NCBI GenBank assembly: GCA_012837705.1 | Contig: DUQQ01000095.1 | Span: forward strand, 1 to 44,599 | Source of the DNA: Hydrogenispora sp. | Lineage (GTDB): Bacteria > Bacillota > UBA4882 > UBA10575 | DNA: 44,599 bases | Reading direction: 5' to 3' | Made by a program: the position numbers and the translations under genes | Notes under the pieces: generated by a model | What the model saw: only the letters and a program-made list of their open reading frames with translations | Told to the model about the DNA's origin: nothing | Databases searched by the model: none | In this document: positions 1-44,599 of the stretch, piece after piece | Position numbering within the stretch: position 1 is the stretch's first letter | Layout: every line of letters begins with the position of its first letter

Positions 1-29
1 CCCGGTGTTGCGCTTGGCATTTCTACATC

Positions 30-53
30 AATTTAAACCGTAATTTAAACCGT
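30..53. repeat. Perfect 12-bp tandem duplication
   Basis: The 12-mer AATTTAAACCGT occurs twice back to back (30-41 and 42-53). It lies about 110 bp upstream of the Rrf2 gene and outside any open frame. It could be a recent slippage duplication or a paired protein-binding site; the sequence alone does not decide. Confidence 0.8.
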
Positions 54-80
54 TTCCCCCTTTTTTCCGCCGCCGAAATC

Positions 81-109
81 TTGATTATCCCCTACTTTTA
101 TGTTAGATT
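81..109 (+). promoter_or_regulatory. Candidate sigma-A promoter for the Rrf2 gene
   Basis: TTGATT (81-86) and TAGATT (104-109) are 17 bp apart. A second -10-like TATAAT overlaps at 110-115 but has no well-placed -35. Downstream, between the promoter and the ribosome site, ACC and GGT half sites flank an AT-rich centre (about 132-146), a plausible but weak place for autorepression by the Rrf2 protein. Confidence 0.35.
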
Positions 110-163
110 TATAATATCCCAATATTCCCACCAACTTACTAGGTTTAGAAAGGAGCGTACACC

Positions 164-610
164 TTGCTGATTTCAACAAAAGGAAGATATGGTTTGCGAT
201 CAATGGCCGATCTGGTGCTTTACGCCCAAAACAAACCCGTTCCTCTACGGGCGATCGCTGAACGGCAGGGTATCTCCGAATCCTATTTGGAACAAGTCTT
301 TGCCCTCTTGCGCAAAGCCGGGTTAGTCAACGCCATCCGGGGCTCCTATGGCGGTTATATCTTGGCCCGACCAGCCCACCAAATTACCGTCGGCGAAGTG
401 TTACAAGCTCTGGAGGGGCCGCTGACTCTCGCCAATTGTGCCCACGGCGGAACCACAATCGAATGCGACAAGACGGATACCTGTTTGACGATGTCTTTTT
501 GGCAGGAACTCTCCGCCAAAATGGATGAAGTGCTTTCTTCCACTACCCTCCAGGATTTGGTGGATCGAGAAAGGGCAACCGGCAAAAGCCCGGAGCCAAA
601 GGATAAGTAG
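164..610 (+). CDS. Rrf2/IscR-type transcriptional regulator
   Basis: A 148-aa DNA-binding regulator of the Rrf2 family. The winged helix-turn-helix fills residues 1-80; the start (STKGRYGLR) and the SESYLEQVF and GSYGGY segments are typical. Three cysteines, C92, C101 and C107 (Cx8Cx5C), lie in the loop where IscR binds a [2Fe-2S] cluster, so iron-sulfur or redox sensing is likely. CymR-type members lack these cysteines. The start is TTG, chosen because AAAGGAG stands 8-9 nt upstream and the protein begins like the family. Unusually, no cysteine desulfurase or nifU gene follows: a terminator and a convergent gene do, so its targets must lie elsewhere (possibly to the left). Family certain; Fe-S binding inferred. 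Confidence 0.9.
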   Translation: MLISTKGRYGLRSMADLVLYAQNKPVPLRAIAERQGISESYLEQVFALLRKAGLVNAIRGSYGGYILARPAHQITVGEVLQALEGPLTLANCAHGGTTIECDKTDTCLTMSFWQELSAKMDEVLSSTTLQDLVDRERATGKSPEPKDK

Positions 611-633
611 TGAAGAAGAGTTGCATAAAACAG

Positions 634-665
634 CAAAAACCGGGGTGAAACCTCGGCTTTTTATT
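634..665. terminator. Rho-independent terminator, probably bidirectional
   Basis: Stem CCGGGG (640-645) pairs with CCTCGG (651-656, one G-U) around loop TGAAA, with CTTTTTATT after it. The A5 run on the left gives a T5 tail on the minus strand, so it may also end the convergent HD-GYP gene. Confidence 0.8.
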
Positions 666-710
666 ATACAATCGATTACAAATCATTCAATTAATAAAAG
701 CCCTTACTAC

Positions 711-1748
711 TTAAGATAATCGTTCTTCAACTTTAATCTCAGAATCGGGTTCTAAATCCAGCAGGGCATTGACCCGTGGGCCGCTGGAAAACTGGATGGT
801 GATTTTTTTGGCGTTCACATCGACCACCACTGCTTCTTCGTGGGTGTTCAACACGACTACGCTACCCACTGGGTAGGAAGCGATCGAACGCTCCATGGCC
901 GCCACGACCTCTGGATCGTATTTTTCGGGTGCACTTTCACGCAACTGCCGAATGGCTTCGTGGCTCCACATGGCTTTCCGGTAGACACGGCCGCTGGTCA
1001 TCGTCTCGTAGGAATCGGCCACCGCGACAATCTTACCAAACAGATGGATCTTGTCGCCAACTAGCCCCTTGGGGTAACCGCTCCCATCCATCCGCTCATG
1101 GTGCTGATAGGCAGTATGCGCCACCAGAATACTCAAATCCCGCTCCGAACGGAGGAGTTGGAAACCGAAGTTCGTATGTTCACGCACCGCCACCATTTCC
1201 TCTTCGGTCAGTTTCCGCGGTAGTTCTAAGATCCGCGGGTCAACACAGACCATACCCAAGTCATGGAGGAGCGCACCCGTGGATAAATCTTTCACTTTAT
1301 CGCGGGCCAGGCCCATCTCCTTGGCAATCAGCGTGGAGATGATACAGACGTTCACCGAATGATGGTAATAATAATTATCATGGTTCTTAATATCCATCAG
1401 GTTGTAAAGGACGGTTGGGTTGGCCAAAATTTCATCCATGATGTACCCGACGATTTGATTGACGTTTCTGATGTTCAACTGCTGCCGCTGGGTGGCTTTG
1501 CTAAAGGCCTCCTTTACCCCTTGGATCGCTTCACGCATCGTTTGGTCACTAACGGGCGTGGTAAAATCGTTTAACTCTTCACCCGCCCGGTAAACATATA
1601 AGTTTTCATAACCCATGTCTTTTAACCGGGCCAGATAGGCCTTCGTAAGTTTAACACCGTTCGATAGTAAGACGCGACCATCCCCGGCAAAGATCGGCCT
1701 CGCCAAGCACATATCTTCCGTGATTTCATCTAATGGCAAATATCGCAT
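711..1748 (-). CDS. HD-GYP domain phosphodiesterase
   Basis: A 345-aa protein with an N-terminal region of about 110 residues, a central HD-GYP domain (about 120-265) and a short beta-rich tail. Visible active-site motifs are HD at 162-163, H191, the HHERxDGSGYP signature at 216-226 and D245, all complete. HD-GYP enzymes hydrolyse cyclic di-GMP (some cyclic GMP-AMP), so a signalling role is expected. No membrane segment or recognisable receiver or PAS domain is seen, so the input signal is unknown; the N-terminus resembles the small domain often found before HD-GYP. ATG start with an upstream AAGGAG. It is followed by the terminator at 634-665 and lies 55 bp downstream of lpdA. Substrate is inferred from the family. 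Confidence 0.9.
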   Translation of the reverse strand: MRYLPLDEITEDMCLARPIFAGDGRVLLSNGVKLTKAYLARLKDMGYENLYVYRAGEELNDFTTPVSDQTMREAIQGVKEAFSKATQRQQLNIRNVNQIVGYIMDEILANPTVLYNLMDIKNHDNYYYHHSVNVCIISTLIAKEMGLARDKVKDLSTGALLHDLGMVCVDPRILELPRKLTEEEMVAVREHTNFGFQLLRSERDLSILVAHTAYQHHERMDGSGYPKGLVGDKIHLFGKIVAVADSYETMTSGRVYRKAMWSHEAIRQLRESAPEKYDPEVVAAMERSIASYPVGSVVVLNTHEEAVVVDVNAKKITIQFSSGPRVNALLDLEPDSEIKVEERLS

Positions 1749-1803
1749 GCGAACACCTACTCTCCTTCGTTCTTCAATGTAAAGCTTCCATGAAATTTAA
1801 ACA

Positions 1804-3177
1804 CTAAATCGATCCATATTGTAAAGCCGCTTCTTTGATAATCTCACTAATGGTTGGATGTGGAAAGACGACTTTCCCGATCTCTTCGATGGTCAACTTC
1901 CGGTCGATCATGAGGCTGGCCCCATAGATCAGTTCCGAAGCATACTCCGTAATCAGATGGACCCCCAAGAGCCGCCGATCACCATGGGCCACGATTAACT
2001 TACAGATCCCATCACCCCCCTCGTGCTCGGCGACATAACGACCGCTGTACCGCATGGACACTTTAACCGTTTGCACATCCAACCCTTTCCGGGCGGCTGA
2101 CTCTGCGGTCTCACCAACGGAAGCCACCTCCGGATCGGTATAAATGACCGCCGGGATCGCTTCGTAGTTGACTTCCTCCGTCCCCCCCAAGATACGGTCG
2201 ATACAGACTTCCGCCTCCCGGTAGGCGGTATGGGCCAACATCGAACGACCGATAACATCCCCCGCCGCATAAAGCCCCGGCACACTGGTGCGGCCCGACC
2301 GGTCCACCACCAACCGGCCGTGGTCCATCTGCGGTTGGAGGTTCTCCAAGCCAAAACCGGAGAGCAAAGGCTGGCGCCCCACACTCAACAGGACCACTTC
2401 CGCCTCCACTTCCCCTTCCCCTGCTGGAGACGTAAACCGCACCCGCGGCCCGTCAACCGCGGTCACTTGGGTGTTTAATTTAAAATCCACCCCTTTTTTG
2501 CGGTAGTTATCATGAAGAATCCCGGCAATTTCCCGGTCAATTTCGCCGCCAATCCGGTCCTGCATCTCAATGACCGTCACTTTACAGCCAACCGCACTAA
2601 AGTAGGCGGCCATCTCTAAGCCAATCACGCCCCCACCGATCACCACCAGCGAAGCAGGAATATGGTCTAGATCAAAAATCTCGGCGTTTGTCTTGACCGT
2701 GCCGGCCTCGAGCCCGGCTGCCAGCCCGGGGATGGGCGGAATTACTGGCACCGATCCGGTGGCTAGCAACAGGTTTTTTCCCGTATAATATTCGGAACCG
2801 GCCTTAACTTGAAATCCGGTACTATCGTTCCCTAGGATCGCACCCTTCGCCGTCACCACTTGCACGTTGGCATTTTGGAGCTTCGTTTTAACCCCGGCGT
2901 TTAAAATACGCACCACCTTGTTTTTGCGGGCTGTCACCCGCCGCTGATCGAAACTGAGCCCTTCTGCTTTGATCCCATAAGCTGCCCCGTTTTGGGCATG
3001 GGCAAAGATCTTCGCCGACTGGAGCCATGTTTTCGAGGGGATACAACCGCTATGTAAACAGACACCGCCCAATTCCTTTGCTTCAACCAAAAGGGTTTGC
3101 AGGCCTTTTTTTCCAGCCAAGGTCGCCCCGTGGTAACCGGCGGGCCCACCCCCAAGCACGATTACATCATATACCAA
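1804..3177 (-). CDS. lpdA: Dihydrolipoyl dehydrogenase (E3)
   Basis: A 457-aa flavin disulfide reductase that reoxidises dihydrolipoyl groups with NAD in 2-oxoacid dehydrogenase or glycine cleavage complexes. The FAD-binding GGGPAG (9-14), redox cysteines C40 and C45 in GGVCLHSGCIPSK, the NAD-binding GGGVIGLE segment and the C-terminal catalytic HPTISE are present; the length is usual. The start is TTG: AGGAGGG lies 11 nt upstream and no in-frame ATG is nearby. lipA is the next gene upstream on the same strand, across a 327-bp gap, which ties the pair to lipoate-dependent metabolism. No E1/E2 or gcv genes are in the window, so the partner complex cannot be named. Confidence 0.93.
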   Translation of the reverse strand: MVYDVIVLGGGPAGYHGATLAGKKGLQTLLVEAKELGGVCLHSGCIPSKTWLQSAKIFAHAQNGAAYGIKAEGLSFDQRRVTARKNKVVRILNAGVKTKLQNANVQVVTAKGAILGNDSTGFQVKAGSEYYTGKNLLLATGSVPVIPPIPGLAAGLEAGTVKTNAEIFDLDHIPASLVVIGGGVIGLEMAAYFSAVGCKVTVIEMQDRIGGEIDREIAGILHDNYRKKGVDFKLNTQVTAVDGPRVRFTSPAGEGEVEAEVVLLSVGRQPLLSGFGLENLQPQMDHGRLVVDRSGRTSVPGLYAAGDVIGRSMLAHTAYREAEVCIDRILGGTEEVNYEAIPAVIYTDPEVASVGETAESAARKGLDVQTVKVSMRYSGRYVAEHEGGDGICKLIVAHGDRRLLGVHLITEYASELIYGASLMIDRKLTIEEIGKVVFPHPTISEIIKEAALQYGSI

Positions 3178-3504
3178 GCCTTAAAGTCCCTCCTGTCTCT
3201 TGACCAACAACTACTCCTCATCACTCGCCACTGGTTGCTCATCCCTCGGGTTCGTTCAAGCATGCCGACTGACGTTTTATAATATGCTTTAGAGTAATTC
3301 CATTTAAACCCGTGCTAATGTCACCGTCCATGATGAGAGCTTCTCGTCTCCATTAAAGGCAAACCGTGATTAAGATACTTTTTTTCGCTTATTCTATATA
3401 GGCATTCCGAACCGGAATAAACACCATCTTCACCCCTGGACTAATATAACCATGGGAAGCTTTCCACGCCGCCTGTAACAGTCCCGGTAAAGAAAAAAAT
3501 CTCC
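3178..3504. other. Intergenic gap between lpdA and lipA
   Basis: There is no convincing gene in this 327-bp stretch. It holds a 6-3-6 inverted repeat (ATTCCG AAC CGGAAT, 3404-3418) without a T-run, and an AT-rich patch near 3270-3310 that on the minus strand offers a poor promoter-like TATTAT before lpdA. No strong terminator for lipA was found. Confidence 0.5.
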
Positions 3505-4359
3505 TCAGTAAGCGGCGAAGGCCTCTGCCGCCCGGTATGAACTGCGGACAAAAGGACCGGCCGCCACATGGCGGAATCCCAGCTCTTGACCGAGTTTTTC
3601 GTACCGCGCAAACTGCTCCGGAGTAATGTAGGCAACAACCCGGTGGTGATGACGGGAAGGAGCCAAATACTGCCCAATCGTCAGCGCTTCACAACCTGCA
3701 GTGCGCAGGTCTTTCAGCACGGCGATCAACTCCTCCTCGGTCTCGCCCAAACCCACCATCACCCCAGATTTCGTCAGGATCTGGGGGTTAAGTTCCTTCA
3801 CCCGCGCCAACAAGGTCAAAGAGCGACAATAGTCGGCTTCGGGCCGCACGGTCGGGTACAGACGCGGGACTGTTTCCACATTGTGATTGAGGACCTCGGG
3901 CTCTGCCGCCACCACTGTCTGCAAGGCCGCCCGCTCCCCTTGAAAATCGGGGATCAAAACTTCGACCGTCACATCCGGATTTAACCGCCGGATCGCCGCG
4001 ATCACCGCCGCAAACTGCCCGGCTCCACCGTCCGGAAGGTCATCGCGTGTCACGGAAGTGATTACCACATGGTCTAATTTGAGCCTGGCTACTGCTTGCG
4101 CCACCCGCTGGGGCTCGTCGGGTACGACCGGTTCCGGTACTCCATTTTGGATATTACAAAACCGACAATTGCGGGTGCAATTCCGTCCTAAGATCAAAAA
4201 AGTGGCCGTCTTCCTGCCGTAACACTCCATTAGGTTGGGACAACGCGCCTCTTTACAAACTGTTGACAACGCCAGTTCCCGCAGTAAACGTTCGACATCG
4301 TTTTTTCCTTCGTTGGCTTGTACTTTAATCTTCAACCATTCTGGTTTCCGCTGCTCCAT
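3505..4359 (-). CDS. lipA: Lipoyl synthase
   Basis: A radical SAM enzyme that inserts two sulfurs into protein-bound octanoyl groups. Both cluster motifs are intact: auxiliary-cluster C35, C40 and C46 ([12 protein letters not shown]) and the radical SAM C61, C65 and C68 (CTRNCRFC). The C-terminal RSSY, whose serine ligates the auxiliary cluster, is present at the end. ATG at 4359 is preferred (284 aa) because GGAG stands 9 nt before it; the reading frame can be extended five codons to a TTG at 4374, whose nearest ribosome site is too far away. No octanoyltransferase (lipB/lipM) or ligase lies next to it. Identification is very safe. Confidence 0.95.
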
Positions 4360-4385
4360 CCATAAACACTCCAAAAAATACTCTT

Positions 4386-4426
4386 CTTATCCTCCAGTTC
4401 AGTAACTTACTCTTCAGTAGGATAAG
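4386..4426. repeat. Inverted repeat upstream of lipA
   Basis: CTTATCCT (4386-4393) and AGGATAAG (4419-4426) form a perfect 8-bp inverted repeat around 25 nt that contain two copies of TTCAGTA. It starts 27 bp upstream of the lipA ATG, so it could be an operator or leader hairpin. The remaining gap to 4583 holds only a small palindrome CTGACTGTCAG near 4506 and no clear terminator. Confidence 0.4.
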
Positions 4427-4583
4427 TAGAAACACCGCCGGTATTCTTTATAATTTTCGGCTATAACAACCGGATATTTTACTATCTTTTTTGTTAAAGG
4501 GGCCTGACTGTCAGACCGGTAATAGCGTGAACAGTAACTTGTTTTACTATGGCCTTGGCTCGAAAGGGACGAGGACAAACAAC

Positions 4584-5015
4584 CTAATAATGGTATAGTT
4601 CGCTCTCGGGCAACAATTTAACCTGGGAATTTTTAAGCAACTCAACCGCGCGGTCCGTCTCTTCGACACGGAAGATCACGATGGCATTCTCTGCGGTCTT
4701 CCCGACAAAAGCGTACATATACTCAATATTAATCCCTTTATCATCTAATTCTTGCAAAACGCGGCCCAATCCACCCGGTTGGTCCGGTACTTCGACGGCG
4801 ATCACTTCCGTTTCGCGCACGGTTAGTCCTTCTGCACGCAAAACAGCCCGCGCTTTCGCGGGATCATTCACGATCAAACGCAAGATACCGTAATCGGCCG
4901 TATCGGCAATAGCAAGAGCGCGGATGTTTATCCGGTTGGCCCCAAGGATCTTGGTGACCTGGGCCAACCGGCCGGATTTATTCTCCAAAAAGACCGAGAT
5001 CTGTTTAACTTTCAT
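4584..5015 (-). CDS. Double ACT-domain protein
   Basis: A 143-aa protein made of two ACT domains (about 1-67 and 70-140) and nothing else. ACT domains bind amino acids or similar ligands and usually regulate a partner enzyme. The second repeat shows the typical PDQPGGLGRVL helix start. This type of stand-alone double-ACT protein is commonly found beside phenylacetate-CoA ligase and indolepyruvate:ferredoxin oxidoreductase genes, and here it lies 62 bp downstream of the ligase on the same strand, so both should be on the T-box-controlled transcript. ATG start behind AGGGGAG. An aromatic amino acid or arylacetate ligand is an inference; no enzyme activity is expected. Confidence 0.85.
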   Translation of the reverse strand: MKVKQISVFLENKSGRLAQVTKILGANRINIRALAIADTADYGILRLIVNDPAKARAVLRAEGLTVRETEVIAVEVPDQPGGLGRVLQELDDKGINIEYMYAFVGKTAENAIVIFRVEETDRAVELLKNSQVKLLPESELYHY

Positions 5016-5077
5016 CCTTTTCTCCCCTAAACAAATATTAACAATTCTATTTTACTATAGACCCGACCCGAATACAA

Positions 5078-6382
5078 TCATCCATTGTAGAGGTTTCGTC
5101 GGTCGATCACCCGAACCGCTTTACCCTCGCTACGGGGGATCGATTTCGGCTCCACCAGTTTAACCCGGACGTTGATCCCAAGGGCGCTTTCGATCTTCCG
5201 TCTAATGCTCGCGCCGAGTTCTTCCAGTTTGCGGATCTCACTAGCAAACATTTCTTCGGAAACTTCAATCCGAACCTCCAGGTCATCCAGATTCCCTTTC
5301 CGGTCCACGACCAGTTGATAGTGGGGAGTAGTGTCACCATTCTCCAACAAAACGCTCTCGATCTGGGAGGGGAAAATATTAACTCCGCGGATGATCAACA
5401 TATCATCGGTCCGCCCTAAGATCCGGTGCATCCGTTTCGTGGTGCGCCCACAAGCACAGGCCTCCGGATAGAGGATGCTCAAGTCTTTCGTCCGGTAACG
5501 GATTAAGGGAAAGGCCTCTTTCGTCAGGGTGGTAAAGACGAGCTCGCCTTTTTCCCCGTCGGCCAGCGGCTGTTCGGTTACGGGGTCGATCACCTCGGGT
5601 AAGAAATGATCCTCGGCAATATGGAGCCCGTTCTGTTCCACACACTCGATGGCCACCCCGGGACCGATAATCTCCGACAGCCCGTAAATATCGTATGCTT
5701 TAATACCGAATTCCGCCTCAATCCGCTGACGCATCGGCTCCGACCACGGTTCCGCCCCGAAAATACCCACCCGGAGAGGGAGCGCATGGAGGTCCAACCC
5801 TTGTTCCTGGGCCGTCTCGGCCATGTATAATGCGTACGACGGGGTGCAAGCCAAGACCGTCACCCCAAAATCCCGCATCACTTGTAACTGCCGTTTGGTA
5901 TTTCCTCCGGAAGTAGGTACGACCATCGCCCCGACCAGCTCCGCCCCGTAATGGGCCCCCAGCCCGCCGGTGAATAGACCATAACCATAGGCGATCTGAA
6001 TCCGGTCATGCCGACCACCCCCGGTACTGGCAATACTCCGGGCCATCACTTCACTCCAGACCCCAAGATCGTTTTTGGTGTAGCCCACCACCGTCATCTT
6101 CCCGGTCGTTCCGGAGGAAGCATGAATCCGAACTACCTCATCCAGTTCAGCCGCGAAGAGGCCAAAGGGGTAATTAAGCCGCAGATCTTCTTTGGTCGTA
6201 AACGGAAGATACTTCAGATCATCGAGACTTCGTAAATCAGCAGGGGTGATCCCGGCCTTTTCCATCTTCGCCCGGTAAAAGCCCACCTTGTTATAGACCC
6301 GCTCTACAGTTGCTTTTAACCGCTTGAACTGTAACTCTCGGCGCCGCTCCCCAGACATGCTTTCGTATTCTGGACTCCACAT
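5078..6382 (-). CDS. paaK: Phenylacetate-CoA ligase
   Basis: A 434-aa adenylate-forming ligase that activates phenylacetate (or a related aryl acid) with ATP and CoA. The P-loop-like SSGTTGK (89-95), the YGLSE adenine-site motif and the C-terminal hinge region ([11 protein letters not shown]) are present. The ATG at 6382 is chosen because AAGGAG lies 12 nt upstream (6395-6400) and MWSPEYE matches the family's start; two earlier ATGs abut the T-box terminator and have no ribosome site. The 280-nt leader is a T-box with a Phe specifier. Known in anaerobes: such ligases work with indolepyruvate oxidoreductase, either fermenting aromatic amino acids or, in reverse, making them from arylacetates. 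The Phe-responsive control favours the biosynthetic direction. The oxidoreductase genes are not in the window. Confidence 0.9.
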
Positions 6383-6418
6383 CAATGCCCACCACTCCTT
6401 ATTGATCATCGTAATCAT

Positions 6419-6455
6419 TAAAAAAGCCTTTCGTCTCCTGCGAGACGAAAGGCTT
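6419..6455 (-). terminator. T-box regulatory terminator
   Basis: A perfect 14-bp stem (6424-6437 with 6442-6455) with a 4-nt loop and a T6 tail on the minus strand. It lies directly after the antiterminator box and 37 nt before the paaK start, as expected for transcriptional T-box control. Confidence 0.92.
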
Positions 6456-6699
6456 AGCTTCCGCGGTACCACTACGCTTACTAAAAAATAGTCACTCCAC
6501 CACGGGGAAACACTGCTTCCCGATGGCTGTTCTCTGGTAACGGCGGAACCCACCCGGCCGAGCCTACCACCCACACCAAGCGGGCTTCAGTCGGCAACTC
6601 CGAGGAGAACTTCACCCAGGCCTTCGGGGCCTCTCTTCCACCGTCCGAGGCTCGCTTGACCCTATCTCCAGGGCTACTCTCCCTCTTCCTCGTCATTTG
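6421..6699 (-). promoter_or_regulatory. T-box riboswitch (Phe-type specifier UUC)
   Basis: Read on the minus strand this leader has the T-box parts in order: a stem I start (GACGAGGAAGAG), the distal GGTGGAA element, a specifier loop with GTGAA-G-TTC-T-CCTCGGAG (specifier codon at 6607-6609), the antiterminator box AGTGGTACCGCGG (about 6461-6473) and a terminator. By the usual GAA-N-codon-N spacing the codon is UUC, phenylalanine. The TGGT in the antiterminator pairs with a tRNA end ACCA, fitting the A73 discriminator of tRNA-Phe. Uncharged tRNA-Phe should therefore switch on paaK and the ACT gene. T-box identity is secure; the specifier is less so. Confidence 0.92.
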
Positions 6700-6720
6700 C
6701 AATTAAAAATAATATATTGC

Positions 6721-6749
6721 ATTATACCACAATGTCCGACCGGCGACAA
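6721..6749 (-). promoter_or_regulatory. Promoter of the T-box/paaK transcript
   Basis: On the minus strand TTGTCG (6744-6749), 17 bp, and a perfect TATAAT (6721-6726) with an extended TG one base before it. Transcription would begin near 6714, about 15 nt before stem I. The -35 box starts 5 bp after the thrC stop codon, and no terminator separates the two, so some thrC readthrough into the T-box is possible. Confidence 0.85.
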
Positions 6750-6754
6750 GCATT

Positions 6755-8251
6755 CTAAAGGCCTAAAATTTTCCGGACCGTCTCCGCCATCGCCGCCGGG
6801 GCAATCACCTGCTGGTGGCGGACGGGTTTATCCCGTAATCCGGCCAGGACCGGCGGCAGCGCCACGCCAGTGGCCGTTGACAGCTTCTCCATCAGCGCAA
6901 ACTCATCGGTGACTGCTGCTGCTTGTGGGCCCAAAACCGCCTGGGCTACCCCCTGGTTAAACTTGAAGGGACTGGCCGTCGAGGCAATAATCGTCGGCCG
7001 GTCATCCCCGGTGGCTTTCAGGTAGTCCGCATAGACTTTGTAACCAACGGCCGTATGGGGGTCCAACAAATAATGGTAACGGTCGTATACCGCACGAATC
7101 GTTGCGGTCGTCTCTGCTTCGTCGGCAAAACCTGCCCAGAACTCCTTCTGCAGCCGTTCCCTTTCTGCCGCCGTCAGCCGGTAACTCCCCTTCTGTTGCA
7201 ACTGTTCCATGTAGGACCGAACCAGCGCCGGATCCGCGCCGACCAAATCATAGAGGAGGCGTTCCAGATTGCTGGAGACCAAAATATCCATGGACGGGGA
7301 GAGCGTCTGGTAAAATTGGCGGTTCCGGTTGTACGCGCCGGTCTGGATAAATTCGGTTAAAACGTTGTTCCGGTTAGAAGCGCAGATCAGTTTATGCAGC
7401 GGTAAACCCAGTTTTTTACCGTAATAGGCGGCCAAAATGTTCCCGAAGTTTCCGGTCGGAACAACCACGTTAAAAGTCTCACCCGGCGCTAAACCGTGGT
7501 TTTGGCAAAGTTCGCTCCAGGCCTTAAAGTAGTAGACCAGCTGGGGAACGAGGCGTCCCCAGTTAATGGAGTTGGCGGAGGAGAAGGTTTTTCCCGCGGC
7601 GGCCATCTCCCGTTGAAATTCGGCGTTGGTAAAGAGCGCTTTGACCCCGGCCTGGGCTTGGTCAAAATTACCCGTCACCCCCACCACATAAGTGTTGCTT
7701 CCCTCTTGCGTGATCATCTGCCGTTTCTGCACGGCACTGACGCCGTCCTCCGGGTAGAAAACGATCACCTTAGTGCCAGGAACATCTTTAAACCCTTCCA
7801 AGGCCGCTTTGCCGGTATCACCGGAGGTCGCCACCAAGAGGACAATCTCACGGTCAAACCGGGTTTTCCCCGCGGCCACCGTCAAAAGATGGGGCAAAAG
7901 CTGCAAGGCTAAATCCTTAAAGGCACAAGTCGGCCCGTGCCATAATTCTAAAAAGCCTAGTTTTTCACTGACCATGGTCACCGGGGTGACGGCCGGTGTC
8001 GCGAAGTTATCACCGTAGGCTTGGTGGATACACTCCTTGAGCTCCGTCTGGGTATAGTCGGAAAGAAACAACGATAAAATCTGCTGGGCCAGCTGTTGGT
8101 AGGTTAAGTTGGGCTCCGCCAAGGGGGCAATCGCCATTTCTTCCGGAAATCTCTCCGGGAGGTAAAGCCCACCGTCGGGGGCTAGTCCGGTCAACAGGGC
8201 CTCCGCAGCCGTTACCGGGGCACTCTGGCCTCTGGTGCTAATATATCGCAT
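6755..8251 (-). CDS. thrC: Threonine synthase
   Basis: A 498-aa PLP enzyme that converts O-phosphohomoserine to threonine. The N-terminal threonine-synthase domain (YISTRGQ start), the PLP lysine K112 in HGPTCAFKD, and the later TSGDTGKAA and PTGNFGN phosphate/PLP loops are clear. The length matches the long form of the family. ATG start with GAGGAG 5 nt upstream. It stands alone: thrA/thrB are absent, a terminator lies upstream and the T-box promoter downstream. A weak promoter-like pair (8272-8301) precedes it; no leader regulator is seen in its short 5' region. Confidence 0.94.
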   Translation of the reverse strand: MRYISTRGQSAPVTAAEALLTGLAPDGGLYLPERFPEEMAIAPLAEPNLTYQQLAQQILSLFLSDYTQTELKECIHQAYGDNFATPAVTPVTMVSEKLGFLELWHGPTCAFKDLALQLLPHLLTVAAGKTRFDREIVLLVATSGDTGKAALEGFKDVPGTKVIVFYPEDGVSAVQKRQMITQEGSNTYVVGVTGNFDQAQAGVKALFTNAEFQREMAAAGKTFSSANSINWGRLVPQLVYYFKAWSELCQNHGLAPGETFNVVVPTGNFGNILAAYYGKKLGLPLHKLICASNRNNVLTEFIQTGAYNRNRQFYQTLSPSMDILVSSNLERLLYDLVGADPALVRSYMEQLQQKGSYRLTAAERERLQKEFWAGFADEAETTATIRAVYDRYHYLLDPHTAVGYKVYADYLKATGDDRPTIIASTASPFKFNQGVAQAVLGPQAAAVTDEFALMEKLSTATGVALPPVLAGLRDKPVRHQQVIAPAAMAETVRKILGL

Positions 8252-8323
8252 GTTATCTCCTCGATTCTCACATAATCTGGCACGTACTATTTATTCCGCA
8301 AGTCGCTTCGCTGATTTTTTATA

Positions 8324-8360
8324 GTGAAAAAGCCCAGGAGAACTGGTTCTGCTTGGGCTT
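8324..8360 (-). terminator. Terminator of the queA-tgt-yajC transcript
   Basis: On the minus strand AAGCCCAAG pairs with CTGGGCTT and an inner AGAAC/GTTCT stem continues past one bulged base; TTTTTC follows. It lies between yajC and thrC. On the plus strand a weaker T-rich tail also exists, but no plus-strand gene needs it. Confidence 0.85.
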
Positions 8361-8392
8361 TCCTTCTTTTTCTCATTTGACTAGTCTTGGGT

Positions 8393-8698
8393 TTATTCGC
8401 CCTTCACCCGGGAAACCGAACCCTTGGTGATCTTAACCTCGACTTTATCGGCAATGCGGATACGGATATCCTCGTCGCCAAGCTCGGTAATCTCGCCGTG
8501 AATTCCCCCGATGGTAATCACTTTATCCCCTTTTTTTAAGGCATTAAGCATCTCCGTCCGTTTTTTCTGTTGCCTACGCTGGGGGAGAATCATGAGCACC
8601 CAAAAAACACCAAGTAAAACAAACATGAAAAGCATGGAAGCTCCTCCACCCTGTGGTGCCGCGGGTGCTTGTAGCGCAAAAGTCGCGAGATAGGTCAT
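8393..8698 (-). CDS. yajC: Preprotein translocase accessory subunit YajC
   Basis: A 101-aa single-pass inner membrane protein that associates with SecDF in the Sec export complex. A hydrophobic segment at about 21-40 is followed by QRRQQKKRTEML and the KKGDKVITIGGIHGEI beta domain typical of YajC. The N-terminal stretch is rich in Ala/Pro/Gly. ATG start with AGGAGG 8 nt upstream. It lies after tgt, the classic queA-tgt-yajC order, but secD and secF are 30 kb away in this window rather than next to it. Confidence 0.95.
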   Translation of the reverse strand: MTYLATFALQAPAAPQGGGASMLFMFVLLGVFWVLMILPQRRQQKKRTEMLNALKKGDKVITIGGIHGEITELGDEDIRIRIADKVEVKITKGSVSRVKGE

Positions 8699-8732
8699 TA
8701 CACAAACCTCCTAAAACAAAAATATCTAGTAT

Positions 8733-8741
8733 AGTATACCA
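8733..8741 (-). promoter_or_regulatory. Possible extended -10 promoter for yajC
   Basis: TGG-TATACT on the minus strand (TATACT 8733-8738) stands between tgt and yajC. The -35 region is poor (AGGATT), so it would rely on the extended -10. GTATACTATAC is also palindromic. Confidence 0.35.
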
Positions 8742-8765
8742 CAAGAAGAATTAAAATCCTATGCT

Positions 8766-9959
<1,194 letters not shown>

Positions 9960-10093
9960 TTAGCAGAACGTATGCGTAAACCGAAATCAAGCATTTAAAG
10001 CAAATTTGAAACACTATAAAAAAACTTTAATCCCAAGGCCGACGCAGATTTTCATCTTTTCACTTGCCTCAACCTAACAGCTCAGACATCCCC

Positions 10094-11125
10094 TTAAATA
10101 ATCAGCATCGCGTCCCCAAAGCTAAAGAACCGGTACCGCTCTTTAATCGCTTCCTGGTAGGCGGCCAGAATCAACTCCCGCCCAGCAAAGGCGGCGACCA
10201 GCATCAAAAGGGTGGACCGGGGCAGATGAAAATTGGTCACCAGGCCGTCCAGGACTTTAAATTTATAACCCGGATAGATAAAAATCTCCGTCTGTCCAGA
10301 CCCTGGCCGGACTGTGCCATCGGCCTGTCCCATCGTCTCCAGCGCCCGGGCCGAAGTCGTCCCCACCGCAATCACCCGGTGGCCGCTGGCCTTTGTCGCC
10401 GCGATCGCCTCGGCCAGTTCCGGACTGATCGCAAAATACTCGGCGTGCATTTTATGTTCCGTCACCACTTCCGCCTTGACCGGACGGAAAGTACCAAGCC
10501 CCACATGGAGGGTTAAATAGCCGGTTTTGACCCCGGCCGCTTCCAACCCAGCGAGAAGCTCTGGGGTGAAATGTAAGCCGGCGGTCGGTGCCGCCACCGA
10601 GCCTTCCTCCCGGGCGTAGACCGTTTGGTAACGCTCGATATTGGTCAGTGGTGCCTTGATGTAGGGCGGCAATGGGACTTCGCCCAGCGCCATAAAGGCC
10701 GCGCGTAAAGCGGCCCCTTCCTGGTTAAATCGTAAAACCCGCCCCCCAAAGGCGGTCCTTTCTTCCGCAACGGCGGTGAGTTCCCCGTTGGGACCAAAGG
10801 TCAACTCCTGTCCGGGTGGGACTTTCCGCCCCGGATTGACTAAGACTTCCCACCGGTCGGTACCGCGGGGACTCAGCAAAAGCACCTCCACCTTCCCCCC
10901 GCCGGGCACCCGCCGCCCCCACAAGCGGGCCGGAATCACCCGGGTATCATTGAAGACCATCAGGTCCCCCGGTTGCAGCCAAGCCCCGATCTGGGGAAAA
11001 GTCGTATGGTGCCATGTTCCCGCCGTTTTCTCCACCACCATTAGCCGCGAGTGGTCCCGCTGTGCTAAAGGTTCTTGCGCAATCAATTCCTCAGGTAGCT
11101 GGTAATCAAAATCCGCAACTTGCAA
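10094..11125 (-). CDS. queA: S-adenosylmethionine:tRNA ribosyltransferase-isomerase
   Basis: A 343-aa enzyme that transfers and isomerises the ribose of SAM onto preQ1-tRNA to give epoxyqueuosine. Family motifs include the start DFDYQLPEELIAQ, DRSRLMV-like DHSRLMV, FNDTRVIPARL, PTAGLHFTP and HVGLGTFRPV; length normal. The start is TTG, supported by GGGAG 8 nt upstream and by the family's usual N-terminus. It begins 36 bp after era ends, so it is likely the end of the yqfC-era transcript as well as the first gene of the queA-tgt-yajC group. Confidence 0.97.
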   Translation of the reverse strand: MQVADFDYQLPEELIAQEPLAQRDHSRLMVVEKTAGTWHHTTFPQIGAWLQPGDLMVFNDTRVIPARLWGRRVPGGGKVEVLLLSPRGTDRWEVLVNPGRKVPPGQELTFGPNGELTAVAEERTAFGGRVLRFNQEGAALRAAFMALGEVPLPPYIKAPLTNIERYQTVYAREEGSVAAPTAGLHFTPELLAGLEAAGVKTGYLTLHVGLGTFRPVKAEVVTEHKMHAEYFAISPELAEAIAATKASGHRVIAVGTTSARALETMGQADGTVRPGSGQTEIFIYPGYKFKVLDGLVTNFHLPRSTLLMLVAAFAGRELILAAYQEAIKERYRFFSFGDAMLII

Positions 11126-11161
11126 AAAACTACGCTCCCTCTCTCCAGTCGATCTGCGGTT

Positions 11162-12055
11162 TTACTGTTCCCGCTCGATATAGCCCAACTCCCGCAAGGC
11201 CGGGAGGGAGTTCCGCCAGTCTTTTCTGGTCTTCACCCACAGATCGAGATAGACTTTTTTCCCTAAAAACTCCTCAATCTGCCCCCGGGACAGCTGGCCG
11301 ATGTTTTTCAATAAGCTTCCTTCCCGCCCAATCACGATCTTCTTCTGCGACTCTTTTTCCACCAAAATACTGACCCGGATATAAACCATGCCGTTGGGGC
11401 GCTCTTTCATCTCCTCCATCACCACAGCGGTGGAATGGGGGATCTCTTCCTGAGCCAGGTTTAAGACGGCTTCACGGATATACTCGGTGATGATAAAAGA
11501 CTCGGGGCGGTCGGTGATCATCTCTTCCGGATAGTACTGGGGCCCCTCCGGTACGGCCTTTTCCAAACGGGTCAGAAGCTCCGGAAGGCCTTCTCCCGTT
11601 AAGGCCGAAACCTGCACCCAGGGCCAGTCTGCCACCGCCATTTGGGCCAGAAACTCCTCCGGTGTACTCGCCGGCTTCAGGTCACTTTTATTGAACGCCA
11701 CCAAAACGGGGCGACCGCTCTTTTTCAACGCCTCCGCTACCCAGGCATCCCCACGGCCCGGCGGTTGGGTGGCGTCGACCAGCCAGAGCAGTACATCCAC
11801 AAGCTTAAAGGTGGTTAAAGCCATTTTGTTCATCTGTTCCCCTAATTTATGTAAGGGCTTATGGATGCCAGGTGTGTCGTAAAAGATCAGTTGCGCCCGG
11901 TCGGTCGTGAGGATTACCCGAATCCGTTCGCGGGTGGTTTGCGGTTTTGTCGAAACGATCAACAGTTTCTCCCCTGCCAGCTTGTTCAGTAACGTGGATT
12001 TCCCCACATTGGGTCGGCCGATTACCCCGATGAACCCAGACCGATATTCCTTCAT
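11162..12055 (-). CDS. era: GTPase Era
   Basis: A 297-aa GTPase that binds the 3' end of 16S rRNA and helps 30S assembly. The G1 loop GRPNVGKS (13-20), DTPG, NKSD and a C-terminal KH domain (about 200-297, with IGREGSLLKNIG) are present. ATG at 12055 has GAGGAG 7 nt upstream and matches the family; the open frame extends further upstream only through intergenic sequence. It lies 28 bp after cdd in the conserved ybeY-dgkA-cdd-era order. The recO gene that often follows is missing; queA is there instead. Confidence 0.97.
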   Translation of the reverse strand: MKEYRSGFIGVIGRPNVGKSTLLNKLAGEKLLIVSTKPQTTRERIRVILTTDRAQLIFYDTPGIHKPLHKLGEQMNKMALTTFKLVDVLLWLVDATQPPGRGDAWVAEALKKSGRPVLVAFNKSDLKPASTPEEFLAQMAVADWPWVQVSALTGEGLPELLTRLEKAVPEGPQYYPEEMITDRPESFIITEYIREAVLNLAQEEIPHSTAVVMEEMKERPNGMVYIRVSILVEKESQKKIVIGREGSLLKNIGQLSRGQIEEFLGKKVYLDLWVKTRKDWRNSLPALRELGYIEREQ

Positions 12056-12083
12056 GCCATCTCTCCTCAAACCCATGTTAGCG

Positions 12084-12524
12084 TTAGTTTGCTTCCTCGT
12101 CACGGAAATAATCTTTGTTAAAAGCATAAGGCAGATATTCATCCAAGCTCCCCTTACGCACTTTGCCGTCAAGGTTCGCCATGATCAGGGGGAGCTCAGG
12201 CGCAAATTCCGCTAAGAACTGCCGACAAATTCCACAGGGCGACCCGGGTTCTGGGCTGTCGGCGACCACCGCCATGGCCACAAAGTCCGTCTCCCCCGCG
12301 GCGATGGCCCGGACAACGGCCACCCGTTCGGCACAGATCGCCGCTCCGTAGGAAGCATTTTCGATGTTACAACCACCGTAGATCCGGCCACTCTTGGTCA
12401 AAAGCGCCGCCCCCACCTGGTAACCGGAGTAGGGCGCATACGCTTGTAACCGGACCTGCTTTGCCTCCTCCAGTAGACGCTGGATTTGTTCCGCACTGAC
12501 CATGTAAAAATTTTTGTCCTCCAT
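12084..12524 (-). CDS. cdd: Cytidine deaminase
   Basis: Deaminates cytidine and deoxycytidine to uridines for pyrimidine salvage. Zinc ligands C64, C97 and C100 and catalytic E66 (CAERVA, PCGIC) are all present, as is GCNIENASYG. The start is uncertain: ATG at 12524 (146 aa) begins 5 nt after the dgkA stop and fits translational coupling; ATG at 12503 (139 aa, nearest to the family's length) has GGAGG 14 nt upstream; a GTG at 12539 would overlap dgkA. It is part of the ybeY-dgkA-cdd-era cluster. Confidence 0.93.
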   Translation of the reverse strand: MEDKNFYMVSAEQIQRLLEEAKQVRLQAYAPYSGYQVGAALLTKSGRIYGGCNIENASYGAAICAERVAVVRAIAAGETDFVAMAVVADSPEPGSPCGICRQFLAEFAPELPLIMANLDGKVRKGSLDEYLPYAFNKDYFRDEEAN

Positions 12525-12529
12525 TCCGA

Positions 12530-13237
12530 TCAACCCCACTTCTGATATAACTGAAAGATTAGTACCGTCACCAAAACCCCCAAAAAACTACCGATGATCA
12601 CTTCTGCTACATTGTGAATCCCGCCTTCAACCCGGCTCTGGACCACCATAAAACCCAGGAACAAAGCAAGGCTGGCCACAAGACCGTCTTTACTGATCAT
12701 GATAATCGCAGTGACAAGCGCGAAGGCAACCGCCGCATGCCCGCTGGGCATCCCCCCCGATAAGGGCCGTCCGGTCCCGGTCGACACCTTAAGAACCACC
12801 ACCGCCAGGACGACCAGGCCTACGGCGATTAAAGTGAGATGGGCCGGGGAATTGATTACACTATCAATCAACTTCGGTAAGACCGGGTTCAATTTAGGAA
12901 ACAAAACAAGATAGGCGATGACCAGGGCATTGACGGCGGCGAGCAAAACCGCGCCCGCCGCCACATCTTTCGCTACCGCCGCTAAAGGATGATAGCGGGG
13001 TGAGATCAGATCGATCGCCGCTTCAATGGCCGTATTGAAAGCCTCCGTCACTAGCACAAAGACGATGGCTAACACCACAAAGAGAAATTCCGTTCTCGTC
13101 AGGTGTAATCCCAGACTGAGGGCTAGGACTAGAATCGCCGCTAAACAATGTATCCTGAAGTTACGCTGGGTCCGAAAACAATAGACTAAACCATCGATCG
13201 CCCGGTTAAAACTTTCCAGAAGATTTTTATTCTTCAT
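12530..13237 (-). CDS. Undecaprenol/diacylglycerol kinase fused to PAP2 phosphatase
   Basis: A 235-aa membrane protein joining two activities of lipid-carrier recycling. Residues 1-118 are a DgkA-type kinase (EAFNTAIEAAID at 65-76, AKDVAAGAV at 89-97); residues 120-235 are a PAP2 phosphatase with Kx6RP (150-158), PSGH (164-167) and SRx5Hx3E (201-212). The last motif normally ends in Asp; here it is Glu212. About seven hydrophobic segments are visible. Kinase and phosphatase in one chain would interconvert the alcohol and monophosphate of undecaprenol. ATG at 13237 lies inside the end of ybeY (11-bp overlap). Family assignment safe; substrate inferred. Confidence 0.9.
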   Translation of the reverse strand: MKNKNLLESFNRAIDGLVYCFRTQRNFRIHCLAAILVLALSLGLHLTRTEFLFVVLAIVFVLVTEAFNTAIEAAIDLISPRYHPLAAVAKDVAAGAVLLAAVNALVIAYLVLFPKLNPVLPKLIDSVINSPAHLTLIAVGLVVLAVVVLKVSTGTGRPLSGGMPSGHAAVAFALVTAIIMISKDGLVASLALFLGFMVVQSRVEGGIHNVAEVIIGSFLGVLVTVLIFQLYQKWG

Positions 13238-13715
13238 CAGTCCGACCCCAGCCTGCTTCCACCAGAAACTGCTCCTCCGCACGGCGCATCTGCCTTTGCT
13301 CCTCTGTGGTCTGGTGGTCATAGCCCAGCAAATGGAGGAGCCCATGGACGGCTAAATAAAGGATCTCCCGCGTACTTGAATGGCCATACTCCGCCGCCTG
13401 GCGAAGGGCAATGGGCAGACAGATGACCACATCACCCAGCAACTCCGGGGGAGAATCATTGTCTCCGTTTAGTTCCATTGGCACCAGCGGTTCCTCCTCG
13501 GCGAGGGCAAAAGAGAGCACATCGGTGGGCGCATCAACGCCACGCCATTCCCGGTTCAACTGGTGGATGGTCTCCTCATCGGTCAGGGTGATCCCAACTT
13601 CCGCCTCTTCCCGGCCATAGGCCTTCAGCACCCGCTGGGCGATGCTGACCAAAGCATCAAGCGTCTCTTTGCTCAGTTTTGGTTCCGTTATTTCTTGGTT
13701 GATGATTACCGCCAT
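13227..13715 (-). CDS. ybeY: Endoribonuclease YbeY (rRNA maturation factor)
   Basis: A 162-aa metal-dependent endonuclease needed for 16S rRNA 3' processing and ribosome quality control. The metal-binding HGLLHLLGYDH (H124, H128, H134) and the TDVLSFA segment are intact. ATG start with AAGGAAG upstream, inside the last 59 bp of pgpH; its own end overlaps the PAP2 fusion gene. These overlaps indicate one polycistronic message. Confidence 0.96.
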   Translation of the reverse strand: MAVIINQEITEPKLSKETLDALVSIAQRVLKAYGREEAEVGITLTDEETIHQLNREWRGVDAPTDVLSFALAEEEPLVPMELNGDNDSPPELLGDVVICLPIALRQAAEYGHSSTREILYLAVHGLLHLLGYDHQTTEEQRQMRRAEEQFLVEAGWGRTDEE

Positions 13716-15957
13716 CCAACTTCTTCCTTTCTGTGGCCACGATCTCCGGGTATTTAATCCGGTGGTGAAAGATTCCGCCCAGAACCTTTAAAAAGGCGTT
13801 TTTAATCTTATCTAAATCCCGTAAAGTAAGATTAGTTTCATCCAGTTGTCCCGCTTCTAAACGTTCCTTAAGGATCTGGTTGACCAACGCTTCAAGGCGG
13901 GCCGAAGAGGGTTGCCCGATGGAGCGGGCCGCCGCCTCTACCGCATCGGCCAGCATGACAAGGGCCGCCTCTTTTGACTGGGGTTTTGGTCCGGAATAAG
14001 AGAAGTCTGTCGCTTCCACCGACTCTTTTTCCTCCTGGACCTGCTCCGAAGCTTGTTGGTAGAAATAACGGATTAGATCGGTCCCATGGTGTTGCTCAAT
14101 AATATCCGTTACAACCCGCGGTACCCCATAGGACTTGGCCAGTTCCATCCCATCCCGCACGTGAGAAGTGATGATCAAAGTGCTTAAACTGGGTGCGAGA
14201 TTTTCATGGGGATTATCGTTGGTGATCTGGTTCTCCACAAAGAAGTAGGGGCGACGCAGTTTTCCCACATCATGATAGTAGGCCCCAACCCGTACCAGCA
14301 GGCTGTCGGCACCAATGGCATCGGCCGCCGCTTCCGCCAGGTTACCCACGAGGATACTATGGTGGTATGTCCCCGGCGCTTCGATCAACAACCGTTTCAG
14401 TAAAGGCATGTTTGGATTGGCCAGTTCCAATAGGCTGAGCGGTGAAGTTAAGCCAAAAAGATGTTCAAGGAAGGGTAAAAAGCCGTTGGCCAACGCCGTG
14501 GCGAGAATCCCATTGAAACCAGCAACTAACGCAAAAACAAGCATACTACTAAAGCGTTTGATTCCAAAGAGAAAACTCAAGGTTAACACCGTAAAAAGAT
14601 TGATCCCCGCAAGGTAAAGGCCGCGCCGGATCATCTCTTTCCGTTGGTTCAGATTTAGCATTAAATAAATGGCCGCGGTCCCGTTGATGAAGTAAAAGAC
14701 CGTTAGCGTCAGGTTAAAATCGAAGATCACACCCACCATCAGGCTGAGCAAAGCGTTAATCACCCAAGCCAACTGTGGATCGCTCAAAAACACCAGGATA
14801 ATACTGGCGAAGGAGAGCGGCACCAGGTATTCCAGCCAGTCGATATTCAAAAGGCTAATCGCTTTGGCCACCGCCAAGACGACCACCGCGACCAGGGCTA
14901 ACAGATAAAGGTGCCGTTCTTCTTTGATGATCTCTTTCTTGAAGAAATAAATATAGATCAAACAGACCGCCATCAAGAGCAGGGAGAAGATGGCCAAACT
15001 GAAAAACATGAACACCCGGTTCCCACTGTTATCAATCAGGGCCACCTCCCGAAGGATCTGGATGTGCTCAGTGGTGACAATATCGCCTTCTTTCAGAATG
15101 AGTTGGCCCTTTTCGATCTTCACCGGTTCTACCTTACTCCGGGCCTCCTCCTGCAACTGCCGGATCTTCTCCTCATCCCGGGTCAGGTTGGGAAAGATCA
15201 TCGCCGCGAGCAACTGCTGGATGACCGGTTGGTCCTGGGGTAAAACAAGAAAACGGTCATTACGGACAAAAGCACCAAGATCGGCCTGGACTGCTTCGAT
15301 CGTTTGCGGGCCGATTTTGCGCTCGGTTTCCAAAGCAACAAAGACCTGGCGCAGACTCTTGACCATCCGGCTATAATCGGTGGTAGGCATGGTCAACACC
15401 AGATCAAGGGTTTCGTCGGAAACCTCCGCAAACTTCTCTTCTACTTTTTGGAGATCCTGACGAAAGGCCGGGCGAAGCGCATCCGGATCCGAATCCGGCT
15501 CCGCATCCGGCTCCGGTAAAGCGCCCTCCTCCATCTGCGGCTGGGTAAGAGTGCGGTATTCTTCAAACACAGCGACGATCTTATTGTAACGGGCCCCGGC
15601 TTCAACCCCGGCTTCAATACTGATCGTTTGGTACTCGAGTTTATCCTTGTTCTCCTCCACCACCCGAGCTGCCGCTTGCTCCCTTAGTTCCTCGGTCTTT
15701 TCTTTATTTTCAACGGTCCGTGGCGCTCTGATCTCCGTCCCAATATAGGGCTCTCCCAGTTCCACATCGATCGCCTTGGGTACCAGATCAATCTGTAAGA
15801 TGGCAACGATAGCGATAAAACAAACAAAAACCAGGATCCGCTCACGAACCACCTTCTGTGCAAAAAAGTCTCGTACCCACAACCCTTTTGCCATTAAGCT
15901 CCGGTAACGTTTCCGTTTGGCGAAGCTTTTCTCGGCCGGTTGTGTTTCCTTACTCAT
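13657..15957 (-). CDS. pgpH: 7TM-HD family protein, probable c-di-AMP phosphodiesterase PgpH
   Basis: A 766-aa membrane protein: one N-terminal membrane helix (about 41-60), an extracytoplasmic 7TMR-HDED region (60-310), seven membrane helices (about 315-490) and a cytoplasmic HD domain with APGTYHHS and YHDVGK (HD at 562-563). This architecture is that of PgpH, which degrades cyclic di-AMP and so affects potassium and cell-wall balance. An acidic Pro-Glu-Pro-Asp stretch at about 147-160 comes from a short DNA repeat and is probably a flexible insert. ATG start with AAAGGAGG. It lies between phoH and ybeY as in other Bacillota. c-di-AMP specificity is from the family. Confidence 0.92.
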   Translation of the reverse strand: MSKETQPAEKSFAKRKRYRSLMAKGLWVRDFFAQKVVRERILVFVCFIAIVAILQIDLVPKAIDVELGEPYIGTEIRAPRTVENKEKTEELREQAAARVVEENKDKLEYQTISIEAGVEAGARYNKIVAVFEEYRTLTQPQMEEGALPEPDAEPDSDPDALRPAFRQDLQKVEEKFAEVSDETLDLVLTMPTTDYSRMVKSLRQVFVALETERKIGPQTIEAVQADLGAFVRNDRFLVLPQDQPVIQQLLAAMIFPNLTRDEEKIRQLQEEARSKVEPVKIEKGQLILKEGDIVTTEHIQILREVALIDNSGNRVFMFFSLAIFSLLLMAVCLIYIYFFKKEIIKEERHLYLLALVAVVVLAVAKAISLLNIDWLEYLVPLSFASIILVFLSDPQLAWVINALLSLMVGVIFDFNLTLTVFYFINGTAAIYLMLNLNQRKEMIRRGLYLAGINLFTVLTLSFLFGIKRFSSMLVFALVAGFNGILATALANGFLPFLEHLFGLTSPLSLLELANPNMPLLKRLLIEAPGTYHHSILVGNLAEAAADAIGADSLLVRVGAYYHDVGKLRRPYFFVENQITNDNPHENLAPSLSTLIITSHVRDGMELAKSYGVPRVVTDIIEQHHGTDLIRYFYQQASEQVQEEKESVEATDFSYSGPKPQSKEAALVMLADAVEAAARSIGQPSSARLEALVNQILKERLEAGQLDETNLTLRDLDKIKNAFLKVLGGIFHHRIKYPEIVATERKKLDGGNHQPRNNGTKTEQRDA

Positions 15958-15970
15958 TTCCGGGCCTCCT

Positions 15971-16951
15971 TTACGAACCGCGACTTCCGCTTTCTTCTCG
16001 TCGACGGTCGTACGCCTTAATTATCTTTTGTACCATTTCATGACGGACGACATCCCGCTCTCCCAGATAAACGAAGGCAATTCCGGCCACATCACGCAGC
16101 ACTTCCGCTGCTTCCACCAATCCGGAAGCTTGTCCTTTCGGTAAATCAATCTGGGTAATATCCCCAGTAACTACGACTTTTGAGCCCCAACCCATACGGG
16201 TGAGGAACATCTTCATCTGCTCGGTCGTGGTGTTTTGGGCTTCGTCCAAAATTATAAAAGAATCGTCCAGCGTTCGCCCCCGCATATAAGCGAGGGGCGC
16301 GATCTCGATCACCCGACGCTCCATGTATCTTTGGTAAAGTTCCGCGCCTAGTATATCAAATAAAGCATCGGTCAACGGCCGCAGGTAAGGGTCGACCTTT
16401 TCCTGCAGGTCGCCGGGCAAAAAGCCCAGTTTCTCGCCGGCCTCCACCGCCGGTCTGGTTAGTACTAGGCGGTTCACCTGTTTGCTCTGTAAAGCTGCCA
16501 CCGCCATCGCCACGGCCAGGTAGGTCTTACCGGTCCCCGCCGGTCCAATCCCAAAGGTTAAGACATGATCACGAATTGCTTCGATGTATGCCTTCTGGCC
16601 ATAGGTCCGTGGGGTAATCCTCTTCCCCCGGTTCGTCACCTGAATCGGCGTTGCGGTAAAATCGACCTCCCCGTTTTCCTTCGGATCATTACGGCGTAGC
16701 ACATCAACGGTGTAACGAATCTCATGGGGGCCGAGGACGGTCCCTTTCTCCGCCTGGCTACGCAACTGTTCTAAAACGGCAAGGGCATCATCGACCTTTT
16801 GCGCGTCACCTGCTAAAAACAGCGTGTTCCCCCGCGCCGAGAGCATCACATCCAGCGCGGCCGCTATATCCTTCAGGTTTTGGTCATATTCCCCGAAGAG
16901 AATCGGGGCAATCTTCGGGTCGATCTCTAGCGTTATCTCAGCATGACTCAA
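15971..16951 (-). CDS. phoH: PhoH-family ATPase
   Basis: A 326-aa cytoplasmic P-loop ATPase with an N-terminal KH-like region (about 1-90), Walker A GPAGTGKT (136-143) and Walker B ILDEAQN. PhoH-like proteins are linked to RNA metabolism and ribosome maturation next to ybeY; the exact reaction is not established. The start is TTG at 16951: AGGAGGAG lies 11 nt upstream and overlaps the end of yqfD; earlier codons in the frame are inside yqfD. Gap to pgpH is 13 bp. Confidence 0.92.
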
Positions 16952-16970
16952 ACTTTTTCTTACTCCTCCT

Positions 16971-18161
16971 TTAATCCGGGACCGCAATATTCTCTTTGGT
17001 CTCAATAATTAAACGGTAATTCAAGACCCCCGTTTCCAAGGCCCAAGTCTCCTGGACCCTTTCCGGCTGTACGCCGGTGGGCAGCACCGCTCCGATACGG
17101 GCTTCACCTTTTTGGCGCGCCTTCTGCAGGGCAATTTCGGGCGAAACTTGCACGGTGGTCCACTCTACTGTTTGGTAGGTATCCTTAATAATTTCGACTA
17201 AACTAAGGCTATTCCTTCCTGGGAATATTGTCTTCACCGCCCGGTCTTGGCAGACAAAGCCGTTCGCATCAACCGCCCCGCGGGAAAACAAGGGGAAAAG
17301 TCGGTTCCCAAAGCGCAAGCGGTAAACGATCTTTTGTCCACCACCCACTTTTGGCTCCAGGATGGCGAGGGGTTCATCAACTTCGATCTCATACCAAACC
17401 CGCGCCCGAACTTCCCCGGCGGCTTTAACCTTTTTAGTTTGGACCGATCCGTCAAGATGAACCCGTGTAGCCTCCCCTAAAATCAAGAGATCCCCACGGG
17501 AAACGGTATCCCCCACCCGGACTAACGGTGTTCCTTCGATCAACAGAATCTCCGTAATCAGCCCGTCCTTCACCGCCACTAGGTTCCCAGGTCCCTCATC
17601 AGCCGCCGGCGGCAGTCGTTTCTCCGCCACCACCACCTCGACGACTACCCCTTTAATCCGGATCGTCACCCAAACGATCTCCGGAAGCCGGATCCGGAGC
17701 TCGCGGATCAACCAGTCCCGCTGCGGTGTAATCTCCCGGCGGGGCACCCCGGGCGCTAAGCCCAGAACGGCCAGATGGTGCCGGATCAGGTTTGGGTCCA
17801 GCTTCTCGACACCGGTGACCTCAACAAACCAGATGAAGGAAGAAAGGGTCAATAGCAAACTGAGAAACAAAGCCATCCCCAACAGCCAGCCCTTTTTCCG
17901 CCATACCCTTTTCCACAGAAACGGCCAGCCCTTTTTCCGCAAAATCTTCCCTTTGGTTTCGGTGTGAAAAAAATAGGGACGGAGCTTTGCATATTGGTGG
18001 GCGTGCATTTTGAAGAGGATCGTCCCGGGGGCCTTCTTGTCAATGTCCCAGAAAACAACCCCACCGGCAATTCCCCGGTTGAGCAGCTCTTCACTGTGGG
18101 CTCCTTTTACCATCGCCACCAGATAGCCCTGGAAGAAGGCGTTTAGGCGTTGGGAAATCAT
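16971..18161 (-). CDS. yqfD: Sporulation protein YqfD
   Basis: A 396-aa membrane-anchored protein with a cytoplasmic N-terminus, one membrane helix at about 91-113 and a long extracytoplasmic part (FIWFVEVTGVEKL start). It is the YqfD/SpoIV-type family, made in the mother cell under sigma-E in known spore formers; its biochemical role is not defined. ATG at 18161 overlaps the yqfC stop in an ATGA, a coupled pair. The open frame reaches further upstream, but only through yqfC. Its presence supports a spore-forming host. Confidence 0.93.
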   Translation of the reverse strand: MISQRLNAFFQGYLVAMVKGAHSEELLNRGIAGGVVFWDIDKKAPGTILFKMHAHQYAKLRPYFFHTETKGKILRKKGWPFLWKRVWRKKGWLLGMALFLSLLLTLSSFIWFVEVTGVEKLDPNLIRHHLAVLGLAPGVPRREITPQRDWLIRELRIRLPEIVWVTIRIKGVVVEVVVAEKRLPPAADEGPGNLVAVKDGLITEILLIEGTPLVRVGDTVSRGDLLILGEATRVHLDGSVQTKKVKAAGEVRARVWYEIEVDEPLAILEPKVGGGQKIVYRLRFGNRLFPLFSRGAVDANGFVCQDRAVKTIFPGRNSLSLVEIIKDTYQTVEWTTVQVSPEIALQKARQKGEARIGAVLPTGVQPERVQETWALETGVLNYRLIIETKENIAVPD

Positions 18162-18466
18162 GGTTCTTCCCCCTGCCCGCCCCATTCGACTTTGGCGATC
18201 CGACCGTCGATCTCCACTTGGTCGGTGGTGATCAGCTTTATATTTAACGCTTCCCCGCTCACCGTAAGGAGCCCCACCGTCGTCTGCAGGCATACCTCGG
18301 TACGGCTATACAGCTTTAGCCCCCGGTGGTTCTCCACCACCAACTGCTGATCGCCGGTCAGGATTAAGCGGGGCAGGTCTAGCACCACATCGGATGGTAA
18401 CTCAAAATATTCGGCAATTTTTGCACTGAAACGGCCTTTTTTCTTTTGCCCTCCCACGTTTACCAT
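18158..18466 (-). CDS. yqfC: Sporulation protein YqfC (YabP/YqfC family)
   Basis: A 102-aa small protein of the YabP/YqfC family, found only in spore formers. The beta-rich core runs about 20-90, with LPRLILTGDQQLVVENHRG in family style. ATG start with GAGG 5 nt upstream. It heads the yqfC-yqfD-phoH-pgpH-ybeY cluster and is preceded by a sigma-E-like promoter. Function unknown. Confidence 0.92.
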   Translation of the reverse strand: MVNVGGQKKKGRFSAKIAEYFELPSDVVLDLPRLILTGDQQLVVENHRGLKLYSRTEVCLQTTVGLLTVSGEALNIKLITTDQVEIDGRIAKVEWGGQGEEP

Positions 18467-18487
18467 CCTTTCCTCTCTGCTTTTACC

Positions 18488-18516
18488 AGATTATGCTTTG
18501 ACTCAAAAGAAAATGA
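18488..18516 (-). promoter_or_regulatory. Sigma-E-like promoter before yqfC
   Basis: Minus strand TCATTTT (18510-18516), 14 bp, CATAATCT (18488-18495) resembles the mother-cell sigma-E pattern (ATATT-type -35, 13-15 bp, CATA-type -10). No good sigma-A pair is seen in the same 80 bp. Housekeeping genes downstream would need additional promoters. Pattern match only. Confidence 0.4.
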
Positions 18517-18549
18517 GTGGAATCGGAATGGTTTCGTCTGGGAATCGGC

Positions 18550-19902
18550 TTAATTGAGATGATCGGCCCGCCACTTCTGGAGGTAACGCAAGATCAGATC
18601 TTTACGGTTCCGTGCCGGATCCTCCGTCACCCAATGGAAGAGGTCATTTAACACCGCACCCACCTTTGGCCCAGGCGGTAAGCCCAGAAAAGCCATCACT
18701 TCGCGGCCATCAACGGCTAAATCCTTCCGCGTAAAAACAGTCTCTCCCGCCAAAAGCGCCTGGACCCGCCGGCTAAACTGGGCTAAACTCTCTTGCGCCC
18801 GGTAGGTGGGTCCACCGGTACCGACAATATCAGCCCGTCTTAACTCCAAAAGATCGACCATGTTCTCTGGTCCAACTCTACCGACCAACCGCCGGAGGGC
18901 AGCATCGGTCAGCCAGGGGTCGGCGGGGAACATGTGCCAGCGGATTAAGGTTAGCACCTTCTGCCGAAAGGCATTGGAAAAGCGGAGCCGTTCCAGAATT
19001 CCAGCGGCCAGTTCTTGGCCGACCTTTTCATGGCCATAATAGCGGATCCGGTCCCCACCCACTTGCCGGGTGGTCGCTTTCCCCAGATCGTGGAGAAAAG
19101 CGGCCCAGCGTAGTTCCGCCGTTGGCTTGATCGCCTGCACCGTCGCCACCAAGTGGGTAAAGAGCGAGGCATCGGTGGTCCTGATGGCCTTAAACTCCGG
19201 TATAATCGTGGTCAGTAAACCGCTACGGGCCATCCCCTTCAGGCCCCGGGCCGGCTCCACACCAACCAGAAGCTTCGTCATTTCATCCCGGATCCGTTCA
19301 CCGCTGATCTTGGTAATCGCTTCCGCTTCGATCCCCTGCTCTGTCGCGGCTGCTCCCCGGAACCCCAAAGTCGACTGAAAACGGTAGAAGCGGAGCATAC
19401 GCAGGGGGTCTTCCTGAAAACGGGCGGCGGGATCGCCCACGGCCTTGACCAGGCGTCGTTTCAAGGCCCACACCCCGCGGTATGGATCGACCAAACGTCG
19501 CGCGACCGGATCCATGGCAAGCGCATTAATGGTGAAATCCCGCCGTGCCAGATCGGCCACCAGGTCCGGGGTGAACTCGACCCAATCGGGGCGGCGCCCG
19601 TCACTATAGCCGCCTTCCTGACGAAAGGTGGTGACCTCCAACTGCTGGTCACCGATGAGCACACCCACCGTGCCAAACTTTTCTCCCAACGCGATGGTAC
19701 GGTCAAAGAGGGCCTTTACTTCCTCCGGCCGGGCGTCTGTGGCTATATCCCAGTCCTGCGGCGGGCAGCCCCGTAAAAGGTCTCGAGGCGCGCCCCCAAC
19801 CAGATAGGCCTGATAACCCCCGCTTTGTAACCGCTGCAGAACGGTAAAGACTTCCGCCGGAATCCTCCGACAAAGCTGGGGCCACTTTCCCCACCTCAGC
19901 AC
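18550..19902 (-). CDS. cca: CCA tRNA nucleotidyltransferase with HD domain
   Basis: A 450-aa class II nucleotidyltransferase that adds or repairs the 3' CCA of tRNAs, or polyadenylates. LVGGAPRD (34-41) and catalytic D50 and D52 (QDWDIAT) mark the head; RRDFTINALA, the QEDPLRMLR neck and an HD segment (LHDLGK, about 268) follow. CCA is encoded in the three tRNA genes seen here, so repair is a likely role. The start is GTG, with AGGAGG and GGAGG upstream. Whether it adds CCA alone, A alone or C alone cannot be read off. It probably forms its own transcript. Confidence 0.93.
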   Translation of the reverse strand: MLRWGKWPQLCRRIPAEVFTVLQRLQSGGYQAYLVGGAPRDLLRGCPPQDWDIATDARPEEVKALFDRTIALGEKFGTVGVLIGDQQLEVTTFRQEGGYSDGRRPDWVEFTPDLVADLARRDFTINALAMDPVARRLVDPYRGVWALKRRLVKAVGDPAARFQEDPLRMLRFYRFQSTLGFRGAAATEQGIEAEAITKISGERIRDEMTKLLVGVEPARGLKGMARSGLLTTIIPEFKAIRTTDASLFTHLVATVQAIKPTAELRWAAFLHDLGKATTRQVGGDRIRYYGHEKVGQELAAGILERLRFSNAFRQKVLTLIRWHMFPADPWLTDAALRRLVGRVGPENMVDLLELRRADIVGTGGPTYRAQESLAQFSRRVQALLAGETVFTRKDLAVDGREVMAFLGLPPGPKVGAVLNDLFHWVTEDPARNRKDLILRYLQKWRADHLN

Positions 19903-20004
19903 TGCACGGACCTCCCTCCTTGACCATTAAACCATCCAACCAAGGTTTTTACATTTTGAAAATACTTTTTCCTACTTGTAATTCGAGGAAACCTTCGCAA
20001 AACG

Positions 20005-20029
20005 CACGAGTAGAACTCACGAGTAGACT
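20005..20029. repeat. 13-bp near-tandem repeat in the cca/cwlD gap
   Basis: CACGAGTAGA occurs at 20005-20014 and 20018-20027, each followed by a CT-containing tail. It lies in the 262-bp divergent gap between cca and cwlD, which otherwise shows no gene and no strong sigma-A promoter. Confidence 0.6.
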
Positions 20030-20164
20030 GATCGAACACAGCACCAACTTAACGCTCTACACAAACGCCAATCTTAAGTCCGGCGCTTGCCCCAGCAAGC
20101 ATAAAACGGTTCACACCGCATATCAATAAGTAACGATTAAATGGTGCGGCGGTGAGCACTTCCC

Positions 20165-20899
20165 ATGCGAATCATCATCCTCCGAAAAGAAAGGTTCCTG
20201 CTCTTCCTCTCTCTCTTCACCGTCCTGGGCGGCCTGCTTTTTCTCTTCCCCTTTCTATACCGGGTCATTCCGGCCCGGAGTAGACTTGGTCAGACCACTA
20301 TTCTGCTTGATCCGGGCCACGGGGGGATCGACGGGGGGACGCAGGACCGCGCCGGTAATTTAGAGAAAGACATCAACCTGGCAATCGCCCACAAAATCCG
20401 CGCACAGCTTACCCAGTGCGGGGTCAATGTCGTTATGACCAGAGAAGAAGATACCGAACTCGCCCCTTACCAACCGGGACGCGGCGGTCGCCACCGGCGT
20501 GATTTAACCGCCCGGATTGAACGGGCAAGGAGCGCAAAAGCCCTCTATTTAGTGAGTATTCATTGCGATTGGTCGACCGCGGCCACACGCCGCGGCATGG
20601 TCGCTTTTTATTATTACCGGAATCCAGTGGGGAAAAATCTCGCCCTGAGTATCCAAGAGGAGTTGAATAAGATCCAACCGCAGCCGCAAAAGGCCGCCCC
20701 GGGCAAGTATTTTCTCTTGGAGCAACCCGGGTTCAACGGGGTCATCGTCGAAGTGGGCTTCCTCTCCCATCCGGAAGAAGCCGCCCTGCTCCAACAGGCC
20801 GACTACCAAGAAAAGGTCGCCTTCGCCATCGCCCAAGGTATCCTGCGGGCGCTCCCGACGACCGCCGCTCATCCTTCCCCAGCCTCGTCTCCGCCTTAA
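20165..20899 (+). CDS. cwlD: N-acetylmuramoyl-L-alanine amidase CwlD
   Basis: A 244-aa amidase_3 enzyme with an N-terminal membrane anchor (about 11-32). Zinc ligands H52 (DPGHGG), E67 and H133 (SIHCD) and catalytic E196 (VEVGFLSH) are present. CwlD starts muramic-delta-lactam formation in spore cortex by removing stem peptides, together with PdaA (not seen here). The tail is Pro/Ala-rich. ATG start behind a modest GGTGAG. A weak sigma-E-like CATATCAAT lies about 65 bp upstream, and an imperfect stem can pair with the ribosome site. It overlaps the convergent radical SAM gene by 4 bp at the 3' end. Confidence 0.9.
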   Translation: MRIIILRKERFLLFLSLFTVLGGLLFLFPFLYRVIPARSRLGQTTILLDPGHGGIDGGTQDRAGNLEKDINLAIAHKIRAQLTQCGVNVVMTREEDTELAPYQPGRGGRHRRDLTARIERARSAKALYLVSIHCDWSTAATRRGMVAFYYYRNPVGKNLALSIQEELNKIQPQPQKAAPGKYFLLEQPGFNGVIVEVGFLSHPEEAALLQQADYQEKVAFAIAQGILRALPTTAAHPSPASSPP

Positions 20900-22164
20900 A
20901 CCCCTCCGCGGCGGGCTCGACTATAGTTCCCCACTGTAAGCTGAGGAAATTCCCGCTTCAACTCCGCGAGAAAACCGGCAATCCCCAGCGTTTCCCCGGC
21001 GGGTTCCAGGTTTTCCTGGCGGAGGCGCGCCCACACATAATCCGGGTCAATATTGAGGTTGCGGATCTGAATCATCCCCATCGGGTACTCGCGAAGAAAG
21101 GCAAAAAGCTTTTCAACCTGTGCTTCCTGGTCCGTAAAACCGGGCAAAGTCAACAAGTTCAAAGAGACAAAGACCCCATGCCGGTCCAACCGGCGAATGG
21201 CCTCTCCAACGTGGTCGAGGGTATAACCCTGGGGTTGGTGGTAAAACCGGTAATAGTCCGGATCAGCCGAGAAAAGACTGATCCGCGCCGTGTTCAGACC
21301 GGCGATCGCCAGCTCCTCCAGGACCATCGGCAGACCGGCGTTGGTATTGATATTGATGGTTCCCGCTTCTGTTTTTCGGCGCATGATGGTGATCGCCTCT
21401 TTGATCACTTTCCCGGCAAGAAGCGGTTCCCCTTCGCACCCCTGGCCAAAGCTGAGGATCGCCTCGTCTGTAGCCAGATGCGGCAGGCCAATCTCGACCA
21501 CCTCTTCTACTGTCGGCACAAAAGCAATCCGCTCCTGGGGGGAGGGACAACACTCGGAGACTTGCTTGGAAATGCACCCCAGGCACTGGGCGTTACAGGA
21601 CGGTGAAACCGGAACCCCACCCTCCCAACGTCCGTAAAAGATGTTCTGCGCCGTAAAACAGTGATATTCTTTGGCACAATGGGCCAATTGTTTTAGAATT
21701 CGGTTCTCCGGGTGCGCCGCTAATTTCGCCGCGATCAAACCGGAGAGTTCTGGTGTGTTATAGAATTGCGGATCCCATTTCGCAAGCTCATCGGTGCGCC
21801 GGGCCGCAACCCAAAGTTCCCCGTCTTTAAACGCCACCGCCGTATACCCAAATAAGGGGAGACGGGGCGCGGTTTCTTCCCGCTGGTAAGCGGGTAAAAA
21901 CAACCGGGTATAACCTTGAGGCAGGATCGCCGCCACCGCCGTGACCCCCTTTTCGGCGATGAACTCTACCGTGCCCTCCCCCGCGAGACCCAACGGGGCC
22001 CGTCCGGGGAGATAAAAGAGGGTCGCCCCGGCGGGCAGCGGAATCAGATCTTCCGCGCTCAGCTCCCAATACTCCTCCCCGTTTGTCCCCAAAGCGGTCA
22101 GTTCCGAATCGAACTCCAGCTCCCCGTGGGCGGTGGCATAAACCACATTAATCTTTCTCTCCAT
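20896..22164 (-). CDS. Uncharacterised radical SAM protein
   Basis: A 422-aa protein with a radical SAM core from about residue 185 to 400. Cluster cysteines C190, C194 and C197 (CNAQCLGC) bind the catalytic [4Fe-4S]; GQGCEGEPLL and ININTNAG are SAM-site-type motifs. The first 180 residues form a separate, beta-rich domain ending in C163 and C169; C205 and C206 may add ligands. I do not recognise a specific reaction. ATG at 22164 has GGGAG 8 nt upstream; an open extension upstream lacks support. It is 84 bp after glyA on the same strand, so it may share the glyA promoter and one-carbon context, but that is only neighbourhood. Confidence 0.85.
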   Translation of the reverse strand: MERKINVVYATAHGELEFDSELTALGTNGEEYWELSAEDLIPLPAGATLFYLPGRAPLGLAGEGTVEFIAEKGVTAVAAILPQGYTRLFLPAYQREETAPRLPLFGYTAVAFKDGELWVAARRTDELAKWDPQFYNTPELSGLIAAKLAAHPENRILKQLAHCAKEYHCFTAQNIFYGRWEGGVPVSPSCNAQCLGCISKQVSECCPSPQERIAFVPTVEEVVEIGLPHLATDEAILSFGQGCEGEPLLAGKVIKEAITIMRRKTEAGTININTNAGLPMVLEELAIAGLNTARISLFSADPDYYRFYHQPQGYTLDHVGEAIRRLDRHGVFVSLNLLTLPGFTDQEAQVEKLFAFLREYPMGMIQIRNLNIDPDYVWARLRQENLEPAGETLGIAGFLAELKREFPQLTVGNYSRARRGGV

Positions 22165-22248
22165 GGTGTCTCTCCCATTTTGCTTTTTTGCCCCAAAAGA
22201 TGGAAGAAGGAGGGTTAACAACCGCCCCTCCCCTCCATGGCCGTCCGC

Positions 22249-23763
22249 TCAGCCAAAATATTTAAGCAACAATGCTAAATCCAGTTCCGGGTAGACCGGA
22301 AAACGGGAAAGTAAAGTCTGCACGCGGTCCCGGACCCCCGCTTTTACCTGGTCATCCAGTTTGTACCGGGCTTTACTGGGTTGGCCCGCCTTGGCACCCT
22401 TTTCGATCGTTTCTGGTTTTGTATTACTCAAGATCTGGTGGAGACAAGCCGCAATCTCTTTCATTTCGGCCGGACCCATCCCCAATGTGGAGACAGCCGG
22501 CGTTCCCAACCGCAACCCGCTGGTGTACCAGGGGCCATTGGAATCGTTGGGTAAAGAGTTCCGGTTCAAGGTGATCCCGCACTCGCGGACTGCACTCTCG
22601 GCCTGCCGGCCAGTAAGGCCAAAGGGACGCACATCGATCAGCAAAAGGTGGTTGTCGGTTCCACCGGTGGCGACCTTCATCCCCTGCGCCAAACAAGCCT
22701 CGGCCAGACTCCGGGCGTTCTCCACGATCCGTTGGGCGTAGGCCTTAAACTCCGCCGTATTGGCTTCCGTCAAAGCCACCGCTTTGGCCGCCATGACATG
22801 GGGGAGCGGACCGCCGATCACCAGGGGACAACCCTTATCCACATGCTCCGCGTATTCATTGGTGCAGAGGATCAGCCCGCCGCGCGGACCCCGCAAGGTT
22901 TTATGGGTTGTGGTCGTCACCACGTGGGCATGGGCAACCGGATTATAATCACCGGTAAAGACACCTCCCGCCACCAAACCGGCAAAGTGGGCCATATCAA
23001 CCATCAGCACCGCCCCAACGTCATCCGCAATCCGGCGCATCCGTTTAAAGTTGATCGCGCGCGGGTAAGCACTATAGCCCGCGAGCAAAATAAGGGGTTT
23101 AATCTCCGCCGCCTGCCGAGCGAGGGCATCATAATCAAGCAGACCGGATTCGGGATCAACCCCGTAACTAAAAGCCTCAAACATTTGGGCGGAGACATTG
23201 TGGCGGTAACCGTGGGTGAGGTGCCCGCCCGCATAATAATCCATCCCTAAGAGCCGCTGGTTTCCTAAGAGGTGGCGGAGTTTGTTCCAGTCTTCATCCT
23301 TTAGTTGACTGGGATCTTTAACCCCCCAATCTTCCAGGGTTGGGGTTTTCACTTTCGCATTGAGGATCGCCCAGAAGGCAATCAAGTTGGCATCAGCACC
23401 GCTATGGGGCTGTACATAGGCATGTTCGGCCCCGAACAAACGGCAAGCCTCCGCGACGGCATAACTTTCTACCTGGTCTATATTGTCACAACCGGCGTAA
23501 AACCGGTGAAACGGATATCCTTCCGCATACTTATCCGTTAGGAGATTACCCATCGCCAGCTGGCAGGGGAGGGAAGAATAGTTCTCACTGGCAATCAGCT
23601 TCAAGTTGTTCCTTTGGTCACGTAACTCGTAAACGATATCCCGCGCAATGGCGGGCGCCACTTTCGCCACTTCTTCCAGACTGGCGAGATAAGCCAGGAA
23701 CCCTGTGTTTAAAGCAACCGGATCGGTTGCCGCTAAATACTCATTGAGGGCTGAATTCTTCAT
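22249..23763 (-). CDS. glyA: Serine hydroxymethyltransferase, long form
   Basis: A 504-aa PLP enzyme interconverting serine and glycine with tetrahydrofolate. K288 in [16 protein letters not shown] is the PLP lysine; LIASENY, the DMAHFAG segment and [10 protein letters not shown] are standard. It is about 85-90 residues longer than the usual 410-420: an N-terminal extension of about 30 and an insert at about 135-185 (including [14 protein letters not shown]). Similar long forms are known in Chlamydiae and some other phyla. ATG start with GAGGAG upstream, behind a near-consensus promoter. No folate or glycine riboswitch is in the 45-nt leader. Confidence 0.93.
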
Positions 23764-23813
23764 CGTCGCTCTTTACTCCTCACTTTCTTCATAAACCGAT
23801 TCTTATTCTCAAA

Positions 23814-23841
23814 ATTATATCATCTCTCGTTTATTTGTCAA
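23814..23841 (-). promoter_or_regulatory. Near-consensus promoter of glyA
   Basis: Minus strand TTGACA (23836-23841), 16 bp, TATAAT (23814-23819). Start near 23807 would give a leader of about 45 nt with no structured element. Confidence 0.85.
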
Positions 23842-24007
23842 TTTGCCATCGAAACCAACTCGCTACAGGGTTGTAAACATTTGTGGTTATAACCTTCGCC
23901 ATTCGTTAATACTTTTGACAAAGGGTTAAGTCGATCTAGCGCGAATATAATCTTAAAATATGAACAAAATTATTCCTTTGCCCGGAGTGTAAGGAGGATC
24001 ATTATTT

Positions 24008-25081
24008 ATGAAGAGAATCGTCTTAACCGGTGGCGGCACGGCTGGCCATGTCATGCCCAACCTAGCCCTGCTCCCGAAACTACGCAATAGAGGATGGGAA
24101 GTACTTTACGTTGGCAGTTATGATGGAATGGAAAGAGCGTTGATCGAAGACCAGCAAATCCCCTACTACCCGGTGGCCACCGGTAAATTCCGGCGTTACC
24201 TTTCCACACAAAATCTAACCGATCCGTTCCGGGTGGTAAAAGGATTGTTCCAGTCCTACCGCTTATTGAAAAAACTCCGTCCCCAGGTGGTCTTCTCCAA
24301 AGGGGGCTTTGTTGCGGTTCCGGTAACCATCGGGGCCTGGCTGAACCGGATCCCGGTCATCCTGCACGAATCGGATCTCACCCCTGGCCTCGCCAACCGG
24401 CTGGCCCTGCCGTTTGCAACTGCCGTCTGTGCCACTTTTCCCGAAACCATCAAACACCTTCCCGCCGACAAGCGGATCCTGACCGGAAACCCCATCCGGC
24501 CCGAACTTTTGACTGGCCGCAGAGAACAGGGGCTAAAGCTTTGCGGTTTTACCCCGGATAAGCCTGTCTTGCTCGTCATGGGGGGCAGTCTCGGTTCGGT
24601 GACCATTAATAAATTAATCCGGGCGATTCTCCCGGATCTCTTGCTCCAATACCAGGTTGCTCATATCTGCGGTCAGGGAAATGTCGACCCCAGTTTGGAC
24701 GGGTATAAGGGATACAAACAGTTTGCCTTTGTCGGGCCAGAACTCCCCCACATCATGGCCGCCGCCGATCTCTGCGTTTCCCGCGCCGGCGCCAATTTCC
24801 TCTTTGAACTGTTGGCCTTGAAAAAACCGCATCTCTTGATCCCGCTACCGAAAAGTTCCAGCCGGGGCGACCAGATCTTAAACGCCCAGTCTTTCAAGGG
24901 GCAGAACTTCAGTATGGTCTTGTACGAAGAGGAGATTAACGAAGCTCTCCTCAAAAAACAGATCGATCTACTTTATCAGAACCGGGAAGACTTTATCAAA
25001 GCGATGCGCGAAAGCAACCTGGCCGACGCGGCCAGCGAAATTATCAAGGTGATCGAAAAAACTGCAGTCCGTTCGCTCTAG
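24008..25081 (+). CDS. murG: MurG-type UDP-GlcNAc:lipid I GlcNAc transferase (orphan copy)
   Basis: A 357-aa GT-B glycosyltransferase. GGGTAGHVMP (9-18) is the N-domain loop of MurG, SKGGFVAVP and HESDLTPGLANR are diagnostic, and GGSLGS plus SRAGANFLFE form the UDP-GlcNAc side. It would attach GlcNAc to lipid I on the inner membrane face to make lipid II. Not in a division/cell-wall cluster: it lies alone on the plus strand with a small Cys-tailed gene. Some Bacillota have this type as the only MurG, others as a second one; which applies cannot be told. ATG with GGAGG 10 nt upstream. A TTGACA (23915) and TATAAT (23946) upstream are 25 bp apart, too far for a usual promoter. Confidence 0.88.
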   Translation: MKRIVLTGGGTAGHVMPNLALLPKLRNRGWEVLYVGSYDGMERALIEDQQIPYYPVATGKFRRYLSTQNLTDPFRVVKGLFQSYRLLKKLRPQVVFSKGGFVAVPVTIGAWLNRIPVILHESDLTPGLANRLALPFATAVCATFPETIKHLPADKRILTGNPIRPELLTGRREQGLKLCGFTPDKPVLLVMGGSLGSVTINKLIRAILPDLLLQYQVAHICGQGNVDPSLDGYKGYKQFAFVGPELPHIMAAADLCVSRAGANFLFELLALKKPHLLIPLPKSSSRGDQILNAQSFKGQNFSMVLYEEEINEALLKKQIDLLYQNREDFIKAMRESNLADAASEIIKVIEKTAVRSL

Positions 25082-25177
25082 GAAAAAATAAGAATTACCT
25101 ATTATATAGGCTTAAGTTCACGGTAATCTGATCTCCTTCCGCCGGTTTCGTCATAAAATGAAGCGGGAGGTGATGAA

Positions 25178-25555
25178 GTGAGCAGCGCCTGTAGTGTATT
25201 ACGCCGGATCGAAGAGGTCTCCCAAGCGGTCGCCGAATTTTTAGGCAATCCGGGGGCCCTTACCCCTGCCGTAGCTGCCGATCTCATTAATCGGATCGAG
25301 TTGATCCGCGGTGCCGTAAGATCATTACCCTTGGCTTCCGGGCCGAAAAACGATATCCTCCGTCGACTGAACCAAGCCCAATTCATTCTCCAAAACGGAA
25401 CCTTGGGTCTTACCCCAATTGAACGGGTCTTGTCTGTATTACAGATTTTGCAGTTGTCCGCCTTTAAAGTTAAAAACCGAAAACTCCCGTGCCCACAAGG
25501 TTTCGTGACTGTCCATCCTTCAAACCGCTTTAACACCCTCTGTGCTTGTTGCTGA
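25178..25555 (+). CDS. Small hypothetical protein with Cys-rich tail
   Basis: A 125-aa protein I do not recognise. It is mostly helical up to about residue 96 (three or four amphipathic helices) and ends in a short basic stretch with C105 and a terminal C122-x-C124-C125; C5 is near the start. No signal peptide or membrane helix. The start is GTG, supported by GGGAGG 7 nt upstream; a nearer ATG runs into a stop at once. It follows murG by 96 bp with no terminator between and is closed by a very strong terminator, so it is probably expressed. A metal- or thiol-binding tail is possible but only suggested by spacing. Confidence 0.7.
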   Translation: MSSACSVLRRIEEVSQAVAEFLGNPGALTPAVAADLINRIELIRGAVRSLPLASGPKNDILRRLNQAQFILQNGTLGLTPIERVLSVLQILQLSAFKVKNRKLPCPQGFVTVHPSNRFNTLCACC

Positions 25556-25586
25556 TCCTCAACCTCCGCCTACTGGCGAAGGAGAC

Positions 25587-25614
25587 ACCACCCCCCGCCC
25601 TGCGGGGGGTTTTT
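25587..25614 (+). terminator. Strong terminator after the murG/small-protein unit
   Basis: CCCCCCGC (25591-25598) pairs with GCGGGGGG (25602-25609) around loop CCT, followed by T5. Plus-strand only; it has no T-run for the opposing fumarase transcript. Confidence 0.93.
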
Positions 25615-25704
25615 ATGCGCGCGTAGAGAATAATGCCTTGTGCTTTTATTACCCAAACTTAAGCCAGACGCAGAAACCACAGCGCATAATATAAGTAATT
25701 AATA

Positions 25705-26280
25705 TTATTCCATCCCTTCTTGCTCTAGAGGAGCCCCCTCCTTCGCCCCCCGCGCAAAAAGGTTCCGGCCGTCGGGGTCGATCGCCACAATCAGCGGCAT
25801 CTTTTCCACCTCTAAACGGTAGATGGCTTCCGGACCCAAGTCGGGGTAAGCTATAAGTTCGGCCTTTTTAACACACTGGGCCAGTAGCGCGGCAGCACCA
25901 CCGGTCGCCACCAGGTAAGCAGCTTGGTGCCGTTGAATCGCCTGCACCACCTCTTGTGAACGTGGGCCTTTCCCGATCATGATCTTTAAACCTTGCTCTA
26001 GTAAAAGCGGGGTGTAAGGATCCATGCGGCTGCTGGTTGTCGGTCCACAGGAACCGATGATCTTCCCCGGCGGTGTGGGGCTGGGTCCGACGTAAAAGAG
26101 GGCTTGGTTCTCCAGCGCAAAGGGTAACGGTTCCCCTGCTTCCAACCGTGCCACAAGGCGCTGGTGGGCCGCATCACGGGCGGTATAGAGGACCCCCGAT
26201 AAATTAACCAGGTCCCCACTGGCCAAAGTCGCCAGTTGTTCCTTACCGACCGGGGTTTGGAGTTCTCTAATCCTCACCAT
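25705..26280 (-). CDS. fumB: Class I fumarate hydratase, beta subunit
   Basis: A 191-aa C-terminal (beta) part of the two-subunit iron-sulfur fumarase, which hydrates fumarate to malate. GSCGPTTSSRMD and the VATGGAAALLA segment are typical. The same family includes L-tartrate dehydratase beta; the alpha partner's sequence favours fumarase but does not prove it. ATG with GAGGTG 8 nt upstream; 12 bp after the alpha gene. The symbol follows common usage for the beta subunit. Confidence 0.88.
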   Translation of the reverse strand: MVRIRELQTPVGKEQLATLASGDLVNLSGVLYTARDAAHQRLVARLEAGEPLPFALENQALFYVGPSPTPPGKIIGSCGPTTSSRMDPYTPLLLEQGLKIMIGKGPRSQEVVQAIQRHQAAYLVATGGAAALLAQCVKKAELIAYPDLGPEAIYRLEVEKMPLIVAIDPDGRNLFARGAKEGAPLEQEGME

Positions 26281-26292
26281 GGTTTTCTCACC

Positions 26293-27132
26293 TCACAAAA
26301 TTGCGCTCCGGTGACGGGCAACATGACACTGGAGGTTAACCGCCACCGGGAGGGCGGCAATGTGGGTAGGGTAGGTCTCAATCTGCACCGCTAAAGCCGT
26401 TACTTTTCCGCCCAAACCCTGCGGTCCGATCCCGGTTTGGTTGATCAAAGCCAGCAGTTCCTTTTCCAGTTCAGCAACGGTCGGATCGGAGCTGGCAGTC
26501 CCCGCCGGGCGGATGAGGGCTGTCTTCGCCAGTAAAGCCGCCTTTTCCATCGTCCCGCCGATCCCAACCCCAACAATCACCGGCGGGCAGGCACAGCCCC
26601 CTGCCGCCGCCACCGTCTCGAGGACAAACCGTTTCACCCCTTCGATCCCGTCGGCCGGTTTCAACATCTTTAAGCGACTCATGTTTTCACTACCAGCCCC
26701 TTTGGGCGCAACAGTAATCTTCAAGCGATCCCCCGGTACCATCCGGGTGTGAATCACCGCTGGCGTATTATCGAAGGTGTTTATCCGGGTCAAGGGCGAA
26801 AGCACCGACTTCCGGAGATAGCCTTCCTGGTAGCCCCGGCGGACACCGGCGTTAACCGCAGCCTCCAAATCCCCACCGGTCAGATGCAGATCTTGGCCAA
26901 TTTCCAAAAACACCACGCAGATCCCGGTGTCCTGGCAAATGGGTAGCTGCTCCCGGGCGGCCACCTCTAAATTCTCCAGTACTTGGTCAAGGATGAAACA
27001 GCCGAAAGCCGATTCTTCTTCGTTCCGGGCTTGTTCCAGTAAAGCACGGACATCCGCACTAAGTTCACGGCAGGCTTCAACACACAACTGTGCTACCGTC
27101 GCCGTGACCAGATCCACATTGAGCTTGCGCAA
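26293..27132 (-). CDS. fumA: Class I fumarate hydratase, alpha subunit
   Basis: A 279-aa subunit carrying the [4Fe-4S] cluster of class I fumarase; cysteines in PICQDTG (C66), GGCACPP and LQCHVARH are the probable ligands. The start is best placed at TTG 27132: GGGGGG stands 6 nt before it and MRKLNVDLVT matches the family; the nearby ATG at 27138 abuts that G-run, leaving no spacing. The open frame upstream runs into tRNA-Leu and is not coding. No promoter fits in the 80 bp behind the tRNA, so expression probably depends on readthrough of the tRNA terminator. Enzyme could alternatively be a tartrate dehydratase. Confidence 0.9.
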   Translation of the reverse strand: MRKLNVDLVTATVAQLCVEACRELSADVRALLEQARNEEESAFGCFILDQVLENLEVAAREQLPICQDTGICVVFLEIGQDLHLTGGDLEAAVNAGVRRGYQEGYLRKSVLSPLTRINTFDNTPAVIHTRMVPGDRLKITVAPKGAGSENMSRLKMLKPADGIEGVKRFVLETVAAAGGCACPPVIVGVGIGGTMEKAALLAKTALIRPAGTASSDPTVAELEKELLALINQTGIGPQGLGGKVTALAVQIETYPTHIAALPVAVNLQCHVARHRSAIL

Positions 27133-27157
27133 ACCCATCCCCCCGTGATCCAACACT

Positions 27158-27198
27158 AAAAAACAAAAAACTGCAGGGTACCACCGGTACTTCTGCAG
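27158..27198 (-). terminator. Terminator or attenuator between tRNA-Leu and fumA
   Basis: CTGCAG (27193-27198) and CTGCAG (27171-27176) pair, with inner GTACC/GGTAC (a small internal loop) and a T6-G-T6 tail on the minus strand. It lies 15 nt after the encoded CCA and 26 nt before the fumA start, so it must be read through, or act as an attenuator, if fumA uses the tRNA promoter. Confidence 0.88.
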
Positions 27199-27212
27199 TG
27201 TGTCTTTCTTTA

Positions 27213-27295
27213 TGGTGCCCAGGACCGGACTTGAACCGGTACGGTTGCCCATACGCCCCTCAAACGTACGCGTCTGCCAGTTCCGCCACCTGGGC
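27213..27295 (-). tRNA. tRNA-Leu (anticodon GAG), CCA encoded
   Basis: An 83-nt class II tRNA. The acceptor GCCCAGG pairs with CCTGGGC, discriminator A, CCA encoded. Anticodon loop TTGAGGG gives GAG (reads CUC/CUU); the T arm ACCGG-TTCAAGT-CCGGT is perfect. It is preceded by a perfect consensus promoter. Confidence 0.96.
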
Positions 27296-27311
27296 ACGTT
27301 CAGCAAAACTT

Positions 27312-27340
27312 ATTATACAACCTTTAGTTGTGATTGTCAA
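27312..27340 (-). promoter_or_regulatory. Perfect consensus promoter of tRNA-Leu
   Basis: Minus strand TTGACA (27335-27340), 17 bp, TATAAT (27312-27317), 16 bp before the mature tRNA 5' end. It may also drive fumAB by readthrough. Confidence 0.95.
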
Positions 27341-27652
27341 GCCTGGATCGGCATTTGGGTCATCACCCAGGAATCATCAATAAAATCATATGTTCTGGGC
27401 GTTTCCCGTCTTTGTATACCGCCCCTTTGCGAAATAACAAAAAATTTTGAACGTCACAGGCGAATTTTCATGGTTATCCTTCCGCGAAGCAGCAGGGTTT
27501 TGGGAACCGTAAAATTTGCGCGTAACATTTCACCGTAAAAAGCAGGAATAAAGTATAAATTCGCGAATATAATAAATTACTTTTTAAAAGTTTTTTATTA
27601 ACATTGGCGATACTTTTTCGTCTCGCAAGTACAATTGAATCGAGGTTGGGTA
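27341..27652. other. Control region upstream of the ROK regulator
   Basis: No gene is seen in this 312-bp AT-rich stretch. It contains the 9-mer ACCGTAAAA twice (27506-27514 and 27532-27540, 26 bp apart), a palindrome on a -10-like box and a second palindrome just downstream (see next entry). Confidence 0.55.
27559..27591 (+). promoter_or_regulatory. Candidate operator/promoter of the ROK-xyl operon
   Basis: ATTCGCGAAT (27559-27568, perfect palindrome) overlaps TATAAT (27568-27573), and ACTTTTTAAAAGT (27579-27591, 6-1-6) covers the expected start site. The -35 is poor, so activation or a weak promoter is possible. Placement fits autoregulation by the ROK protein; it does not look like the classic XylR box. 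Confidence 0.45.
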
Positions 27653-28813
27653 ATGTTTAAAAAAGCAATTAACCAGGAACTGATGCGGAACAACAACAAA
27701 GCACAGATCCTCCGTTGTGTCAAAGCAAAGCAGGTAGTATCGAAGCGTGAACTCACTGAAGAGCTTGGTTTAAGTACCACGACCGTTTCGACTTTCATCC
27801 GCGAGCTGGAACAGGAGAATTTAATCCAAAATAGTGGGATCGCCCGCTCAACCGGCGGCAGAAGATCCCTCCTCTATCAGTTGAACCCGGATTATTGCTA
27901 TACTTTAGGGCTGGACCTTAAGGTCGACCGTATCGTCGGTGTCCTTCTTGACTTTAAAGGCGACATTAAGGCCGAAAATGAGATTCCCGTTCGGGATCGG
28001 GATGAGTGGAAAGTTGTTCCGCTGCTTAAAACTTTTATCCACGATTTATTGGCCGAGTATGAAATCCCCTGGGCCCAACTGGGTGGGATCGGTATCGGGA
28101 TTCCCGGTGTGCTCAACAATGAGGGCGAGATCATAGATTTTGCCCCGAACCTCGGGTGGAAAAACGTGGATTTACCAACCATGCTTGCTTTAGATAAACC
28201 GATCTACCTTGAAAACGAAGCTAACGCCGGAGCCTTAGGCGAAGTCGTTTTTGGCTTAGGGCAAAACGTCGACCATCTGGCTTACATCTCCGTTGGCATG
28301 GGTATCGGTTGCGGGTTGATCATTGACCACAAATTATTCTCCGGTCATCTCCGCAATGCGGGTGAATTTGGGCATATGACGGTGGAGTCGGAGGGTTTCC
28401 CCTGTCAGTGTGGGAACAAAGGCTGCTGGGAGGTTTACGCCTCGAATTCGGCCGCCCTCCGCATGTACACGGAAAAAACCAATAATAAGCAGGTTACTTT
28501 TCCGGAGTTTCTCCGCCGTTGTCGTGAAAACAACGACCAGGCGACGGAAGTCCTGCAGACGGTAACCAAATATCTCGGGCTGGGGATCGCCAGCGTGATC
28601 AACATCTTGAATCCGGAGATGGTGATCATCGGGGGTGAGATTACCAACGTTAAGTCGTTAATTTTCAATTCATTACTTAAGGAGATAAAAGAACGGACCC
28701 TGGAAAAATCCTTTGCCGGTGTCCGCCTGGAATTTTCCCAACTCGGAAACAAGGCGGCCGCTCTGGGCATGGGTACAATCGTCCTAGAGAAGATCATCAA
28801 TGCTTTGCCCTGA
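27653..28813 (+). CDS. ROK-family transcriptional regulator (XylR-like)
   Basis: A 386-aa repressor-type protein: winged helix at about 15-75, then a ROK sugar-kinase-like domain. The ROK zinc site is present as H241 and C251, C253 and C258 (CQCGNKGCWE). Such proteins release DNA on binding a sugar, here presumably xylose or glucose. ATG at 27653 is chosen because GAGG lies 7 nt upstream; a TTG six codons earlier has no ribosome site. It is the first gene of a xylB-xylA operon on the same strand, so it probably controls that operon and itself. Confidence 0.9.
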   Translation: MFKKAINQELMRNNNKAQILRCVKAKQVVSKRELTEELGLSTTTVSTFIRELEQENLIQNSGIARSTGGRRSLLYQLNPDYCYTLGLDLKVDRIVGVLLDFKGDIKAENEIPVRDRDEWKVVPLLKTFIHDLLAEYEIPWAQLGGIGIGIPGVLNNEGEIIDFAPNLGWKNVDLPTMLALDKPIYLENEANAGALGEVVFGLGQNVDHLAYISVGMGIGCGLIIDHKLFSGHLRNAGEFGHMTVESEGFPCQCGNKGCWEVYASNSAALRMYTEKTNNKQVTFPEFLRRCRENNDQATEVLQTVTKYLGLGIASVINILNPEMVIIGGEITNVKSLIFNSLLKEIKERTLEKSFAGVRLEFSQLGNKAAALGMGTIVLEKIINALP

Positions 28814-28889
28814 AAAAGCCGAAAGTGAGGTGATTACAGGGGGTAAAACCATTTGATTTAAACCAAAAAAAGGGTGGTGAAAATGGCAG

Positions 28890-30380
28890 ATGGCGTATTT
28901 ATTAGGTTATGACCTGGGAAGCTCCTCAATTAAAGCTTCTTTACTGGCAACCGAAGGTCGACTGGTGGCTTCGGCGGTTTCCCCCCAAACCGAACTCACC
29001 ATCGACGCCCCGCAACCGGGTTGGGCGGAGCAACACCCGGAAACCTGGTGGCAACATGTGCAAGAAGCAACAGCCATGTTATTGGCGAAAGCCGCGGTCG
29101 ATCCGGAAGACATTAAGGCAATCGGAATCTCCTACCAGATGCACGGGTTGGTCCTGGTGGACAAAACCGGCCAAGTCTTACGCCCAGCGATCATCTGGTG
29201 TGACAGCAGGGCAGCCGGCATCGGCGACCAGGCTTTCCGCGCTCTCGGGGAAGAGCTCTGCTTATCCCGCTTCTTGAATTCACCGGGGAACTTTACCGCT
29301 TCCAAATTAAAGTGGGTACAAGAAAACGAGCCGGAGATTTACCAAAGGATTTACAAGGCGATGCTCCCTGGGGATTATCTGGCCATGAAGTTAACCGGGG
29401 AGATTAAGACAACCCCTTCCGGCCTCTCCGAGGGGATCCTCTGGGATTACCAGGAACAAAGGCTTGCCGACCTGCTCCTCGAGCATTACGGGATCGACCC
29501 GGACCTCATTCCGGAAGTGGTTCCGACTTTTGCCCCACAAGGCGAGTTAACGAAGGCAGCCGCCGACGCTTTGGGCTTAAAACCGGGAACACCGGTGGCC
29601 TACCGCGCCGGGGACCAACCGAATAATGCTTTTTCCCTTAATGTGATGAACCCCGGTGAAGTGGCGGCGACCGCCGGAACAAGCGGGGTCGTTTATGGGG
29701 TCGGCGCGAAACCAGACTACGACCCAAAATCAAGGGTCAACACTTTCCTCCATGTCAACCACAAGCCGGAGGACCCGCGCTATGGGATTCTCCTCTGTCT
29801 GAACGGAACGGGCATCCTAAACCGTTGGCTGAAGAAGAATCTCATGGATGACCAAGTCTCATATGAAGCGATGAATAATTTGGCCGCCCAGGTTCCCGCG
29901 GGCGCGAAAGGCTTAATGATCTTTCCCTACGGCAATGGTGCGGAACGAACCCTGGAAAACAAAGCAATCAACGCCTCCATTCGCGGCTTGGATTTCAACC
30001 TGCATCACCGTAGTCACTTACTAAGAGCGGCCCAAGAAGGAATCGTTTTTGCCTTAAATTACGGGTTAAACATCATGAAAACCATGGGCGTCCAGACCAA
30101 CCTGGTCCGCGCTGGCCAGGCCAATATGTTCTTAAGTCCGTTGTTCTGCGAAGTATTTGCAACGGTGACCGGGGCCCGGGTCGAACTCTACAATACCGAT
30201 GGGGCGCAGGGTGCCGCCCGCGGTGCCGGGCTGGGCGCTGGGATCTATCCTGATCCAAATGCCGCTTTCGCCGGTCTCCAATCCCAAAAGATTACTGAAC
30301 CCAATCCGAAGCTCGTTCCTATCTACCAGGAACTTTATGAGCAATGGGCAAGTGTTTTAGCCACGGATTTGGGACAATAA
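28890..30380 (+). CDS. xylB: Xylulokinase (FGGY family)
   Basis: A 496-aa FGGY carbohydrate kinase that phosphorylates D-xylulose to xylulose 5-phosphate. DLGSSSIK (8-15), the YQMHGLVLVD and IIWCDSRAA substrate segments and a C-terminal ATP-site GTSGVVYGV-type loop are visible. ATG at 28890 with GGTGA 9 nt before; another ATG 7 nt earlier is out of frame. It lies 76 bp after the ROK gene and 14 bp before the isomerase gene. Related FGGY kinases act on other sugars, but the neighbours favour xylulose. Confidence 0.88.
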   Translation: MAYLLGYDLGSSSIKASLLATEGRLVASAVSPQTELTIDAPQPGWAEQHPETWWQHVQEATAMLLAKAAVDPEDIKAIGISYQMHGLVLVDKTGQVLRPAIIWCDSRAAGIGDQAFRALGEELCLSRFLNSPGNFTASKLKWVQENEPEIYQRIYKAMLPGDYLAMKLTGEIKTTPSGLSEGILWDYQEQRLADLLLEHYGIDPDLIPEVVPTFAPQGELTKAAADALGLKPGTPVAYRAGDQPNNAFSLNVMNPGEVAATAGTSGVVYGVGAKPDYDPKSRVNTFLHVNHKPEDPRYGILLCLNGTGILNRWLKKNLMDDQVSYEAMNNLAAQVPAGAKGLMIFPYGNGAERTLENKAINASIRGLDFNLHHRSHLLRAAQEGIVFALNYGLNIMKTMGVQTNLVRAGQANMFLSPLFCEVFATVTGARVELYNTDGAQGAARGAGLGAGIYPDPNAAFAGLQSQKITEPNPKLVPIYQELYEQWASVLATDLGQ

Positions 30381-30394
30381 AGGAGCGTGCCAAA

Positions 30395-31534
30395 ATGAGT
30401 AATAAAAGATCTTTTCATTCCATTTGTCGTTGGACGTTCAGTCCGGGAAAAGGCGGTTTCGTCCCCGCCAATATCCGTCCACAATGGGACGGACAGAATT
30501 TGAACACCGCTGCGGTAGTGGGCTTAATTAAAGAGCGGATTGTTCCGCGCCTGCCGGAATGGGTTACCCTTGGTTTTGAGGTCCATTACGATACAGAGAT
30601 CAACGAAGAAAATGTGGCCGAAGTCGCTGACGCTTTGAGTGAAGCCGGAATTTACCTCGCCATGATCACCCCGGGTGCCCATAGCCATTTTGGTTACGGC
30701 GGAATTGCTTCCCTCGATCCCAACGAACGGAAGCAAGCCGAGGAGCTTGGCTTACGCACCGTAGATTTGGCCTATGGTCCCTTGCGGAAGAACTGGCATC
30801 CCGATCCGGAGATGGCCCCTTCCTTCGTGCTCTGGAACGGCTCCTACGGCTATGACCTGGCCACCATTGGCGTCAAACAGATGTACCAAAACCTGAAAGA
30901 AAGTGTGGCCGCCCTTTGTCAGTACGAAGCGAAAAAAGGTGGCGCCCTCTACATCGGCATTGAACCGAAACCCAATGAAGGCCATCCGGCGATGTTATTA
31001 CCGACGGTCGCTTCCGCCTTGTTGTTCTTCCGGCGGCTGGAGGAGGAGTTCGGCGTCTCCCGGGCGAAAAAGGGCGTGAACAAAGAGTTCGGCCATTCCG
31101 AGATGATCGGCCTCGACCATGTTTACGATACCGTTGAAGAGCTGGATAACAACGCCATGGTCCATATGCACCTGAATAGCCAGGGGTATAACGACGGTAT
31201 TACCCTGGGTGGTCCTGGACGCTATGATATTGATCATGGCACGAAAATTACCGGCTTCAATATTGCTATTGCCGGCCTCTTGCAAGAGGCGGGATATAAC
31301 CGTTGGTGCGGCCATGATATGCTGGTCCGGCCCTACGACAACGAAGAACAAGGCCTCGACCGGATCGTCCGCAGTATTCTCAGCTGGGAAGCCTGTGCCC
31401 AAGCGGCTGCGAACCTTGATACAAAAGCCCTCATGAACGCCTTGGCGCAGCGGGCCACCGGCGAAGCGGAAGACATCATGCGTAACGCCCTGGTGGAAGC
31501 GCACACCAACTTTAACCAATTATACAAGGGATAA
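30395..31534 (+). CDS. xylA: Divergent xylose isomerase
   Basis: A 379-aa TIM-barrel isomerase expected to convert D-xylose to D-xylulose. It keeps EPKPNE (190-195), KEFGHSEMIGL (E231, H234), VLWNGSYGYD and a late GHD, but the usual HIDLN metal motif reads HMHLN, placing H259 where an Asp ligand normally lies, and the following segment differs too. It is shorter than the common 390-440-aa forms. ATG at 30395 has AAAGGAG 9 nt upstream; the open frame before it overlaps xylB. Context (ROK, xylulokinase) supports xylose, yet another pentose or hexose is possible. Confidence 0.78.
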   Translation: MSNKRSFHSICRWTFSPGKGGFVPANIRPQWDGQNLNTAAVVGLIKERIVPRLPEWVTLGFEVHYDTEINEENVAEVADALSEAGIYLAMITPGAHSHFGYGGIASLDPNERKQAEELGLRTVDLAYGPLRKNWHPDPEMAPSFVLWNGSYGYDLATIGVKQMYQNLKESVAALCQYEAKKGGALYIGIEPKPNEGHPAMLLPTVASALLFFRRLEEEFGVSRAKKGVNKEFGHSEMIGLDHVYDTVEELDNNAMVHMHLNSQGYNDGITLGGPGRYDIDHGTKITGFNIAIAGLLQEAGYNRWCGHDMLVRPYDNEEQGLDRIVRSILSWEACAQAAANLDTKALMNALAQRATGEAEDIMRNALVEAHTNFNQLYKG

Positions 31535-31593
31535 TTTAAAATGCCGCGTCCGGACCGGACCGGACAACAACCCAATCCCAGATTACGGTGATC

Positions 31594-31636
31594 AAAAAGT
31601 CCTTGGGTTGCCATTTGGCAGCACCAAGGACTTTTT
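31594..31636. terminator. Strong bidirectional terminator after xylA
   Basis: AAAAAGTCCTTGG (31594-31606) pairs perfectly with CCAAGGACTTTTT (31624-31636), with an inner GCCA/TGGC. T runs exist on both strands, serving the xyl operon and the convergent DUF4139 gene. A small CCGGA x3 repeat lies just after the xylA stop (about 31550-31565). Confidence 0.95.
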
Positions 31637-31691
31637 ATCGCACTTTATATCAGCTGCATATTATGGATATGGCTTATTATTAGCAGATACA

Positions 31692-33215
31692 TTAATAGTT
31701 TCTGATTGGCAAGTAGGTCTGGTAGGTATAGGTTAACTTGTGCTGACTACGGGGCCACAACGTAATCTCCCAATTCAGCTCCGAGGTGGGATTGGGCCCG
31801 GCTTGGAGGACTGCTTTTTTCACCACGGTACCACCTTCGCCGATGGAAACCACTTCCCCTGGGACTTCATGGGTAACCTTCAGGGTAACCTCGGTTTCTT
31901 TGGTGTTGTCAAGCTCAATTTCGCCCCGGATCCGGACAAACGCATATTCCCGGTCTTGGAAATCGATTCCCCCTTGGACCCGTTCAAACTCGACTTCATT
32001 GGCTTTAACCCGGATCGCCGGTTCCATCATCACCCGGATCTCCCCGCTTTGGTTGCGGGCGATGTAGGGAAAATCACCCATCCCGAGAGGCCGTTCGGCC
32101 ATCATGAGCATGACGCGCCCTTCAATCCAAGGAAAGGGCGAATTGTTATAGATACGGTATACTTTCCAGACCGGCTCCGCGCCGATCTGGCCGGAACTTC
32201 CCGCCGAACGGAAGAGCCGCACCTGGTAGAGGGGTTCGACCCGCACACCGCTGCGGTAGAGGGGTAATAAGACCCGTTCCCCCTTTTTCAAGGTGACTTC
32301 GTTCCGCCGGTACATATTGTACATCACCCGGGAAGCAGCCGTCTCCATTTCGGGACCAGCGGCAAAGGCCAGTTTGTCGCTGTGGACACCCCGCACCGTC
32401 AATTCCGCTCTGTTGGCCGCAAACCCTTGATCGGTCGCAAAAACCACCAACGGTGATAAACCGAAAGCAAATTGCGGTCCGCTTTCCGCCAAATAAACGG
32501 TGGTGTTGACCAGATCGTCCACATCGTTCTGGACCACACCCGAAAAGGAAAAGACCCCGCTCTGCTCGGAAGGATCGATGTTGATTATGTACTCCGGGCT
32601 CCAAGAAAGTCCCCCCTGGAGATAACTGATGCCCACCGGATACGTTGCGCTACGAACCCCCGATTCCCGAAAGCGGACCCGTAATTTGCCCTCATAACTG
32701 GTCTCTTGGCGGATCAAAGAAACGGGCTCAAGGAAACGGGAAGAACCAATCGCTGCCAAGGGGTAAAGCCGATCGGTACCGCTGTCTTCGTCGTCGGCCG
32801 TAGCCACTACGACATAATTGGGATCAAGAAAACTCTTCACCACGCCACGCACGACTTCCCCGTCAACCAGCAGTTCAACCGGTATTCCTATATTCGCCCG
32901 GAAAAGCTCCGCCAAACTATGAACCGGTAGATCTTCCGCCTTTTCATCCTGGTAAGCAACGACTTCCTCTAAAATCAAGCCGGAATCGGCCGAGAACACT
33001 TCCAAGCTTCCGTTTAAAGCCGGAGGAAGGAGGTCAAACACACATTCGCCATTTTCTAAAGAAACCTCTCCCTTCCGCACCAGAAAAGCAAAACCGTCCG
33101 GGAAGATTACCGCTTCGGTAATCGGTGGTCGGTATCCGGCACTGATGCCGCCCCCAAACGCCAGCAGCAGGACTGCCATAAGCGCTGATATGATTCGTAT
33201 CCGTCCTTTTCTCAT
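31692..33215 (-). CDS. Secreted DUF4139-like protein
   Basis: A 507-aa exported protein. A signal peptide or anchor is visible at residues 1-27 (basic start, then AVLLLAFGGGISA). The rest is beta-rich; LSWSPEYIINID and the repeated E-x-R/K-V strands resemble the DUF4139 family, a group of extracellular proteins of unknown function. No catalytic motif is seen. ATG at 33215 has GGGG 7 nt before; a GTG one codon earlier has less spacing. It follows dtd by 84 bp, so may be at the end of the secD-dtd direction, and ends at the bidirectional terminator. Confidence 0.65.
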   Translation of the reverse strand: MRKGRIRIISALMAVLLLAFGGGISAGYRPPITEAVIFPDGFAFLVRKGEVSLENGECVFDLLPPALNGSLEVFSADSGLILEEVVAYQDEKAEDLPVHSLAELFRANIGIPVELLVDGEVVRGVVKSFLDPNYVVVATADDEDSGTDRLYPLAAIGSSRFLEPVSLIRQETSYEGKLRVRFRESGVRSATYPVGISYLQGGLSWSPEYIINIDPSEQSGVFSFSGVVQNDVDDLVNTTVYLAESGPQFAFGLSPLVVFATDQGFAANRAELTVRGVHSDKLAFAAGPEMETAASRVMYNMYRRNEVTLKKGERVLLPLYRSGVRVEPLYQVRLFRSAGSSGQIGAEPVWKVYRIYNNSPFPWIEGRVMLMMAERPLGMGDFPYIARNQSGEIRVMMEPAIRVKANEVEFERVQGGIDFQDREYAFVRIRGEIELDNTKETEVTLKVTHEVPGEVVSIGEGGTVVKKAVLQAGPNPTSELNWEITLWPRSQHKLTYTYQTYLPIRNY

Positions 33216-33299
33216 CACATCACCCCATTTTCCGTTAGTCGCCCCTGTTTCAGATCATACTTCCGCTTGAGAAGGGCAAAACCTTCCTAAAACGCGACC

Positions 33300-33758
33300 T
33301 TATCCCTTTTTCTGCCAATCGGCCGTGTCGAGCATAATCGTGACCGGTCCGTCATTGACTAATTCTACCGCCATCTCCGCACCGAAACGGCCGGTGGCTA
33401 CCGTCATCCCCCTTGCCCGTAGCGCCGCAATAAACCGCTCGTACAGATCGGCCCCAAGCTCCGGCGGGGCCGCGTCGATAAAACTCGGCCGTCGTCCTTT
33501 CCGACAGTCGGCATAGAGGGTGAACTGGGAGACCACCAGGATGGACCCGCCCACATCTTGAACAGACAGATTCATCTTTCCTTGATCGTCCTCAAAGATC
33601 CGTAAGTTGATAATTTTTTCGACTAAGAGCTGTAGATCCGCCTCTTGGTCTGTCCGGCTGACCCCAAGAAGAACCAGTAAACCGGGGCCAATCTCCCCGG
33701 TGACCTCGTTCCCTACCGAAACCCGGGCGAAGCTAACCCGCTGTAGTAGCGCGCGCAT
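33300..33758 (-). CDS. dtd: D-aminoacyl-tRNA deacylase
   Basis: A 152-aa deacylase that removes D-amino acids (and glycine on tRNA-Ala) wrongly loaded onto t[20 protein letters not shown] and the chirality-checking GP in NDGPVTI are intact. ATG start with AGGAGGGAG upstream. The rel-dtd pair is conserved in Bacillota; here a 190-bp gap with no clear terminator divides them. Confidence 0.96.
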
Positions 33759-33948
33759 TCCCTACTCCCTCCTAAAAAATTGCTTAAGTTGTCCACCCGA
33801 CTTTTATTAAAACTTGTGTTCTAGGGGTATTCGGCGTGAACAACCAACTCAAGCGCCTTCCGGACTTGTCGCCCACCTGCCTTTGCTTGAATTTCCTTCC
33901 TAAAATTAATGTGGCTGACAAAAACGACTTCATCGCCAGCGCGGACGA

Positions 33949-36096
33949 CTATCTTCTTTTGGATTTTGTGGTCCGGAACACCTTCTGTACACTTTTTACG
34001 GTACGCAACTTATTGACCAGTTCTTTCCCCTCGTCCAGGTGGCGGACTTCCACCGTAAAATCCAGATAGGCCAGGCCTTTGTTCGTTCGCACATTCACGG
34101 CGCTAACGTTCAGTTTCATTAACGACATGACATTCATGATGTCAACCAGGAGGTTGTTCCGGTCCTGCGCTTCAATCTGAATGGATAACGGATAAACACC
34201 GGTATCTTCCGCATCCCATTCCACCTGAATAAAGCGTTCACTCTCCTTGGGCAGGGTTGGGCAGTCCACGCGGTGAACCGCCACCCCCTTGCCCCTGGTG
34301 GTATAGCCGACGATCTGGTCGCCAGGGACCGGGTTGCAGCAGCGGGAATAACGCACCAAAAGGTCGGGAACGCCTTTGACTTTCACCCCGCCAGCCCGCC
34401 CCCGTGGCCTTTCCGGTTTTTCCCCGGGCATCAGCGGAAGCTGTTTTTTCTCCGGTTCTTTCACCGCCACCAACTTGGCCGCCACCGCACGGGGGGTAAG
34501 TTTACGGTCACCGACGGCAAACAGGAGATCATCCCCTTGGACAAAGCCGAACTTCCCGGCAACCTCCTGTAATATCTCGGGCTTCAGGTACACCGACGGT
34601 TCATAACCGCTCTTTTTCAGTTCCCGCTCCAACTGCTCCCGGGCGAGCAGGATGTACTCTTCCCGGCTTTGTTCGCGGAGCCAATTACGGATCCGGCTTT
34701 TTGCTTTGGATGTCACCACAAAGTTTAACCAGTCCCGGCTGGGACCCCCATCCTGTTTCGTGGTGAGAATCTGCACAATATCGCCGTTGTTCAACTTATA
34801 GTCCAGAGGGACCAGACGCCCGTTCACCTTCGCCCCCACGCACCGGTGGCCGATGTGGGTATGCACCGAATAGGCAAAGTCCACCGGTGTGGCCCCGGCG
34901 GGTAAACTTTTCACATCCCCTTTGGGGGTAAAGACAAAGACTTCATCCTCGAAAAGGTTAACCCGCAAGTTCTCAAGGAATTCGTCCGCATCATTGGCTT
35001 CACCCTGCCACTCCAGAAGATGGCGGAGCCAGGCAATTTTTTGCAGAAAGTCTTCATCCCGTACGGACTTCCCTTCTTTGTAGCGCCAGTGGGCGGCGAT
35101 CCCATATTCGGCCACCTGATGCATCTGCCAAGTCCGGATCTGAATCTCCACCGGCGCCCCCTGGCTCCCCATGACCGTGGTATGGAGGGATTGATACATA
35201 TTGGACTTCGGGACCGCAATATAATCTTTAAACCGGCCTGGGATCGGTTTCCACAGGGTATGCACCACCCCGAGGACTTCGTAGCAATCCTGGATCGTGT
35301 CGACCAACACCCGTAATGCCATCAAGTCATAGATCTCCGAGAAGTCCTTGTTCTGGTTCACCATCTTCTGGTAAACACTGTATAGGTGTTTCGGCCGCCC
35401 TTGGATGTCGGCTTTGACGTTCATCGCGCGTAAGTGTTCGTCCAGGGCTTTAATGTTCTCTTCGATCTCCCGCTCCCGTTCGGATCGTTTCTGGGCAACC
35501 ATGTCCACCAGTTCGTAGTATCTCTCCGGCTCCAGACAGTGGAAGGCAATATCCTCCAGCTCCCACTTCATCCGGTAGACCCCCAACCGGTGGGCTAAAG
35601 GAGCATAAATCTCCAGCGTTTCCCGGGCGATCCGCTTCTGCCGCTCCACCGGGAGATACTGCAGCGTCCGCATGTTGTGCATCCGGTCGGCCAGCTTAAT
35701 CAGGATCACCCGGACGTCTTTGGCCATCGCCAAAAACATTTTCCGTAAGTTTTCCACCTGTTGCTCCTGTTTGTTCTGGAAAATGATCTTCCTTAGTTTT
35801 GTGAGGCCATCGACCAGGGCGGCAACTTCGCCCCCGAATTCTTTGGTGATCTCCTCCAGACCGATGGCCGTATCTTCAACCACATCATGGAGGAGCGCAG
35901 CAATGACCGAGGTGGGGTCGAGACCCATCTCCACTAAAATGTGGGCCACCGCTAAGGGATGATTAATATAGGCTTCCCCCGAATCACGCAACTGCCCTTT
36001 ATGGGCTTCTTTGGCGAATTCGTAGGCCCGCCGGATCTCCCCCTTCGCTTCCGGGCTGAATTTATCTGCTTTTTGTAATAGAAGATCAATCGTCAT
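33949..36096 (-). CDS. relA: Bifunctional (p)ppGpp synthetase/hydrolase Rel
   Basis: A 715-aa stringent-response enzyme. The hydrolase HD (H70, D71, with E74 and D75 in HDVVEDT), the synthetase region with RFKD (bifunctional-type, not ExDD), YQSLHTT and EIQIRT, a TGS domain and a C-terminal ACT domain follow in order. Both activities appear intact. ATG with AAGGTG upstream, 13 bp after recJ. The apt gene that often separates recJ and rel in Bacillota is absent. Confidence 0.96.
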   Translation of the reverse strand: MTIDLLLQKADKFSPEAKGEIRRAYEFAKEAHKGQLRDSGEAYINHPLAVAHILVEMGLDPTSVIAALLHDVVEDTAIGLEEITKEFGGEVAALVDGLTKLRKIIFQNKQEQQVENLRKMFLAMAKDVRVILIKLADRMHNMRTLQYLPVERQKRIARETLEIYAPLAHRLGVYRMKWELEDIAFHCLEPERYYELVDMVAQKRSEREREIEENIKALDEHLRAMNVKADIQGRPKHLYSVYQKMVNQNKDFSEIYDLMALRVLVDTIQDCYEVLGVVHTLWKPIPGRFKDYIAVPKSNMYQSLHTTVMGSQGAPVEIQIRTWQMHQVAEYGIAAHWRYKEGKSVRDEDFLQKIAWLRHLLEWQGEANDADEFLENLRVNLFEDEVFVFTPKGDVKSLPAGATPVDFAYSVHTHIGHRCVGAKVNGRLVPLDYKLNNGDIVQILTTKQDGGPSRDWLNFVVTSKAKSRIRNWLREQSREEYILLAREQLERELKKSGYEPSVYLKPEILQEVAGKFGFVQGDDLLFAVGDRKLTPRAVAAKLVAVKEPEKKQLPLMPGEKPERPRGRAGGVKVKGVPDLLVRYSRCCNPVPGDQIVGYTTRGKGVAVHRVDCPTLPKESERFIQVEWDAEDTGVYPLSIQIEAQDRNNLLVDIMNVMSLMKLNVSAVNVRTNKGLAYLDFTVEVRHLDEGKELVNKLRTVKSVQKVFRTTKSKRR

Positions 36097-36109
36097 TCAG
36101 CTTCACCTT

Positions 36110-37816
36110 TCAACTAACTTCCGGTAGTTTCAGATCTTTTAAAACCAATTGAAGCTGGTTATTCCAATCATTTTCCGCAAGGTTAAAAGCCAGGTCCAAA
36201 CATTCAGCCCCTGCCAGCTCATCTGTTAACGCCCCAAAATTGAAACCAATAGCCTCACACGTTACCGCGCCGTTCCCCACTTTCAGCTTTAAATGTTTGG
36301 CATCTTTACCAACGCCCCAACAGGCGAAAAGGTTCACACCCCGGCAGGCAAAAACCGGTTCGGGATTACCTTCCCCAAAGGGGGCAAGCTGCGCCAGATC
36401 ATTTAACAAGCTTTTGGTCACCGCCTCCACTGGGATGACCTCCTCCACCTCTAAAGCGGGGGTGAGCAACTCGGGAGTAAGCCGGTTCTCCGCCACTGCC
36501 AAAAAAGCCGCTTTAAAATCGGCCAAATCCTTCTTCTCCAGTTCGAGACCGGCCGCATACTCATGTCCACCAAAACGCCGCAGATAGGCACGGCACTCAT
36601 CCAAAGCGTTGTAAAGATGAAACCCGGGAATACTACGCCCCGACCCTTTGGCCCGGTCCCCATCGAAACTGAAAAGAATGGTCGGCCGGTGGTACTTATC
36701 GGCCAGCTTGGAAGCGACGATCCCGATCACACCGGGATGCCACGGTCCAGCCAGGACGATCGCCTTCCCCAGGGGGCCGGAAGCAGCCAGGGCGTCCTCT
36801 GCTTCCTGACAAACCCGTTCCTCAATGCGCTGGCGTTTCCGGTTCAAGGTTTCCAAGGAAGCCGCCAGTTTCTGGGCCCGTCGTGGATCTCCGTCCAGCA
36901 ACAGCTGGAGCGCCTGCGTCGGATCGCCCAGACGGCCAACGGCATTGAGTCGGGGCGCCAAAATATAACCAACATGTTCGGCGTCGATCTGCTTACCCGC
37001 CAAACCAGTCTGCTGAATTAAGGCCTTAAGTCCGGTATTCTGTGTCTTGGCGATCTGCGCTAATCCTTCTTTCACCAAGATCCGGTTCTCACCCAAAAGC
37101 GGCACCACATCGGCAATGGTCCCCAAAGCTACCAAATCTATATTTTCCCATAAAACCGGTTCTAACTCCGGTTTTTTCGCCGCTAAACCCTGAAGCAGCT
37201 TAAAAGCAACCCCAACCCCAGCCAGCTCCGGGTAGGGGTAATCCGGAGAGAGTTTCGGATTAACCAACGCGGCCGCCTGCGGCAGCTGGGCACCGGGCTC
37301 ATGGTGATCGGTCAGGAGCAGACGGACCCCTTCGGCGGCCAGGTAAGCAGCCTCGTCCACCGCCGAAATCCCGCAATCCACCGTGATCACCAAGCGGCAA
37401 CCGTGTTTGATCGCCTTCGCGAGCGCCTGGCGGTGCAACCCATAACCCTCTTCCAGTCTTTTCGGGAGGTAATAAAGGATGTTCCCGTTATTATAGGGCC
37501 GCAACGTCCGTAAGAGAAGAGCAACCGCAGTAATGCCATCCACATCGTAATCGCCGTAAATGAGGATGCGTTCCTGTTGCTCCAAGGCAGAGACAAGCAA
37601 TTCCACCGCCTCTGCCATCCCGTTGAGCAAGAAGGGGGACGGCAAGTCACCCCGCCCGCCCTGTAAAAAGAAGGCTACTTTTTCACGGGTGGTAAGCTTC
37701 CGTTTGGCCAGAAGCTTCGCGAGGAGCGGAGAAAGGCCAAACTCGGCGATCACTTCGGGCGGACATTGGTCGTTTACCGTACTAACCTTCCACTTCTTGG
37801 GGTGAATCGTCCACAC
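36110..37816 (-). CDS. recJ: Single-stranded-DNA exonuclease RecJ
   Basis: A 568-aa DHH-family 5'-3' exonuclease of recombination and repair. YGDYDVDG (87-94), TVDCG, LTDHHEP and the DHHA1 segment (FGGHEYAAG) are complete. The start is unclear: GTG at 37816 has GGAGGT touching it, only one base away; ATT at 37807 would have normal spacing but is rare. Either way the gene begins inside the last 35 bp of lapA and may be coupled to it. Upstream of rel, in the usual order. Confidence 0.92.
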   Translation of the reverse strand: MWTIHPKKWKVSTVNDQCPPEVIAEFGLSPLLAKLLAKRKLTTREKVAFFLQGGRGDLPSPFLLNGMAEAVELLVSALEQQERILIYGDYDVDGITAVALLLRTLRPYNNGNILYYLPKRLEEGYGLHRQALAKAIKHGCRLVITVDCGISAVDEAAYLAAEGVRLLLTDHHEPGAQLPQAAALVNPKLSPDYPYPELAGVGVAFKLLQGLAAKKPELEPVLWENIDLVALGTIADVVPLLGENRILVKEGLAQIAKTQNTGLKALIQQTGLAGKQIDAEHVGYILAPRLNAVGRLGDPTQALQLLLDGDPRRAQKLAASLETLNRKRQRIEERVCQEAEDALAASGPLGKAIVLAGPWHPGVIGIVASKLADKYHRPTILFSFDGDRAKGSGRSIPGFHLYNALDECRAYLRRFGGHEYAAGLELEKKDLADFKAAFLAVAENRLTPELLTPALEVEEVIPVEAVTKSLLNDLAQLAPFGEGNPEPVFACRGVNLFACWGVGKDAKHLKLKVGNGAVTCEAIGFNFGALTDELAGAECLDLAFNLAENDWNNQLQLVLKDLKLPEVS

Positions 37817-38138
37817 CTCCAGCTACGTTCTCCTTCTCCTCCGGGCCTCCTGTGTCGGCGACATCCAGGATTTCCACCGGTGCCTCCCCAACCTCATCGC
37901 TATTTTCTGCTTTCTCCCGGTCCTTGTTCCGCGTTTTAAGCCGGTTGGTCGCCTGGTGGACCAAGCCGAGGCTACCCACCGCCACCGCCCCAATTAAGAG
38001 ACAGATCAAGACCACTAAGGCGAAAGAGGCCTCAAATTGCCATTTTAAAAAATAGATCGTCACCGGATAAGCGTTTTGTAACGCAAAGGTCGCCACCAGA
38101 ATGGCAAAAATAAGCATCAGGATCAGTAAAAATTGCAT
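37782..38138 (-). CDS. LapA-domain membrane protein
   Basis: A 118-aa protein with two membrane helices (about 2-20 and 39-61) joined by QNAYPVTIYFLKW, the LapA-domain hallmark, and an acidic cytoplasmic tail rich in Glu/Asp/Gly. In other bacteria LapA-like proteins help envelope or lipopolysaccharide assembly; in Bacillota the role is not defined. ATG at 38138 has GGAGGT 6 nt upstream; an earlier in-frame start has none. It overlaps recJ. Confidence 0.85.
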   Translation of the reverse strand: MQFLLILMLIFAILVATFALQNAYPVTIYFLKWQFEASFALVVLICLLIGAVAVGSLGLVHQATNRLKTRNKDREKAENSDEVGEAPVEILDVADTGGPEEKENVAGGVDDSPQEVEG

Positions 38139-38273
38139 GCGGCCACCTCCATCATTCACAGTTTAAGTAATTTAAAGATAAGACTTCGGCACGGAACCAG
38201 CTTCTCCTCCCCGCTGCGGCGGTGTCCTTGCCCTGAACCGTAAAACCATCCAAGGCCGAGAAAAAGGCCAATT

Positions 38274-38308
38274 AGAAAGAAACCCCTCCCGTAGTAAGGA
38301 AGGGTTTC
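38274..38308 (-). terminator. Probable terminator after secF
   Basis: Minus strand GAAACCCTTCC pairs with GGAGGGGTTTC (one G-U) around a short loop, then TTTCT. The T-run is interrupted, so termination may be partial. The following 115 bp to lapA hold no clear promoter. Confidence 0.65.
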
Positions 38309-38323
38309 GCATCAACCGTAAGC

Positions 38324-39265
38324 TTAATTCCCTTTTGCCATCGCCAGGCCATCGGTCCGCCCCTTGTTCTCTTCGGCAGTTTTCCAGATCGCCCAGAGTG
38401 GGGTGGCCAAAAAGGCGCTGGAATAAGTGCCGACCGTCAAGCCGATGAGGAGGGCAAGCATGAAATCGCGAATGGCCGGACTCCCGAACAAATAAAGGAC
38501 TAAAACCGCTAATACCGTTGAGACCGCCGTATTCAAGCACCGCCGTAGGCTTTGTAAAAGGGACAGATTGACGATCTCGGCATAGGTTTCCGACCGTTTT
38601 TTATACCGCATGTTCTCCCGGACCCGGTCGAAAATGACAATCGTGTTATTGATGGAGTAACCAATAATCGTCAGCGCCGCCGCAACAAAGTTCATATTGA
38701 TCTCTTTACCAAGGAGGGCAAAAACCCCGATAATGAACAACACATCATGAAGCAACGCCACTAAACTGGCAACACCTGATTTAAACTCAAACCGGATCGC
38801 GATATAGATGAGCATCAACACCCAAGCAATCACCACCGCGTACATGGCGTTGAGCAACATCTCTTTTCCGATAATCGGTTCCACCTGGTTGATCTGTAAC
38901 GTGGAATCGGTTTCCAGGAGGCCAAAAGCCGTACTAAGCGCGTTGAGGACTAGTTCCTCTTCTTCCTGGTTAATAAAACGGGTTTGAATCAAAACACCGT
39001 GTTTTTGCGTTCCGCTCTCCGCATCAAAATAGCTAAAGGGTTGCGGCGGACTGAGCTCCAAATCTAAAGCCTGGATCTCTGGCGTGTTTAGTGCCGCCAA
39101 GACCTCCGTCGAGGTAACTTTTTCGGTAAGAGGATAACGGATACTGGTTCCCCCGGTAAAGTCAATCCCAAAGTTGAGTCCCTTCACCGCCCAAACCACG
39201 ATACTCAAGATCATGGCGACAACAGCGATCGATACGAATAGATTCTTATATTTCATCAAATTCAT
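38324..39265 (-). CDS. secF: Protein translocase subunit SecF
   Basis: A 313-aa six-helix RND-type membrane protein that works with SecD in proton-driven export. LNFGIDFTGGTSI near the N-terminus and GYSINNTIVIFDRVRENM are diagnostic. ATG at 39265 with AGGGGGTG 6 nt upstream; the earlier GTG at 39274 overlaps that ribosome site. Starts 5 bp after the secD stop. Confidence 0.96.
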   Translation of the reverse strand: MNLMKYKNLFVSIAVVAMILSIVVWAVKGLNFGIDFTGGTSIRYPLTEKVTSTEVLAALNTPEIQALDLELSPPQPFSYFDAESGTQKHGVLIQTRFINQEEEELVLNALSTAFGLLETDSTLQINQVEPIIGKEMLLNAMYAVVIAWVLMLIYIAIRFEFKSGVASLVALLHDVLFIIGVFALLGKEINMNFVAAALTIIGYSINNTIVIFDRVRENMRYKKRSETYAEIVNLSLLQSLRRCLNTAVSTVLAVLVLYLFGSPAIRDFMLALLIGLTVGTYSSAFLATPLWAIWKTAEENKGRTDGLAMAKGN

Positions 39266-39270
39266 CCGTT

Positions 39271-40815
39271 TCACCCCCTAACCCCGTATTTCGCAAGAAA
39301 GCGGTCCGGTGCTTTTTCAATCCAAATCGATAGGAATGTTTTGCTGATAAACAGCGCCGTAAACATACTGGCCAAAATACTGACCGAGAGGGTAACCGCA
39401 AACCCTTTCACCGCCCCGCTCCCAAAGAGGTATAACACCAGCGCTGCGATTAAGGTTGTGACATTCGAATCCAAAATGGTGACGTAAGCCCGGTCAAAAC
39501 CGGCCTCCAGAGCAGAATGGATCCCTTTGCCCAAGCGGACTTCATCCTTAATCCGCTCAAAGATAATCACGTTTGCGTCCACCGCCATGCCAATCCCTAA
39601 GATTATACCGGCAATCCCCGGAAGGGTAAGCACCCCACGTAAAACGGCAATTGCACCCAGCACCAACATAGTATAGATGACCAACGCCAAATCAGCGACG
39701 ACACCCATACGGCCGTATGCGACAATCATAAAGAGGAAAACCAAAATAATCCCTATTAGGCCAGCAAGCAAACTCAATCGCACCGTTTCGGTCCCCAGCG
39801 TCGGTGCCACTTGAGTGGCCATCACGGAGCGGAGCGAAATGGGCAAAGCGCCGGACATCATCAAAATGGCGTAATCTTTTGCTTCTTGGAGCGTAACGCC
39901 GGCTCCCATCGAGATCTGGGCGTTACCATTGGGAATCGGTTCGGAAATGATCGGCGCCATCAACATCTCCTCGTCTAAATAGATGGCCAGAACTTTATTG
40001 ACGTTTTCGGTTGTAATCTGTTCGAAAAGTTTTGCTCCCTCCCGGCCGAAACGTAGATTAATGACGGGAGCGCCGGTTTGCTGACTATAGCCAGCCTGCG
40101 CCTCTTCCAGATCGGTTCCGTACATCACAATCTTGTCGTCTAAGCGGAAGTTTAAACGACCTGTGGATTTGAGCAAGCGTTCCGCCTCTGCTTGGGAGCG
40201 AACTCCCGGCAGTTGAACTTCAATCCGCCCTTTGGTCTGGTCAAGGCGGACCACGGTTTCCGAGAGCCCGGAGGAATTAATCCGGTTTTCGATAATCACT
40301 TTCGCTTGGTATAAAGCGTCCTTGGGGAAGTTGTCCGGGTCTTCCTGGACCGCCACCGTAAGCACCGATGGGTCCTCATGGTCAACCCCCACGTTGAGCT
40401 TTAATTTCTTCTCTTCAACCCCCGAGCGCCAGGTCAGAGTCGACTTAATCACCCCGGCGGCCATAACTTCCTGGGCTTCCGCAGCAGAAGCAAACTTCAA
40501 GGCCAATCCTTCGTAACGGTTATTATCATTAGCTTTTCCTAAAAGGCCAACGGCAGGGGCATTAATCCCCAAGCCGGCAACACCTTTCTGGACATAATTT
40601 TCAACTTCAGACAACACCCGATCTTCCACCCGGTAATCAGGGGCCAGGATTATTTCGATGCCCCCCTTTAAGTCTAAACCACGGCGGATCGGATCATTTC
40701 CCCGAAAAAACAACTGTTTTAAAGTCGGGCTAAAGATAGGAAGAATGGCATAGACCCCAACCACAACCACCAGGATCAGAATGAACCATGTCTTCCGCCG
40801 TAAGTCCCGTCGCAC
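39271..40815 (-). CDS. secD: Protein translocase subunit SecD
   Basis: A 514-aa partner of SecF: first helix at about 10-28, GLDLKGGIEI, a large extracytoplasmic P1 domain, then five helices with GIGMAVDANVIIFERIKDE. GTG at 40815 is chosen because GGAGGAG lies 7 nt upstream; the frame could extend eight codons to a TTG whose ribosome site is missing. It sits behind a consensus promoter and the 44-aa gene. Confidence 0.96.
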   Translation of the reverse strand: MRRDLRRKTWFILILVVVVGVYAILPIFSPTLKQLFFRGNDPIRRGLDLKGGIEIILAPDYRVEDRVLSEVENYVQKGVAGLGINAPAVGLLGKANDNNRYEGLALKFASAAEAQEVMAAGVIKSTLTWRSGVEEKKLKLNVGVDHEDPSVLTVAVQEDPDNFPKDALYQAKVIIENRINSSGLSETVVRLDQTKGRIEVQLPGVRSQAEAERLLKSTGRLNFRLDDKIVMYGTDLEEAQAGYSQQTGAPVINLRFGREGAKLFEQITTENVNKVLAIYLDEEMLMAPIISEPIPNGNAQISMGAGVTLQEAKDYAILMMSGALPISLRSVMATQVAPTLGTETVRLSLLAGLIGIILVFLFMIVAYGRMGVVADLALVIYTMLVLGAIAVLRGVLTLPGIAGIILGIGMAVDANVIIFERIKDEVRLGKGIHSALEAGFDRAYVTILDSNVTTLIAALVLYLFGSGAVKGFAVTLSVSILASMFTALFISKTFLSIWIEKAPDRFLAKYGVRG

Positions 40816-40869
40816 TGGAACTCCTCCTTTTCCTTCCAAAATTATTCGCCGAATCTAACAACACTTTTG

Positions 40870-41004
40870 TTAACGGGATCTGGTCCCGGCTTTCCTTTTC
40901 TCTTCATAATAAAGATCCACTTCTTTTTCGGCTTTATTGCTGAGCAGGGCAAAAAAGCCAAAAAAAAGTAAGACCAGCAAAGTTACGACCATCGATTCAC
41001 CCAC
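40870..41004 (-). CDS. 44-aa single-pass membrane protein before secD
   Basis: A tiny frame too short for ordinary ORF lists. One hydrophobic helix (about residues 6-22) is followed by a charged, basic tail ending in TRSR. The start is GTG, supported by AAGGAGGAG 7 nt upstream; an ATG four codons later has none. It lies 30 nt after the predicted start of transcription from the promoter at 41042-41071 and 54 bp before secD, so it is probably the first cistron of a secDF message. Position and signals suggest a real gene; its role (for instance a Sec-associated helper) is unknown. Confidence 0.7.
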   Translation of the reverse strand: MGESMVVTLLVLLFFGFFALLSNKAEKEVDLYYEEKRKAGTRSR

Positions 41005-41041
41005 AGAAGCTCCTCCTTCCTCTTTTGGACAACCTTAGTAC

Positions 41042-41071
41042 ATTATAAGCTTTTCTAATCCCGTTTGTCAA
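41042..41071 (-). promoter_or_regulatory. Consensus promoter of the 44-aa gene and secDF
   Basis: Minus strand TTGACA (41066-41071), 18 bp, TATAAT (41042-41047). It lies 42 bp downstream of the CDF gene's stop. Confidence 0.9.
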
Positions 41072-41113
41072 TTTATAGTAACAAGAAGCATCAGGAGATC
41101 GAGTAACTAATTG

Positions 41114-42034
41114 TCATCCTTTCGCTTGCTCCAGCTTGCCCGCAGGGGCGACGAGCTCCTGTTTTGGCGCGTCCGGTACGTGGGGCTCCACGTGGATCAA
41201 GGTTTGTACTGCCTTCCCGGTACTACTGCGGATCATTTCCTCAATCTCATGGCTCAGTTGGTGCCATTCCTCCACACTCATCGCCGGATCGGTCTCGATA
41301 TGGAGGTCGACATAGACCTCATCCGCCCGTCCTCGACTCCGGATCTGATGCACATCCTTAACCTCTTTAAACTGGTATACCAATTCCGCAATGGTTTTAC
41401 GGTCGATTGCCGCACGGTCGGTCAAGGTGCCAGCGGCGGTTAGAAATATTTCCAAGGCCGCCTGGAAAATCACCACCGCTACCACCAAAGAAATTAGGGA
41501 ATCAACCCGCGCGGGCAAGCCCAGTTTAATCCCGGTTAGGGCGAGCAGCACACCAACCGTTATATAAATATCACTCCGTGTATGAGCGGAATCGGCCAAC
41601 AATATATCACTCTGCAATCTTTTCCCCATTTTCCGTTCATACCCGGCGACGAAAACATTGATCACCAAAGTCCCAGCCAGAACCAGAAGGCTGGCCGTGG
41701 AGATCGCCGGAACCTCCGGATTGGCCAGTCCCCGCACCGCACGGGTTAAAACTTTAAACCCCAAAAAACCAAGTTTCTGGGCGATAAGTACGGCCGCCAC
41801 GGTTTCAAATTTTTTATGTCCGTAAGGATGGTCTTCATCCACCGGCTTGGCCGCAAAATAAATGGCGATCAAGCCCACCAGGTTTGCCGAACCATCCGCC
41901 AAAGAATGAAACCCATCCGCCGTCATACTCACACTCTTAATGATGGCGCCGATTCCGATCTTAACCAGTGCCACCAGTAAATTAGCGCATAAAACGCTCC
42001 AGAGAACCCGCTTGATCCGACCAAACTTCTCCAC
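41114..42034 (-). CDS. Cation diffusion facilitator (metal exporter)
   Basis: A 306-aa CDF transporter with six helices and a C-terminal cytoplasmic domain. The metal site reads ADGFHSLAD (D40, H43, D47) and HTRSD (H151, D155), the HxxxD pattern common in zinc/cobalt exporters rather than the DxxxD of iron/manganese types. GTG start with GGAGG 6 nt upstream. A perfect 15-bp palindrome and a folded leader precede it, suggesting metal-controlled expression. Metal specificity inferred. Confidence 0.92.
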   Translation of the reverse strand: MEKFGRIKRVLWSVLCANLLVALVKIGIGAIIKSVSMTADGFHSLADGSANLVGLIAIYFAAKPVDEDHPYGHKKFETVAAVLIAQKLGFLGFKVLTRAVRGLANPEVPAISTASLLVLAGTLVINVFVAGYERKMGKRLQSDILLADSAHTRSDIYITVGVLLALTGIKLGLPARVDSLISLVVAVVIFQAALEIFLTAAGTLTDRAAIDRKTIAELVYQFKEVKDVHQIRSRGRADEVYVDLHIETDPAMSVEEWHQLSHEIEEMIRSSTGKAVQTLIHVEPHVPDAPKQELVAPAGKLEQAKG

Positions 42035-42078
42035 AGTCTTCCTCCCGCTGGGTTTTTCGCGTTACCCTACCTAGAAAA

Positions 42079-42157
42079 TATCAGGCTGTCCTTCTCCCGG
42101 AGCCAGAAATACCGTTGCAAATAACCTGCTCAAGTCCGTCTTCGGGGCTGCCTGATA
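42079..42157 (-). promoter_or_regulatory. Folded leader of the CDF gene
   Basis: On the minus strand TATCAGGC (42150-42157) and GCCTGATA (42079-42086) form a perfect closing stem around about 63 nt that can form inner helices (GAGC/GCTC, CCCG/CGGG). A TATTTTCT follows. It is in the 5' region of a metal exporter. It shares pieces with NiCo riboswitches (GAGCAGG, GCAAC, GGACAG) but lacks their order, so it is called only a structured leader. Confidence 0.45.
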
Positions 42158-42173
42158 AATCTCCCGTTCCTTC

Positions 42174-42188
42174 CTCATATAATATGAG
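42174..42188 (-). promoter_or_regulatory. Palindromic operator before the CDF gene
   Basis: CTCATAT-A-ATATGAG is a perfect 7-1-7 inverted repeat that overlaps a TATTAT/CATATT -10-like box. ArsR/SmtB-type metal sensors bind AT-rich repeats of this sort. No such regulator gene is in the window. Confidence 0.6.
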
Positions 42189-42245
42189 TTTTCAAACATT
42201 CTGCGCCAAATAAAGAAAACACCACCCATTGCCGTTTGTTGATAA

Positions 42246-42280
42246 AACAAAAAAGACTTTACTGAAACAGTAAAGTCTTT
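42246..42280 (-). terminator. Terminator of the tRNA-Pro/tRNA-Gly unit
   Basis: A perfect 13-bp stem (42252-42264 with 42268-42280), a 3-nt loop and a T6 tail on the minus strand, 12 bp after tRNA-Gly. Confidence 0.95.
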
Positions 42281-42292
42281 CTAATTCTTGTC

Positions 42293-42368
<76 letters not shown>

Positions 42369-42387
42369 AACTTTTATCAACTAGTTT

Positions 42388-42417
42388 ATTATAATTGATC
42401 GCCTAATCCCCTGTCAA
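42388..42417 (-). promoter_or_regulatory. Promoter of tRNA-Gly
   Basis: Minus strand TTGACA (42412-42417), 18 bp, TATAAT (42388-42393), both perfect. The -35 is in a small CCCC-TTGACA-GGGG hairpin. Confidence 0.85.
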
Positions 42418-42435
42418 GGGGGTTTGTTTTTATAC

Positions 42436-42512
42436 TGGTCGGGGTGCAGGGATTTGAACCCTGGGCCTTCTGCTCCCAAAGCAGACGCGCTGCCAAACTG
42501 CGCCACACCCCG
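42436..42512 (-). tRNA. tRNA-Pro (anticodon TGG), CCA encoded
   Basis: A 77-nt tRNA: CGGGGTG pairs CACCCCG, discriminator A, CCA encoded. Anticodon loop TTTGGGA gives TGG. Together with tRNA-Gly it ends at the terminator at 42246-42280. Confidence 0.97.
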
Positions 42513-42526
42513 CTACAGCATATATT

Positions 42527-42555
42527 AGTATACGTCATAACCTGATTCTCGTCAA
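42527..42555 (-). promoter_or_regulatory. Promoter of tRNA-Pro
   Basis: Minus strand TTGACG (42550-42555), 17 bp, TATACT (42527-42532), 14 bp before the tRNA. Confidence 0.88.
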
Positions 42556-42701
42556 GGGCACAATTTCAATTAGGCCATCTGCCTAAAAAACACCCCTTGT
42601 CGCCGGTTTTTCCGCAATTCAACGCTTAATTTTTACAAAGCTTTTGCCGTCACAGAACTAAAGCAAACAGGTGCTCTAAAGTTAATACCTTATACTCCAC
42701 A

Positions 42702-43322
42702 CTAACCACATCTCAAGTAAGCGCGTAGTACACGGTAGCCGCTTTTGATCGCCGCCGTCTCCGCCGCCGGAAAGATTCTTTGCAGCTCGCGCAGGTAGGT
42801 TTTGGCCCCCTGGCTGGTCCGGATCACCGCCCACAACTGTCCCGACGGGGCCAGATAGTCCCGGGCCTCACGAAAAAGGCGCAGCACCGTTTCTTTTCCG
42901 GCCCGAAGCGGTGGGTTGATCGCCACCAGATCAAAGCGGAAACCGGAAGCATAGAGGTCCTGCCACGGCTGAAAACCGTCGCCTTGCTTGATAACAACAT
43001 TGTTGATCCCGTTTAAGGCCGCATTTTCGGCGGCCAGTTCTGTTGCACGCCGGTTCAGATCGCTCATGTAAACTTGGACCGTCGGCAGCTCCTGTGCCAC
43101 CGCTAATCCGATCGGACCGTAGCCGCAGCCCAGATCTAATGGTGCCTGCACACCAGTGAGGTCCAAACTTTCCACCAAAACCTTTGTCCCCAAATCCAAC
43201 CGGTCGCGCGAGAATACACCGGCATCGGTCTTTAAGCGCAGCGTTTTTCCGCGGATGGTAACCGCAATTTCCCGCGGTTGATGGGCCGAGCCGGGTTCAA
43301 CAGTAAAGTAATGATCCGTCAT
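42702..43322 (-). CDS. RsmC-like class I methyltransferase
   Basis: A 206-aa SAM-dependent methyltransferase. DLGCGYGP (63-70) binds SAM and NPPLRAGK (136-143) is the NPP[YF]-type motif of guanine/adenine N-methyltransferases; the whole protein resembles the C-terminal domain of RsmC (16S rRNA G1207 in Escherichia coli). A shorter, one-domain form is common in Bacillota. ATG at 43322 has GGGG 8 nt upstream; another ATG two codons earlier is too close to it. Target not certain. No clear promoter; the membrane protein gene upstream ends 125 bp away. Confidence 0.85.
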   Translation of the reverse strand: MTDHYFTVEPGSAHQPREIAVTIRGKTLRLKTDAGVFSRDRLDLGTKVLVESLDLTGVQAPLDLGCGYGPIGLAVAQELPTVQVYMSDLNRRATELAAENAALNGINNVVIKQGDGFQPWQDLYASGFRFDLVAINPPLRAGKETVLRLFREARDYLAPSGQLWAVIRTSQGAKTYLRELQRIFPAAETAAIKSGYRVLRAYLRCG

Positions 43323-43395
43323 GAACATGGCCCCTTTTTAGCTTTTTACGATCTGGTTCTGATCTAGCTTCCCCTTTTTCCGGTCTAATGTAAAG

Positions 43396-43416
43396 AGCCC
43401 GGAGATTCTCCGGGCT
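43396..43416 (-). terminator. Possible terminator after the membrane protein gene
   Basis: A 9-bp perfect stem AGCCCGGAG/CTCCGGGCT with a 3-nt loop, followed on the minus strand by CTTTAC only; the weak T-run makes termination uncertain. Confidence 0.5.
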
Positions 43417-43446
43417 ACCGCCAACAAATTTCTAATCCAAAGCAAG

Positions 43447-44235
43447 TTAAAAGAGATGATGCCCATAAAAGACGATTAAACGCGCTTCGGCAAAACTGGA
43501 AACCAAGAGAAAAAGAAGGCCGAAGATAAACACTTCTTTCGTATCACCGAAGAGCTGCGGTCCGGACCAGAATTTCCCCTCTTTTTGCCAGGAGCCATCC
43601 GTAAAGGAGCTGGTCTGTAGCCAGGTCCAGTTCACCGTTGAGGCCAAGAGTAGAGAGTAGGAAAACCAGACCCAAACCGCAAAACGGAGGAAAGTAACCA
43701 GCGCTCCAATCCGGACTAAACCCTGCGCCGGATAGGGGTAGGAATTGGTCCCCGCGACCAGTCCCGTTAAGACTGTATAAATTAAAAAGTAAAACAGGGC
43801 TAAAGTAGACCGGCCCACCTTAAAACGGTTCAGGAAGAAAACGAATAAGAGCACGATCAAGAAATGATGAGCGAAGATTTTAACCGTAACCAGCAGGATA
43901 TTTCCCCAAGTCCCAAAGGTGTCCGCCGTGTTAATCTCCCACTTGAAAATTTTGATGGTTTCGCCCAGGCGTTCGGCCCACCACGTTCCGAGCGTTTCGG
44001 AACCTTTAACGCCAAAGATCTTATCCACTAAAAACGTGTTTTTCAGGAAACCTTCACTGAGCAAGAAGTAGCCGACTGCCCACGCTACGATAAAAAGAAG
44101 TAGGCCGCAAAGGAGATAGCCGCCGACTCTGCGATAAACATCCGTATTGAATAGTAATTTGCCAAAGAAACCGGGATGCTTATCCGCTTTACTTCGATCC
44201 TTGTTTGCCAATTTCAAACTAATCCTCCTTCTCAT
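43447..44235 (-). CDS. Multi-pass membrane protein of unknown function
   Basis: A 262-aa protein with a basic start, then about five or six hydrophobic segments (about 36-58, 110-135, 142-163, 175-200 and 235-255). KIFAHHFLIVLLF and SSFAEARLIVFYGHH contain conserved-looking His and Glu in membrane segments. Its layout loosely recalls SpoIIM/DUF95 proteins, but I cannot confirm that. ATG at 44235 has GAGGG 8 nt upstream; a TTG at 44217 (six codons in) has a better AAGGAGG 6 nt before it, so the start is open. It has a strong promoter and a 150-nt leader with a hairpin. Confidence 0.75.
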   Translation of the reverse strand: MRRRISLKLANKDRSKADKHPGFFGKLLFNTDVYRRVGGYLLCGLLLFIVAWAVGYFLLSEGFLKNTFLVDKIFGVKGSETLGTWWAERLGETIKIFKWEINTADTFGTWGNILLVTVKIFAHHFLIVLLFVFFLNRFKVGRSTLALFYFLIYTVLTGLVAGTNSYPYPAQGLVRIGALVTFLRFAVWVWFSYSLLLASTVNWTWLQTSSFTDGSWQKEGKFWSGPQLFGDTKEVFIFGLLFLLVSSFAEARLIVFYGHHLF

Positions 44236-44253
44236 ACTGGAATCCCTCTCGGT

Positions 44254-44276
44254 CCTTCGTTACCCTATAACGAAGG
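44254..44276 (-). other. Leader hairpin before the membrane protein
   Basis: CCTTCGTTA (44254-44262) and TAACGAAGG (44268-44276) form a 9-bp perfect stem with a 5-nt loop, about 8 bp before the GAGGG ribosome site on the minus strand. No T-run follows. It may shape translation or be part of a longer fold in the 150-nt leader. Confidence 0.5.
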
Positions 44277-44392
44277 GGCTAAGGTTTAGGTTCCCCTTTC
44301 GCCACTAACCAACTGTCTTTAACCATTGTTTTATAAAGAGGTGACCGGCATCCTTAAGATTATTCTTAATTCTTAAATATAACTCAAAACAA

Positions 44393-44421
44393 ATTATACA
44401 CCAACCGGATCGTAATCACAA
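44393..44421 (-). promoter_or_regulatory. Promoter of the membrane protein gene
   Basis: Minus strand TTGTGA (44416-44421), 17 bp, TATAAT (44393-44398). Start near 44386 gives a leader of about 150 nt. Confidence 0.75.
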
Positions 44422-44599
44422 GGAAATAATGGATTTTTACCGTGTCTACCCCCCCTAGCCTCTCCTTTCCGACGGCACCAACCGCAACATTTTAACCTAT
44501 TTTCAAAACACCAAAGGAAAATACCGGGCCCTCTTGTATTGACAGCACCCGGCAAATCTGCTACTCTTTATATTGTAATATCAGTATTTTACCAATTAC
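44422..44599. other. Right-edge intergenic sequence with a plus-strand promoter candidate
   Basis: No gene is seen to the window end. On the plus strand TTGACA (44539-44544), 17 bp, TACTCT (44562-44567) may be the promoter of a gene beyond the edge; a palindrome ATATT-GT-AATAT (44570-44581) follows at the likely start site. Confidence 0.4.

Follow-up and report, generated by a model that had tools for sequence, protein, structure and literature searches.

Directly in front of secD in a genome of Hydrogenispora sp. (Bacillota; assembly GCA_012837705.1, contig DUQQ01000095.1) lies an open reading frame (ORF) of only 44 codons, which an initial annotation had proposed to encode a membrane protein with a link to Sec. 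SecDF is a core export machine and YajC is its known small partner, for which we know of no clear job. The locus raises the question of whether such a small ORF is a gene and, if so, whether its product belongs with SecDF. Below, the window is the whole stretch of DNA that was analyzed (44,599 nucleotides), and the family and the class are those of the window's genome, represented by 16 and 29 genomes, respectively.

Organization of the locus

From the promoter to secF, the following features were found in the window:

41042..41071, minus strand: sigma-A-type promoter TTGACA-N18-TATAAT, a perfect match (12/12, promoter scan)
41011..41018, minus strand: ribosome-binding site of the micro-protein, AAGGAGGA, ending 6 nt 5' of the GTG (read from the sequence)
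40870..41004, minus strand: micro-protein ORF, 44 aa, first cistron; GTG start at 41004-41002, TAA stop at 40872-40870
40821..40827, minus strand: ribosome-binding site of secD, GGAGGAG (read from the sequence)
39271..40815, minus strand: secD (TIGR01129, 367 bits, over the cut-off), probable start GTG 40815
38324..39274, minus strand: secF (TIGR00966, 284 bits, over the cut-off)

The ORF encodes MGESMVVTLLVLLFFGFFALLSNKAEKEVDLYYEEKRKAGTRSR, and a gap of 54 nt separates its stop codon from the start of secD, with secD and secF downstream on the same strand. This order of promoter, 44-aa ORF, secD and secF gives good support to the earlier description of the ORF as the first cistron of secDF. 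The good ribosome site ascribed to the ORF was also found, 6 nt before the GTG, and purine-rich sites of the GGAGG/GGGGG type were present 5' of all 15 copies of the micro-protein in the family. The longest secD ORF given by the ORF lister starts at TTG 40839, upstream of GTG 40815; since GGAGGAG sits inside this TTG-started ORF, GTG 40815 is the likelier start.

A consensus promoter had been placed 38 bp upstream. The promoter itself proved to be a 12/12 match, whereas its distance should be corrected to 37 nt before the GTG. All 15 family genomes that were read contained a 12/12 promoter at this place, 33-59 nt from the start codon, with a spacer of 18 in all but one (17). In the whole 2.4 Mb genome we found 38 perfect sites with a spacer of 17 or 18 and none for the backward control pattern; thus, the micro-protein promoter belongs to a small group of perfect sites. 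Two other perfect TTGACA/TATAAT promoters of the window (27312-27340 and 42388-42417, minus strand) lie directly 5' of tRNA-Leu and tRNA-Gly. Downstream of the -10 box and before the ribosome site of the micro-protein there is a string near AAGGTTGTCC (41027-41036), and most members of the window's genus, as well as several other family genera, retain a similar one.

Genes for two tRNAs and for a CDF cation-efflux protein are located 5' of the promoter, and an Rfam scan of the window reported two tRNAs and no match at the micro-protein ORF. Further upstream, a membrane-type ORF of 262 aa (43447-44235) had no Pfam match up to E 1.

Conservation and distribution of the micro-protein

Short ORFs are frequent around secDF, where 64 of at least 30 aa overlap 6 kb of sequence, so ORF size alone means nothing, and a chance ORF in the leader region was the first explanation to be considered. 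A tblastn search with the 44 aa, as had been suggested, detected the micro-protein in 15 of the 16 family genomes, counting the window's own genome, which has one copy. The genome without a match (G005) also lacked a secD match of normal strength. The seven same-genus copies contained no indel and no internal stop, while the gap to secD varied from 49 to 64 nt, and the frame is hence conserved in the sense asked for by the initial annotation. Among these copies, the variable columns at codon positions 1, 2 and 3 numbered 17, 11 and 33 (43 columns each), and the pooled pN/pS was 0.28. When the substitutions were placed randomly on the ORF, amino-acid changes were 1.6 to 2.5 times as numerous as observed (12.5-22.5 expected, 6-14 seen; six comparisons); the observed value was reached in no more than 4 of 5000 shuffles in each comparison, and a stop codon was introduced in 37-73% of shuffles.

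A similar pattern was observed outside the family. In all class genomes except G017, a small ORF upstream of secD encodes a protein of 41-62 aa in which AE(K/R), or a sequence much like it, comes after a single hydrophobic span. These ORFs were first picked by eye and then checked with a profile for which only the 15 window-family sequences were used. This profile was run on all 1253 stop-to-stop segments from 13 secD loci belonging to other class families. Ranks 1-12 all went to the secD-upstream protein, one per locus, in 12 of the 13 loci (the exception being G017), although the weakest of these matches (E 0.069, 9.4 bits) scored only slightly better than the best-ranked unrelated segment (E 0.097, 8.9 bits). 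None was found with this profile among 2710 segments of 40 secD loci from other classes (best E 2), two of which (L238 and L247) hold less than 1 kb.

With an alignment of 29 members (A1), 28 of the 29 class genomes gave a match, the best per genome at E 6.2e-15 or lower, the miss being G005; members of A1 match it by construction. In a set of 398 phylum genomes, drawn evenly, all 16 class members matched A1, and the other 382 genomes yielded four weak matches (E 1.6e-4 to 7.2e-3) that we took as chance hydrophobic matches. By these searches the micro-protein is absent outside the class, so that SecDF in general can do without it.

Conservation places the micro-protein ORF above chance: it is present in 15/16 family and 28/29 class genomes, has a pN/pS of 0.28 and is preceded by the promoter in 15/15 cases. 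Together with the absence of indels and internal stops and the recovery of the secD-upstream protein across families, these data refute the idea of a chance ORF, whose probability is now negligible. Judged from sequence comparison, the ORF is a genuine conserved gene under purifying selection, in agreement with the previous proposal of a real membrane micro-protein.

Predicted topology and family searches

Within the protein, three elements could be distinguished:

40942..40992, minus strand: predicted transmembrane helix, residues 5-21 (hydropathy, mean Kyte-Doolittle 2.89)
40924..40932, minus strand: residues 25-27 (AEK); A25 invariant and E26 conserved in at least 90% of the 29 members of A1
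40873..40941, minus strand: short basic tail, residues 22-44, with 7 K/R and 5 D/E, predicted cytoplasmic

The clear membrane helix noticed earlier was confirmed over these 17 residues. It is preceded by four residues without K/R and followed by a 23-residue tail with seven K/R. A basic tail and a pre-helix segment free of K/R were shared by 24 of the 27 secD-linked copies, the exceptions having three K/R (G018) or one (G019 and G026) before the helix. According to the positive-inside rule, the basic side of a helix is cytoplasmic, and the micro-protein would thus adopt an N-out/C-in topology. AlphaFold2 predicted a single helix at residues 2-43 (mean pLDDT 86.9), which adds little.

No relative was found in the PDB by sequence and no fold match by Foldseek. 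Searches of Pfam and NCBIfam with the micro-protein and the 29-member alignment gave nothing but isolated weak matches to short hydrophobic families with no relation to it. We took these as noise, the best being DUF4006 (0.00052, 3 of 29 members). As far as profile and sequence searches can tell, the micro-protein is absent from every curated family library searched here, which indicates how a conserved gene of an export operon may escape such libraries at a size of 44 codons. A literature search by title revealed no small protein before secD besides arrest peptides.

Gene order and a companion protein

Stable linkage to secD across the lineage, as expected for an accessory of SecDF, was found in 27 of the 28 secD-bearing class genomes, in which the micro-protein lies shortly before secD in the same orientation. 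In eight genomes (G018-G022 and G025-G027), yajC shares the contig and lies no more than 1.5 kb 5' of the micro-protein. In the window, an intact yajC is located at 8396-8698, about 30 kb away, and the micro-protein still adjoins secD; it appears that the micro-protein tracks secD rather than yajC.

On the other hand, six genomes (G012, G020, G021, G024, G025 and G027) contain a second copy outside the secD locus (loci L103, L099, L101, L102, L100 and L098), all of them retaining the secD-linked one. The second copy in L103 adjoins ORFs that are presumably flgB/flgC-like (flagellar), and that in L101 adjoins ORFs that we take to be lgt- and glmS-like. In G017, the sole copy is away from secD, beside an ORF that is presumably CvpA-like and another membrane-protein ORF. 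Because of the copies elsewhere in six genomes and the G017 copy found only elsewhere, a function wider than Sec is possible. The Sec link claimed by the initial annotation stands as far as gene order upstream of secD is concerned, and is weakened by these copies. Operons can also join unrelated genes.

Seven genomes (G019, G021 and G024-G028) have a further ORF of 134-156 aa, here called Y, between the micro-protein and secD. Y begins with a hydrophobic segment, and its second span ends in F-x3-Y-x3-R. The following loci of Y (120-156 aa; some starts picked by eye) were recorded:

L051: 1049-1498
L052: 2991-3455
L053: 3046-3462
L058: 1012-1479
L099: 4467-4874
L101: 4642-5001
L102: 5273-5659
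L103: 5180-5569

All 11 full-length copies of Y that were found adjoin a micro-protein copy, whether in the interval separating it from secD or elsewhere; this count is partly circular given that the Y profile was built from the same 11 copies. A full Y stands next to the second micro-protein copy in four of the six genomes (G012, G020, G024 and G027) and a shortened one in G025, whereas no Y accompanies the second copy of G021. The order of the two genes varies (micro-Y or Y-micro), which suggests that they act jointly in genomes that have both. The window's own genome yielded no Y; among the 16 family genomes it is clear only in G012, and G010 has two matches at E 0.08-0.3. No consistent Pfam match was obtained for Y, and only hydrophobic columns were aligned when its profile was compared with that of the micro-protein.

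Possible roles of the micro-protein

Arrest peptides that sense export or insertion and control translation are found in front of secDF, such as VemP, ApdA and ApdP, and the micro-protein might be a regulatory leader of this kind acting on secD. Such peptides come from small ORFs located 5' of secA, secDF or yidC and have a signal or membrane segment at the N-terminus; our ORF, which is short, carries an N-terminal membrane segment and lies directly upstream of secD, has this appearance. In addition, the last codons hardly vary among the seven same-genus copies, and a 5-bp hairpin, CGGGA-N5-TCCCG, is possible at the ORF end in all seven (40874-40888). Covariation cannot test this pairing since the GGG and TCC CGT codons never vary. 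However, the invariance of G40, S43 and R44 is limited to the genus; across the 29 members the C-termini differ in sequence and length, and the class-wide conserved A25 and E26 adjoin the helix instead of the C-terminus. The last two residues of the family copies are SR, AR, KR or RS, and a RAPP-like motif is absent. One published screen requires a spacer of more than 30 residues and a conserved C-terminus (PMC10987492), and an earlier screen was restricted to proteins of 80-200 aa (PMC7897499). The post-helix tail falls short of that spacer in the family (23 aa in 14 of 15 copies, 26 in the other), but reaches at least 30 aa in 7 of the 12 more distant copies, for which only the absent C-terminal motif argues against arrest. 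In addition, folding of the secD ribosome site, computed for 14 of the 15 family copies (G012 left out), revealed neither consistent pairing (mean unpaired probability 0.36-0.90, above 0.5 in 9 of 14) nor a clear excess of folding (z -2.1 to 0.9), and the extra copies have no downstream secD. An arrest peptide is hence unlikely.

A decayed or shortened YajC, or a protein replacing SecE or SecG, would be alike in size class and operon position. This explanation appeared very improbable, well below that of an arrest peptide, considering the separate intact YajC in the same window and the presence of SecG in 29/29 and SecE in 24/29 class genomes, both being found in the window's genome. Comparison with class YajC by hhalign gave a probability of 19% over only 18 hydrophobic columns (helix only), the micro-protein had no Pfam match up to E 1, and PF02699 was absent among the weak matches of the 29 members.

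The likeliest role, to which we give roughly an even chance, is that of a lineage-specific, single-helix N-out/C-in accessory of SecDF, a Sec link that we infer from gene order alone. It is favored by purifying selection, linkage to secD in 27/28 genomes, the 12/13 loci detected by the family profile, occurrence in 28/29 class genomes, separation from yajC, promoters in 15/15 family genomes and the topology shared by 24/27 copies. The G017 copy off secD, the six second copies (five by Y), the absence outside the class and the lack of a structural match among the searches made for the micro-protein speak against it. The main competing explanation is a general membrane role, in which Y may or may not take part: a class-specific micro-protein family with an envelope function unrelated to Sec, accompanied by Y in some relatives and placed before secD by inherited operon structure. 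Such a function would account for the six genomes with second copies off secD (five of them beside Y), the insertion of Y before secD in seven genomes, the partly circular adjacency of all 11 full-length Y copies and the sole copy of G017 away from secD. Nevertheless, Y is missing from the window's genome and clear in only G012 of the family, where the micro-protein is still at secD, and adjacency to secD outlasts the separation from yajC. A general envelope function is therefore a serious alternative, yet appreciably less probable than an accessory of SecDF.

The gene encodes a single-span membrane micro-protein, whose synthesis is probably coordinated with that of SecD and SecF through a single strong promoter. 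Its helix would insert with the short acidic N-terminus outside and the basic tail in the cytoplasm, the conserved AE(K/R) lying at the inner membrane face. As a putative small accessory subunit it could pack on the SecDF membrane domain, and may stabilize SecDF or adjust its coupling to the translocon in this class. A broader and rather doubtful proposal would regard the micro-protein as a new class-specific family of SecDF subunits, in which the AE(K/R) helix docks on SecDF and, in relatives, pairs with Y, a two-span protein whose second span bears an invariant F-x3-Y-x3-R. The two would make up a small membrane module, duplicated as a unit and able to serve other membrane machines.

Finding a micro-protein beside a known machine is familiar in kind. 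Nevertheless, an uncatalogued micro-protein that occurs throughout a class and stays with secD even where yajC is distant represents a sharp candidate for a missing partner of SecDF.

Comparison with known systems

Among known systems, the arrest peptides (SecM, MifM, VemP, ApdA, ApdP and the uDF_ groups) share with the micro-protein a short ORF with an N-terminal membrane segment directly 5' of a Sec gene. They differ in that the micro-protein tail in the window's family is too short by the spacer rule of the published screen, a class-wide C-terminal motif is absent, the secD ribosome site is not consistently hidden, and copies of the micro-protein exist without secD. SecE (PF00584) and SecG (PF03840) are likewise small membrane subunits, in their case of the translocon, whereas both have their own genes in the window's genome and the micro-protein matches neither profile. 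YajC (PF02699) is also small, single-span and encoded near secDF, with a comparable size class and an N-out/C-in topology. In contrast with YajC, the micro-protein has no sequence relation to it beyond hydrophobicity and possesses neither the conserved PQ..QQ stretch nor the soluble domain of roughly 60 residues that characterize this known partner of SecDF.
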